Positions 1-52,627 of a stretch of 52,627 nucleotides of DNA are shown piece by piece. The number at the start of each line of letters is the position of its first letter. The first letter of the stretch is position 1. The notes beneath the pieces are model-generated. The model did not search any database. It was given only the letters and a program-made list of their open reading frames with translations, and had not been told where the DNA came from. The DNA comes from Prolixibacteraceae bacterium. GTDB taxonomy: Bacteria > Bacteroidota > Bacteroidia > Bacteroidales > Prolixibacteraceae. Both the position numbers and the translations under genes were made by a program. The stretch lies in NCBI GenBank assembly GCA_016930365.1, contig JAFGGY010000027.1:1-52627 (forward strand), written 5' to 3'.

Positions 1-497
1 CTTCGCTTATAATTGGCAACCATGTAAGCTGGTGGGATGGCTTTTGGGTTTTGCATCTAAACCATAAATTTCTGCATAAAGATTTGCACGTTATGATTTT
101 AGAAGAACAACTCAAAAAGAATAAAATATTGAGTAAAGTCGGAGCCTACTCAGTCAATCCCGGTTCGCGTTCAATTGTTGAATCGCTGAATTATACCGCC
201 GAACTTTTGCGCGACCCCAAAAATGCCGTGGTGGTCTATCCACAAGGAAAAATTGCAAGCTTTGCCGGCCCCAATTTTCATTTTAAACCCGGCATCGAAT
301 GGGTTTTAAAAAAGAGCTCCGGCATTCAACTATTATTCTACACTGCTTTTGTCGATTATTTTTCGCAGCGCAAACCAAGTCTTTATCTTTACCTGGGCGA
401 AATACCCTTCGCACCATACAGCCTTGAAGAGCTTAGCAATCATTACCGCGATTTCTATACGAACTGCCACGCTCAACATGCAAAAAAAGAATCATGA
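1..497 (+). CDS. PlsC-family acyltransferase, 5' end outside window
   Basis: Partial gene: the frame is open from base 3, so the true start lies upstream of the window. The visible protein begins with SLIIGNHVSWWDGFW, which holds the NH-x4-D catalytic motif of the lysophospholipid acyltransferase (PlsC/LPLAT) family. Further on, VVVYPQGKIASF fits the second conserved block (P-x-G) used in acceptor binding. About 165 residues are visible. Members of the family transfer an acyl chain from acyl-CoA or acyl-ACP to a hydroxyl group at the inner membrane. The stop codon overlaps the start of the downstream glycosyltransferase in an ATGA arrangement, so the two are probably translationally coupled and act on one lipid or pigment. 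The exact acceptor cannot be told from the sequence; a phospholipid, glycolipid or carotenoid glycoside are all possible. Confidence 0.85.
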   Translation, partial: SLIIGNHVSWWDGFWVLHLNHKFLHKDLHVMILEEQLKKNKILSKVGAYSVNPGSRSIVESLNYTAELLRDPKNAVVVYPQGKIASFAGPNFHFKPGIEWVLKKSSGIQLLFYTAFVDYFSQRKPSLYLYLGEIPFAPYSLEELSNHYRDFYTNCHAQHAKKES

Positions 498-1591
498 CAA
501 CAATTGCCTACATATTATTTGCCCTGCTGCTGGTTCATTTTGTTGTAATCCTGTTTAACTTTCTGTCGAAACCTTATTTATCCCAAGCCAATAAGATTGA
601 AAGCACACCGCTGGTATCGATACTAATTCCAGCCCGCAACGAAGAAGAAAACCTGCCCAACCTTCTATCCGATTTAAAAAAAATCGATTATCCCAACATC
701 GAAATCATAGTTTGCAACGACCATTCGACCGATAAAACATCGGAAATACTGGAACAATTCGTTCAGGATTTTCCGGCACTCAGCTTTTTCACCAATCAGC
801 CCCTCCCCGATGGCTGGGTAGGTAAAAATTTTGCCTGTTACCAGCTAGCTCATAAAGCAAGTGGCGAATGGTTTTTGTTTCTCGACGCCGATGTTCGCAT
901 AAAACCCGGGCTTATAAACAAAGCACTAAGCTATGCCCTCTCGAAAAAAGCAGGCTTAGTGTCAATTTTTCCCGAGCAAATAATTGCTACGGAAGGCGAA
1001 TGGAAAACCATCCCCATTATGAACTGGATTTTGCTTTCGTTTCTCCCCCTGCGACTGGTCGAAATCTGCAAACAGCCTTCGTTATCGGCAGCCAATGGGC
1101 AAATGATGTTTTTCGATGCTGCGCTTTATCGTAAAAACCAGTGGCACAACATGGTAAAAAGCAATAACGTTGAAGATATTTCAATTGCCCGCAAGGTCAT
1201 AGCCATGGAACATTCCGTTTCGGTTCTGCTGGGTAAAAACGATGTATTGTGCCGTATGTACCCCAACTATCAAAGTGCGCTGAAAGGTTTTTCGCTTAAT
1301 GTACATCAGTTTTTTGTGGGCAGCCGCTTGTGGATGGTTTTGTTCCTTGTCGTTACTTGGTTACGTTTGCCGTTCTATATACTCAGCGGGCAATATGTGC
1401 TTTTATTTCTTTCGTTGCTGCTTATTCTAATAATGAAGTATATGATTTCGAGATTAAGCCGAATACGTTTTGCAAAAAATCTCAGATTTCACTTCAACCA
1501 GCTTTGGGCTTTTACACTGATGGTTTTCTTCAATATAAAAAATTACCGCAGGAAGCAGTTCGAGTGGAAAGGGCGTATTTACAAGGCATAA
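494..1591 (+). CDS. Membrane glycosyltransferase, family 2 (GT-A fold)
   Basis: A 365-residue GT2 enzyme. An N-terminal membrane segment (about residues 2-22) is followed by the GT-A domain: LVSILIPARNEEENL is the nucleotide-binding strand, NDHSTDKTSEIL the typical second block, and WFLFLDADVRIKPG carries the DxD metal and sugar-nucleotide motif. The PLPDGWVGKNFAC stretch resembles the GW-x-GK block of carotenoid and hopanoid glycosyltransferases (CrtQ/HpnB-like). Two or three hydrophobic segments near residues 175-195 and 275-320 anchor the C-terminal part. It starts at an ATG that overlaps the acyltransferase stop by 4 bases. The pairing suggests glycosylation followed by acylation of one membrane-embedded acceptor. 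The substrate is inferred only from this resemblance and could also be another lipid. Confidence 0.85.
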   Translation: MTTIAYILFALLLVHFVVILFNFLSKPYLSQANKIESTPLVSILIPARNEEENLPNLLSDLKKIDYPNIEIIVCNDHSTDKTSEILEQFVQDFPALSFFTNQPLPDGWVGKNFACYQLAHKASGEWFLFLDADVRIKPGLINKALSYALSKKAGLVSIFPEQIIATEGEWKTIPIMNWILLSFLPLRLVEICKQPSLSAANGQMMFFDAALYRKNQWHNMVKSNNVEDISIARKVIAMEHSVSVLLGKNDVLCRMYPNYQSALKGFSLNVHQFFVGSRLWMVLFLVVTWLRLPFYILSGQYVLLFLSLLLILIMKYMISRLSRIRFAKNLRFHFNQLWAFTLMVFFNIKNYRRKQFEWKGRIYKA

Positions 1592-1617
1592 AAAAGGGCC
1601 ATGAAATATCACGACCC
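1589..1617 (-). terminator. Rho-independent terminator of ilvC
   Basis: Read on the minus strand, GGGTCGTG and CATGGCCC form an 8-pair stem with two G-U wobbles around an ATATTT loop, followed directly by six T residues. It lies 27 bases past the ilvC stop codon. On the plus strand the same stem would contain two C-A mismatches, so it mainly serves ilvC. Confidence 0.7.
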
Positions 1618-1643
1618 AATTTTACTATTTAAAACCCAAGAAA

Positions 1644-3125
1644 TTATTCTTCAACAATGGCTTTCATGGCAGCCATAGCCTCGCGGAGCTTCGCTCCAAC
1701 TTTTTCAACATCGTGTTCGCGAATTGATTGGTTAACTTCAATTAGCTCTTTGTTATCAACATGAGCCGATTTTCCTGCGTTGAAATTCTTACCAATTACA
1801 TCAACATCGATTTTCGACATAAAATCGGCCAGCAACGGACGAGCGGCATGGTCGAACAAATAGCAACCATACTCGGCTGTATCTGAAATAATACGGTTCA
1901 TTTCGTACAATTTCTTCCGTGCAATGGTGTTTGCAATCAGCGGAGTTTCGTGCAGCGACTCGTAGTAAGCCGATTCGCCTTTAATTCCGGTTTCGGTCAT
2001 CACCTCGTAAGCCAGTTCAACACCTGCTTTTACGAAAGCAACCAGCAGCAAACCGTTATCGAAATACTCCTGCTCGCTGATTTTCATATCGCCTGCCGGT
2101 GTTTTTTCAAAACCGGTTTCAGCAGTAGCAGCACGCCATCTCAGCAAATCTTTATCGTCGTTTTTCCAATCTTCCATCATGGTCGATGAGAAAGCACCGC
2201 TCATAATGTCATCCATATGCTTTTCGAACAATGGACGCATAATCGATTTTAGTTCGTCGGCAATTTTCGAAGCTTCAATTTTTGCCGGATTACTTAAACG
2301 ATCCATCATATTGGTAATACCGCCCCATTTTAAGGCTTCGGTTACCGTTTCCCATCCGTATTGTACCAGTTTCGATGCGTAAGCAGGCTCAATGCCTTTT
2401 TCGATCATCTTGTCGAAACACAAAATTGAACCGGTTTGCAAAACGCCGCAAAGGATGGTTTGCTCACCCATAAGGTCAGATTTTACTTCGGCAACAAACG
2501 ACGAATGTAAAACACCGGCTTTGTCGCCTCCAGTTCCGGCACAATATGCTTTTGCTATTTCAAATCCATCGTCGTTGGGGTCGTTTGCGCGGTGTACAGC
2601 AATTAATGTGGGCACACCAAAACCACGAAGATACTCGGCACGAACTTCGGAACCGGGCGATTTAGGAGCAACCATAATTACGGTAATGTCATCGCGAATT
2701 TGCATTCCTTCTTCCACAATATTAAAACCATGCGAATAAGAAAGACATGCACCTTTTTTCATTAAAGGCATAATATGAGTTACTACCGGTGTATGGTATT
2801 TATCGGGTGTAAGATTCAAAATCAAATCACCCTGTGGAACCATATTTTCAATGGTGTCAACTTCGAAATTATTATCAGTAGCATTTTGGTACGATACCTG
2901 CTTTTCATCAATTTCTACTTTACGCAGGGCATAGGCCACATCCAAACCGCTATCGCGAAGGTTCAGCCCCTGGTTTAACCCCTGTGCTCCACAACCTACA
3001 ATTACAATCTTTTTTCCTTTCAGATAATCTACACCGTTGCTAAATTCGGAGATTTCCATGAAATCGCACTTTCCCAATTCTTCTTTTTGAAGACGGAATG
3101 GTAATGAATTGAAATAATTTGCCAT
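1644..3125 (-). CDS. ilvC: Ketol-acid reductoisomerase, class II
   Basis: Catalyses the second common step of valine, leucine and isoleucine synthesis: NADPH- and Mg-dependent rearrangement and reduction of acetolactate or acetohydroxybutyrate. The protein has 493 residues, the length of the long (class II, E. coli-type) enzyme, and follows it throughout. The N-terminus [13 protein letters not shown] matches the family start. [16 protein letters not shown] (about 38-53) is the Rossmann dinucleotide site. [17 protein letters not shown] holds the conserved Asp/Glu metal ligands of the first knotted domain, and [19 protein letters not shown] those of the duplicated C-terminal domain. No ilvBN, leu or other branched-chain genes lie next to it. 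It is monocistronic, with its own promoter and terminator. Confidence 0.97.
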
Positions 3126-3153
3126 CTTTTATTATTTTTTTGTTACTGATTTT

Positions 3154-3185
3154 CAAAACTAAATTACACTTTACAAAACAACAAA
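3154..3185 (-). promoter_or_regulatory. Bacteroidetes-type promoter for ilvC
   Basis: On the minus strand a -7 element TAGTTTTG (3154-3161) lies 20 bases downstream of a -33 TTTG (3182-3185), matching the Bacteroidetes primary sigma consensus TTTG-N19/20-TAnnTTTG. The ilvC ATG is 28 bases further on. An inverted repeat TTACACTTT (3164-3172) / AAAGTGTAA (3200-3208) brackets the -33 element and could be an operator. Confidence 0.65.
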
Positions 3186-3446
3186 ATAATTTAGAGTTAA
3201 AAGTGTAAAAAAACAATTATTTTAGGTATTTTTCAATGATTGCCATTTTCCAACCATTAGATTCAGCATTGCCAACCTCTAAATTTTCAACATTTTAGAA
3301 TCATATTAATCACATATCTGAAACTGCAAATTACGTGGAACACTTATCTTTTGTGTTTAAATTCTCAACGTTAGGGTTACACAATAAAAAACAAACACAT
3401 AAACCGAATCACTAAATATAATGAGGAAAAAACAAAGCAAATAAGC
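3186..3446. other. AT-rich divergent intergenic region
   Basis: This is the rest of the roughly 350-base gap between ilvC and the hemerythrin gene. It is AT-rich and has no convincing reading frame. Apart from the right arm of the inverted repeat at 3200-3208 I see no structured RNA, tRNA or repeat in it. Confidence 0.5.
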
Positions 3447-3454
3447 TATTTTTG
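3447..3454 (+). promoter_or_regulatory. -7 element upstream of the hemerythrin gene
   Basis: TATTTTTG matches the Bacteroidetes -7 consensus TAnnTTTG and lies 18 bases before the ATG at 3473. No good TTTG is seen at the -33 position, so the promoter may need an activator. The match is also short enough to arise by chance in AT-rich DNA. Confidence 0.4.
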
Positions 3455-3472
3455 TACTTAAAAAGCATCATT

Positions 3473-4213
3473 ATGAAGCATTTGCCCATATACGCAACAA
3501 TGAAACTGGCAGACGCCATTCACCTGAATTACTTATTACTACCGGTTATCGGGAGGTTTGGCATTGAGCTTGGGTTCGGAAATAAAACCATTAAAGACAT
3601 TTGCGAGGAGAAAAACATCAACATCGATTTCTTTCTCGAAATACTGAACAGCTTCCACAACAGCGATTATTTTGCATCCGACCAGCTTCAAAGTTATCCA
3701 TCGACCATGGTTGTTGATTACCTGGTGCGTACCCACAATTACTATATCGATGTTAAAATTCCGGAGATGGAAAACATGATCAACCTGTTTCTTGAAAACA
3801 GCAGCGAGAAAAACAAAGCCAACAATACACTAATAACCAATTTCTTCGACGAATACAAAAATGAATTAATTCATCATCTCAAACAAGAAGAAGCCACCCT
3901 GTTTCCCTACGCATTTGAGTTGGAAGAAGCGGTTAAAACCAGGCAGATTTCGCAAAGCTTGTCTGTAAAAATCAACACAAAGCTTAGCGAAAAAGAGCAC
4001 GAAGACCACAACCAACTGGAAGAAAAGCTCTTCGATTTAAAAAATCTGATTATTAAATTTTTGCCGCCCGTTAAACGGAAAGATTTACTCGAAAGCCTGT
4101 TAATTGAGCTCTTTAGGCTCGAAGATGACCTGGAAGACCACTCTCGCATTGAAGAAAAAGTATTGCTCCCAAAAATCATTTGTCTTGAACAAACCTTACT
4201 CGAAACATTGTGA
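3473..4213 (+). CDS. Hemerythrin (HHE) protein with ScdA_N-like N-terminus, RIC/YtfE-related
   Basis: A 246-residue protein built like the di-iron repair proteins RIC/YtfE/ScdA. Residues 11-62 resemble the ScdA_N (DUF542) domain (FGIELGFGNKTIKDIC), but the Cys-Cys pair usually found there is absent. Residues 85-235 form a four-helix hemerythrin domain with likely iron ligands His88, His134/135 in HHLKQEE with Glu139, His176 and His179 in KEHEDHNQLEE, and His223 in EDHSRIEEK with nearby Glu. No residue clearly corresponds to the second His of E. coli YtfE. Such proteins bind O2 or NO, or deliver iron to damaged Fe-S clusters. The ATG at 3473 is preferred to an upstream TTG (3452) that overlaps the -7 element. 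The stop overlaps the GTG start of the LuxR gene, pointing to a joint sensing role. Confidence 0.8.
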   Translation: MKHLPIYATMKLADAIHLNYLLLPVIGRFGIELGFGNKTIKDICEEKNINIDFFLEILNSFHNSDYFASDQLQSYPSTMVVDYLVRTHNYYIDVKIPEMENMINLFLENSSEKNKANNTLITNFFDEYKNELIHHLKQEEATLFPYAFELEEAVKTRQISQSLSVKINTKLSEKEHEDHNQLEEKLFDLKNLIIKFLPPVKRKDLLESLLIELFRLEDDLEDHSRIEEKVLLPKIICLEQTLLETL

Positions 4214-4800
4214 ATAATACGACACACAAAACCGAAATAGCACTATGCATTGAACCCTTTGTTCTGAAAATGGGCATTCAATATATCATCAGGCAACTGG
4301 GAATCGATGCCAGCTACTACTACATTAACCACATCGACGATATAGCTACACTTCGCTGCAAATATCTCATCATCCACCATAAGTTTCTTGAAAAACCCAA
4401 AATGGTTCACCTTCATACTATTCAAAAATCATTTAAAGGGAAAATTTTAATTATTGGAAACGATAAAATTAACGCTCAACACCAATCGGAATTTCTGCTT
4501 TCGCCCAACGAAAATGAAAAAGTAAGTATTGAAAAAATCAGCCGGTTCTTTTCAGAAATAACTCCTGCAGGCGAATCTGGAGACAACGATCTACTTAGTT
4601 CACGGGAAATAGACATTCTCAAAAAAGTTGCACTGGGATACTCAAACAAAGAAATAGCCGACCATTTGTTCATCAGCATCAACACGGTGATTACGCATCG
4701 TAAAAATGTTACCGAAAAATTAGGCATCAAAACCATATCGGGACTTACCGTTTATGCCTTAATGAACAATTTGATTGAAGCCGACGATGTAAAATCATAG
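4210..4800 (+). CDS. LuxR-family transcription regulator with degenerate receiver-like domain
   Basis: A 196-residue regulator. Residues 129-190 are a clear LuxR/NarL helix-turn-helix: LLSSREIDILKKVALGYSNK and the recognition helix region ISINTVITHRKNV. Residues 8-118 have the length and alternating hydrophobic pattern of a receiver domain, but the strand where the phosphorylated Asp should sit reads KYLIIHHKF, so phosphorylation by a kinase is unlikely. It starts at GTG (4210), overlapping the hemerythrin stop as GTGA, which implies translational coupling. No kinase is adjacent. By context it may respond to the state of the hemerythrin partner, to oxygen or to NO; that link is inference. The gene ends in TAG, showing that amber is an ordinary stop here. 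Confidence 0.85.
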   Translation: MNNTTHKTEIALCIEPFVLKMGIQYIIRQLGIDASYYYINHIDDIATLRCKYLIIHHKFLEKPKMVHLHTIQKSFKGKILIIGNDKINAQHQSEFLLSPNENEKVSIEKISRFFSEITPAGESGDNDLLSSREIDILKKVALGYSNKEIADHLFISINTVITHRKNVTEKLGIKTISGLTVYALMNNLIEADDVKS

Positions 4801-4815
4801 CAACAAGATTCGACA

Positions 4816-4857
4816 CAAAAAAATGGCCGACAAAATAAATTGTCGGCCATTTTTTGT
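4816..4857. terminator. Strong bidirectional terminator
   Basis: TGGCCGACAA (4824-4833) and TTGTCGGCCA (4840-4849) form a perfect 10-pair stem with a 6-base loop, flanked by A and T runs that extend the stem and supply a U tract in both directions. It separates the convergent LuxR gene and rplS and should stop transcription from both. Confidence 0.92.
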
Positions 4858-4872
4858 ATCAAATAAGAATAC

Positions 4873-5226
4873 TTAAAATTTGCGTTCTTTAATACGAGCT
4901 TTTTTACCGGTAAGCTTACGGAAGTAGTAAATACGCGACTGACGCACTTTACCTACCTTATTAATATCGATTTGCTCGATAAAAGGTGAATTTACCGGGA
5001 AAATACGTTCAACACCAACATTACCCGACATTTTACGAATGGTAAACGTTTTCGACACGCCCGAACCTTTCGTTTGAAGTACTACACCTCTAAAGTTCTG
5101 AATACGTTCTTTATTACCTTCTTTAATTTTATAATGTACCGTAATGGTATCGCCGGCACTAAATGAAGGATGCTGCTTTGCTTCTTCGTTTGCAAATGCG
5201 TTTTCTACAATTTTAATTGCGTCCAT
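4873..5226 (-). CDS. rplS: 50S ribosomal protein L19
   Basis: A 117-residue protein with the full L19 pattern: the early GDTITVHYKIKEGNKERIQ block, FRGVVLQTKGSGVSKTFTIR, the central VGVERIFPVNSPFIEQI, and the C-terminal KVRQSRIYYFRKLTGKKARI. L19 sits at the interface of the 30S and 50S subunits. In many bacteria rplS ends an rpsP-rimM-trmD-rplS operon; here it stands alone, which is usual in Bacteroidota. It has its own -7 element and a small hairpin near the 5' end of its leader, and shares the bidirectional terminator with the LuxR gene. Confidence 0.97.
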   Translation of the reverse strand: MDAIKIVENAFANEEAKQHPSFSAGDTITVHYKIKEGNKERIQNFRGVVLQTKGSGVSKTFTIRKMSGNVGVERIFPVNSPFIEQIDINKVGKVRQSRIYYFRKLTGKKARIKERKF

Positions 5227-5294
5227 CGTTATTCAATTTTAAAATGAAATGCGCAATATTACCCGATATCTGTGTTGGTAAGAGATTGCGACTA

Positions 5295-5324
5295 CCTTTA
5301 CCCTCTAAAGGCGCGGCAAAAGTA
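5295..5324 (-). promoter_or_regulatory. -7 element and leader hairpin of rplS
   Basis: On the minus strand TACTTTTG (5317-5324) fits TAnnTTTG. About 6 bases downstream, CCTTTA and TAAAGG (5306-5311 / 5295-5300) form a perfect 6-pair hairpin with a 5-base loop, at or near the expected 5' end of the transcript. About 70 further bases lead to the rplS start. A leader of this size could hold an autoregulatory L19 site. Confidence 0.45.
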
Positions 5325-5374
5325 AATAAAAATCTGAACTAATAAAAAGAACCATTTAATTTTATCAGAAAAAG

Positions 5375-7048
5375 TTAATGGCTATCGCCCTTAACTTTAA
5401 GTTTTTCGCCGGTTTGTTTTACGATACTTCGATACCATTGCTCTGGATAACCCGGAAAATCGGGACTGGCAGGCATACCGGTTTCGGTACGTTCGAAGTT
5501 ACCATTTTTCTCCTTCATCACATTTCCATCTTTGTATTTCACCAACAGATACTGCCCCAGTTCTTTCCAACGCTTTACAGTTTTTGTAGTGGCATTTTGC
5601 GTGTAAGTGGTTAGAAAATTGCGTGCTGCTTTTTCGTCACCGGCCTCCCAAAGCGTAAGTGCAGCAGCATCAACAGCAGGCATTATATCAACAAAACCGT
5701 CTTCAAGCTCTTGTTGAACTTTTATCACATCCTCAATCATAAGGTCGTATCGGAGGTAAGCCAGGTTCGTAACCAGGTTAAAAGTCCAGAATGCCGAGGT
5801 TTCGGAATAGGTAAGCAAATCGCCGTTTCCGACTTCAAATTCGTGGGGTACCTCAGTAATACCGCAATATACAGGCACATAACAAGTACTATAAGTATCG
5901 TCAACACCAAACCACAAAACACCGCCAATAAACGAAGGCAAACTACTTCGGCTTTGCGACACAAATGAGAAACCAGTTTGTTGAGTCGAGATTGCACGTT
6001 CGTTGCAATATTCTACCGAATCAACCGTCCATGTTAATGGCCTCCAACGATAGGGCAATCCATGCGGGCCAGCGCCCAAATCGACTGTCATATCCATTGG
6101 GGTTCCCTCAAAATGGTCGCGCATCATATTCTGCACATCCTGCACCGATAATTTTTTCTCGGGTTTAATCCACAAGGGCATACGGTTCGAAGCAAATCCG
6201 TTCTCGCCATGTTCAATTTCACCCATTGCATAGTCGAGGTATTGCTCCATACCTGAATGAACCTTATTGAAACCTGCCCATACGCGTGCTTCACAAAAAC
6301 GAGCACCACCAAAATCGACAGGTGCATAAACATCAGAGAAACTAAAATCTTTGTTCAAACCATTAAACCAGCCCTTCTCGTGGGCAAACGAAATAACATC
6401 TTTTGAATACAGGCAATTTTCGGGATCGTTTAACGGGAAAGTAGTGATGCGTGCCTGGTTTGCGTGCCCCGATATATAGCCATCTGGAATACGCTGTGCT
6501 ACCCAAACAGCACCTTTAAAATCTTCGCCCTTACCAATCAATTCCAAAATCCACACCTCTTCAGGGTCGGCAATCGAAAACGACTCGCCCGAACTGTAAT
6601 ACCCGTATTTATCAACCAAACCGGTCATTACCTCAATAGCTTCACGAGCCGTCCGAGCACGTTGCAGCGTTACATAAATCAGGCTTCCATAATCCATAAT
6701 AGCTCCCGACTGACTCGCCAACTCACTTCTTCCACCAAAAGTTGTCTCTCCAATTGCCAGCTGATGCTCATTCATATTCCCAACTACACTGTACGTATGG
6801 GGCACCTGGTCTATCTTTCCCAGATATTCACCTGTATCCCACTCGTAGATATCCAATTGAGCCCCCTCGGAATGATCGGCTGCCGGCGTATAATAAAGTT
6901 CGCCATACAAAACATGCGAATCAGCGGCATAGGTTATCATAGTCGAACCGTCGGTTGAAGCGCCCTTCGTAACTAAAAAATTGGTACATGCCAAAACATA
7001 AACGGCTGAAAAAACAGCAAAAAAAACGGTTAAAAATACTCTCCTCAT
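5375..7048 (-). CDS. Secreted C69-family dipeptidase (PepD-like)
   Basis: An Ntn-hydrolase peptidase of family C69, which cleaves dipeptides or the N-terminal residues of peptides. The chosen ATG (7048) gives a typical signal peptide, MRRVFLTVFFAVFSAVYVLA, ending just before CTNFLVTKGAS; Cys21 would be the N-terminal nucleophile exposed by processing. The earlier in-frame ATG at 7114 would add 22 residues ahead of the signal peptide and lies upstream of the -7 element, so it was rejected. Family blocks include DGSTMITYAADSH, NEHQLAIGETTFGGR, the AREAI-x-VM region and SFSIADPEEVWILE. The mature length of about 540 residues fits the family. It is probably periplasmic or exported for peptide nutrition. 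It is a single gene with no peptide transporter beside it. Confidence 0.9.
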   Translation of the reverse strand: MRRVFLTVFFAVFSAVYVLACTNFLVTKGASTDGSTMITYAADSHVLYGELYYTPAADHSEGAQLDIYEWDTGEYLGKIDQVPHTYSVVGNMNEHQLAIGETTFGGRSELASQSGAIMDYGSLIYVTLQRARTAREAIEVMTGLVDKYGYYSSGESFSIADPEEVWILELIGKGEDFKGAVWVAQRIPDGYISGHANQARITTFPLNDPENCLYSKDVISFAHEKGWFNGLNKDFSFSDVYAPVDFGGARFCEARVWAGFNKVHSGMEQYLDYAMGEIEHGENGFASNRMPLWIKPEKKLSVQDVQNMMRDHFEGTPMDMTVDLGAGPHGLPYRWRPLTWTVDSVEYCNERAISTQQTGFSFVSQSRSSLPSFIGGVLWFGVDDTYSTCYVPVYCGITEVPHEFEVGNGDLLTYSETSAFWTFNLVTNLAYLRYDLMIEDVIKVQQELEDGFVDIMPAVDAAALTLWEAGDEKAARNFLTTYTQNATTKTVKRWKELGQYLLVKYKDGNVMKEKNGNFERTETGMPASPDFPGYPEQWYRSIVKQTGEKLKVKGDSH

Positions 7049-7083
7049 TGTTAAAAATTTTGTCGTGTAATAACTATTTGCCA

Positions 7084-7091
7084 CAAAAATA
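7084..7091 (-). promoter_or_regulatory. -7 element for the C69 dipeptidase gene
   Basis: TATTTTTG on the minus strand matches TAnnTTTG and ends 36 bases before the ATG at 7048, supporting that start. No clear -33 TTTG at 19-20 bases spacing was found. Confidence 0.45.
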
Positions 7092-7270
7092 ATATTTACT
7101 TGCTTATGAAACATGTCGAAAATCTGATTGTTTACAGGTTTGAGTATAAAAATCGAGGCTCATAAAAACAATTCATCCATTAGATTACAAAAAACAACCC
7201 AAAATATTACATATTTTTTCCTACCTATTCCATAAGATACAGTTATTTTTACCTGTGAATTTTAAACAAC

Positions 7271-9496
7271 ATGTTGATGGCAACAAAAAACAAACTAAAC
7301 TACTACTTAACAATCGGTATTACGATTATTATTTCGACAGCTTGCGTTACTTATCAATCAAAAGTAAAAATCGAAAAAAAATATTCGTATAATGAGCAAT
7401 ACGAGCCCTTAATCGAAGATTTGATCAGCAAAATGACGCTCGAAGAAAAAACCGGGATGCTACATGGCTTCGGGATGTTTGTTTCGGGCGGTGTTGAACG
7501 TTTGGGAATTCCGGAATTTCATTACACCGACGGGCCAAACGGAATTCGAGAAGAACTGCATCGACATTCGTGGGAACCTTTGAACCTGAACAACGATTAT
7601 GCTACATTCTTCCCCACTGGGTCGGCACTGGCTGCCACCTGGAACAAAGAAATGGCTTACGCCTATGGCGAAGCTATCGGGCTGGAAGCCAGAGCCCGCA
7701 ACAAAGACATGCTACTGGGGCCGGCTGTTAACATTATGCGAACACCCCTGGGAGGTCGAACGTTCGAATATTTCTCCGAAGACCCCTACCTAAATACACG
7801 AGTAGCTGTAAACTACACACAAGGAGTCCAAAATCAAAACGTGGCCGTATGTGTAAAACACTTTGCCGCTAACAATCAGGAATACCAGCGAAACAGCATA
7901 AGCGTTGAAGTTAGCGAACGTGCTCTTCGCGAAATATATCTCCCGGCATACCGGGCAGCTATCGAAGAAGCCGACGCCATGGGCATCATGGGGGCTTACA
8001 ATAAATTCAGAGGCGAATACCTCTGTCAGCATAGTTACCTGAATAACCAGGTACTAAAAAACGAATTCGGATTTAAAGGCATGGTTGTTTCCGACTGGGG
8101 AGCTACCCACAATACGGTAACCGCAGCCCTGGGAGGACTTGATGTTGAAATGGGAACTTTTACTCCCGGCCAAAACTACAACAACAATTACTTTGGTCAT
8201 CCGCTGCGCGATTCGGTACTCGCCGGCGTTGTTCCAATAGAAGTAATAAACGATAAAGTACGTCGCATACTAAGGGTGATGTATAACCTTAACAAAATGA
8301 ACGGCAACCGGATACAGGGTGAACTGGCTTCGCCAAAAACCACCCAAACAGCATACAATATAGCCTCCGAATCGATTGTCCTTCTCAAAAATGACAATAA
8401 TACCTTGCCGCTCAACATCAAAAAACACAAAAGCATAGCCGTAATTGGTCTTAATGCTAAACAGTCGCAGGCAAAGGGTGGATTCACTGCCGGCGTAAAA
8501 CCCATATACGAAATCACTCCGCTCGAAGGACTTCAAAATAAACTCAAAAACAAAGCCACCATACGATACGCTCAGGGCTACGAACAAGAATTCGAAGTAA
8601 AAGACAACTGGCGAACCCCACCCGTAAATACACCCAATAGAGCACTTTTAGACGAAGCAGTGCAAGCCGCTAAAAGTTCGGACATTGCCATTATTTTTGC
8701 CGGAAACACTCGCGAAATTGAAACCGAAACCCTCGACCGCACCTCGTTAGACCTACCCTTTGGTCAAAACGAACTGATACAAGCGGTAAGCGCCGTAAAC
8801 CCGAATACAATTGTTGTAATTATTGCCGGTGGAGCTGTAAACTTAGGAATATGCAAACAATCGGCGTCGGCAATTCTGTATGCCTGGTTTAACGGCTCGG
8901 AAGCCGGAAACGCCATTGCCGATGTACTGCTGGGAGCTGTAAACCCCTCGGGCAAACTCCCCTTCACTATACCCGAAAAACTGAGTCAAATAGGAGCTCA
9001 TGCATTCGATTCACTTTCGTACCCCGGACTAAACGGTGTTGTTCAATACAAAGAAGATATTTTAGTGGGCTACCGTTGGCTCGATAAACACGAAATTACA
9101 CCTGCCTATCCATTTGGCCATGGACTTTCGTACACTACCTTCAGTTACTCACAACCTTATCTCAACAAAACGGTTTTTCGCCCCGACGAAAACATTAACA
9201 TTTCGGTTAAAGTAAAAAACACCGGTAAAATAAGTGGCAAAGAGGTTGTTCAGTGTTACATGGGCATCACCCAATCAAATGTTCTTCGTCCGGTAAAAGA
9301 ATTAAAAGCCTTCGCGAAAACAAGCCTGAAACCCGGCACCGAGGATATCGTTGAACTTTCGGTAAACGCTCACGATTTAGCCTATTTTGACGAAAAAGAA
9401 ATGAATTGGGTTGTTGAACCCGGACTTTACAAACTGTACATCGGCTCATCGTCGCGCGATATTAAGGGAACAACCCAATTTGAAATCAGCCGCTAA
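7271..9496 (+). CDS. Glycoside hydrolase family 3, beta-glucosidase-like lipoprotein
   Basis: A 741-residue exo-acting glycosidase that removes terminal beta-linked glucose (or xylose) from oligosaccharides. Residues 1-25 form a signal peptide ending at ISTAC, a weak lipobox with Cys25. The (alpha/beta)8 domain follows: YTDGPNGIRE, FPTGSALAATW, VKHFAANNQEYQRN, and the nucleophile Asp275 in GMVVSDWGATH. The alpha/beta sandwich domain carries the ETLDRTSLDLPFGQ block typical of bacterial beta-glucosidases. The C-terminal fibronectin-III-like domain is recognised by VKVKNTGKISGKEVVQCY. It precedes a DPE2-like glucanotransferase on the same strand after a 164-base gap, so both may serve glucan breakdown, but they need not form an operon. 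No SusC/SusD pair is present. Confidence 0.93.
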   Translation: MLMATKNKLNYYLTIGITIIISTACVTYQSKVKIEKKYSYNEQYEPLIEDLISKMTLEEKTGMLHGFGMFVSGGVERLGIPEFHYTDGPNGIREELHRHSWEPLNLNNDYATFFPTGSALAATWNKEMAYAYGEAIGLEARARNKDMLLGPAVNIMRTPLGGRTFEYFSEDPYLNTRVAVNYTQGVQNQNVAVCVKHFAANNQEYQRNSISVEVSERALREIYLPAYRAAIEEADAMGIMGAYNKFRGEYLCQHSYLNNQVLKNEFGFKGMVVSDWGATHNTVTAALGGLDVEMGTFTPGQNYNNNYFGHPLRDSVLAGVVPIEVINDKVRRILRVMYNLNKMNGNRIQGELASPKTTQTAYNIASESIVLLKNDNNTLPLNIKKHKSIAVIGLNAKQSQAKGGFTAGVKPIYEITPLEGLQNKLKNKATIRYAQGYEQEFEVKDNWRTPPVNTPNRALLDEAVQAAKSSDIAIIFAGNTREIETETLDRTSLDLPFGQNELIQAVSAVNPNTIVVIIAGGAVNLGICKQSASAILYAWFNGSEAGNAIADVLLGAVNPSGKLPFTIPEKLSQIGAHAFDSLSYPGLNGVVQYKEDILVGYRWLDKHEITPAYPFGHGLSYTTFSYSQPYLNKTVFRPDENINISVKVKNTGKISGKEVVQCYMGITQSNVLRPVKELKAFAKTSLKPGTEDIVELSVNAHDLAYFDEKEMNWVVEPGLYKLYIGSSSRDIKGTTQFEISR

Positions 9497-9660
9497 ACAA
9501 AAATGTTTTGTAAAAACATTCATTATCATCAATAAAAGAAGCTTAACCCTTAAAAATATATAAAAAGCAGCTAACATCTTCAAATTTCACCGCTTACAGT
9601 TTTTTTTCTGGTTTTAAAAGCCGAACTTATTTTGAAATTGTATCATAAAAACATGGCGTT

Positions 9661-12369
9661 ATGGAAACAATATTCAGAATAAACTACCACACTCAATGGG
9701 GCGAATCGTTATGGATTAGCGGAGCGGGAAAAAGACTGGGAAACTGGAACACCAACCACGCCCAACAAATGGAATACAGCGGAAATGGCGAATGGGAAAC
9801 TGTGCTCGATTTCAACAAAAACAAAACCGTTGAATACAAATATTTTTTAAAACGAAACAAAACCATACTATGGGAGGGTGGCGAAAACCGCATACTGCAA
9901 ACCCTAACGCACTCTAAAATTGAAACCCGCGATTTTTGGCGGCAACACATCCACCCCAACAACACCTTCTTTACCAAACCTTTTACCGGGGTATTTATGA
10001 AACGCCCCACACCTCAACGCAAAAAGAAAACAACAGTAAGCAGCAATTCCTTACTGTTTAGAATACGCGCCCCACGAGTGCCGCATGATAAAACACTGGG
10101 CATCGTTGGCAACCAAAAACAACTGGGAAACTGGAAAAAGCCCATAGCCATGGATGCTTCCAACTACCCCACTTGGGAAATCAACATCGACCTGAACAAC
10201 ATGAACTATCCCATTGAATACAAATATGTTATAATCGACCCCAAAAGCAAGGAAATTACGGAATGGGAAGAAGGAAACGAACGTTCGATTTTCTATATAA
10301 ACACCTCTAACGAAATCACTCACATTCAAAACGACGAAGTTTTCAGATATTCAACCCCAAACTGGAAAGCTGCCGGTATAGCTGTGCCCGTATTCTCGCT
10401 ACGCACCAACGAAAGCTTTGGCGTTGGCGAATTCAACGACCTTAAAAAGCTGGTGGACTGGTGTGTCCTTACCGGTCAAAAAATGATACAAGTATTACCC
10501 ATAAACGAAACGGTGGCCACCCACTCGTGGCTCGACTCGTACCCATATAAATCAATTTCGGTGCTTGCGCTTCATCCCATATACCTGAACCTCGAAAGCC
10601 TCGGAATCCTGAACGACGAAAAGCTAAGCGACGAATTCAGTCTGGCTAAAGATGTGCTAAATTCGAAACCCTACGTTGATTATGTGGAAGTTACAAAATT
10701 CAAATCGCGCTATTACAAACTGATTTTCGACCAGAAATGGAAAAAGGTAAAACGCACAAAAGCTTATAAAACTTTTTTTGAAGCCAATGCCGAATGGCTC
10801 AAACCTTACGCAGCTTTTTGCTTTTTGCGCGACCGTTACAAAACCAGCGATTTCAAAGAATGGGGTTTATGGAGCAACTATTCGCCCGATAAAATTGAAA
10901 AACTGACCAATCCCAAGGCTAAAAATCACGAGCATATTGCCGTACATTATTTTATCCAATTTAACCTCGACAAACAACTTCGCGAAGTTGTAAATTATGC
11001 GCATCAACACGGCATTGCGCTAAAAGGCGATATCCCCATTGGCATAAGTCCAAACAGCATCGAAGCATGGACTGAACCCGAACTTTTCAACCTCGACGGA
11101 CAAGCCGGTGCACCCCCCGACGATTTTGCCGTACTGGGGCAAAACTGGGGTTTCCCAACCTACAACTGGAACGAAATGGCTAAAAACAACTTTGCCTGGT
11201 GGCGCAATAGGCTCAACACAATGGCCAACTACTTCGATGCCTATCGCATTGATCACATTCTGGGTTTTTTCAGAATATGGGAAATACCCAAAGATGCGGT
11301 ACACGGACTTTTGGGGCACTTCAAACCTGCCCTGCCTCTCACAACCGACGAAATAGCCAATTACGGAATCTGGTTTGACGAAGAGCGATTTACTAAACCG
11401 TATATCCGTGGTCATTTTTTACACGAAATTTTTGGCGAATATACCGACGAAGTACGCCAATTGTACCTCAACGAACCGGAATACAATATTTTTACAGTAA
11501 AAAAAGGATTTCAAACGCAACGCAGTATTTTCAATCACTTCACCCCCGAATTGGAATCGGGTCAACGATTGTCGGAAAAAAACGTAACCATTCGCGACGG
11601 TTTATTGTTGCTGCTCGACGAAGTGCTGTTTATTCGCGACCCACACAGCCCTCATTTAGCCTACCACCCTCGCATTACCCTGCAATACACTTACTCGTAC
11701 AACGAACTTGACACCGAAACCAAAAATCAGATGAACGAGCTGTATATCGACTTCTTCTTTAAAAGGCACGATAAATTCTGGAAAAACGAAGCCTTGTCGA
11801 AGCTTCCTTTTATTATACAAGCAGGAAATATGATGGTATGTGGCGAAGACCTGGGCATGATTCCCGAATCGGTTCCGTATGTAATGAACGAGTTGAATAT
11901 TTTAAGTCTTGAGATACAGCGCATGCCAAAAAATCCTGACATTGAATTTTCGCATCCGGCAAAGGCTCCTTACCTGAGTGTTTGCACAACTTCGACACAC
12001 GATATGTCAACCATTCGTGGCTGGTGGGAAGAAAACCGCGACCGTACACAACGTTTTTACCACCACATTTTGGAACACAACGGTCAGGCACCACACTTTG
12101 CAGAACCATGGATATGCAAAGAAATTATTAAGCAACACCTGCACTCACCGGCCATGTGGACCATTTTCCCCATACAGGATTTAATTGCCATGGATGGCTC
12201 CCTGCGCTGGGACCAGACCGATAAAGAACGAATTAATGTTCCCAGCGACGAAAGAAACCAATGGAAATATCGAATGATTCTGACTCTTGAAGAACTTCTC
12301 GGAGCCGATGATTTTAACCAAAGCTTATCACAAATGATAAAACATAGTGGGCGACAGCCGGAGGTTTAA
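9661..12369 (+). CDS. 4-alpha-glucanotransferase with two CBM20 domains (DPE2-like, GH77)
   Basis: A 902-residue amylomaltase of the long type. Two N-terminal starch-binding CBM20 modules (about 1-95 and 128-225) each show LGNW and EYKY signatures (KRLGNWNT, VEYKYFLKR; KQLGNWKK, IEYKYVIID). The GH77 barrel starts near residue 240 (IAVPVFSLRTNESFGVGEF). Catalytic residues match amylomaltase: nucleophile Asp531 in DAYRIDH, acid/base Glu729 in VCGEDLG, and Asp781 in TSTHDMS. An insertion of roughly 120 residues between the nucleophile and the acid/base is typical of plant cytosolic DPE2. Such enzymes transfer glucosyl units between maltose and glycogen or branched heteroglycan. No signal peptide is visible, so it is cytoplasmic. 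A second, short GH77 gene at 24848-26362 implies divided roles. Confidence 0.93.
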   Translation: METIFRINYHTQWGESLWISGAGKRLGNWNTNHAQQMEYSGNGEWETVLDFNKNKTVEYKYFLKRNKTILWEGGENRILQTLTHSKIETRDFWRQHIHPNNTFFTKPFTGVFMKRPTPQRKKKTTVSSNSLLFRIRAPRVPHDKTLGIVGNQKQLGNWKKPIAMDASNYPTWEINIDLNNMNYPIEYKYVIIDPKSKEITEWEEGNERSIFYINTSNEITHIQNDEVFRYSTPNWKAAGIAVPVFSLRTNESFGVGEFNDLKKLVDWCVLTGQKMIQVLPINETVATHSWLDSYPYKSISVLALHPIYLNLESLGILNDEKLSDEFSLAKDVLNSKPYVDYVEVTKFKSRYYKLIFDQKWKKVKRTKAYKTFFEANAEWLKPYAAFCFLRDRYKTSDFKEWGLWSNYSPDKIEKLTNPKAKNHEHIAVHYFIQFNLDKQLREVVNYAHQHGIALKGDIPIGISPNSIEAWTEPELFNLDGQAGAPPDDFAVLGQNWGFPTYNWNEMAKNNFAWWRNRLNTMANYFDAYRIDHILGFFRIWEIPKDAVHGLLGHFKPALPLTTDEIANYGIWFDEERFTKPYIRGHFLHEIFGEYTDEVRQLYLNEPEYNIFTVKKGFQTQRSIFNHFTPELESGQRLSEKNVTIRDGLLLLLDEVLFIRDPHSPHLAYHPRITLQYTYSYNELDTETKNQMNELYIDFFFKRHDKFWKNEALSKLPFIIQAGNMMVCGEDLGMIPESVPYVMNELNILSLEIQRMPKNPDIEFSHPAKAPYLSVCTTSTHDMSTIRGWWEENRDRTQRFYHHILEHNGQAPHFAEPWICKEIIKQHLHSPAMWTIFPIQDLIAMDGSLRWDQTDKERINVPSDERNQWKYRMILTLEELLGADDFNQSLSQMIKHSGRQPEV

Positions 12370-12405
12370 TGAACAAAAGAACAGTACTTTCTGAGTGATA
12401 AATTT

Positions 12406-13485
12406 TCACTTTTGATTACGGCGGAAAAAATGTTTCGAATCGCCCCATTCGCCATAACCAATTTCACTATCGGACAGCGAGAGACGGGCATCGAGACAAA
12501 CTTTACATTGTAACGGCTCCTCGTCGGTACAAGGTTTATTTTGATACAGGGCGTAATCGTTGCGATACATGCCGGGCGTAATATTGGGCATAATCACATT
12601 AGCCCCGGCACGCACACCCTTTTCGCGCCCTAGTGGATCGATAGCCTGCAAGGCTGTGGCAGAAGCAATATTAATATCCTTCATCATAATTCGTAATACG
12701 GCAATCATTTTAAGCGCTGTTATAAAACGTTCACCAATAGGCCACAACACATTTCGCAACTCATAAAGTGGGGTTTCTTCGTGTTCGATGTAAGGCCCCA
12801 TCCCGACCATGTCGATGTTGAAGTGCTGCATAAAAAGCAAATCGTCGGCTAAATCGTCGATGGTTTGAAACGGAAGACCAATCATAACACCGGTGCCAGT
12901 CTGATATCCTATGCGTTGCAAATCGTTCAGACAAGCCATTCGTTTTTCAAAAGAATGATTACCGGGATGAAGTTTTTGGTAAAGCTCCCGATTCGATGTT
13001 TCGATACGAAGCAAATACCGATGAGCTCCGGCATCGAACCAGCGTTTGTAAACATCGGACGACTGTTCGCCAAGCGAAAGTGTAATTCCCAACGCGCCTC
13101 CACTTATCTTTTTGATTTGCTTCAGCAGGTTTTCGATTCGCAGGGTAAAAGCATCGTTTTCGAGTTCGCCCGACTGTAGCACCAACGAACCGTAATTATT
13201 TTCGCAGGCAAAACGTGCAGCATTCAAAATTTCTTCGTCGCTTAAATTATAACGACGAACATTCCGGTTCGACTTTCGAATTCCGCAATAATAACAATCT
13301 TTCGAACAAACATTAGAAAACTCGACCAACCCCCTGAAATACACCTTCGCCCCTACGTGACTTTTTTTTACTTCGTTGGCAACAGCAAAAAGATGCTCAA
13401 GGTCGTTATCGCTGGCTTTTAAAAGCTCAACAATTTCGGCCTTCGTAAAGCTTGTTTGTTGTATGAATTGTGAAAACTTTCTCAT
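12406..13485 (-). CDS. hydE: [FeFe]-hydrogenase maturase HydE (radical SAM)
   Basis: A 359-residue radical SAM enzyme. The SAM-cluster motif is Cys60-x3-Cys64-x2-Cys67 (NVCSKDCYYCG). A second set, Cys319-x7-Cys327-x2-Cys330 (PCTDEEPLQCKVC), has the spacing of the accessory cluster of Thermotoga HydE, which separates it from BioB and PylB. HydE acts with HydG and HydF in building the diiron subcluster of the H-cluster. Other family blocks include LSLGEQSSDVYKRWFDAGAH, LRIETSNRELYQKLHPG and TGVMIGLPFQT. No hydF, hydG or hydrogenase gene lies within this window, so this copy is an orphan here. It converges with the glucanotransferase and diverges from the sugar kinase gene. Confidence 0.9.
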   Translation of the reverse strand: MRKFSQFIQQTSFTKAEIVELLKASDNDLEHLFAVANEVKKSHVGAKVYFRGLVEFSNVCSKDCYYCGIRKSNRNVRRYNLSDEEILNAARFACENNYGSLVLQSGELENDAFTLRIENLLKQIKKISGGALGITLSLGEQSSDVYKRWFDAGAHRYLLRIETSNRELYQKLHPGNHSFEKRMACLNDLQRIGYQTGTGVMIGLPFQTIDDLADDLLFMQHFNIDMVGMGPYIEHEETPLYELRNVLWPIGERFITALKMIAVLRIMMKDINIASATALQAIDPLGREKGVRAGANVIMPNITPGMYRNDYALYQNKPCTDEEPLQCKVCLDARLSLSDSEIGYGEWGDSKHFFRRNQK

Positions 13486-13502
13486 ATTTGCGAATCAAAA
13501 TG

Positions 13503-13510
13503 CAAAAATA
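13503..13510 (-). promoter_or_regulatory. -7 element for hydE
   Basis: TATTTTTG on the minus strand, 17 bases before the hydE ATG. It fits the Bacteroidetes -7 consensus; no good -33 element is visible. Confidence 0.4.
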
Positions 13511-13549
13511 ACAGATAGAAATGAATACTTTAGCTTTAAAACAACATAT

Positions 13550-14392
13550 ATGATACTAATTGCCGAAAGCGGATCAACAAAAACACAATGGTGCCTGGTT
13601 GATAAGAACAATATTGAGCAGCTTCACAATACACCCGGGATTAACCCCTACATATTGTCGGTTACCGAGATAGAAACAATTATGCGACCTGTTTCGACCG
13701 TTAACGAGCAATATAAACTAGATGCCATTTATTATTTTGGAGCAGGTTGTTCTTCGGTAAACAATATTGAAAAAATTGAACACGCCATCCGTAAAATATT
13801 TAATTGCAAAACCATAGTTGTTGACACCGATTTGAAAGCAGCCTGCCTGGCCCTGGCCGGCAATAAAAAAGGGCTTATCGGGTTGCTGGGTACCGGATCG
13901 AACTCGTGCATCTGGGATGGCACAAAAATCGTTCATCAAAGGCCATCGCTGGGTTACGTTTTGGGCGACGATGGAGGCGGCGTATCCATCGGCAAGCAAC
14001 TTGTTAGCGATTACCTTACCGCACAAATGCCTAAACACATAGCACAGAAGTTTTCACAGTCGTTCAATATTTCGGCACAACAAGTACTCGAAAGGGTATA
14101 TCAAAGCCCCATGCCTAACCGTTTTCTGGCAGGTTTTGCCCCCTTTGTCGAAGCAAACATCGACGATGTGTACTGCAAAAACATGGTAAGCCGTCAATTC
14201 AAACAATTTTTCATTAAAAACATCATGCAGTATCCTGAGACCGACCAATACGACCTTTCGTTTTGTGGATCGATTGCTTACATTCATGCCGATTTGCTAA
14301 AAGAAACGGCACACAACTTTGGATTACTAATTAGTAAAATAGAGAAAGAACCCATAAACGCCCTGGCGAAGCACTTTCAACAAAAGTCGTAA
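13550..14392 (+). CDS. BadF/BadG-family ATPase, N-acetylglucosamine kinase-like
   Basis: A 280-residue protein of the ASKHA (actin/hexokinase) fold, BadF/BadG/BcrA/BcrD family. The N-terminal phosphate-1 loop is MILIAESGSTKTQWCLVD, the second phosphate loop is GLLGTGSNSCIWDG, and VLGDDGGGVSIGKQL follows the family pattern of N-acetylglucosamine and glucosamine kinases. It probably phosphorylates an amino sugar recovered from cell wall or diet; benzoyl-CoA-reductase-type or dehydratase-activase roles are unlikely because no cluster-ligand Cys pair is seen. The frame is open upstream, but the ATG at 13550 is chosen because the family begins exactly here and upstream codons run antisense into hydE. 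The 3' end converges with murI with only 4 bases between stops. Confidence 0.8.
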   Translation: MILIAESGSTKTQWCLVDKNNIEQLHNTPGINPYILSVTEIETIMRPVSTVNEQYKLDAIYYFGAGCSSVNNIEKIEHAIRKIFNCKTIVVDTDLKAACLALAGNKKGLIGLLGTGSNSCIWDGTKIVHQRPSLGYVLGDDGGGVSIGKQLVSDYLTAQMPKHIAQKFSQSFNISAQQVLERVYQSPMPNRFLAGFAPFVEANIDDVYCKNMVSRQFKQFFIKNIMQYPETDQYDLSFCGSIAYIHADLLKETAHNFGLLISKIEKEPINALAKHFQQKS

Positions 14393-14396
14393 ATGC

Positions 14397-15224
14397 CTAA
14401 ATATGTATTTTTTGCGATTGAACCACCTCATCGATAAACAAAGAGGCTCTTTCGTCGAAGGTTTCGGGTTGTTCGGTAGTATAATAATGCATCTTACCCT
14501 GTTTCGAACAACGAAGTTCCATTTCGGGATGGCGATTAAGATAATCGGCCAGTTTACGAGCCACAATAGAGCCCTGTTCAACCAAAAAAACATTTGCTGG
14601 CAAGTATTTCTTGATGGTTTCAGACAATAAAGGATAATGTGTACAGCCCAGCACTACGGTGTCAATAAGCTCATCGGCAGAGAATAAGTTGCGAATATTT
14701 TTCTGCACAAAAAAATCGGCACCAGGTGTTCCAATTTCGTTATTCTCGACAATTGGCACCCACATTGGGCAGGCTTCCTGGCTAATTTCAAGTTTATTAC
14801 CCGAAATTTTATTTAGTTCGAGCACATACGAAAGTGAAGAAATTGTTCCATTAGTCCCCAACACTCCCACATGGCCATTCCGGGTAATTGAAACTACCTC
14901 CTCTACACTTGGTCTTATAACCCCCAATACTCTTTTATTGGGCGACAAATGAGGCAAATCGTTTTGCTGAATGGTGCGCAATGCTTTGGCCGAAGCAGTA
15001 TTACAGGCAAGCACCACCAACTCGCACCCCATCGAAAACAATTTCGTTACCGCTTCGAGTGTATATTGGTAAACCACATCGAACGAACGGGTACCATAAG
15101 GCGTACGCGCATTATCTCCAAGGTAAACATAATCGAAAGCAGGTAATTGTTTCCTTATCTCTTTGAGAATGGTTAATCCACCATACCCCGAGTCGAATAT
15201 TCCTATGGGTTTGTATTTTGTCAT
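14397..15224 (-). CDS. murI: Glutamate racemase
   Basis: A 275-residue cytoplasmic enzyme that makes D-glutamate for peptidoglycan. The N-terminus IGIFDSGYGGLTIL carries the first conserved Asp/Ser block, YLGDNARTPYG the substrate loop, and the two catalytic cysteines are Cys74 in LACNTAS and Cys194 in VLGCTHYPLL. It comes last in the barrel-protein / uppS / bamA / skp / skp cluster, a gene order common in Bacteroidota. A strong terminator lies between it and the upstream skp gene, with its U tract only about 12 bases from the murI ATG, so its expression depends on readthrough or on a start within that stretch. No Shine-Dalgarno sequence is visible. Confidence 0.96.
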   Translation of the reverse strand: MTKYKPIGIFDSGYGGLTILKEIRKQLPAFDYVYLGDNARTPYGTRSFDVVYQYTLEAVTKLFSMGCELVVLACNTASAKALRTIQQNDLPHLSPNKRVLGVIRPSVEEVVSITRNGHVGVLGTNGTISSLSYVLELNKISGNKLEISQEACPMWVPIVENNEIGTPGADFFVQKNIRNLFSADELIDTVVLGCTHYPLLSETIKKYLPANVFLVEQGSIVARKLADYLNRHPEMELRCSKQGKMHYYTTEQPETFDERASLFIDEVVQSQKIHI

Positions 15225-15235
15225 AAGTATTCAAT

Positions 15236-15264
15236 AAAAAAGCCACCTGTTATAAACAAGCGGC
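15236..15264 (-). terminator. Terminator/attenuator between skp-like gene and murI
   Basis: On the minus strand, GCCGCTTGTT and AACAGGTGGC form a 10-pair stem (two G-U pairs) with a 3-base loop, followed by TTTTTTATT. It begins 28 bases past the stop of the skp-like gene and ends about 12 bases before the murI ATG. Confidence 0.85.
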
Positions 15265-15292
15265 CTTAAAACTATCGAAAATCTCTTAAATT

Positions 15293-15805
15293 TTATTCAA
15301 TTCCCAACTTTTTCTTCACCAAAGGAAGAACATCAACACTTTGGTTTGATTGATAAAGAACAACTCGCGAGCTAACGTCGAAAACATAAAGCAAGTTGTT
15401 TTCTTTAGCCACTTCGGCAATAGCGTTATCGGCTTTTTCGAGAATAGGTTCCATCAATTGTTGCTGCTTTTGTTGCAATTGTTGGTCGGCCTGCATTCTA
15501 AAAGTTTCGATGCGTTGCTGCTTCATTTGAATATCCTCTTCTTTAGCCTGACGCACCAAATCCGACATAGTTTCTAGCTTGGTTGTGTACTCTTCATACA
15601 TAGTTTGAAGTTCTTCTTGCATGGTTCCCAACATTTCCTCCAAATCACCAGCTTCTTTTTCCAAATCGCCTAATGCTAGTGCCCTTTCAGGCATTACCTG
15701 AATCAATTGCGTCATATCGATATGACCGAATTTTGGAGTTTGCGCATTTACTTTAACTGTCGCTACGGCAACAAATAAAACTATTATTACAATTAACTTT
15801 CTCAT
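15293..15805 (-). CDS. OmpH/Skp-family periplasmic chaperone (copy 1)
   Basis: A 170-residue Skp-like protein. The ATG at 15805 gives a signal peptide, MRKLIVIIVLFVAVATVKVNA, cleaved before QTPKFGHIDMTQLIQ; a longer frame starting 15 codons upstream would bury this signal and was rejected. The core (about 45-125) is a Glu/Gln/Lys-rich coiled coil (QMKQQRIETFRMQADQQLQQ), which forms the tentacles of the trimer, and the C-terminal YVFDVSSRVVLYQS strand completes the small beta body. Skp holds unfolded outer-membrane proteins for BamA. It follows a paralogue and bamA on the same strand and ends in a terminator. Confidence 0.9.
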   Translation of the reverse strand: MRKLIVIIVLFVAVATVKVNAQTPKFGHIDMTQLIQVMPERALALGDLEKEAGDLEEMLGTMQEELQTMYEEYTTKLETMSDLVRQAKEEDIQMKQQRIETFRMQADQQLQQKQQQLMEPILEKADNAIAEVAKENNLLYVFDVSSRVVLYQSNQSVDVLPLVKKKLGIE

Positions 15806-15872
15806 TTTATTATTTATTTCAAAATGTTCGTATTGCTTGCTGTTGCACAAATATAGAAATTAACTTTAAATA

Positions 15873-16388
15873 CTAATTGTTATATCCCATTTTTTCGAGA
15901 ACCTGGTCGCTCAAATCGTATCGGGGGTCGGTATAAAGCATACTTAAACTACCGGCTTTATCAAACACCACAGCGTAGTTTCCGCTGGCAGCTATATCTT
16001 TTATCGAATTATAGATATCGTCCTGTATGGGTTTAACCAGCCCCTGACGTTTTTGGTAAAGTTCGCCTTCAGGACCGAAATATTTTTGTTGTAAGGCTCT
16101 GAATTCTTTCTCTTTCGAAACAATTACATCTTCGCGTTTCCGCTTCATTTCATCAGAAAGCAGGATCGATTCGGCTCTAAAATCGTTGTACATCTGCTCG
16201 AGTTCGGCCTGTACGTTTTCCAATTCGCGCTGATATTGAGTCGAGAGTGTATTGAGTTGTTCTTGTGCTGCCTGGTATGCCGGAATATTCTCAAGAATAT
16301 ATTCGGTATCGACGTAAGCATATTTTTGAGCAAAGCTAACCGTTGCGGTAGCTAAAACTGCCAATAAAAAAACAAATATCCGTTTCAT
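15873..16388 (-). CDS. OmpH/Skp-family periplasmic chaperone (copy 2)
   Basis: A 171-residue paralogue of the next gene. It has a signal peptide, MKRIFVFLLAVLATATVSFA, followed by QKYAYVDTEYILENIPAYQ, the conserved start of the OmpH domain. Residues 40-115 form a charged coiled coil, and NYAVVFDKAGSLSMLYTD is the closing strand. The two copies differ strongly in the coiled coil, so they are old duplicates and may have different clients or form mixed trimers. It lies 49 bases downstream of bamA and 67 bases upstream of copy 1, probably in one transcript. Confidence 0.9.
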   Translation of the reverse strand: MKRIFVFLLAVLATATVSFAQKYAYVDTEYILENIPAYQAAQEQLNTLSTQYQRELENVQAELEQMYNDFRAESILLSDEMKRKREDVIVSKEKEFRALQQKYFGPEGELYQKRQGLVKPIQDDIYNSIKDIAASGNYAVVFDKAGSLSMLYTDPRYDLSDQVLEKMGYNN

Positions 16389-16437
16389 AACTTTTTATTT
16401 TAGATTTTCAGGTTTAGGATACAACTTCTATACCATT

Positions 16438-19056
16438 TTAAAATTGTTGCCCAATAACAAAGTGAAACTGCCCTTTTGCACTGTCAGCACCACCGCGGTT
16501 TGGCATATCGAAACCATAACCCCAGTCAATCCCCAACAAGCCAAACATAGGTAGCCAAAAGCGAACTCCAACTCCAGCCGAACGTTTTAGGTCGAACAGG
16601 TTGAGAGTTTCATAATCGTACCAACTGTTACCAGCTTCAAGAAAACCGAGTGCGTATATCTGAGCCGATTCGGATAAGACTATGGGGTAACGCAGTTCGA
16701 TGGTAGCTTTTGAATAGATATTAGCAGCATTTCCACCGGTACTGCTCATCGAAGTTACACTTCCGTTTAAATATCCACGTAATGCGATATTATCCGACCC
16801 GTAAACATCGTATCCCGACATTCCATCGCCTCCCATTTTAAAGCCTTCGAGTGGCGAGCGGCGATTTTTGTCGAAATAGCCCAACAACCCGAATTCATAT
16901 TTCGAATGCAATACAAGTTTCTCCATTTTATCGAGCGGTGTAAACCACTTGGCATTAAACATCCACTTGTGATATTCAAGGAAATTGTAGCGGGTTCTGT
17001 CCGACATATCGGGGTCGCGGTAATCTTTTCCGTTAATAGCCGAATACGGAGGTGTAATTTCGAGCGACAAACTAAACGAAGACCCCCTGCGTGAATACAG
17101 CGGATTATCGATGGAGTTTCTGCTCAAGGTTGTTTTCAAACTAAAATCGTTGATATCGCCTGTACGTAAGAACTCGTAATACGGCCATTCGAGCAATTTA
17201 TAATGCTGCATCGACAGTTCGTGGTACAGCGTAAAATAATCGTCGGGCCACGAGAGCCTATAGCCATAACCAATTGACATACCATAGGTAACTTGGTAAG
17301 CCGTAATTTTTGCATTGGTATAATCGTAATAGCCACTTTGGTTACCGTAACTGTTATAGCCACCATAACCGCTACCATAACCACCATAGCCGTAACCACT
17401 TCCGTAACCGCCATATCCCGAACCATAGTAGTTATAGCTGGCATCGCTCTGGGTAAGTTTTGAATAATAAACCGAAAGCGAGAAATTATTCGGTTTTTTA
17501 CCACCAAACCATGGTTCCATAAACGTTATGCTATATTGCTGGTAGTATTTTCCGTTGGTTTGAGCTCTGAGGCTCAATGTTTGTCCATCGCCACGTGGCA
17601 GGGGTTTCCATGCTTCTCGGTTAAAAATATTTTGAGCCGAGAAGTTTGAGAATTTGAGTCCCAGTGAACCTACAAACATACCCATTCCCCATCCACCTGA
17701 AAGTTCAATCTGGTCGTTGGCTTTTTCAACAAGTCCGTATTTAATATCAACCGTTCCGTTTTCCGGGTCTGGCAAGGGGTCAATATTGATTCGTTCCTGG
17801 TCGAAATGCCCCAGCTGTGCCAACTGTCGGTATGAGCGCATCAACTTTGTTTTGCTGAACAAGTCGCCTGGCAAGGTGTAAAGTTCGCGGCGCGCCACGT
17901 TTTCGAAAGTTTGGGTATTTCCTTCGATAATTACCCGGTCGATGGTAGCTTGTTTGCCTTCTTGAATTCTCATTTCGAGATCAATCGAATCGTTATCGAT
18001 ATTAACCTCAACCGGTATAAGCTGGTAAAACAAATAGCCTTTATCAAGATAAAGATTTCCTACGGCATCGTTGTCGGTATTTAAGCGTTCGTCGAGCTGT
18101 TTTTGGTTAAAAATATCGCCCTTTTCTATTCCTAAGAATGCCTGGAGCTGCTCATCGGGATAAATTGTATTTCCCACCCAATTGATATCACGAACGTAAT
18201 ATTTTTCGCCTTCTTCAATCCACATATCAATACGCACGCGATTTTCGCCTTCGACCGTCGAAATACTGTCGCGTGTGATAATGGCATCGCGATATCCCAT
18301 TTCATTATACTTCCCAATCATCTTCACCTTATCTTCTTCATATAAATCTTCCTGGAATTTCTTTGTTCTAAAAAAGTTACGCCATGTTTTTCCGTTGGTT
18401 TTTTTCATTGCACGTTTCAATTTGTACTCCGACACATCCTCAACACCGTGAAGCACAATTTCGTCAACTTTTACCTTTTCTTTTTTATCGATATATATAT
18501 CGAGAAGCATCGAATTGTCTTTGTCGGGGTCGTCGCGCTGTACAATATTCACTTCGGTATTTAAAAAGCCCTTTTCTTTAAAAAGTCCAGCAATAATACG
18601 CTCGGCATTAATCAATTGGGCATCAACCACCTGACTTCCTTCGAGCAATAAAACTTTCTCGCGAATGTCTTCAATTTCCGATTTTTTTACACCATGAAAA
18701 TTTACCGATGATAAACGTGGGCGTTCCTGCAAATAGATTTCGATATAAATTTTATCATCTACAATTTTTGTAGCATTAATTTTCACATCGGAAAACAGTC
18801 CCTGCTTCCAGAATTTTTTGATACTGCTGCTTAATTTATCGCCGGGAACAGTTATTTCATCGCCAACCTGCAAGCCAGTATATTCTTTCAACATTTGTTT
18901 ATCGAGATACCGAATGCCGGTAATCTCAATTCCGCCTATTGTGTAAGTTTTGGGGCTCGAATAGTAAACAGAGAAGCTTGTACTGTCGGGCGTTTGCGAC
19001 CAAGCGCCGAAAAAAATCAACAACAAAGGGAGTAGAATAAATATTTTCTTAATCAT
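16438..19056 (-). CDS. bamA: Outer-membrane protein assembly factor BamA
   Basis: An 872-residue Omp85 protein that inserts beta-barrel proteins into the outer membrane. A signal peptide (1-20, ending GAWSQ) precedes five POTRA repeats (about 35-450; for example YTIGGIEITGIRYLD, RLSSVNFHGVKKSEIEDI, VRDINWVGNTIYPDEQL, ATIDRVIIEGNTQT). The barrel follows, starting with ELSGGWGMGMFVGSLGL and ending in FVIGQQF with the C-terminal Phe. The RxxxGxG-like barrel signature is seen as SLRGYLNG-type segments (ALRGYLNGSV). An unusual Gly/Tyr/Ser-rich repeat of about 45 residues (537-580) sits in an early barrel loop. It starts within the uppS stop (shared A in TAATG), so the two are translationally coupled. 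Confidence 0.96.
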   Translation of the reverse strand: MIKKIFILLPLLLIFFGAWSQTPDSTSFSVYYSSPKTYTIGGIEITGIRYLDKQMLKEYTGLQVGDEITVPGDKLSSSIKKFWKQGLFSDVKINATKIVDDKIYIEIYLQERPRLSSVNFHGVKKSEIEDIREKVLLLEGSQVVDAQLINAERIIAGLFKEKGFLNTEVNIVQRDDPDKDNSMLLDIYIDKKEKVKVDEIVLHGVEDVSEYKLKRAMKKTNGKTWRNFFRTKKFQEDLYEEDKVKMIGKYNEMGYRDAIITRDSISTVEGENRVRIDMWIEEGEKYYVRDINWVGNTIYPDEQLQAFLGIEKGDIFNQKQLDERLNTDNDAVGNLYLDKGYLFYQLIPVEVNIDNDSIDLEMRIQEGKQATIDRVIIEGNTQTFENVARRELYTLPGDLFSKTKLMRSYRQLAQLGHFDQERINIDPLPDPENGTVDIKYGLVEKANDQIELSGGWGMGMFVGSLGLKFSNFSAQNIFNREAWKPLPRGDGQTLSLRAQTNGKYYQQYSITFMEPWFGGKKPNNFSLSVYYSKLTQSDASYNYYGSGYGGYGSGYGYGGYGSGYGGYNSYGNQSGYYDYTNAKITAYQVTYGMSIGYGYRLSWPDDYFTLYHELSMQHYKLLEWPYYEFLRTGDINDFSLKTTLSRNSIDNPLYSRRGSSFSLSLEITPPYSAINGKDYRDPDMSDRTRYNFLEYHKWMFNAKWFTPLDKMEKLVLHSKYEFGLLGYFDKNRRSPLEGFKMGGDGMSGYDVYGSDNIALRGYLNGSVTSMSSTGGNAANIYSKATIELRYPIVLSESAQIYALGFLEAGNSWYDYETLNLFDLKRSAGVGVRFWLPMFGLLGIDWGYGFDMPNRGGADSAKGQFHFVIGQQF
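17311..17447 (-). repeat. Gly/Tyr-rich repeat coding region within bamA
   Basis: Imperfect tandem repeat of 21-24 bases encoding YGSGYGG-type units (residues about 537-580 of BamA). The units vary at synonymous sites (GGT/GGC/GGA, TAT/TAC), so the repeat has been kept at protein level rather than being a recent slippage array. Confidence 0.8.
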
Positions 19057-19811
19057 TACTTCAAATTAGGTTTTTGAATTTGCTCACTAGTCATACCAAA
19101 ACGGCGTTCACGATTTTGATAGTCGCATATTGCCTGGTAAAAATCCTCTTCTCTGAAATCGGGCCACAATGTGGGTGAAAAAAACAATTCGGTATAAGCC
19201 AGTTGCCACAATAAAAAATTACTAAGTCTGGCCTCACCACTTGTCCGAATCATCAATTCAGGGTCGGGAATTTTTGCGGTGGAAAGATAGCTATCAAAAA
19301 GCTCTCTTGAAATATCTTCAACCCCTATTTTCTCTTTTTTAACATCGCTTGCAATCGTTTTAACAGCATTTATGATTTCCCAGTGCGAGCTGTAGCTTAA
19401 AGCCATCACCACGGTAAGGCCGGTATTGTTCGACAGGTTTTCGACAATTCGGTTAACTTCTTTCTGAACTCTTTTAGGAAGGCTGCTTATTTCGCCAATA
19501 ACCACCAAACGAACATTATTGTTGTTTAATTCGGCTTCTTCGCTTTTAATAACATTCACCATCAGAGTCATTAAGGCATCTACTTCGTATTTCGGACGAT
19601 TCCAGTTTTCGGTTGAGAAAGCATACAAGGTAAGATACTGTACATTAATCCGGGCAGCTGCACTGATAACCGAGCGCACCGACTCAACCCCCTGCTGATG
19701 TCCATAGGTTCGTATATTGCCACGCTTTGCAGCCCAGCGCCCGTTCCCATCCATTATGATGGCAACATGCCTGGGCACCTTGTTTTTATCTATTTTATCG
19801 ATACAACTCAT
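19056..19811 (-). CDS. uppS: Isoprenyl transferase (undecaprenyl diphosphate synthase)
   Basis: A 251-residue cis-prenyltransferase that extends farnesyl diphosphate with isopentenyl units to give the C55 lipid carrier for peptidoglycan and glycan synthesis. The first conserved region, VAIIMDGNGRWA, includes catalytic Asp21; TLYAFSTENWNRP and the C-terminal DPELMIRTSGEARLSNFLLW with YTELFFSPTLWPDF complete the family signature. It is cytoplasmic and membrane-associated. The gene lies between the barrel protein (7-base gap) and bamA (1-base overlap), the usual Bacteroidota arrangement that links carrier-lipid supply with outer-membrane assembly. Confidence 0.96.
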   Translation of the reverse strand: MSCIDKIDKNKVPRHVAIIMDGNGRWAAKRGNIRTYGHQQGVESVRSVISAAARINVQYLTLYAFSTENWNRPKYEVDALMTLMVNVIKSEEAELNNNNVRLVVIGEISSLPKRVQKEVNRIVENLSNNTGLTVVMALSYSSHWEIINAVKTIASDVKKEKIGVEDISRELFDSYLSTAKIPDPELMIRTSGEARLSNFLLWQLAYTELFFSPTLWPDFREEDFYQAICDYQNRERRFGMTSEQIQKPNLK

Positions 19812-19818
19812 GCAATGT

Positions 19819-20487
19819 TTATTCGTATGTTGCGCATGGCCTCGACCCTCTGAAAACTTTATATGTAAGAGTCAGTCCCATGTAATTAATCCAATCGTTA
19901 TTATGTAACCAATCGTTTACTTTCGGCAAATTCTCTTCGCGATAAGGGTCGTCGAGGTTGTCAAGGTTATCTTTAAACAACTTTCGGGTCGACAATTCGA
20001 CTCCGACTCCCCAACGTTTCGACAACGAATATTTTGCTCCCACGCCTATAGGTATATTGAATACACCACGAAGGTTTCCTAAATCATCGTCGAAAAAACT
20101 CAGCCCCACACCATATAATACATAAGGGCTAAAATTCATTTTCTCGACCCCCAAAATAAAATCGAGGTAATTAATTTCAACCGATGCTGAAATGTCGAGA
20201 ACACTTTTTTCAAACTCTAAAAGAACGGACGAATTGTCAACATAACCACTTGCGCTAACATTACCGTATAGCGCATTGATTCGAAAACTTATCCGCGAAT
20301 TAAAATTATACCTGTAAAATGCACCAAGTGTGGGTTTAACCGACGGTGCAAATTCTGTGTTGGTATAATCGCTGAATGGATAGCTAACGCCTCCATAAAA
20401 GCCAAAATCGGCTGTTTGTTGTTGAGATTTAACTGTAATTGAAGCAAATATCAGGGCAATTACTAAAATATACTGTTTAACAGGCAT
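19819..20487 (-). CDS. Outer-membrane beta-barrel protein, DUF6089-like
   Basis: A 222-residue exported protein. The signal peptide MPVKQYILVIALIFASITVKS is followed by QQQTADFGFYGGVSYPFSDYTN and a series of amphipathic strands ending in a barrel-like pattern (LGAFYRYNFNSRISFRINAL, YVLYGVGLSFFDD, GVGAKYSLSKRWGVGVELST, NYMGLTLTYKVFRGS). It probably forms an 8-stranded barrel in the outer membrane. The position at the head of the uppS-bamA-skp-skp-murI cluster is typical of the DUF6089 family, whose function is not known. The tail (RPCATYE) goes beyond the last strand and ends without the usual aromatic residue. Assignment to the family rests on gene order and length and was not searched. Confidence 0.75.
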   Translation of the reverse strand: MPVKQYILVIALIFASITVKSQQQTADFGFYGGVSYPFSDYTNTEFAPSVKPTLGAFYRYNFNSRISFRINALYGNVSASGYVDNSSVLLEFEKSVLDISASVEINYLDFILGVEKMNFSPYVLYGVGLSFFDDDLGNLRGVFNIPIGVGAKYSLSKRWGVGVELSTRKLFKDNLDNLDDPYREENLPKVNDWLHNNDWINYMGLTLTYKVFRGSRPCATYE

Positions 20488-20516
20488 TGCATTTCATTTT
20501 GGTGTCAACATTTAAT

Positions 20517-20532
20517 TTATCATTCATGATAA
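20517..20532. other. Perfect palindrome in the leader of the DUF6089-bamA operon
   Basis: TTATCAT and ATGATAA are separated by two bases, about 30 bases upstream of the barrel-protein ATG. It lies in a leader of some 185 bases and could be a protein site or a weak RNA hairpin. Chance is possible in AT-rich DNA. Confidence 0.35.
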
Positions 20533-20678
20533 CGCATGAAAATACCATTTCATTACAATTTGCATTCAAAACCGAATCATCAATACATGAACTCAACACA
20601 AGCAGCTAAGCCAAACACGTTAACTAATAACATGTTAAGCAATGTTTTTTGCTCAAATCTTCTCCATTCAGAGAGCTA

Positions 20679-20686
20679 CAAAAGTA
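20679..20686 (-). promoter_or_regulatory. -7 element for the barrel-uppS-bamA operon
   Basis: TACTTTTG on the minus strand fits TAnnTTTG. It implies an untranslated leader of about 185 bases before the barrel-protein gene. No -33 TTTG at the preferred spacing was found. Confidence 0.45.
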
Positions 20687-20733
20687 ATATAATAATTGAA
20701 AAAACCTGATGAGCTTTTAACAATAAGCGAAGG

Positions 20734-20763
20734 GTAAAAATCATAACAAATAAATGATTTTAC
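20734..20763 (-). terminator. AT-rich hairpin after nadK, possible terminator
   Basis: On the minus strand AAAATCAT and ATGATTTT pair perfectly (8 pairs, 9-base loop), followed by TTACCC, just past the nadK stop. The stem is almost all A-T and the U tract is short, so this is a weak call. Confidence 0.35.
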
Positions 20764-20767
20764 AAAC

Positions 20768-21655
20768 TTAGTTTCGACGATCGGCTCCCCACATCATTTT
20801 ATTTCGCAGGGTTGAATAAAACGATTGGCCATGCAACTTCACTACCGACACGCTTTCCGTCGCTTTGCGAATTTTTATCGTTTCGGAAAAATCGAGTGCT
20901 TGCGAACGATGGTCGAACGACACCATAAACTGCTGCCCCCGGCCTTCAACTTTCAGTTCTATTTCAACATCATCGGGCACTACGACCGGCCTTACCGTTA
21001 AATTATGCGAAGCTATGGGTGTAATAACAAAACCCGATAAATCGGGAACTACAATAGGACCGCCAACGCTTAGCGCATAAGCGGTTGACCCGGTAGGTGT
21101 ACTCACAATAAGGCCATCGGCCCAATAGTTTGCCATAAATTCGCCATCGATAAATGTTTCGATTTTAATCATCGACGAATTGTCTAACTTATGAACAGTT
21201 AACTCGTTAACCGCATAATTAAAATTCGGAAATAAAGCATGTGGATGCACAATTTGTATCATGCTTCGGCTTTCGATTTCGAAGTTGCCATTAATAAATT
21301 GCTGCAAATGTTCTTCCAGATTTTCGCTGGGAATATCGGCCAAAAAACCCAGACGGCCACAATTGATGCCGGCCACCGGAATATTTCGACCTGCCACATA
21401 CGAAACAGCACTTAAAAAAGTACCATCGCCACCAATCGACAAAACCAGGTTTATGTTTTGGTAGGCATCGAGATTATGGGTAAAAACCTCGACATTAGCC
21501 ACATCTATTCCAAACTTATTCAACAATCGTTCTTTAACACCTGAATGAAGCACATAGCCCACCGACTGACTTTGAAAAAACTGAAACATTCGCTGATAAA
21601 CCGGAACGTATTCCTTTTTTACTTCGTTTCCGAAAATGGCAATTTTTAAAGGCAT
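20768..21655 (-). CDS. nadK: NAD kinase
   Basis: A 295-residue enzyme that phosphorylates NAD to NADP. The key motif GGDGT (75-79, in VLSIGGDGTFLSA) is followed by NCGRLGFLADI, the NE motif in YAVNELTVHK, and DGLIVSTPTGSTAYALSVGGPIV, all diagnostic of the family. The ATG at 21655 (MPLKIAIFGNEV) is preferred over a TTG three codons upstream, because the family begins with this beta strand. The gene follows the CBS-domain gene after only 5 bases, so the two are one operon and probably translationally linked. Confidence 0.96.
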   Translation of the reverse strand: MPLKIAIFGNEVKKEYVPVYQRMFQFFQSQSVGYVLHSGVKERLLNKFGIDVANVEVFTHNLDAYQNINLVLSIGGDGTFLSAVSYVAGRNIPVAGINCGRLGFLADIPSENLEEHLQQFINGNFEIESRSMIQIVHPHALFPNFNYAVNELTVHKLDNSSMIKIETFIDGEFMANYWADGLIVSTPTGSTAYALSVGGPIVVPDLSGFVITPIASHNLTVRPVVVPDDVEIELKVEGRGQQFMVSFDHRSQALDFSETIKIRKATESVSVVKLHGQSFYSTLRNKMMWGADRRN

Positions 21656-21660
21656 AAATA

Positions 21661-22326
21661 TCAAAAATTAATATATTTCATAAACATATCGTAGCGTTCA
21701 TTATACATATCGTGCAACACCGAGTTATCGGCATACACGGCTTTGATGTTGTAGTCGTAACGCACAAAAGTTTCGACAATTGACGACACGTCGCTCACAT
21801 TGAGTTTAATGCTTACATCCAGCTCCATTGAATCGGGTGGACTTTGAGTGTATAAACTTAGTATCTTTGCATCGTTCGATTCAACAATCTGGGCAATTTG
21901 TGTTAACGAGTAATCATTACGTCTTAACTCGAGCACAATAACAGCACCAGGCTCGTGAACAGAAAACAACCCGGAGATACTATCGGTAAGATCGGCTACA
22001 CAGATAGAGCCGCAGTAGTCGTCGTTTAAATACAAAACCGGCAACACCGTTATTTTCAACTCATTGAAAACATGCATAACCTCGTATAGGTGCTGATTGT
22101 TGCGAACAAAAGGTGCAGATACAGCCTTTATTTTATCCTTTAACTCGCACATTTCCATTTCATTATCGTATATCATTGTGTCGGAAATAAGCCCTACATA
22201 TTGACCATTTGAAAGCACCGGCAAATGCGATACCTTAAACGAATCCATAATGTTTAAAGCTTTGGCTCCGGTGTCGTTACAATGAAGTACCGGCAGGTTG
22301 TTGTTTATGAGTTCTTGTGCAATCAA
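21661..22326 (-). CDS. CBS-domain pair protein with C-terminal ACT-like region
   Basis: A 221-residue cytosolic protein. Residues 1-120 contain two CBS repeats (SHLPVLSNGQYVGLISD; ITVLPVLYLNDDYCGSICV), which together form an adenine-nucleotide-binding Bateman module. Residues about 125-205 (AVIVLELRRNDYSLTQIAQI) look like an ACT-type ligand-binding domain. The start is TTG (22326): it gives MIAQELINNN, the usual beginning of this family, while the next Met (residue 27) would remove half of the first CBS repeat. It lies directly upstream of nadK, which suggests a nucleotide- or redox-sensing regulatory role toward NAD kinase; this is inference from context. Confidence 0.8.
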   Translation of the reverse strand: MIAQELINNNLPVLHCNDTGAKALNIMDSFKVSHLPVLSNGQYVGLISDTMIYDNEMEMCELKDKIKAVSAPFVRNNQHLYEVMHVFNELKITVLPVLYLNDDYCGSICVADLTDSISGLFSVHEPGAVIVLELRRNDYSLTQIAQIVESNDAKILSLYTQSPPDSMELDVSIKLNVSDVSSIVETFVRYDYNIKAVYADNSVLHDMYNERYDMFMKYINF

Positions 22327-22408
22327 GATGTATTTATCCTTTTTTAAATGTTGTACAACTTCAAAATAATATAAAAATTGTAACTTGCAGGCCTAAAATT
22401 CTACAAAA

Positions 22409-23122
22409 ATGACAAGGCTTAGTGTAAATATAAACAAAATTGCCACACTACGTAATGCCCGTGGTGGAAATATCCCCAATATTGTTGAATCGGCAATTAA
22501 TTGCCAAAAGTTCGGTGCCCAGGGAATTACAGTTCACCCCAGACCCGACGAACGGCATATTCGATACAACGACGTACACGAACTGCGCCCCGTTGTTACG
22601 ACCGAATTCAACATTGAGGGATACCCAAACCGAAAATTTATCGACCTGGTTTGCGAAGTTATTCCCGAGCAAGTAACCCTGGTACCCGACCCTCCTGAAG
22701 CTATTACTTCGAATGCCGGCTGGGATACGCTCAAAAACAAATCGTTTCTTATCGATGTAATCAAAGAATTTCATTCGAAAGGCATACGGGTTTCGATTTT
22801 TACCGGCACCGAAACAGAAATGATTGAAGGTGCGAAACGTTGCAACACCGATCGCATTGAGCTTTACACCGAACCTTATGCTACCAACTTCCCACTTTCG
22901 GCCGAAAAAGCAGCACAACCCTTTGTTACCGCAGCCCTTAAAGCCAAAGAGCTTGGACTGGGCGTTAATGCCGGACACGACTTAAACCTCGACAACCTGA
23001 AACCCTTAATCGAAAAAATTCCGTTTATCGACGAGGTGTCAATTGGTCATGCCTTAATTGCCGATGCGCTGTACATGGGGTTGGAAACAACCATTCAAAA
23101 GTATCTTGAAGCTTTAAAATAA
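22409..23122 (+). CDS. pdxJ: Pyridoxine 5'-phosphate synthase
   Basis: A 237-residue TIM-barrel enzyme that joins 1-deoxyxylulose 5-phosphate with 3-amino-2-oxopropyl phosphate in de novo vitamin B6 synthesis. The start [19 protein letters not shown] holds the conserved Asn and the Arg-Asn-Arg stretch. [15 protein letters not shown] is the hallmark His-Pro-Arg block, followed by [16 protein letters not shown]-type sequence, ELYTEPYA, and the Gly-His block in [26 protein letters not shown] closes the barrel. It diverges from the CBS-nadK operon and is followed after one base by an alpha/beta hydrolase gene. Confidence 0.96.
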
Positions 23123-23123
23123 T

Positions 23124-23933
23124 ATGAATTTGTTTTACCGAAGCGAAGGGAAAGGCGAGCCGCTTGTAATCTTACACGGGCTGTATGGCTCGTCGGACAA
23201 CTGGATGCCCATTGCCCGAAAATTGGCAGCATCGTTCCGTGTTATTAGCGTCGATTTACGCAACCATGGTGCATCGGCACACGACAACAGCCACACGTAC
23301 GACGATATGGTAACCGACCTGGCCTGGCTTTTTCACGAGTTGAACATTGAAGCTGCACACGTACTGGGACACAGCATGGGAGGAAAAACAGCCATTGCCT
23401 TTGCAGCCGACTATCCCGAAAAAACCAAATCGTTGATAGTTGCCGACATTGCCCCTACCAATTATCGAAAAAATCCAGCCTCGGCCTTGCAATACGATTT
23501 CCATAAGAACATACTCGAAACGCTGAGAAACACCGACCTTTCGAAATATAAAACCCGAAAGGAAATTGACCAGCATCTCGAACAGGGAATCACCCAAAAA
23601 TTTGTACGTCAATTTATTCTGAAAAACCTTCGACGTGGGGGAAATGGTTACGAATGGAAGCTGAATATTGAAGCCCTGTACAAAAACCTGGATCATATTA
23701 TTAGTGGCGTCGATTTTGAAGACTACTCGGATCGTATTCCAATAATGCTGTACCCGGTTTTATTTATCAAGGGCGAACTTTCGGGTTATATTGACGAGGA
23801 AGGTGAAAAAAATATTCGGTTAATGTATCCCGAAGCGCAGATAAAAACCGTTAAGAATGTCTCGCACCTGCTGCATGCCGAAAAGCCTGATGAATTTATT
23901 GAAATTGTTTCTGACTTTCTTCTGCAAGCCTAA
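23124..23933 (+). CDS. Alpha/beta-fold hydrolase, YbfF-like esterase
   Basis: A 269-residue serine hydrolase. It has the oxyanion-hole region LVILHGLYGSSDNW, the nucleophile elbow GHSMGGK with Ser84, and the catalytic His248 in VSHLLHAEKP; the acid is probably the Asp in the preceding strand region. DLRNHGASAHDNSHTYDD is typical of YbfF-type short acyl esterases. No signal peptide is seen, so it is cytosolic. It begins one base after pdxJ, so co-transcription is likely, though a B6-related role cannot be claimed. The substrate is unknown. Confidence 0.87.
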   Translation: MNLFYRSEGKGEPLVILHGLYGSSDNWMPIARKLAASFRVISVDLRNHGASAHDNSHTYDDMVTDLAWLFHELNIEAAHVLGHSMGGKTAIAFAADYPEKTKSLIVADIAPTNYRKNPASALQYDFHKNILETLRNTDLSKYKTRKEIDQHLEQGITQKFVRQFILKNLRRGGNGYEWKLNIEALYKNLDHIISGVDFEDYSDRIPIMLYPVLFIKGELSGYIDEEGEKNIRLMYPEAQIKTVKNVSHLLHAEKPDEFIEIVSDFLLQA

Positions 23934-23937
23934 AAAT

Positions 23938-24855
23938 TTATTGTTTTAAAACTTCAGCAGCATATTCGTTCGAAATATAATTGAATTCGGAGCAACAAAC
24001 CTGTGCCGCGAAATCTGCTGCATACTGAATTATTTCAAGCCAAATACTTTCGTTTATCTGACTAATGTTGGCTGTTTGGATATTCATTTTATAAAAACCA
24101 TACACCAAGCCGGCTGTAAAATTATCGCCGGCTCCGATTGTACTTACCGATTCGACAGCTTGCACCGGAAACGTTAAAGCAAGCCCAGAGGTGCGAAGTT
24201 CGATTTTGTGAGCGCCCGAAGTAACAATAAGCACTCGCACACCAAAAGGCTGAACCATTTTGAACAGAACATCGGCATTGTCGGTTTGATACAAACGCAT
24301 AAAATCCTGATTCGAACCTTTTAACACCTTAGCCAAGTGCAAGTTCTCTTCTACTTTCTTTCGTGTTTCGACAAGCTCGCGTGGCCCAAACTCCCTGATA
24401 TTAGGGTCATAAATGGTAAGAACATCTTTATCGTGCGCCTGATTCAGAAACAACAGAAGGTTATTTCGTCCTTCGTCTTTTATGGCATTTGTTGAACCAA
24501 ACGTAACCATATCGTTTTGGCTTAAACCCGGAAAAATAAGCGATGGATATTCGTCGGCACGGTAAAATTCGTATTCGGCATTGTTATTTTCGTCCATAAA
24601 AGCAAGAGCCAGTCGTGAGTTTCCCTCGTAGCGGATAACATAATCGGTTCCAACGCCATTGTTCTTTAAAAAATTGAGCGACAAATTGCCAACCTGGTCG
24701 TTGCCCATGCGAGACACAAACTGAACCGGCAATTTAAGACGGCCAAGACTTATAGCTGTATTTAAAACGCTACCACCAACAACTGCGGATGAGGGCTGTC
24801 CGTTTCTAAAAATGATATCGAAAGTTGTTTCACCTACGGTATAAATATTACTCAT
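23938..24855 (-). CDS. PfkB-family carbohydrate kinase (fructokinase-like)
   Basis: A 305-residue ribokinase-fold sugar kinase. The N-terminal substrate block is GGSVLNTAISLGRLKLPVQF, with SRMGNDQVGNLSLNFLKNNG just after it. The C-terminal PfkB signature is STIGAGDNFTAGLVYGF, with catalytic base Asp244 in GAGD. It overlaps the end of malQ by 8 bases and is thus in the Smr-malQ-pfkB operon. It could phosphorylate fructose or another hexose released in glucan metabolism; the exact sugar is not set by the sequence. Confidence 0.9.
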   Translation of the reverse strand: MSNIYTVGETTFDIIFRNGQPSSAVVGGSVLNTAISLGRLKLPVQFVSRMGNDQVGNLSLNFLKNNGVGTDYVIRYEGNSRLALAFMDENNNAEYEFYRADEYPSLIFPGLSQNDMVTFGSTNAIKDEGRNNLLLFLNQAHDKDVLTIYDPNIREFGPRELVETRKKVEENLHLAKVLKGSNQDFMRLYQTDNADVLFKMVQPFGVRVLIVTSGAHKIELRTSGLALTFPVQAVESVSTIGAGDNFTAGLVYGFYKMNIQTANISQINESIWLEIIQYAADFAAQVCCSEFNYISNEYAAEVLKQ

Positions 24856-26362
24856 TGTTGCGATTGTATTTTACATTCAGTTTTTTCATGAAATGCCAAT
24901 TGCTTTTGCCTCCTAAACCTTTATCGCACCGCCACATCCAGTTTCTATCGATTGTTCCCGGGGTATTCATCCGAGCGTGGGTGTCGAGCCGCAAAATATC
25001 CTGCAAGGGCACAATAGCGATGCAGGCCACCGACGACCAGGCATACTCAACCAGTCGTTCGGCCACACTTTTTCGGTTGGTATGCGCACTATAACTTTTC
25101 ACAATTTTCTTTTCCTTCGTCGAAAGGGCACTCCACCACCCCACCAGGGTGTCGTTATCGTGTGTACCGGTATATACCACATTGTTTGCCGTAAAATTGT
25201 GCGGCAAATGCACATTGTCGGCCTCGCCCGAAAAGGCAAACTGCAAGACCTTCATCCCCGGCAATTCAAAATGATCGCGCAAAGCTTCAACTTCGGGTGT
25301 TATCTCACCCAGGTCTTCGGCTACGACAGGCAATTCAGGCATTCGTTTTTTCAAAACCTGCAACATTTCGTAACCATGAGCTTTTTGCCAGCTACCGGTT
25401 TTGGCCGTTTTGGCCAATGCCGGAATGGCCCAAAACGACTCCAAACCTCTAAAATGATCGATTCGCACCATATTGAACAGATGCAAGTTGAAATAAATAC
25501 GCGCAATCCACCAATGATATTCGTCAGCAGCCATTTTCTCCCAATCGTAAACCGGATTGCCCCACAACTGGCCATCCTCGCTAAAATAATCGGGCGGAAC
25601 ACCTCCTACCAGCAGAGGATCGCCGTTTTTGTCGAGTTGAAAAAACGACTGATTGCTCCACACATCGGCGCTATCGTAAGCAACGTACAAGGGTAAATCG
25701 CCAAAAATCTGTACCCCTCTTTTGTTGGCATATTCTTTCAACCTAAACCATTGACGAAAAAATATGAACTGCTTAAACATTTCGGCACGAATAAGTTGCT
25801 CGTGTTCGTGGCGGAACTTATGCAATGAATGTGCGTTTCTCTTTTTAAGTTTTTCGGGCCATTTACTCCATGCTTCACCGTTGAATTGCTGTTTACACAC
25901 GGCATACAAGGCATAATCGTTGAGCCACCATCCGTGTTCACCGATAAAAGCATCAAACTCGGCCCAAAATGCAGAAAATCCATGCTGATTATGCCTAAAA
26001 TTATCCCAACATTTAATCAGCAACTGGTGCTTCCACTGGGTAGCTCTTTCGTAATCGACCCTATGTTTCGAAAATTTTGGTGCCAACAAGATATCGTCCT
26101 TGTTCAGCAATCCCCAGTTTAGCAACTCGTCGGGCGAAACAAAAAGCACATTGCCGGCATAAGCCGAGTACGACTGATAGGGCGAATTGCCTGGACCGTG
26201 AGGCCCCAGGGGCAATATTTGCCATACCCCAAAACCGTTTGCCGCCAGCTTATCAATAAAACTGTAGGCTTCGACACCCAAGTCACCCGTTCCATAGTTC
26301 GATGGCAATGAGCTTACGTGAAGCAACACCCCGCTTTTTCGTTTTTCGTTCAATTTTTTCAT
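24848..26362 (-). CDS. malQ: 4-alpha-glucanotransferase, short type (GH77)
   Basis: A 504-residue amylomaltase without extra binding domains, closer to bacterial MalQ and plant DPE1. RKSGVLLHVSSLPSNYGTGD starts the barrel and LPLGPHGPGNSPYQSYSAYAGN is the hallmark acceptor-site block. The nucleophile is Asp302 in NMVRIDHFRG, the acid/base Glu lies in VVAEDLGEITP, and the third Asp in YTGTHDNDTL. It disproportionates maltodextrins in the cytoplasm. The ATG at 26362 shares one base with the stop of the upstream DUF2027-Smr gene; a GTG one codon earlier is also possible. Confidence 0.95.
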   Translation of the reverse strand: MKKLNEKRKSGVLLHVSSLPSNYGTGDLGVEAYSFIDKLAANGFGVWQILPLGPHGPGNSPYQSYSAYAGNVLFVSPDELLNWGLLNKDDILLAPKFSKHRVDYERATQWKHQLLIKCWDNFRHNQHGFSAFWAEFDAFIGEHGWWLNDYALYAVCKQQFNGEAWSKWPEKLKKRNAHSLHKFRHEHEQLIRAEMFKQFIFFRQWFRLKEYANKRGVQIFGDLPLYVAYDSADVWSNQSFFQLDKNGDPLLVGGVPPDYFSEDGQLWGNPVYDWEKMAADEYHWWIARIYFNLHLFNMVRIDHFRGLESFWAIPALAKTAKTGSWQKAHGYEMLQVLKKRMPELPVVAEDLGEITPEVEALRDHFELPGMKVLQFAFSGEADNVHLPHNFTANNVVYTGTHDNDTLVGWWSALSTKEKKIVKSYSAHTNRKSVAERLVEYAWSSVACIAIVPLQDILRLDTHARMNTPGTIDRNWMWRCDKGLGGKSNWHFMKKLNVKYNRNNE

Positions 26363-27426
26363 CACTTTCGACGTAAAATAACCATAGTCGCACCAAATCC
26401 ATACTCTTTAAACGATGCATCCTGAAAATTGAAACGGGCATATTTCGATTTCAGTTTTTTAGCAATTTCCTGTTTTAAGACGCCGTTTCCAACCCCATGA
26501 ATAAACACGATACGTTTAACATGATTTTTAATGGCATCGTCCATTTCGCTATAAAATTTATCGAGTTGAATATCGAGAATTTCGCGGTTCGACAAACCGG
26601 CGGTGCTGTCAATCAATTCATCGATATGCAAATCGACCTCCACAATGTCGGGCTGCTTAACCGGTTTAGGAGCTTGCTCTTCGGGGCGGTTCTGCTTGTC
26701 TTTTTCGTCAAGCACTTTCTTAAAATCTTTTTCGGTCATTTTATCCAACTCTTCAACTAAAGGATTGGTAACCAAATCGAACACCATGGCTTTCCCGTCA
26801 AAAAAATCGTTCTCGGTAAAGCTTTTCTCTTTGTAAAACTTCACCGCATTTACGGCTACTTCTTTGGAGATGGGAGCAACAAGTTTTTTTGATTCTTTCT
26901 CGAAAGGAATAATTCGGAAAAAGAATTTGGGCAAGTTGCTTATATCGGAAAGCCCAAGGCCGTCGATATAATTTTTGGTATTGGGTTCGAGCGTACCGGC
27001 ATCGATGGTTTGATATTTATCGCCATCGAAATGCACGTAATGGTACAGAACCGAATAATTGCTGTCGTTGATAAAATAAATTTCGATTTCGCCACCAACC
27101 GGATTGTTCTGATCGGTAGGATAAAAAGCCATGTAAAAGCGTGGCTGATCGTTTCCAGGAATAATCACAGGTTCGTAGTCTTCTTCAGGTTCTTCTTCGG
27201 GTTCGGGCTCTCTTTTTTCAGTCTTATTCGTGCCGGCACCCGAATAATCTCCGGCTGAATTACTGTAAGCCACTTCCTCTTCAACCTTAACCAACTCGGT
27301 AATCATTACCGGTATTTCAAAGCCGTCGTCGCCTTCGACCACTGCAATATTTTTACTTTGAAAACTAACAATACGGCCACCGCCAACATCGTTTAAAAAC
27401 TTTACTTTATCGCCTATATTTAACAT
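26362..27426 (-). CDS. DUF2027 and Smr-domain protein
   Basis: A 354-residue protein of a Bacteroidota-specific architecture. The N-terminal MLNIGDKVKFLNDVGGG and VEGDDGFEIPVM form a small barrel typical of DUF2027. A Glu/Pro-rich linker (about 55-85) is followed by a beta-rich middle domain (about 90-230). The C-terminal Smr domain (270-354) has VDLHIDEL, the conserved IHGVGNGVLKQEI loop and YGFGATMVI. Smr domains are found in MutS2 and in ribosome-rescue nucleases, where DxH and HGxG motifs support endonuclease activity; the DLH and HGVGNG here are intact. The ATG at 27426 is preferred to one 4 codons upstream. Its operon with malQ and a sugar kinase may be incidental. Confidence 0.85.
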   Translation of the reverse strand: MLNIGDKVKFLNDVGGGRIVSFQSKNIAVVEGDDGFEIPVMITELVKVEEEVAYSNSAGDYSGAGTNKTEKREPEPEEEPEEDYEPVIIPGNDQPRFYMAFYPTDQNNPVGGEIEIYFINDSNYSVLYHYVHFDGDKYQTIDAGTLEPNTKNYIDGLGLSDISNLPKFFFRIIPFEKESKKLVAPISKEVAVNAVKFYKEKSFTENDFFDGKAMVFDLVTNPLVEELDKMTEKDFKKVLDEKDKQNRPEEQAPKPVKQPDIVEVDLHIDELIDSTAGLSNREILDIQLDKFYSEMDDAIKNHVKRIVFIHGVGNGVLKQEIAKKLKSKYARFNFQDASFKEYGFGATMVILRRK

Positions 27427-27454
27427 GATAAAACACATTTTACATTGAAAAGTG

Positions 27455-27462
27455 CAAAGTTA
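27455..27462 (-). promoter_or_regulatory. -7 element for the Smr-malQ-pfkB operon
   Basis: TAACTTTG on the minus strand fits TAnnTTTG and lies 28 bases before the ATG at 27426. Confidence 0.45.
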
Positions 27463-27670
27463 ACGCAATTTTAGACCTGAAAGAGTGGGAAGGGGGATTT
27501 ATTCAAGGTTACGGGTTTTAGGTTTAACTACGCTGCCCTACGTTGATTTACGCTTCGCTCCAATTCAGGTTACAATTTGGTTTGACTTCCATTGCTTCGA
27601 ATCGCTTTCTTATTGTATTCTATTGCTACGGGCATGATATATGTGTTAAATCGCGACCCGCATTTTTTGT

Positions 27671-27678
27671 TATTTTTG
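27671..27678 (+). promoter_or_regulatory. -7 element for queA
   Basis: TATTTTTG matches TAnnTTTG, 50 bases before the queA ATG at 27729. No TTTG at the standard -33 spacing was found. Confidence 0.4.
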
Positions 27679-27728
27679 CAGCCTGTTATTCACGTTAAAT
27701 ACATAAAATAATAAAACGTTTGTTGCCC

Positions 27729-28955
27729 ATGGCCGATTTCAACAACATAAAAAACATCCGGATGGATGAATACGATTACACACTACCCGAAAACCGTATT
27801 GCCAAATACCCACTTACAAAAAGAGATCAGTCTAAACTACTGCTATGGAAAAACGGAACAATAAGCGACCACACATTTGCAACTTTGCCTGAATTACTCC
27901 CACCACACTCAAAACTTATATTCAACAACACCAAAGTAATACGTGCACGACTTTTTTTCAGAAAAGAGACAGGTGCAAAAATTGAAATATTTTTACTCGA
28001 CCCGGCAGAACCAACCGACTATTCGCTCAACTTTCAACAAACTCACGAATGCAGCTGGAAATGCATCGTCGGAAATCTGAAAAAATGGAAAAATGGGGTA
28101 TTAAAACTTCCGCTGTCAATCAATAACGAGGCAACAAACCTTTATGCTGTAAACACCGGCAAATCAGGCAACAGTCAAATAATACAATTCAGTTGGGATA
28201 GGCCACAATTCAGCTTTTCGGATATCCTGGAAGCAGCCGGCAATATTCCCATTCCCCCTTACCTGCAACGCGACACCGAAGAAATTGACCTTACCCGTTA
28301 TCAAACGATATTTTCGAAAATAAAAGGTTCGGTTGCAGCCCCCACTGCCGGCCTCCATTTTACCGACGAAGTACTTCAAAACCTTCATCTTAAAGGAATA
28401 AACACCCACGAACTCACCCTGCATGTAGGAGCAGGCACTTTTCAACCGGTAAAGAGCAACACCATAGACGAACACGAGATGCACACCGAGCACATTCTGG
28501 TGAAAAAAACATTTGTAAAAGAACTGATGGAAAGCCATTCGTCGATAATTGCCGTAGGAACCACCTCGATACGCAGCCTCGAAAGCCTATATCAGGCAGG
28601 GCTCAAAATCATTCAGAATCCCAGCATTCAACCCAACAAACTCGATGTAAAACAATGGGAGCCTTACCAAAACAAGCTTAATTTTTCGCGATACGAAGTT
28701 TTAAAAGTGCTGCATAGTTACATGGAAACACACCAACTCGACTTTATAAGCACAAGCACTCAAATAATCATTGTGCCGGGTTACGAATTTAAGCTCGTTG
28801 ACGGGATGATAACCAATTTTCATCAGCCAAAAAGCACCCTATTGCTGCTTATTTCGGCATTTTTAGGCAACAACTGGAAAAAGGTTTACGCCCACGCTCT
28901 CGACAACGACTACCGGTTTTTAAGCTATGGCGACAGCAACCTGTACCTAAAATAA
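27729..28955 (+). CDS. queA: S-adenosylmethionine:tRNA ribosyltransferase-isomerase
   Basis: A 408-residue enzyme that transfers the ribosyl part of SAM to preQ1 at the wobble base of GUN-anticodon tRNAs, giving epoxyqueuosine. Family blocks are YTLPENRIAKYPLTKRDQSK, the LIFNNTKVIRARL motif, IPPYLQRDTEEIDLTRYQTI, GSVAAPTAGLHFTDEVL, HVGAGTFQPVKS, and VDGMITNFHQPKSTLLLL. The length of about 408 exceeds the 350 residues of E. coli QueA, as is usual for the Bacteroidetes type. The ATG at 27729 is preferred over an upstream TTG; a second candidate is Met12 (27762), where the core homology begins. No tgt or queC-F genes are nearby. Confidence 0.94.
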   Translation: MADFNNIKNIRMDEYDYTLPENRIAKYPLTKRDQSKLLLWKNGTISDHTFATLPELLPPHSKLIFNNTKVIRARLFFRKETGAKIEIFLLDPAEPTDYSLNFQQTHECSWKCIVGNLKKWKNGVLKLPLSINNEATNLYAVNTGKSGNSQIIQFSWDRPQFSFSDILEAAGNIPIPPYLQRDTEEIDLTRYQTIFSKIKGSVAAPTAGLHFTDEVLQNLHLKGINTHELTLHVGAGTFQPVKSNTIDEHEMHTEHILVKKTFVKELMESHSSIIAVGTTSIRSLESLYQAGLKIIQNPSIQPNKLDVKQWEPYQNKLNFSRYEVLKVLHSYMETHQLDFISTSTQIIIVPGYEFKLVDGMITNFHQPKSTLLLLISAFLGNNWKKVYAHALDNDYRFLSYGDSNLYLK

Positions 28956-28956
28956 T

Positions 28957-28974
28957 ACTGAATGTCCGTTCAGT
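28957..28974. promoter_or_regulatory. 18-base dyad, possible TetR-type operator upstream of udk
   Basis: ACTGAATG and CGTTCAGT are inverted half-sites (7 of 8 matching) separated by two bases. Form and spacing resemble operators of TetR/AcrR-family repressors. The site starts just after the queA stop and reaches the -33 region of the udk promoter. It lacks a T run, so it is a poor terminator. Confidence 0.45.
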
Positions 28975-28989
28975 TTAAACATTATTCTC

Positions 28990-28997
28990 TATTTTTG
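28990..28997 (+). promoter_or_regulatory. -7 element for udk
   Basis: TATTTTTG matches TAnnTTTG and lies 30 bases before the udk ATG. The -33 region falls in the ACTGAA dyad. Confidence 0.45.
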
Positions 28998-29027
28998 ATA
29001 TTGATAATCTGATAAACCATTATACAA

Positions 29028-29642
29028 ATGATAATAATTGGAATAGCGGGCGGAACGGGCTCGGGAAAAACGACGGTGGTAAAAGAAATTACCAAACAGC
29101 TCAACAACGAAGCTATTGCTATTATACCACAAGATGCTTACTACAAAGACAGCCGGCATCTCCCCATGGAAGAACGGCAAAAAATAAATTTCGACCACCC
29201 CGATTCGGTTGAATTTGAATTGTTGATAAAGCACTTAAAAAAACTAAAAGAGGGCAAAAATATTGAACAACCCATATACTCGTACCTTACCTGCACCCGA
29301 GCCAAAGAAACCATTACCGTTACACCCAAACATATTATTATTGTTGAAGGAATACTGTGCCTGACCAACGCTACACTGCGTAAACTTATGGATATCAAGG
29401 TTTTTGTAGATTGCGAAGCCGACCTTCGCTTATCAAGAGTTATTCAGCGCGATATTATTGAACGCGGGCGCGGAGTTGACCAAACCCTCGATCGCTATGA
29501 AAAAACCGTTCGCCCCATGCATCTGCAATTTATTGAGCCCAGTAAGCGTTATGCCGACATTATCATACCACAAGGCGGGCAAAACAAAGTAGCCATCAAT
29601 ATTTTAACCCAGTTTATCGAAAAACAACTAACCATAAAATAA
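29028..29642 (+). CDS. udk: Uridine kinase
   Basis: A 204-residue P-loop kinase that phosphorylates uridine and cytidine in pyrimidine salvage. The Walker A loop GGTGSGKT lies at 8-15. IIPQDAYYKDSRHLPMEER is the diagnostic nucleoside-binding block, followed by NFDHPDSVEFELLIKHLK, PIYSYLTCTRAKET and IIIVEGILCL (Walker B region). The Arg-rich LSRVIQRDIIERGR lid and EPSKRYADIIIPQGG complete the family pattern. The gene is followed after 6 bases by the exonuclease gene, so the two are probably co-transcribed. Confidence 0.95.
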   Translation: MIIIGIAGGTGSGKTTVVKEITKQLNNEAIAIIPQDAYYKDSRHLPMEERQKINFDHPDSVEFELLIKHLKKLKEGKNIEQPIYSYLTCTRAKETITVTPKHIIIVEGILCLTNATLRKLMDIKVFVDCEADLRLSRVIQRDIIERGRGVDQTLDRYEKTVRPMHLQFIEPSKRYADIIIPQGGQNKVAINILTQFIEKQLTIK

Positions 29643-29648
29643 ACCGCG

Positions 29649-30371
29649 ATGCTTGACAATATTAACATCGAAAATGTGCTATTTCTCGATATCGAAACCG
29701 TACCGGCCTGTTCCTCTTTCGATAAGCTTAGCGAGAAAATGCAAAAGCTTTGGACAAAAAAAGCTAGTCATTTTATGAGCAACGAACAAACTCCGTCCGA
29801 AGTGTATGAACGAGCCGGCATTTATTCGGAATTCGGAAAAATTATTTGCATATCGGCAGGCACACTGTACCAAAAAAAAGGCGAATGGAAATGCCGCGTA
29901 AAATCGTATGCCAACCACGATGAGAAAATTCTTTTAGTAGAATTTATCAATATGCTCGAAAACTTCTGTAAGCGGGGAGCCGTTAAACTATGCGCCCACA
30001 ACGGACAAGAGTTCGATTTTCCATACATTGCCCGCCGATGCCTCATAAACGGGATACAAATTCCCAAAATACTCGACATTGCCGGCGCTAAACCCTGGGA
30101 AGTAAAAGACTTACTGCTTGACACACTTCAACTATGGAAATTTGGCGACTACAAACATTTTACATCGCTCGATTTGCTGTGTGCCATATTCGATATACCA
30201 ACCCCAAAAGACGATATCGACGGTAGCCAAGTAGCTGGTGTATATTACATCGAAAACAACCTCGACCGCATTATAACTTACTGTGAGAAAGACGTTTTTG
30301 CCTTAACACAACTTTTTCTGCGCTACCAGGGTAAAACCATTTTACCCCCCGAAGCATTAGAAATCGCTTAA
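29649..30371 (+). CDS. PolB-like 3'-5' exonuclease
   Basis: A 240-residue DnaQ-fold (DEDD) nuclease resembling the proofreading domain of family B DNA polymerases without the polymerase. Exo I is VLFLDIETVP with Asp14 and Glu16, Exo II is LCAHNGQEFDFPYIARR, and Exo III is ITYCEKDVFALTQLFLRY, placing it in the DEDDy class. KDLLLDTLQLWKFGD resembles the middle of the PF10108-type predicted exonucleases. It may trim DNA or RNA ends in repair; the role is not known. It follows udk by 6 bases. Confidence 0.87.
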   Translation: MLDNINIENVLFLDIETVPACSSFDKLSEKMQKLWTKKASHFMSNEQTPSEVYERAGIYSEFGKIICISAGTLYQKKGEWKCRVKSYANHDEKILLVEFINMLENFCKRGAVKLCAHNGQEFDFPYIARRCLINGIQIPKILDIAGAKPWEVKDLLLDTLQLWKFGDYKHFTSLDLLCAIFDIPTPKDDIDGSQVAGVYYIENNLDRIITYCEKDVFALTQLFLRYQGKTILPPEALEIA

Positions 30372-30453
30372 AATCGGACGACATCCTGTTTTTATTCAAA
30401 AAATATAGTTTATTTGCAAAATTATTTATCACTAAAATTTATGTGCTGCTATA

Positions 30454-31863
30454 ATGAAGAACACCTATTTCGATTTGATTGAACAAAGTTACTATTTCCC
30501 CCAGGAAGGCTTTGACCTACGCGACGGATACCTTACATTTCAAGGTATATCAATGAAGTATCTAATCGATAAATACGGTACCCCGTTTCGGTTTATTTAC
30601 CTGCCCAAAATTGGCGACCAGATAAAGAAAGCCCGCAACTTGTTTAAGCGTACCATGAAAAAATACAATTACCGGGGTCGCTATCATTATTGCTACTGCA
30701 CCAAATGCAACCACTTTTACCACGTAATTGGCGAAGCATTAAAAAACAATGTGAACCTCGAAACTTCATCGTCGTTCGATATTGACCTTATACGAAACCT
30801 GTATGCCGAGAAAAAAATCGATAAAAACCGCATACTTGTTCACAATGGCTACAAAACCGACGAATACCTCAAAAAAATAATTGATTTACAGGAAATTGGA
30901 TTCAAAAACTCCATTATAATACTCGATAGCACCAACGAGCTACACCGTATCGAAAAGCTGGCCAACGGGCGCAAGGTGCGCATTGGCCTGCGCATGGCCA
31001 TTAACGAAGAGCCACAATCGGCTTATTATACCTCGCGACTGGGAATAAGGCATGCCGAAATGATGAACTTTTTTGAGAAAAACATTAAAGACAACCCCAA
31101 TGTGGAAATGCGAATGCTGCACTTCTTTGTCGATTCGGGCATAAAAGACAGCTTATACTATTGGGGCGAATTTCAGAAAGCACTTACTCTGTATGTCGAA
31201 TTAAAAAAACAGTGCGAAACGCTGGTCGATTTCAACCTGGGCGGAGGCTTTCCTATTCGCAACCACATGGGCTTCGAATACAGCTACGAATACATGATCG
31301 ACGAGATTGTAAAAAACATAAAAGAGGTATGCGATAAAGAGGGTGTACACGAGCCCGATATTTACACCGAATTTGGGAAATACACGGTAGGCGAAAGTGG
31401 CGCAATTATTTTCAAAGTACTGGAACACAAACAGCAAAACGACACCGAAAGCTGGTACATCATCGACAACAGCCTGATGAATACCATTCCGGATGCATGG
31501 TCTATACACGAAAAATTTATCTTACTACCCGTAAATAAATGGGACAACGAATACAAACGGGTAAACATTGGGGGCATAAGCTGCGACCATTCCGATTATT
31601 ACAACTCGGAAGACTTTAACCAAGAGGTTCTTTTGCCATCGTTCGACGACAATGAGAAAGAGCCCCTTTACCTGGGCTTCTTTCACACCGGGGCATACCA
31701 AGATGCTATAAGCGGCTATGGTGGCATAAAGCACTGCCTTATCCCCTCGCCCAAGCACGTAATTATCGATCGCGACGAAAAAGGCAACTTTTTCGATTAT
31801 GTATATCGCAACGAGCAGTCGTCGGAAGAAATGTTTAAGATACTGGGATACAAGAAGAAATAA
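30454..31863 (+). CDS. Arginine-decarboxylase-like PLP enzyme (alanine-racemase fold type III)
   Basis: A 469-residue decarboxylase related to biosynthetic arginine and diaminopimelate decarboxylases. The PLP lysine is probably Lys84 in YCYCTKCNHFY, in the place of the usual YAVKAN. HNGYKTDEYL, LRMAINEE, the HFFVDSGI strand and NLGGGFPIRN form the phosphate-binding barrel, and GISCDHSDYYN matches the CDS/CDG active-site Cys motif at the dimer interface. The C-terminal FHTGAYQDAISGYGG is the conserved closing block. Arginine decarboxylase would give agmatine for polyamine synthesis; no agmatinase or other polyamine gene is adjacent, so the substrate remains inferred. A strong terminator follows. 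Confidence 0.83.
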   Translation: MKNTYFDLIEQSYYFPQEGFDLRDGYLTFQGISMKYLIDKYGTPFRFIYLPKIGDQIKKARNLFKRTMKKYNYRGRYHYCYCTKCNHFYHVIGEALKNNVNLETSSSFDIDLIRNLYAEKKIDKNRILVHNGYKTDEYLKKIIDLQEIGFKNSIIILDSTNELHRIEKLANGRKVRIGLRMAINEEPQSAYYTSRLGIRHAEMMNFFEKNIKDNPNVEMRMLHFFVDSGIKDSLYYWGEFQKALTLYVELKKQCETLVDFNLGGGFPIRNHMGFEYSYEYMIDEIVKNIKEVCDKEGVHEPDIYTEFGKYTVGESGAIIFKVLEHKQQNDTESWYIIDNSLMNTIPDAWSIHEKFILLPVNKWDNEYKRVNIGGISCDHSDYYNSEDFNQEVLLPSFDDNEKEPLYLGFFHTGAYQDAISGYGGIKHCLIPSPKHVIIDRDEKGNFFDYVYRNEQSSEEMFKILGYKKK

Positions 31864-31886
31864 AAATTGATAAAAACTTAAAACTC

Positions 31887-31933
31887 AAAACGGTTGTAAA
31901 TGTTTTTTTTCAAAACATTACAACCGTTTTTTT
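31887..31933 (+). terminator. Rho-independent terminator of the decarboxylase gene
   Basis: CGGTTGTAA (31891-31899) pairs with TTACAACCG, and TGTTTT with AAAACA, with a single bulged A, giving a 15-pair stem followed by seven T residues (31927-31933). It ends 13 bases before the HAD gene. Confidence 0.88.
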
Positions 31934-31946
31934 AACTCTGCAACGT

Positions 31947-32537
31947 ATGGCAACCAAAATACCCGTTCATCCCGAAACCAAGGCACTAATTTTTGATATC
32001 GATGGCACGCTGGCCGATACCATGCCAGCACATCTTAAAGCATTTCGGAAAGTACTTTCGAAATACGGTATCGACTTCGACAAAGAATTATTTGACTCGC
32101 TGGCGGGAGTGCCCGTAGAGCCACAAATGATAATGCTAAAAGAGAAATTTAAACCCGACAATTTTGATCCGGCCCGGGTTGCGCGCGAAAAAGAAGACGA
32201 ATACTTTAAAAGCATAGAACAAACCCGCCCCATTGAGGCTGTTTACGAAGTACTGATGGCAAACCACGGCCGGCTGCCTATAGCCTGTGGCACCGGCGGC
32301 GACAAGCGGATAGCTACCCGCACCCTCGAAGTAATTCGGGTAAGCGACAAAATTGATGTACTGGTTACAGCCGACGATGTAAAAAACGGCAAACCAGCAC
32401 CCGACACCTTTTTGAAATGCGCCGAACAACTGGGCGTTGAACCCCGTTACTGCTAGGTATTCGAGGACGGAGAACCCGGCATACGAGCCGCAATTGCAGC
32501 CGGCATGAAAGTTACCGACGTTAGAAAATACGTTTAA
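31947..32537 (+). pseudogene. HAD-family phosphatase (YqaB/beta-PGM-like) interrupted by an amber codon
   Basis: The frame encodes a 196-codon HAD subfamily IA phosphatase, but codon 170 (32454-32456) is TAG. Before it lie motif I, LIFDIDGTLADT (Asp17, Asp19), a helical cap domain, motif II in ACGTGG, and motif III Lys in KNGKPAPDTF. After it the same frame continues with VFEDGEPGIRAAIAAGMKV, the Mg-binding motif IV and the closing helix seen in YqaB-type enzymes, then TAA. A single base change from TTG (Leu, which fits this strand) would explain it. The truncated 169-residue product lacks the motif IV acids and should be inactive. Neighbouring genes use TAG as a normal stop, so recoding is unlikely; a fresh mutation or a sequencing error is more probable. 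Confidence 0.85.
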
Positions 32538-32543
32538 GCATTT

Positions 32544-32557
32544 AGGTTTTAAAACCT
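32544..32557. other. 14-base perfect palindrome between convergent genes
   Basis: AGGTTTTAAAACCT is its own reverse complement. It lies 6 bases past the TAA of the HAD frame and ahead of the iron-sulfur fusion gene's stop. There is no loop and no T run, so it is not a standard terminator; function unknown. Confidence 0.3.
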
Positions 32558-32599
32558 TGAATAATCAAAAACTTTTTCCGAAAGAAATCTTGATTTCGA

Positions 32600-34099
32600 C
32601 TAAAAACCAAAACCACCAAAGTCGAATTCTTTCGTTTCGGCTTCTTCAAACATTTCGGCTTCGAGATGCACCGGGTTGCCTTCGATGTAGATGGCTTTAC
32701 CAGTTTCGGGACAAATATATTCGCAGCCTCCGCAGCCAACACAAATCGATTGGTCGGTTTTAGGAATGGTAAGTGCCCCCTTGTATGGCACCATCGTAAC
32801 AGCCTGTGTAGGACAATGCTCGGCACAAGCGCCACAGTTTGTCTCGTCGCGGTACGCTATACAATGGTCGAGATTAAGAACTACTTTACCAACCTGGGTT
32901 AGGTGTTTTTGGTCAACCGTTAAGGGTTTTATTGCTCCATTGGGACAAACTTCGGAACAAACGGTACAATCGTAATTGCAAAAACCATCTGAAAATTTCA
33001 TCACAGGGAACATCATGCCGGCCAGGCCGTATTCCATAAATGCCGGTTTGATAACATGGGTAGGGCACTTACTTACACACAAATGGCATGCAGTACAATG
33101 GTCGAGTAAATGTTGTGTACTAATGGCACCCGGAGGAGCCATTGGCGTAGGTTTAGCTTTATCGGATTTCGCATTGCCGGCAAATACTGCCGGTAAAGCA
33201 GCAGTTGAAAGTACTGCCGTAGTTAAAAATTTACGTTTACTCTCATCCATTTCTGTTTGTTGTTTTTTTCGTTTTGCCAAACCATACGAAAAAGAAATAG
33301 CTCCCTTATTACAGCTATCGATGCAGTTAAAACAAGCTACACAACGACTGTAGTCGATACGCTGTTCTTTGCTATTGATACAAAAACCCTTACAGTTGGT
33401 CTCGCACAACGAGCAGCTATTGCAAGCCGAATGGTCGATACGTATTTTCAGCAATGAATACTTACTAAGAAAACCCAAAACCGTACCCACCGGGCAAAAT
33501 GTGTTGCAATACGTACGTCCGTGTCGCCAGGCCAGGTAAACAACCACCAACAATGTAGTAAAAGCAACTACAAAAGCGCCCCAGCCTTGGATAGAAACAT
33601 CGGCACGATAAAATGTGTAATTATCGAAATGAGTAAAGATAAATTCAAGTAAATTATTTCCCAAGACATAAACCGGCTTAAAAACCGAAACCACAATACG
33701 CCCGTAAGCGCTGTATGGATCGGTTAAGGCAAGTAAAACCGGCACACCCAGTAAAAAACCTGCAAGCGCAACTACCACAACCGACCAACGCAAAAAAGTT
33801 CGCGCACGCCGAAACTTATAGCGTAATTTTTTCTTCCTGAAAAATGCAGCTACCCGTCCGGTTACATCCTGAAAAACCCCTAATGGGCATATTACCGAGC
33901 AATAAACCCGCCCAAAAATTAACGTCGAAACCACAAGTACAAGAACCGTTATAACGCTTAGCGATAAAAATGCCGGCACAAATTGAATTCGAGTTAAAAA
34001 ATTAAACCAATCGGGTAACAAACCCGTAAAATCGAGAAAATAAAGAGTGATAAATACAAATACCACCAACGCCAAACCTACCCGTATTTTTTTAAGCAT
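32600..34099 (-). CDS. NapH/NapG-like fusion: membrane polyferredoxin with internal Tat-like segment
   Basis: A 499-residue protein. The N-terminal half is a NapH/NosR-type membrane unit: hydrophobic segments near 5-22, 42-64, 104-126, 135-157 and 170-190, with the paired motifs CSVICPLG (Cys67, Cys71) and CNTFCPVG (Cys198, Cys202). Two 4Fe-4S sites follow (Cys226/229/232/236 and 253/256/259/263). Residues 286-308 (ESKRKFLTTAVLSTAALPAV) look like a Tat-type signal or membrane segment inside the chain. Four more 4Fe-4S motifs follow (Cys335-345, 374-385, 413-429, 453-463), as in NapG/MauM. It likely moves electrons between the quinone pool and a periplasmic partner. It lies 14 bases after the Tat-exported DUF362 gene. 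Terminal acceptor unknown. Confidence 0.85.
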   Translation of the reverse strand: MLKKIRVGLALVVFVFITLYFLDFTGLLPDWFNFLTRIQFVPAFLSLSVITVLVLVVSTLIFGRVYCSVICPLGVFQDVTGRVAAFFRKKKLRYKFRRARTFLRWSVVVVALAGFLLGVPVLLALTDPYSAYGRIVVSVFKPVYVLGNNLLEFIFTHFDNYTFYRADVSIQGWGAFVVAFTTLLVVVYLAWRHGRTYCNTFCPVGTVLGFLSKYSLLKIRIDHSACNSCSLCETNCKGFCINSKEQRIDYSRCVACFNCIDSCNKGAISFSYGLAKRKKQQTEMDESKRKFLTTAVLSTAALPAVFAGNAKSDKAKPTPMAPPGAISTQHLLDHCTACHLCVSKCPTHVIKPAFMEYGLAGMMFPVMKFSDGFCNYDCTVCSEVCPNGAIKPLTVDQKHLTQVGKVVLNLDHCIAYRDETNCGACAEHCPTQAVTMVPYKGALTIPKTDQSICVGCGGCEYICPETGKAIYIEGNPVHLEAEMFEEAETKEFDFGGFGF

Positions 34100-34113
34100 A
34101 GAAATTCCTCTTT

Positions 34114-35058
34114 TTAGATTTGGATTCGCTTAATGTTCATTTTCTCGAGATCCATAGATCCTATGTTGAGTTTTTGACCATTCTCTATATGTTTTACATG
34201 GTCGAGAGGTATATCTTCAATTTGCCCGAAGAATTTTGCAGCAGCGGTATCAACGGCTACAATATCTTGCGATAAAAACAAGCTTTTGGTAAGCACCACA
34301 TCGGCTTCTGATTTTCCACGAGGGCCATTCGTTTTGAGTGTTCGATAAGCATCAACTACATTCAGCACAGCTTTTTTATCGAGCGAACATACATCGGCAA
34401 TGCATTGCTGTAAATCGTTGCGGTGAAAGAAACGCCTATCCCACACGATGCCCATGTGGTTTTTCATCGAAATAGACAACCTGGCTCCTCCGTGATGTTT
34501 GAGCACCGGTACATTAATCCACACATCACTGTCGAGAATAGCTTCATGTATTTTTGCTTCTTTCAAAACTATTCCCTTAGGTATTGAAACCTGGCGATAA
34601 TACGATTCCTGATGACCCGGCATTACTTTGGCACCGGCTTTTTTAGCTGCATCTTCAATACCACTGTTTTTGTAGCACTTCACCCAGTCGTCGCAGGTAT
34701 TATCGAAAACAAGCACTTCAGAAGCACCCGCATCGAAGCATTGTTTTATAATTTCGGCTATAAGCTCAGGATTAGTATTTCCGGCCAGTTCAGGTGCTCT
34801 ATCCCACCCAATATTTGGCTTTACGGCAACTTTAAAGCCTTTCTTTACAAACTTTTGCATGCCCCCCATTTCGCTAATTGCCCGTTGAAACATTGCTCCG
34901 GGCTCACCACCCATAACAGCGACCAAATCAACCGAAGTACCATCGGCCGATGTTCCTAAATTTTGAGACATAAGGTGCATGGCTCCGTTCGCCTTAATAG
35001 TGGCAGCCACTCCTGCTACTGCCAACGCTCCAAGAAATTTTCTTCTATCCATCATCAT
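34114..35058 (-). CDS. DUF362-family protein with Tat signal
   Basis: A 314-residue protein beginning with a twin-arginine signal, DRRKFLGALAVAGVAATIKA, so it is folded before export and probably carries a cofactor. DUF362 blocks include FKVAVKPNIGWDRAPELAGN, the ASEVLVFDNTCDD strand, VWINVPVLKHHGGARLSISM and KNHMGIVWDRRFFH. The family often has fused ferredoxin domains; here the cluster-bearing part is the separate gene just downstream, which starts after 14 bases. The biochemical activity of DUF362 is not known. Three consecutive Met codons make the exact start uncertain by two residues. Confidence 0.88.
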   Translation of the reverse strand: MMMDRRKFLGALAVAGVAATIKANGAMHLMSQNLGTSADGTSVDLVAVMGGEPGAMFQRAISEMGGMQKFVKKGFKVAVKPNIGWDRAPELAGNTNPELIAEIIKQCFDAGASEVLVFDNTCDDWVKCYKNSGIEDAAKKAGAKVMPGHQESYYRQVSIPKGIVLKEAKIHEAILDSDVWINVPVLKHHGGARLSISMKNHMGIVWDRRFFHRNDLQQCIADVCSLDKKAVLNVVDAYRTLKTNGPRGKSEADVVLTKSLFLSQDIVAVDTAAAKFFGQIEDIPLDHVKHIENGQKLNIGSMDLEKMNIKRIQI

Positions 35059-35076
35059 CCTGTTTTATTTTGCGTT

Positions 35077-35084
35077 CAAAAATA
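35077..35084 (-). promoter_or_regulatory. -7 element for the DUF362/iron-sulfur operon
   Basis: TATTTTTG on the minus strand lies 18 bases before the first ATG of the DUF362 gene. No -33 TTTG at 19-20 bases was found. Confidence 0.45.
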
Positions 35085-35147
35085 ATATATGGGTAGCAAG
35101 ATAGAAAAAAATCGCCTATCCAATGTATGATGTTATAAAACAAGCAC

Positions 35148-36599
35148 CTATTTCGATGTTAAAAATTTGTTAATTTGCATTGCCGTACGCCGGCCGCTGT
35201 CGATGGCACGAACTACAAGGCTGGCACCCGAATTAGCATCGCCACAGGCAAATACTTTTGAAACGTTGGTCAAACCGTTATCAGTCGCGGTTTTTACATT
35301 TCCACGGGCATCGTATTCAACTTTTAGTGCATCGAGCAGGCCTTGGTGTTCGGGCGAAACAAACCCCATCGAAAGCAAAATGAGCTCAGCTTTTATCACT
35401 TGCTCAGTTCCGGGCACTTCGCTCATCACAAAGCAGCCACTCGAATCTTTGTCCCACTTTACCTGCACCACTTCGGCACCACATACCTTACCGTTTTCGG
35501 TAAGTATTTTTTTTGTTGCCAGGCTCCATCGGCGCTCACAGCCCTCGAGGTGCGAACTTGAGGTACGCAGGGTATTGGGCCAGTATGGCCACGGATTATT
35601 TTCGGTACGCTCGCGGGGTGGTTTGGGCATAATTTCGATTTGTGTTACGCTTTTGGCTTTTTGCCGTATTGATGTACCCACGCAATCGGAACCGGTATCG
35701 CCACCGCCAATAACCAGCACATTTTTATTTTCGGCCGATATTCGTTCAGCATCTTTTACCTTTTCTCCCCGCACCACTTTATTTTGCTGTTTCAGAAATT
35801 CCATGGCAAAGTATATCCCTTTGGCATCGCGCCCCTCAACTTCAAGGTCGCGGGGTTTCATAGCTCCAACAGCAATACACACAGCATCGTACTTTTTCAG
35901 CAATTCGGTTTTCGACACATCAACGCCAACTTTGGTGTTTACTATAAACTCAATTTCTTCGGCTTCTAAAATTTTCTGGCGCCGGTCGATTAAACCTTTA
36001 TTGAGTTTAAAATCGGGGATTCCGTAGCGCAACAAACCACCAATGGCATTGTCGGCTTCGTAAACCGTTACGTTGTGTCCTTGCTGGTTAAGCAAATCGG
36101 CAGCCGACAAGCCGGCAGGCCCTGAGCCAATTACAGCAATTTTTTTTCCGGTACGAATATATGGTACGCGAGGCTGCACCAAGCCCAGCTCGAAAGCCTT
36201 CTCGACTACGGCCAATTCGTTTTCGCGAATGGTAACGGGTTCGTTATGAATATTTAGCACACACGACTTTTCGCAAAGTGCCGGACAAATACGCCCGGTA
36301 AATTCGGGGAAAGCATTGGTTGACGATAAAATTTCGTATGCTTCTCCGTAATCGCCCCGATAAAGAGCATCCTGCCACTCGGGAATTTTGCTGCACACAG
36401 TGCAAGCCCAATGACAAAAAGGAATTCCACAATCCATACAACGCGAAGCCTGCGCCCTGCGATCATCATCGTTCAGGGTTTGTTCTACTTCGCCAAAATC
36501 GCCTGTTCGTTCCTGTACCGGACGGTAGCCGCTCTCTTTGCGACCTATCTCCATAAAACCTGTAGGTTTTCCCATATCTTTAATTATTTCAGATTTCAA
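35148..36599 (-). CDS. gltD: Glutamate synthase small (beta) subunit
   Basis: A 483-residue FAD- and NADPH-binding subunit that feeds electrons to GltB. The N-terminal Cys sets CMDCGIPFCHWACTVC and RICPALCEKSC bind two 4Fe-4S clusters. The FAD Rossmann site is KIAVIGSGPAGLSAADLLNQ, and the NADPH site is KNVLVIGGGDTGSDCVGTS. GLLRYGIPDFKLNKG and the C-terminal VFACGDANSGASLVVRAI are family hallmarks. It lies 35 bases downstream of gltB on the same strand and forms the operon gltB-gltD for ammonia assimilation together with glutamine synthetase, which is not in the window. Confidence 0.96.
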   Translation of the reverse strand: MKSEIIKDMGKPTGFMEIGRKESGYRPVQERTGDFGEVEQTLNDDDRRAQASRCMDCGIPFCHWACTVCSKIPEWQDALYRGDYGEAYEILSSTNAFPEFTGRICPALCEKSCVLNIHNEPVTIRENELAVVEKAFELGLVQPRVPYIRTGKKIAVIGSGPAGLSAADLLNQQGHNVTVYEADNAIGGLLRYGIPDFKLNKGLIDRRQKILEAEEIEFIVNTKVGVDVSKTELLKKYDAVCIAVGAMKPRDLEVEGRDAKGIYFAMEFLKQQNKVVRGEKVKDAERISAENKNVLVIGGGDTGSDCVGTSIRQKAKSVTQIEIMPKPPRERTENNPWPYWPNTLRTSSSHLEGCERRWSLATKKILTENGKVCGAEVVQVKWDKDSSGCFVMSEVPGTEQVIKAELILLSMGFVSPEHQGLLDALKVEYDARGNVKTATDNGLTNVSKVFACGDANSGASLVVRAIDSGRRTAMQINKFLTSK

Positions 36600-36634
36600 C
36601 TGTTGAGTTACAAATTGACATTTCGACTATCGGA

Positions 36635-39600
36635 CTATTCATGCCGGCGATCATCAACCGATTTTTGCAATTCAATTTCAATTTTTCGCAACTTCTCTTC
36701 TTCGAGAATTTTTTTGTACTCAAAAGGAATCACTTTCACAAAACGAGGCAGGTATTCATCCCAGTTGGTCAGAATTCTTGCAGCCAGTTTACTTCGGGTT
36801 TCGATCAGATGTTCGCTAATCATCCCCTGCAGTTCAACCACATCGGCTTTGTCTTCAACCTTTTCGAGTTCAACTAGTCCTTTGTTGCAGTAATAATCAA
36901 AATCACCTTCAACATTAAGCACATAAGCAATACCACCACTCATTCCGGCTGCAAAATTTCGGCCGGTTTTACCAAGCACAACCACCCGTCCACCGGTCAT
37001 GTATTCGCAGCAGTGGTCGCCGGTTCCCTCAACCACCGCACAGGCGCCCGAGTTGCGAACAGCAAAACGCTCTCCCACTACGCCGCGAATAAATACTTTT
37101 CCGCCGGTAGCTCCGTACAAGGTTGTATTGCCCACAATAATATTTTGTGCCGGGTCGAAGGTCGATTTAGATCGTGGCACAACGGTAATTTTTCCGCCCG
37201 AAAGCCCTTTCCCCAGGTAGTCGTTCGAATCGCCCTGCAAACGTAACGACACACCTTTGGCAAGAAAAGCTCCAAAGCTTTGCCCTGCCGACCCATGAAA
37301 AATACAGTTTATGGTATTATCGGGCAGGCCTTCTTCGCCATATCGTTTCGATATTTCGCCCGAAAGCATTGCCCCCACAGTGCGGGTAACATTGTTGATG
37401 TCCTTTTCAATCCACACTTTCTGCTGGCTTTTTATGGCTGCATTGGCTTCGCGAATAAGTGCCCGATCGACATGATCATCGAGGTTCAGCGTATTGGGCT
37501 GCACATTGCGAATGGCAAATATTTCGGTCTCTTTGGGTTTATACAATATTTTGCTGAAATCGATTTTTGATGATTTCCAGTTTTGCACTTCCGGATCGAC
37601 TTCGAGCAGCTCGGGACGCCCCACAATTTCGTCAAGGCTTCGGTAGCCCAGCTGTGCCAGGTGTTCGCGTACTTCTTCGGCAATAAAACGGAAAAAATTG
37701 ACCACAAAATTTGCTTTTCCGATAAAGCGCTCACGAAGCTTTTCGTCTTGCGTGGCAATTCCCATCGGGCAGGTATTGAGATGGCATTTGCGCATCATAA
37801 CACAACCCAGAACAATAAGTGCACTGGTGCTAAAACCAAACTCTTCGGCTCCGAGGCAAGCCATTTTCACTACATCGAGGCCGGTTTTGAGCTGCCCATC
37901 GACTTGCAATTTCACTCTTCGTCGCAAATCGTTCATTACCAGCGTTTGCTGTGTTTGAGCGATTCCCAGCTCGGGAGGTACACCGGCATGTTTAATTGAA
38001 CTGGCAGGCGATGCCCCGGTACCACCATCGTGACCGGCAATGATTATAATATCGGAAAAAGCTTTAGCCACACCGGCAGCTACCGTACCAACACCATCTT
38101 CCGACACCAGCTTTACCGATACTTTAGCCGCCGGATTGGCACATTTCAAATCGTAAATAAGCTGCGCCAAATCTTCGATAGAATAAATATCGTGATGAGG
38201 AGGAGGCGAAATCAGCGTAATTCCAGGCGTTGAGTTCCGGGTTTTGGCAATCACTTTATTTACCTTAAAGCCAGGCAACTGTCCACCTTCGCCGGGTTTA
38301 GCGCCCTGTGCCATTTTTATCTGAATTTCCTCGGCATTGGTCAGGTAATTATTGGTTACGCCAAAACGCCCCGAAGCTATCTGTTTGATTTTACTGTTTT
38401 TGATGGTTCCAAAGCGTGCCGGATCTTCACCACCCTCGCCGGTGTTGCTGCGTCCACCCAGGGTATTCATTGCTACAGCCAAAGCCTCGTGAGCTTCCTT
38501 GCTAATAGACCCGTACGACATGGCTCCGGTTACAAAACGGCGGGTAATGGCTTCAACCGGTTCAACCTCGGATATATCGATGGGCTGAGCAACGGGTTTT
38601 AGACGTAAAAATCCGCGAATAAAATGGGTTTTATTCTCTTGCTCAATGCGGTTCGAAAACTCTTTGAATTTTGAATAATCGTTGGTTCGGGTGCTCCACT
38701 GCAAAAGAGCAATGGTTTCGGGGTTCCAGGCATGGCGCTCGCCATCGCGGCGGTAATGGTACACTCCACTGCTTGCCAACTGAAATTTCTGGTTAACAGG
38801 CCTGTAAGCCTCATCGTGAAACATCAACGCTTCGCGAGCTAACTCGCTAAGGCCTACTCCACCAATGCGCGATGGCGTTCCCCTGAAATACTTTTCGATT
38901 AAATCGGGGTCAACACCCAAGGCCTCAAAAATTTGCGCCCCGTGATAACTGCGCAAGGTTGAGATTCCCATTTTTGAGAATACTTTCAGTAAGCCTTTCT
39001 CAACGGCTTTTTTGTAGTTTTTACGAGCCTCACTGTAAGGAATATTCAACTCGCCGGTTTTCACCAGGTTATCGATAACGGCAAAAGCCAGGTAGGGGTT
39101 TACAATGCTGGCACCATAGCCAATCAACAAGGCAAAATGCATTACTTCGCGTGCCTCGGCCGTTTCGACAATGATACCAATTTGCATGCGTTTTTTCACC
39201 TCGATAAGATGATGGTGAACGGCAGCTGTTACCAGTAACGATGGCAAAGCAGCCATATCCTTACTAATGTGGCGATCGGATAAAATAATGAAATTCTTTT
39301 CTTCGTCAACGGCCGTTTCGGCCTGAAGTAAAATGTTGTCGAGTGCCCGCTTAAAGCCTTTTTCGCCTTCCTTAGCCGGAAAAACCATTGGGATAATCGA
39401 ATGTGAGAAGTATTCATCTTTAATATCCTTAATTTTTCCCAGGTCGGTATTGGTAATAATCGGGTGCCGCACTTTAATCATTTTTGCATGCTCGGGGTTG
39501 TCTTCGAGTATATTTTTATTTAGCGAACCAATGTAATTGGTTAACGACATAACCAGTTCTTCGCGAATGGGATCGATTGGCGGATTGGTTACCTGGGCAA

Positions 39601-41161
39601 ACAATTGTTTAAAATAGTTGAAAAAGCGTTGCGGTTTATCCGAAAAAGCAGCCAGTGGCGTATCGTTTCCCATCGAAGAGGTTGGCTCAACCCCATTTGT
39701 GGCCATTCCTTTCACAATTAACCTAACATCTTCTTTCGAATATGAAAACTCTTTCAGGTAAGTTTCCAGGTCGTCGCCCATTGCTGAGGGCACACGCTGC
39801 TGCACCTCAATGTCTTCGAGGCTTATGCGGTAATCTTTTAACCAGTTTTGATACGGATTTCGCTGCACCAGCTCGTTTTTCACCTCCTGGTCGGGAATAA
39901 TAATTCCAAGCTTAGTATCGACCAGTAGAATTTTCCCGGGTTTTAGCCGACCTTTTTCGCGAATAATTTCGGGTTGAAAATTCTGCACACCCACCTCGGA
40001 GCCCATCACAATCATATCGTCGGTAGTAACCACATAGCGCGAGGGACGCAGGCCGTTACGGTCGAGCGTGCCACCAATGTAACGACCATCAGAAAACACA
40101 ATGGATGCCGGGCCATCCCAGGGTTCCATAATGGTTGAGTGATATTCGTAAAAAGCTTTTAGGCTATCGGGGATTGGGTTTTTGTCGTTAAACGATTCGG
40201 GTATCATCATGCACAAAACATGCGGCATGGGACGCCCGGCCATAAATAAAAATTCAAGCACATTATCGAACGAAGCCGAATCGCTTTTACCCGGCTCGAT
40301 TATAGGCAGCACTTTTTTGAGGTCTTCGCCAAATACTTCTGATTTAAGCAACGACTCACGGGCATGCATCCACAACCGGTTTCCGCGCACGGTGTTAATT
40401 TCGCCGTTGTGTGCCACAATCCGGAAAGGCTGAGCCAGGCTCCAGGTTGGAAACGTGTTGGTGCTAAACCGCGAATGCACCATGGCAATGGCACTTTTAA
40501 ATTCGGGGTCGTTCAAATCGTGAAAATAATCGGGAAGCTGTCCAGGAGTAAGCATGCCTTTGTACACCATGGTTTTGGTTGACAAGCTGGGGAAATAAAA
40601 AGCATCTCTTTCTTTGAGTTTTGAAGTACGAATTGCGTTTTCGCTTAATTTTCGTACCACGTACAATTTACGCTCCAAAGCTTCCTGCTCGCGTTTTACC
40701 GTTGATTTTATAAATACTTGAATAATTCTGGGTTCGGCTCGTAAAGCAATTTCGCCGGGAGCTTTCGAATCGACCGGCACCTCGCGAATGTGAAATAAGT
40801 CGAGCTGCTCTTCGTTGCAGTACTTTTGCAGCACCGAAATACACAAATCGGCTTCTTTTTTACGCTGAGGCAAAAACAGCAAACCAGTGCCATATAAACC
40901 GGCTAAGGGAACATTTACACCCAACTTCACAATAAAATCGTGCGGAATCTGCACCTGAATCCCTGCACCATCACCGGTTTTTGAATCGGCGCCTGTTGCC
41001 CCACGATGATCCATCCGGGCTAACACTTCGAGTCCCCGCTTTACAATGTCGTGTGTTTTTTGCCCTTTTATGTTGGCAACAAAACCAATTCCACAGTTAT
41101 CGTGTTCGTTGGTAGGGCAATATAAGCCCTGTGCCTCCGGCAGTCCTTTTTGAATACTCAT
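36635..41161 (-). CDS. gltB: Glutamate synthase large (alpha) subunit
   Basis: A 1508-residue GOGAT subunit that turns glutamine and 2-oxoglutarate into two glutamates. The N-terminal amidotransferase domain has its nucleophile at Cys23 (HDNCGIGFVA) after a short propeptide, followed by RMDHRGATGAD and NGEINTVRGNRLWM. The central domain leads to the FMN-binding synthase barrel with RSNTGEGGEDPARF, QGAKPGEGGQLPG, ISPPPHHDIYSIEDLAQLI and GHDGGTGASP. The 3Fe-4S ligands are Cys-x5-Cys-x4-Cys in LGCVMMRKCHLNTCPMG. The C-terminal beta-helix domain (GXXG-rich; GATGGKVFIRGVVGERF) ends the chain. It leads the gltB-gltD operon from a well-formed promoter about 110 bases upstream. Confidence 0.97.
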   Translation of the reverse strand: MSIQKGLPEAQGLYCPTNEHDNCGIGFVANIKGQKTHDIVKRGLEVLARMDHRGATGADSKTGDGAGIQVQIPHDFIVKLGVNVPLAGLYGTGLLFLPQRKKEADLCISVLQKYCNEEQLDLFHIREVPVDSKAPGEIALRAEPRIIQVFIKSTVKREQEALERKLYVVRKLSENAIRTSKLKERDAFYFPSLSTKTMVYKGMLTPGQLPDYFHDLNDPEFKSAIAMVHSRFSTNTFPTWSLAQPFRIVAHNGEINTVRGNRLWMHARESLLKSEVFGEDLKKVLPIIEPGKSDSASFDNVLEFLFMAGRPMPHVLCMMIPESFNDKNPIPDSLKAFYEYHSTIMEPWDGPASIVFSDGRYIGGTLDRNGLRPSRYVVTTDDMIVMGSEVGVQNFQPEIIREKGRLKPGKILLVDTKLGIIIPDQEVKNELVQRNPYQNWLKDYRISLEDIEVQQRVPSAMGDDLETYLKEFSYSKEDVRLIVKGMATNGVEPTSSMGNDTPLAAFSDKPQRFFNYFKQLFAQVTNPPIDPIREELVMSLTNYIGSLNKNILEDNPEHAKMIKVRHPIITNTDLGKIKDIKDEYFSHSIIPMVFPAKEGEKGFKRALDNILLQAETAVDEEKNFIILSDRHISKDMAALPSLLVTAAVHHHLIEVKKRMQIGIIVETAEAREVMHFALLIGYGASIVNPYLAFAVIDNLVKTGELNIPYSEARKNYKKAVEKGLLKVFSKMGISTLRSYHGAQIFEALGVDPDLIEKYFRGTPSRIGGVGLSELAREALMFHDEAYRPVNQKFQLASSGVYHYRRDGERHAWNPETIALLQWSTRTNDYSKFKEFSNRIEQENKTHFIRGFLRLKPVAQPIDISEVEPVEAITRRFVTGAMSYGSISKEAHEALAVAMNTLGGRSNTGEGGEDPARFGTIKNSKIKQIASGRFGVTNNYLTNAEEIQIKMAQGAKPGEGGQLPGFKVNKVIAKTRNSTPGITLISPPPHHDIYSIEDLAQLIYDLKCANPAAKVSVKLVSEDGVGTVAAGVAKAFSDIIIIAGHDGGTGASPASSIKHAGVPPELGIAQTQQTLVMNDLRRRVKLQVDGQLKTGLDVVKMACLGAEEFGFSTSALIVLGCVMMRKCHLNTCPMGIATQDEKLRERFIGKANFVVNFFRFIAEEVREHLAQLGYRSLDEIVGRPELLEVDPEVQNWKSSKIDFSKILYKPKETEIFAIRNVQPNTLNLDDHVDRALIREANAAIKSQQKVWIEKDINNVTRTVGAMLSGEISKRYGEEGLPDNTINCIFHGSAGQSFGAFLAKGVSLRLQGDSNDYLGKGLSGGKITVVPRSKSTFDPAQNIIVGNTTLYGATGGKVFIRGVVGERFAVRNSGACAVVEGTGDHCCEYMTGGRVVVLGKTGRNFAAGMSGGIAYVLNVEGDFDYYCNKGLVELEKVEDKADVVELQGMISEHLIETRSKLAARILTNWDEYLPRFVKVIPFEYKKILEEEKLRKIEIELQKSVDDRRHE

Positions 41162-41271
41162 AGCTTTTTATTTTCGATTTTAACCCGGCTTAATAATTCT
41201 TTTTGTTGTTTTTTGACAACTAACAATAACTTTTAGATATTATTTAAGCCTGTTTCCCAAATTTCTGACGT

Positions 41272-41302
41272 CAAAAATAAACGTATTCAAACACAAATAC
41301 AA
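41272..41302 (-). promoter_or_regulatory. Promoter of the gltBD operon
   Basis: On the minus strand TTTG (41299-41302) and TATTTTTG (41272-41279) are separated by exactly 19 bases, the best match in the window to the Bacteroidetes consensus. The expected start gives a leader of about 100 bases before the gltB ATG. Confidence 0.75.
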
Positions 41303-41546
41303 AAAACAAATAAAGCACGCAGCAAAAGTATCAATTTGTCAAAACAATATTTACAAGAAAAAAAGCAAGCCAAAATAGCTTTACATACTGATTTTATGAA
41401 TATTACAAACAATAAAGAGAAAACCAAAGATTATCAATTCAAAAAAGAAGAAAACAAAGATATTACATAGATGCTCTACCCTACCAGTTCTATGCCTTTT
41501 ATGATTTATAGTGCTTTTTTTCAAGTGATTAAACAACACAATTGAG

Positions 41547-41589
41547 CTATAAAAACAAAGAACCAACGATAAATCGCCAGCTCTTTGTT
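41547..41589 (-). terminator. Rho-independent terminator of argH
   Basis: On the minus strand AACAAAGAGCTGGCGA and TCGTTGGTTCTTTGTT form an unbroken 16-pair stem (four G-U pairs) around a TTTA loop, followed by TTTATAG so that the stem end and tail together give a T run. It starts about 40 bases after the argH stop. Confidence 0.8.
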
Positions 41590-41629
41590 AATTTTTCATT
41601 ATCAAAAGCAACTCAAAGAATAATCAATA

Positions 41630-42988
41630 TCATTTTGATAGTAATTTCGAATAACAAGTATCAATTTTTTCGAAATCAAACAAATCAACAATACTATTCA
41701 TCTTCTCTGTTATCATATCGTTGCATAAATTACCAATGCTTCCCTCGTGGGTGTGATGCACATTTTTTTGAGGCACATATTCTCCATCAAGAATTTTTCG
41801 GGCAACCTGCTTATAGGCATCTCTGAACGGCACACCACTGCTTGCCAGCTTATTTACATCTTCGACACTAAAAATGAGGTCGTACTTTTTATCGTCGAGC
41901 ACATTTTCGTTCAATGTCATATTTTCGATGGCGTAAGCAGCTATTTGCAAGCAGCTTTTCAGTTCGTCGAAAGCCGGAATAAACACTTCCTTAATAATTT
42001 GCAGGTCACGAAAATATCCGCTGGGCAAATTGTTTGTCATTAAAACAATATCGTTGGGCAAGGCCTGAATTTTATTGCAATGAGCCCGCAGAAGTTCAAA
42101 CACATCGGGATTTTTTTTATGCGGCATAATGCTCGAACCGGTAGTCATATTGTCGGGCAACTTCACAAAACCAAAATTTTGGCTGGTAAACATGCACACA
42201 TCAAAAGCCAGCTTTGAAAGCGTTGACGCAATTGACGACAAGGCAAAAGCGATGGTTTTTTCAACCTTCCCACGCCCCATTTGAGCATACACCACGTTGT
42301 AGTTCATATTGTCGAAGCCCAACAGGTCGGTTGTCATTTGCCGGTTAAGCGGAAAACTTGAACCATACCCGGCCGCCGAGCCCAGTGGATTTTGATTGGT
42401 AATTTTCCAGGCGGCATTTAAGAGTTGCAAATCATCGGTAAGGCTCTCGGCATAAGCACCAAACCACAATCCAAACGACGAGGGCATGGCAACCTGCAGG
42501 TGCGTGTATCCCGGAATCAGAACATCTTTACTTTGGTTGCTGCGCCGAATGAGCAATGAGAAAAGCTTTTCGCTCAAGCCGGTTATTTCTTTAATTTCGT
42601 TACGGGCATACAATTTCAAATCCAAAAGAACCTGGTCGTTTCGCGAGCGACCGCTGTGTATTTTTTTGCCCATGTCGCCCAACGCCCGGGTAAGCATAAG
42701 CTCAACTTGCGAATGCACATCTTCAATTCCCTCTTCGATTTGAAACTGCCCCGAAACAGCAAGATGATAAATTTTGGTGAGTTCATTCAGAATTTCAGGC
42801 AACTCATCGTCGTCTATCAGTTGAATAGAGTGCAGCATTTTAACATGAGCCATTGAGCCCAACACATCGAAGGGCGTCAACACCAAATCGAGCTCGCGGT
42901 CTTTTCCGATGGTAAATTTTTCGATTAAGGCATCAACCGGAATGCCTTTTTCCCATATTTTTTCAACGTTATGTTTCAATTTGCTCAT
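41630..42988 (-). CDS. argH: Argininosuccinate lyase
   Basis: A 452-residue enzyme that splits argininosuccinate into arginine and fumarate. Fumarase/aspartase-superfamily blocks are DVHSQVELMLTRALGD, KIHSGRSRNDQVLLDLKLYA, GYTHLQVAMPSSFGLW, NPLGSAAGYGSSFPLNR and the signature TTGSSIMPHKKNPDVFEL, which carries the mobile catalytic loop. The ATG at 42988 (MSKLKHNVEKIWEKG) is chosen; the frame extends 8 codons further, but into the promoter leader. The neighbouring M20 deacylase may supply ornithine for the same pathway. No argG or argF is in the window. Confidence 0.96.
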   Translation of the reverse strand: MSKLKHNVEKIWEKGIPVDALIEKFTIGKDRELDLVLTPFDVLGSMAHVKMLHSIQLIDDDELPEILNELTKIYHLAVSGQFQIEEGIEDVHSQVELMLTRALGDMGKKIHSGRSRNDQVLLDLKLYARNEIKEITGLSEKLFSLLIRRSNQSKDVLIPGYTHLQVAMPSSFGLWFGAYAESLTDDLQLLNAAWKITNQNPLGSAAGYGSSFPLNRQMTTDLLGFDNMNYNVVYAQMGRGKVEKTIAFALSSIASTLSKLAFDVCMFTSQNFGFVKLPDNMTTGSSIMPHKKNPDVFELLRAHCNKIQALPNDIVLMTNNLPSGYFRDLQIIKEVFIPAFDELKSCLQIAAYAIENMTLNENVLDDKKYDLIFSVEDVNKLASSGVPFRDAYKQVARKILDGEYVPQKNVHHTHEGSIGNLCNDMITEKMNSIVDLFDFEKIDTCYSKLLSK

Positions 42989-43009
42989 TTTTATCATTTT
43001 TAAGCTTTG

Positions 43010-43017
43010 CAAAAATA
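43010..43017 (-). promoter_or_regulatory. -7 element for argH
   Basis: TATTTTTG on the minus strand, 21 bases before the argH ATG at 42988; supports this start over the one 8 codons upstream, which would begin inside the promoter spacing. No clear -33 element. Confidence 0.45.
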
Positions 43018-43153
43018 ATGAAATCTGCGAACTATCTTTCCGGGAGCAAACAATGTCCGATTTTTATGATAATTAACAAGTACTTTTCTTTGTTATTAAC
43101 AAAACATTACACTATATTTACCAGTCAGAGACCTAACCAATATATTATTTAAG

Positions 43154-44155
43154 ATGATTATACTGGCTTCATCACTCCAAACCATCGGTGCCGTTTACAG
43201 CAACAGCGAGAAACTTTTCATGTTAGCCATAACCATATGCACCTGTACATTAATTATTTGCATGTTTTGTTTTTTTAAACGACACCAGAAAACAGCCATG
43301 GAACTGGCGCGTGAAAAAGAAAAAAACAAAGCCAAAAAAGAAGAAAACAACATTCTGAAACGCGACATAAAAACCCGCACTGAAAATCTCGAAAAGGCTT
43401 TGCAAAAAGCCGAAGAAGCCAACCACTTAAAAACTTTGTTTTTAGCCAACATGAGTCACGAGATTCGCACGCCGCTTAACAGCATTATGGGTTTCTCGGA
43501 GCTTATAATAGACCGGCAATACGATAATGATTCAAAAGAAATATTTTCGAAACAAATTGAGCACAACAGCCTTCACCTGCTAAACCTGATGGATCAGATT
43601 TTTCATTTATCGATTATCGAAACCGGCAAAATCAACATCGATTTACAGGAAATTGACCTGAAAAAAATGCTCGAAAAACTGAAAAACAAAACCATTGAAA
43701 CAATAAAACACTGCAACAAAAACATCGAATTTAAACTACAGGCACAACCCGGTTTTATACTTTATTCCGACAAAGCCAAGGTGAAATTAATTCTGAAAAA
43801 CCTGCTCAACAACGCCATAAAATTCACCGATTCGGGATATATAAGCCTTACATGCAAACGAATAAACGAGATGTATCTATTCGAGGTGAGAGACACCGGT
43901 TGTGGACTACGCGAAGACGAATACGAACTTATTTTCGATCCGTTCACCCAGAGCTCTGAAACATTGAAGAAGATAAAAGGAGGCTCGGGGCTTGGGCTTG
44001 CCAACGTAAAAAATTACGTTATTTTACTGGGGGGAAAAGTATGGTGCGAAAAAAATACGCCACTTGGCTCGGTGTTTAGCTTTACACTTCCCCTACCATC
44101 AAATGTTTGCCAGGTAAAAAACACCGAAAAACAATATTCATTATTCAAGAATTAA
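43154..44155 (+). CDS. Sensor histidine kinase, orphan
   Basis: A 333-residue kinase. One membrane segment (about 21-41) leaves a very short outside part, so there is no obvious extracellular sensor. A charged coiled coil (45-95) links to the dimerisation domain with His102 in NMSHEIRTPLNSIMGF. The ATP-binding domain has the N box LLNNAIKFTDSGY, G1 in VRDTGCGL, the F box FDPFTQ and G2 in GGSGLGLANV. No receiver domain or regulator gene is adjacent, so its partner is elsewhere. Its 3' end overlaps that of the convergent deacylase gene by 15 bases, so the last five residues are antisense to that gene's tail. Confidence 0.92.
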   Translation: MIILASSLQTIGAVYSNSEKLFMLAITICTCTLIICMFCFFKRHQKTAMELAREKEKNKAKKEENNILKRDIKTRTENLEKALQKAEEANHLKTLFLANMSHEIRTPLNSIMGFSELIIDRQYDNDSKEIFSKQIEHNSLHLLNLMDQIFHLSIIETGKINIDLQEIDLKKMLEKLKNKTIETIKHCNKNIEFKLQAQPGFILYSDKAKVKLILKNLLNNAIKFTDSGYISLTCKRINEMYLFEVRDTGCGLREDEYELIFDPFTQSSETLKKIKGGSGLGLANVKNYVILLGGKVWCEKNTPLGSVFSFTLPLPSNVCQVKNTEKQYSLFKN

Positions 44156-45208
44156 ACCATCGAGCAGCTGGATATATCGTTCGATACCACTTCGAATTTC
44201 GTGTAAATAAATGAACTCGTTGGCTGTATGTGAGCGGGCTGAATCGCCTGGCCCCATTTTAACCGAGCGGAAATTCATAAGCGATTGGTCGCTTAAGGTA
44301 GGCGACCCATAACAACGAATACCCATGTTTTTCACTTTTTGAACAAAGGGATGATCGAGATTGATGCCCGATGAGTTGAGTCTGCGCGATCGGGCTTTCA
44401 CATCACAGTTTAAAAGGGCTAAAATCTCGTCGATAATTTCGTGATTGGTATAGCATTCGTTTGTACGCACATCCACAACAAACTTACAAATATCGGGCAC
44501 TACGTTATGCTGAAACCCGGCATCAATCTGGGTAACCGTCATTTTAACCTCGCCCAGCAAATCGGAAACGCGGCTAAATTGGTAATTTTTTATTTTTTGT
44601 ATCTCGTCAATAGCCAGATAAATGCTGTTTACGCCCTCGTTTCGGGCAGCATGGCCGGCTTTTCCATGCACCGCACAATCGAGCACCATTAGTCCCTTTT
44701 CGGCCACAGCCAATTCCATTTGAGTTGGTTCGCCCACAATGGCAAAATCAACCCTGTCGAGCACTTTCACCAGACTTTCCATTCCATTTTTTCCTGAACT
44801 TTCTTCCTCAGCTGTTGCAGCATAAATAAGATTAAAGGGTAAATCATTCTTCGAATAAAAATAAAGGAACACCGCCATTAGCGACACCAGTGGAGCTCCC
44901 GCGTCGTTGCTGCCCAATCCAATAAGTTTTTCACCTTCGCAGCTTGCTTTAAAGGGGTCGTAAACCCAGCCATCGACCGGCTTAACTGTATCGATATGCG
45001 AGTTGAGTAAAATCACCGGCAAATCGGGTCTCCAATGTTTATTCGTACTCCAGGTATTATTCTTCAGGGTTTGATACTGAACATTGTATTTCTGCAAATG
45101 TTGCCTGATTTTTTCGGCAGCCTTTTCTTCTTTTCCGGATAATGACGGGGTTTCAATTAACTGTTTCAGAAGTGAAACGCTATCGGTATAAAGATGGTCA
45201 ATTTCCAT
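44141..45208 (-). CDS. M20-family deacylase (ArgE/DapE-like), probable acetyl- or succinylornithine deacetylase
   Basis: A 355-residue di-zinc metallohydrolase. Metal and catalytic residues are visible: His71 and Asp73 in LNSHIDTVKP, Asp102 in GSNDAGAP, the Glu pair in AATAEEESSGK, a Glu ligand in IVGEPTQMELA, and the C-terminal His in SARSHTANEF. The short length and sequence style match the Bacteroidetes ArgE type, which in some relatives uses N-succinylornithine. Location near argH supports a role in arginine synthesis, although the histidine kinase lies between. DapE activity cannot be excluded. It is expressed from its own promoter. Confidence 0.85.
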   Translation of the reverse strand: MEIDHLYTDSVSLLKQLIETPSLSGKEEKAAEKIRQHLQKYNVQYQTLKNNTWSTNKHWRPDLPVILLNSHIDTVKPVDGWVYDPFKASCEGEKLIGLGSNDAGAPLVSLMAVFLYFYSKNDLPFNLIYAATAEEESSGKNGMESLVKVLDRVDFAIVGEPTQMELAVAEKGLMVLDCAVHGKAGHAARNEGVNSIYLAIDEIQKIKNYQFSRVSDLLGEVKMTVTQIDAGFQHNVVPDICKFVVDVRTNECYTNHEIIDEILALLNCDVKARSRRLNSSGINLDHPFVQKVKNMGIRCYGSPTLSDQSLMNFRSVKMGPGDSARSHTANEFIYLHEIRSGIERYIQLLDGLILE

Positions 45209-45225
45209 TTCAAGTTGGTTTTCGG

Positions 45226-45256
45226 CTAAATTAGATACAATCGCCGAAATATCAAA
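45226..45256 (-). promoter_or_regulatory. Promoter of the M20 deacylase gene
   Basis: On the minus strand TTTG (45253-45256) and TAATTTAG (45226-45233, one mismatch to TAnnTTTG) are exactly 19 bases apart, 17 bases before the ATG. Confidence 0.6.
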
Positions 45257-45277
45257 TCAAAATCTGAAAATGAAGCG

Positions 45278-48200
45278 CTATTTCACGATAACCTTCTCTT
45301 TCAGGTAATGTTCTTTCGAACGCAGCAAAAGCACATATGTGCCGCTTTTCAGTCCTTCAATATCGATTACCGAGAACGATTTTTCGAGACGTCCATTTAA
45401 TTGCATCTGCCCCATAATGTTCAACAAAGAATAATCGAGCGGAAAATCGGCTTCGCCATCAAGCATAATATGTAAACGATCGTTGGCCGGATTTGGGAAC
45501 ACCTCAACAGCAAGCGACTCAAACTCATCAATGTCGAGCGGAAAGCTTACCACAAAGCGAAAATCGACACTCGCAGGCAAATAGTTATTATTACCCGGAT
45601 GACTAACGGTGATAAGGGCTTCGCCACGATCGACCACCACAATTGAATCGGCTTCAACACGGATTACATCGGGATTAGACGATGAAAAATCAAAGCCCCG
45701 AAGCCCCGACGAAGCATAAAAATCGCTCATAAGAATAAGCTGACGGGTAGTAATTGAATCGGGCAAGGTGGTTTCGATAAACTGGCCTGCTTTCTGAACA
45801 TAAAGCATTTGCGAAACCGTATCAGCAGCCCGATAACAAGCATCGCCTTGCTGTATAGCTGCAATTGAGCAAACACCTGCTCCTTTAACAACGATACGGT
45901 TGGAATCGATTTGTGCCACACTTGAATCGGACGAAACATAGCGAACCGGCAACCCCGATGACGAAACAGCCAATAGTTCGACGCCGTCACCGCCATACAC
46001 CAGGGTATCGAGGGTTTCGAAGCTGATATGCTGTAAACTTTTTTCAACCACCAGGGTAAGCGTATCATAAACTTCATTCCAATATTCGTTGCCCGACTGA
46101 CTTACAACCAGCAAGCCAACTCCGGGCTCTTTCACCTCAATCTTATTGTTTTGAATCGAAGCCAACTCCGGGTCAACATAAACCGGCAGTACAGTTAATC
46201 CACTGCCAGCCGAAGCTTCAACCACAAAAGCTTCATCGCCATAACGTTTATAAATTGTATCGGCAGCATCGATATGTTGAATGCCTTTCTGCACAACAAT
46301 TTCGACTAAGGTATCGGCCGGAAGCCACAAATCGTTGCCAGGGTTACTGATGTGCAACCAGACGCTTCCAACCCCCGTAGCTACCAGGGTATTATTTTCG
46401 ACCTGAACAACCGTAGTGTCATCAGAAACGACAGAATAAGAAAGACTATCATCCGGATGAATGATAAATTCGAGCTCATCGCCGTAGCGAAACATCGAAT
46501 CCATTTGAATCTCAACAAGCTGCTGTCCTTTTTCAATCTGAACAATCATATATTTATAATCGGCAGGCGCGTAACAGGCGTTGCCGTCCTGTATAGCCCA
46601 TACAGCATGTGCATTGGTTGTTTTCTTCACAAATAACGAATCGCCAAGCACTTCGAGTACATCATCATTATGTGTACCGAAACGCAGGGGTAATCCCGAC
46701 GACGAAAGCCCTTCGAAACGATAAGGCTCGGCACGGTAAGTCAGCAAAGGCTTTTTCTCTTCGAAGCCCTGTATTCCGACAGATAAAACCTCCTGTGGTT
46801 TTTTCCCAACACCAAACCATTCGCTGTAGATACTTGAGTTTACAACATTGTCGCCACCGCTGCCAACATCGGTAACCGTCTCGACCACACGCAACTGCAT
46901 ACCACAATACTGTTCGCCAATATAAATCGATTCGCTGCTTTCGGGAACATCAAACACCGAATCGCCATCGGTCCACTGCCACTGATATGCATATTCAAAC
47001 CCGGAACCAACCAGATTATCAATAGTATCGGCCCACTCGCCCTGCTGTGGTGAGATACTTACACCAAAAACAGGCAGGCTACTTACCCCCGGCAATTGTA
47101 TATTTACCGGTGCATCGTTTACAGGTCGCACATCGAAAAAGGCAACGGCCTCAAGACTTGTATCGTACCCATCGCTCACCCTTACACTAACCCGGCGCTG
47201 CAAATCAGCATCGGGAGCATCGTTATCCGAATAAAACTCAACAGCACGCAAAACACTACACCACTGAGCATTGCTACTCAATGAACTATTTTCAATAACC
47301 ATCGAATCGGTATATTCGCCATACACCTGTAAATCGGGCGATATATTCCGGACTACCAAGTATTCATTTTCATTTTCGCGAACATCAATTTGTATAATGA
47401 CTCGCTGCATAACATCGCCATCGGCATCGCTTATTTCGACATCAACATCGGCAATAATGCCTCCCGACTGCTGCTCGTAAACTTCAGACCAATAATGATT
47501 TCCATATTTACCCGAGCTGTTATCGGCATCCAAATCGATGGTAGGAGGCTGATTTGTAGTAACAAAAAACGATTGCCCGGAATAAGCACGCCCCACTGAA
47601 TTATCGGCAAAAAAACGATAGTAAATGGTATCGGGCCCTGGCAAATCATTTAATCGAATGCTAAAATCGCACACACAATCCCAGCTTCCCACTTCGGATA
47701 CTTCGATAGCTGTTTCGACATTAAAACCACTGTTTTGCGACCATAATACTCCACGCCTGGTAATGTAATCATCGTTAACTTTGTGTATAAAACCAGTTAC
47801 TACAGCACTAGCTCGCTTAATGCTGTCGATTCCGCTTAAAGCCAGTTCGGGAAGGCCTGGAAGTGTTTCAAAATGAAGCTCTTCGCCATACCCCACGCCA
47901 TCGTCGGTAATGGCATAAGCCCTGGCATAATAGGTAGAATAAGGTTGAAGTCCGCTTAGCTGGGCTTCAAAATCGGCATCACTGCCAAATACCTGCCGGG
48001 TATGGTCGGATAAATTCACACCGGGGCGACTGTCCCAGCAAATGCCTTTTTCGGTAATACTGCTTCCCTTGTCGTCAACAATTCGGCCACAAATTGTAGC
48101 TGCATCCGATGTTACGACAGACACTCCACATGTTTCGACCACGGGAGGCATTCCCTGTGTAGTAAACGACCAAACAGGCGATACGCTGGTATGACTGCCG

Positions 48201-50059
48201 TCGGAGGCTTCGACTTTCCAATAATATTTTGTTTTATGCTGAAGTTGACCGGGATTGTGAAAGCGATCGAAGGTAGAACCGACCAATGTGGGCGAAGAAT
48301 TCTCACCAAAATAAACTGAATATACTACATCGTCGCCATTTGGATCGCCGCCCTGCCATCTCAGCATCGGCGTTAATTCAACCGCCGTTGCGTTGTTTGC
48401 AGGCGTTGGCACCGATGGCTCGTATGGTGCAAGATTTACCGCTCCACCGGTTATTACCACATCATCGACAAACATCCACTGCTCGCGCGAGTAATCGAAA
48501 TTTTGCTGTACAAACATTAAACGAACAACTTGCCCTGCATACGCCGAGATATCCTGGTGAAAATTCATCCATTCGTCGTCGTCAAAATCACCATCAAAGA
48601 AAGTAATCAGGGGCTCATCGCCGTGTTCGGGCATCAGTAATGCTTTTTGAGTATTTAAGCCCGCAGCCTGGTCGGTAAATCTTTTCACCCAAAAATCAAG
48701 AACACCATCATCGGGAACCACAAAGGTGAGGTTGGCCACATTAAGCGAATGCGATGAAAAACCAGACTGCGACAGGCGCACGGCATAAGTCCCGGAATGA
48801 GCGTCGGCTGCTGTACGTTCAGCCTTCCCGAAAAGAGAAAAACCGTTTAAGCCCGATTCAAAACTTTGCGTATAAGGAATAGAAATAGGTGCTGTTTGAA
48901 CGGGTTCAATACCAAAAATTGCCGACTGATTGGTAGTGTAATCCCGACCAGCTGGCTCCAGTGCCGTTAATAAAAAATAACCGTCGGCTTCTTCTTTCCA
49001 GCTCAATTCCCAGTACTTGCCCCAGCCCCAGTTAAAGTGGAAATAATCGCCCGACGAATAACCGTCGCAAACGAAAGCATGACCACTTGTAAGCGAAGCA
49101 TTGTAGCCCGAGTAAATAACTGGCCGTCCGTTGTCAATTTCATTACGCAGCATTTGTTTCCAAAGCAAATCGCTGTCCCATTCATTTTTATCCGACAAAA
49201 AAATCGTGGTATTGTATTTAAAAAAATCGGTTAATGCATCGCGGGCATCTGATAAATATGCCCCAGATGCACCGGGACCAAAATCCATATTAACAGCCAC
49301 CGCGGCATGGTAACTAATTTCCTGAACTTCGGAATTACCTGAAGTTAGATGATTGGGCATGGCATCCCAGTCGTATGTGGCGTTTTCGAAATTGGCATAC
49401 TGCGTTCCATAATCGGAATGGTTGTAAGAATGCTCGCCTGTTCCACTTAGCGGATACTCCCAGTATTTCATTACCTGCGCCATAGCGGTGGCTACGCAAC
49501 CAATCCACACATGGCCGTTTGTGGTTGAACTTGTCGCATCGGTCGGAGCCATCTCGTTGTAATATTTTCCCTGATTCCAGGTAGTTGACAAAAGCGGACC
49601 GGCACTTGCCATCGATGATTTGAGCTTTGTGATATCTGCATTGGCCGATTTCAGAACCGACCATTTGGCATTTAAATCAGGAGTAGGCTGATAACTTTCA
49701 TCGTCTTTCACGGTTCGTATTTCATTTTTTAACCCGTTCACCCAGCCCTCAAGCTGTATTGGCATCATCTCTACATTGAAACCCGATTTATCGGAATACC
49801 CCAGCACCGGTTCGGTTTTGCTGCTGGCGGAAACCATCACCCATCCGGCAGGTTTAAACGAAACAATATAAATCAGGTCATCGCCTGAATCGTTAATCGT
49901 TTCAATGCTTGAAATATCTTTTGAAATATAACTTTTTTCGCTGTACGCATTCAGCCAGTTCAATGCGATATGACTGGCTTCTGCCTCGGAAACAGTTTCG
50001 GCATAAACGCCCGGCAACTGAATGATTATCCAAAGCAGTATCAGTAAAATCTTCTTCAT
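45278..50059 (-). CDS. Secreted C10 (streptopain-like) cysteine protease with T9SS sorting domain
   Basis: A 1593-residue secreted protease. The signal peptide (1-20) ends in GVYA. Residues 21-150 form the inhibitory propeptide typical of streptopain (SEAEASHIALNWL, DLIYIVSFKPAGWVMVSAS). The C10 domain (155-385) has nucleophile Cys188 in WIGCVATAMAQVMKYW, His327 in SGHAFVCDGY and the HFNWGWG block. Next come a jelly-roll/MAM-like domain (about 393-545), fibronectin-III-like modules (about 548-830) and a cadherin-like DADGD segment. Several Big_2-like repeats follow (SSGLPVRYVSSDSSVAQIDS). The last 80 residues, FPNPANDRLHIMLDG to LKSGTYVLLLRSKEHY and KVIVK, are a type A sorting domain, which directs export by the type IX system and surface anchoring. 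No inhibitor gene is adjacent. Confidence 0.93.
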   Translation of the reverse strand: MKKILLILLWIIIQLPGVYAETVSEAEASHIALNWLNAYSEKSYISKDISSIETINDSGDDLIYIVSFKPAGWVMVSASSKTEPVLGYSDKSGFNVEMMPIQLEGWVNGLKNEIRTVKDDESYQPTPDLNAKWSVLKSANADITKLKSSMASAGPLLSTTWNQGKYYNEMAPTDATSSTTNGHVWIGCVATAMAQVMKYWEYPLSGTGEHSYNHSDYGTQYANFENATYDWDAMPNHLTSGNSEVQEISYHAAVAVNMDFGPGASGAYLSDARDALTDFFKYNTTIFLSDKNEWDSDLLWKQMLRNEIDNGRPVIYSGYNASLTSGHAFVCDGYSSGDYFHFNWGWGKYWELSWKEEADGYFLLTALEPAGRDYTTNQSAIFGIEPVQTAPISIPYTQSFESGLNGFSLFGKAERTAADAHSGTYAVRLSQSGFSSHSLNVANLTFVVPDDGVLDFWVKRFTDQAAGLNTQKALLMPEHGDEPLITFFDGDFDDDEWMNFHQDISAYAGQVVRLMFVQQNFDYSREQWMFVDDVVITGGAVNLAPYEPSVPTPANNATAVELTPMLRWQGGDPNGDDVVYSVYFGENSSPTLVGSTFDRFHNPGQLQHKTKYYWKVEASDGSHTSVSPVWSFTTQGMPPVVETCGVSVVTSDAATICGRIVDDKGSSITEKGICWDSRPGVNLSDHTRQVFGSDADFEAQLSGLQPYSTYYARAYAITDDGVGYGEELHFETLPGLPELALSGIDSIKRASAVVTGFIHKVNDDYITRRGVLWSQNSGFNVETAIEVSEVGSWDCVCDFSIRLNDLPGPDTIYYRFFADNSVGRAYSGQSFFVTTNQPPTIDLDADNSSGKYGNHYWSEVYEQQSGGIIADVDVEISDADGDVMQRVIIQIDVRENENEYLVVRNISPDLQVYGEYTDSMVIENSSLSSNAQWCSVLRAVEFYSDNDAPDADLQRRVSVRVSDGYDTSLEAVAFFDVRPVNDAPVNIQLPGVSSLPVFGVSISPQQGEWADTIDNLVGSGFEYAYQWQWTDGDSVFDVPESSESIYIGEQYCGMQLRVVETVTDVGSGGDNVVNSSIYSEWFGVGKKPQEVLSVGIQGFEEKKPLLTYRAEPYRFEGLSSSGLPLRFGTHNDDVLEVLGDSLFVKKTTNAHAVWAIQDGNACYAPADYKYMIVQIEKGQQLVEIQMDSMFRYGDELEFIIHPDDSLSYSVVSDDTTVVQVENNTLVATGVGSVWLHISNPGNDLWLPADTLVEIVVQKGIQHIDAADTIYKRYGDEAFVVEASAGSGLTVLPVYVDPELASIQNNKIEVKEPGVGLLVVSQSGNEYWNEVYDTLTLVVEKSLQHISFETLDTLVYGGDGVELLAVSSSGLPVRYVSSDSSVAQIDSNRIVVKGAGVCSIAAIQQGDACYRAADTVSQMLYVQKAGQFIETTLPDSITTRQLILMSDFYASSGLRGFDFSSSNPDVIRVEADSIVVVDRGEALITVSHPGNNNYLPASVDFRFVVSFPLDIDEFESLAVEVFPNPANDRLHIMLDGEADFPLDYSLLNIMGQMQLNGRLEKSFSVIDIEGLKSGTYVLLLRSKEHYLKEKVIVK

Positions 50060-50082
50060 TCGATCCTTTTAAAACTTGAAAT

Positions 50083-50158
50083 GTGGAGTGGAAGACCTCC
50101 ACGTACCTGTTTATAATTATCCCTGTCGCAAAATAGGTGATATTCTGTTAAAAGACAA
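50083..50158 (-). promoter_or_regulatory. Promoter and leader hairpin of the C10 protease gene
   Basis: On the minus strand TTG (50156-50158) and TATTTTG (50129-50135) are 20 bases apart, a near match to the Bacteroidetes consensus. In the leader GTGGAG (50097-50102) pairs with CTCCAC (50083-50088) around 8 bases. The hairpin ends 23 bases before the ATG and could affect translation. Confidence 0.45.
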
Positions 50159-50188
50159 TAATCCGAAGTAAAAAACCACTCAATTAAC

Positions 50189-50221
50189 AAAAAAAAGGCT
50201 GCAAAACATTGTTCCACAGCC
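50189..50221 (-). terminator. Rho-independent terminator of lon
   Basis: On the minus strand GGCTGTGGAAC and GTTTTGCAGCC form an 11-pair stem (three G-U pairs) with an AAT loop, followed by eight T residues. It starts 22 bases after the lon stop. Confidence 0.85.
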
Positions 50222-50243
50222 CTTCACTTTATTTGCGTTTAAA

Positions 50244-52627
50244 CTATTCAATTTGTATTGGTTTATCAACCTTTGTATCCATCAAGGCAATTTCCAATAC
50301 ATCGGTAATGGTGTTTACATAATGAAAACGCACCCCCTTGATGTAAATCTCTTTTATCTCTTCGATATCCTTCCGGTTATCTTCCGACAAAATAATTTCG
50401 CTTATCCCTGCACGTTTGGCTGCCAATATTTTTTCTTTTATTCCACCCACGGGCAGCACTTTTCCCCGAAGTGTTATTTCGCCGGTCATAGCCAAACCTT
50501 TTTTCACTTTTTGTTGGGTGAAAGCCGATGCAAGCGACGTTACCATTGTAATTCCGGCCGATGGGCCATCTTTGGGGATCGCACCTTCGGGCACATGCAC
50601 ATGCACATTCCATTTTTCGAACACTGACGAATCGAGTTCCAGCGAATCGGCATGAGCCTTCAAATATTCCAGCGCCAGCATGGCCGATTCTTTCATCACA
50701 TCGCCCAGGTTACCAGTTAAGGTAAGTTGTCCTTTGCCTTTGCTGAGGCTTGATTCAACGTACAATATTTCGCCACCTACAGCCGTCCATGCCAGACCGG
50801 TAACAACGCCGGCAAACTCGTTGCCCTGGTATTTTTCTTTTATGTACTTTGGGGTTCCAAGTAATTCCTTTACAGTTTCGATACTAATTTCTTTTTCGAC
50901 CGTCTCGTCGAAAGCTATTTTTTTAGCCAGTTTACGTACCAGTTTTGCAAGTTGTTTATCGAGACTACGCACGCCCGATTCGCGGGTATATTTTTCGACA
51001 ATAAACTCGAAAACACCACTCCCAACCAGCAGTCCATATTCCGACAAGCCGTGATTTTTAAGCTGCTTAGGCCACAAATGACGTTTGGCAATTTCAACCT
51101 TTTCTTCAACCAGGTAGCCACTTACCTCAATCAGTTCCATGCGATCGAGCAATGGCGGACTAATGGTATTTAGCGTGTTGGCCGTTGCAATAAACATTAC
51201 TTTCGACAGGTCGTATTCCATGTCGAGATAATTATCATGAAATTCTGAGTTTTGCTCAGGGTCGAGCACTTCGAGCAAGGCCGAGGCCGGGTCGCCATGG
51301 AAATCGCGCGAAATTTTATCAACCTCGTCGAGAATGAAAACCGGGTTCGACGTTTTGGCTTTTTTGATATTCTGAATAATACGCCCCGGCATAGCACCAA
51401 TGTATGTTTTTCGATGGCCTCGTATTTCAGATTCATCGTGCAAACCGCCCAAGCTCATACGGATAAAATTACGACCGAGCGAACGCGCTACTGATTTTCC
51501 AAGCGAAGTTTTACCCACTCCCGGAGGCCCATACAAGCAAATGATTGGCGACTTCATATCGTTTTTCAACTTCAAAACCGCCAGATGTTCCAAAATTCGC
51601 TCTTTCACCAGTTCCAAACCATAATGATCTTCGTCGAGCACCTCCTGGGCATGCTTCATGTCGAAATTATCGTCGGAGTACTCATTCCAGGGCAAATCGA
51701 GCAAGGTTTGCACATAAGTAAGCTGAATGGAATATTCGCCGGCTGCCGGATTGAGGCGCTGCAACTTATTTACTTCCTTGTCGAAAATTTCAGCAATCTC
51801 CTTGCTCCATTTCTTCTTCTTCGCCTTTTCTTTCAGCTCTTTAATTTCTTTTTCGATAGGGTTGCCGCCCAACTCGTCCTGTATGGTTTTCATTTGTTGA
51901 TGCAGTAGGTACTCGCGCTGCTGCTGATCCATATCGGTTTTCACTTTCGACTGGATATCCTTTTTCAGTTCGAGCAACTGAAGCTCGCGCACCAGGAACG
52001 AAATAGCCTGAATACCCCGTTCGCCAAGATTATCAATTTCGAGAAGACCCTGCTTCTCTTCTACTTTAATATCGGCATTCGAACAAATAAAATTAATTAG
52101 GAACGAAGGATTTTCGATGTTACGCACGGCAAAAGTTGCTTCGGGCGATACATGCGCCGAATTTTTAGCAATTTTAATGGCAATGTCCTTCAACGATTCA
52201 ACAATAGCCTCAAATTCAGAGGTATTTTCGGTTGGCTTGAACTCTTCGAGCTTGGTTACCTTAGCCTGGTGATAAGGCTCATCGCTTACCATTTCTTCAA
52301 GTCGAAAACGCTGTTTTCCCTGGATAATAACCGTTGTATTTCCATCGGGCATTTCCAGTATTTTCAATATTTTGGCAATGGTACCAATACGGTTTAAGTC
52401 CTTCTCCTGGGGTTCGTCAACGTCGGGGTTAAGTTGAGCAATAACCCCAAGTACTCCCTGGTTACGATAAACTTCGCGTACCAGTTTCAGCGATTTAACC
52501 CGTCCCACCGAAATGGGCAATACCACACCGGGGAAAAGCACCGTATTCCGAAGCGGTAAAATTGGCAGTACTTCAGGCAGATTTTTCACCTGAAGATCGT
52601 CTTCGCCACCATCGGCCATAATGGGTA
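50244..52627 (-). CDS. lon: ATP-dependent protease Lon, 5' end outside window
   Basis: The visible part is 793 codons of Lon, the cytosolic AAA+ protease for damaged proteins. The substrate-binding N-domain begins with [20 protein letters not shown] and ends in a helical region ([15 protein letters not shown]). The ATPase domain has Walker [14 protein letters not shown], Walker [12 protein letters not shown] and GMPGRIIQ. The protease domain has the Ser/Lys dyad, Ser687 in [11 protein letters not shown] and Lys730 in GGIKEKILA (numbered from the ATG at 52619). The frame stays open to the window edge and reads Pro-Ile before that ATG; this resembles the FIPL-type stretch that precedes the acidic linker in Bacteroidota Lon. 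The true start is therefore probably upstream, and the ATG at 52619 an internal Met. Confidence 0.95.

Follow-up and report, generated by a model that had tools for sequence, protein, structure and literature searches.

In the analysed stretch of DNA (hereafter the window, 52,627 nucleotides), the gene of an ordinary HAD superfamily phosphatase of the beta-phosphoglucomutase/YqaB subfamily is interrupted by a single TAG codon, which probably represents a recent nonsense mutation from CAG to TAG leaving an inactive product. On the forward strand, the frame is opened by ATG at 31947, meets TAG at codon 170 (32454-32456) and continues in frame to TAA at 32535-32537, and the complete ORF (31947-32537) counts 196 codons. 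When the stop at codon 170 is read as X, a product of 196 aa is obtained. No second copy of the site was found in a search across the assembly. The region contains the following features:

31887-31930, forward strand: strong hairpin resembling a terminator and followed by a T tract, separating the decarboxylase gene from the phosphatase start (z -4.7; comparison with the nearest relative)
31947-32456, forward strand: HAD phosphatase ORF of 169 aa as it ends under the standard code, covering motifs I-III with D17/D19/T116/K149 (ORF, HAD_2, TIGR02009 and invariant columns)
32454-32456, forward strand: premature TAG at codon 170, which is CAG in 19 of 30 relatives (frame and comparison with relatives)
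32457-32537, forward strand: rest of the frame, 26 codons and TAA, HAD motif IV with E173 and D174 (alignment, D174 matching D170 of 1lvh)

Homology searches with family profiles identified the 26 downstream codons as the C-terminal part that the shortened protein lacks, since both scores increased when X was placed at codon 170. For HAD_2 the score rose from 81.9 bits for the shortened product to 100.6 bits, and for TIGR02009 (PGMB-YQAB-SF) from 124.9 to 156.8 bits, thereby passing the curated cut-off of 153.35 bits. Residues D17 and D19 (motif I), T116, K149 (motif III), and E173 and D174 (motif IV) are all present in the frame and invariant among 31 aligned sequences, the last two being positioned 3' of the stop. 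Relatives from the same genus and family align over the stop position without gaps. These results bear out the sequence-only reading, which had placed a TAG at codon 170 of a YqaB/beta-phosphoglucomutase-like frame and had described motif IV and the C-terminus beyond it as intact. In the alignment to the beta-phosphoglucomutase of L. lactis (1lvh), D174 corresponds to D170, a ligand of Mg2+. Without this essential metal-binding residue, and with the end of the core fold missing as well, the 169-residue product is expected to be inactive. The family assignment stops short of the substrate, as the cut-off of the YqaB fructose-1-P/6-phosphogluconate phosphatase equivalog NF008000 was missed (159.2 against 215 bits) and that of the bPGM equivalog was missed also.

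Among 30 distinct relatives, codon 170 is CAG in 19, GAA in four, CAT and CTG in two each, and CAA, CTT and GTT in one each, while neither TTG nor TAG occurs in any of them. The nearest relative, a Prolixibacteraceae MAG (L039/G001, 86% identical), carries CAG; the next-nearest (G006) has CTG, and residue 170 is therefore not strictly conserved. This comparison makes CAG (Gln) the very probable ancestral codon, and the simplest history is one C-to-T transition from CAG to TAG. It had been proposed earlier that the stop lies one base from TTG, which is arithmetically true, but a TTG (Leu) ancestor is not supported, because the relatives mostly have CAG and no close relative carries TTG.

Comparison of the window with the nearest relative gave a dN of 0.073 and a dS of 1.44 for the part 5' of the stop, and a dN of 0.080 and a dS of 2.7 for the part 3' of it; the dN/dS ratios are low on both sides, but rough, with dS near or above saturation. 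With G006 as outgroup, five changes downstream of the stop could be placed on the branch leading to the window, every one of them synonymous (neutral P of about 0.001-0.002, in a test of only these five changes). Accordingly, the 26 codons past the stop evolved under purifying selection on the window lineage for most of the branch, and the stop is either a late event on it or absent from the organism. As in a recent pseudogene, the lesion is missing from all 30 relatives and the rest of the frame is intact. The selection seen on both sides of the stop, with no decay elsewhere, agrees with the earlier view that the event is very recent or a sequencing error.

In the proposed course of events, the gene was at first an unremarkable HAD sugar-phosphate phosphatase gene of the beta-phosphoglucomutase/YqaB type. 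One nucleotide change, turning CAG (Gln170) into the stop codon TAG, would recently have affected it in the population that was sampled, that of a Prolixibacteraceae-like bacterium. Translation would then end after residue 169 with the loss of motif IV, including Asp174, and the inactive product would make the gene a pseudogene of very recent origin or a null allele that is still segregating. The base T would be genuine in the organism rather than an assembly error.

The second explanation, considered less likely, is a consensus or assembly error in this metagenome-assembled genome, with an intact gene in the organism and a T that is a miscall or the base of a minority strain. It is in line with the change of a single base, with purifying selection on both sides of the stop and no other decay, and an intact frame without a second lesion fits an error equally well; the assembly is also fragmented (216 contigs, 88.9% complete). 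Against it, no other in-frame stop was observed in more than 100 domain matches and in a 212-kb genome sample (window positions 1-52627 and contigs L137-L144), and the assembly is therefore not generally error-ridden. Furthermore, a plain C-to-T transition is the most frequent real mutation.

Functional readthrough or recoding of TAG, by a suppressor tRNA, by TAG read as Gln or by pyrrolysine, is highly improbable. The frame past the stop is indeed intact and conserved, and the replacement of a Gln codon by TAG recalls genetic code 15 (TAG = Gln), which PMC9523058 describes for some gut phages. However, the genes for release factors 1 and 2 are both present in the assembly, TAG serves as the terminator of 15 of the 85 long frames in the 212-kb sample, and no match to PylS above the cut-off was obtained. 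A CUA anticodon is carried by none of the 42 tRNAs found (in an assembly that is 88.9% complete), and TAG is not shared at codon 170 by any of the 30 relatives. Further interrupted genes were seen neither among the domain matches nor in the 212-kb sample. The HAD search of the whole assembly returned eight matches, with one TAG only inside the window phosphatase, and in-frame stops were absent from the seven other HAD_2, 49 ABC, 46 response-regulator and two sulfatase matches. A split-gene scan of the 212 kb yielded as its sole candidate a normal SusC/SusD pair in one frame, the sensitivity of the scan being limited, since its threshold of 6 would miss the phosphatase tail itself (5.5). None of the marks of TAG recoding or suppression, i.e. 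a CUA tRNA, loss of release factor 1 or many in-frame TAG codons, was thus encountered in the 88.9% complete assembly. Suppressor tRNA, TAG recoding and pyrrolysine were rejected on the grounds that release factor 1 is present, CUA tRNA and PylS were not found and TAG is a normal stop; for these reasons, and with no similar interruption elsewhere, the readthrough option raised earlier is unsupported. It is even harder to credit that an unassembled or near-cognate tRNA inserts Gln at the TAG, giving both a short and a full-length phosphatase. Readthrough, if it were real, would be a rare case among Bacteroidota, yet no observation made here suggests it.

Two partial tRNAs at contig ends, missed by ARAGORN, were recognized by eye as Arg(CCT) and Pro(TGG). 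A weak-scoring tRNA-like sequence at a contig start (L134, G000:C2:12-85) was called Phe(aaa), not CUA, and probably represents either a degenerated tRNA or an artefact of the assembly edge.

As for the cause of the mutation, a Dcm-like 5-methylcytosine hotspot can practically be dismissed. At the site, the nearest relatives have TGCCAGG, in which C-CAG-G forms CCWGG; the mutated base is precisely the (second) C that would be methylated by an enzyme of the Dcm type and would then deaminate to T, and the incomplete genome leaves room for a third C5-methyltransferase. The two C5-methyltransferases that were found adjoin Eco47II-type and NgoBV-type nucleases, which recognise GGNCC and GGNNCC, respectively, and neither of these sites covers the mutated position. 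CCWGG shows no depletion (381 occurrences against 368 expected), whereas GGNCC is reduced to about half of expectation in the 212-kb sample. Given this methyltransferase context and the undepleted CCWGG, the hotspot is unsupported, and a plain C-to-T change suffices. The two enzymes belong to type II restriction-modification pairs, L082 (G000:C155) with the Eco47II-type and L086 (G000:C166) with the NgoBV-type nuclease. In the same 212-kb sample, CTAG falls far short of expectation (72 seen, 311 expected), and GATC is depleted as well (536 seen, 1323 expected).

The upstream hairpin was rejected as a cause of the loss, because it is shared by the nearest relative, where one pair differs by a compensatory change and the phosphatase is intact. 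The hairpin ends about 16-20 bases 5' of the phosphatase start, leaving little space for a separate phosphatase promoter. The upstream neighbour (30454-31860) encodes a PLP-dependent decarboxylase of the Orn/DAP/Arg type. This decarboxylase is 97% identical to its counterpart in the nearest relative, against 86% for the phosphatase, and the two genes thus have quite different evolutionary rates.

A recent nonsense mutation in the phosphatase gene remains the preferred reading, and the case most likely reflects ordinary gene loss (or an assembly error) and not a new decoding mechanism. Its value is chiefly for annotation, where the gene is best labelled as probably a young pseudogene or an assembly error, with Gln, not Leu, as the ancestral residue. 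The window gene shares all four HAD motifs with the TIGR02009 subfamily, with PRK10725 YqaB and with the structures 1lvh and 3kbb, aligning to them from end to end, and it differs from the beta-phosphoglucomutase/YqaB subfamily by the single TAG at codon 170. With young bacterial pseudogenes and nonsense null alleles, it has in common a single stop, the lack of further decay and a recent position on its branch, and no difference from young bacterial pseudogenes is known.
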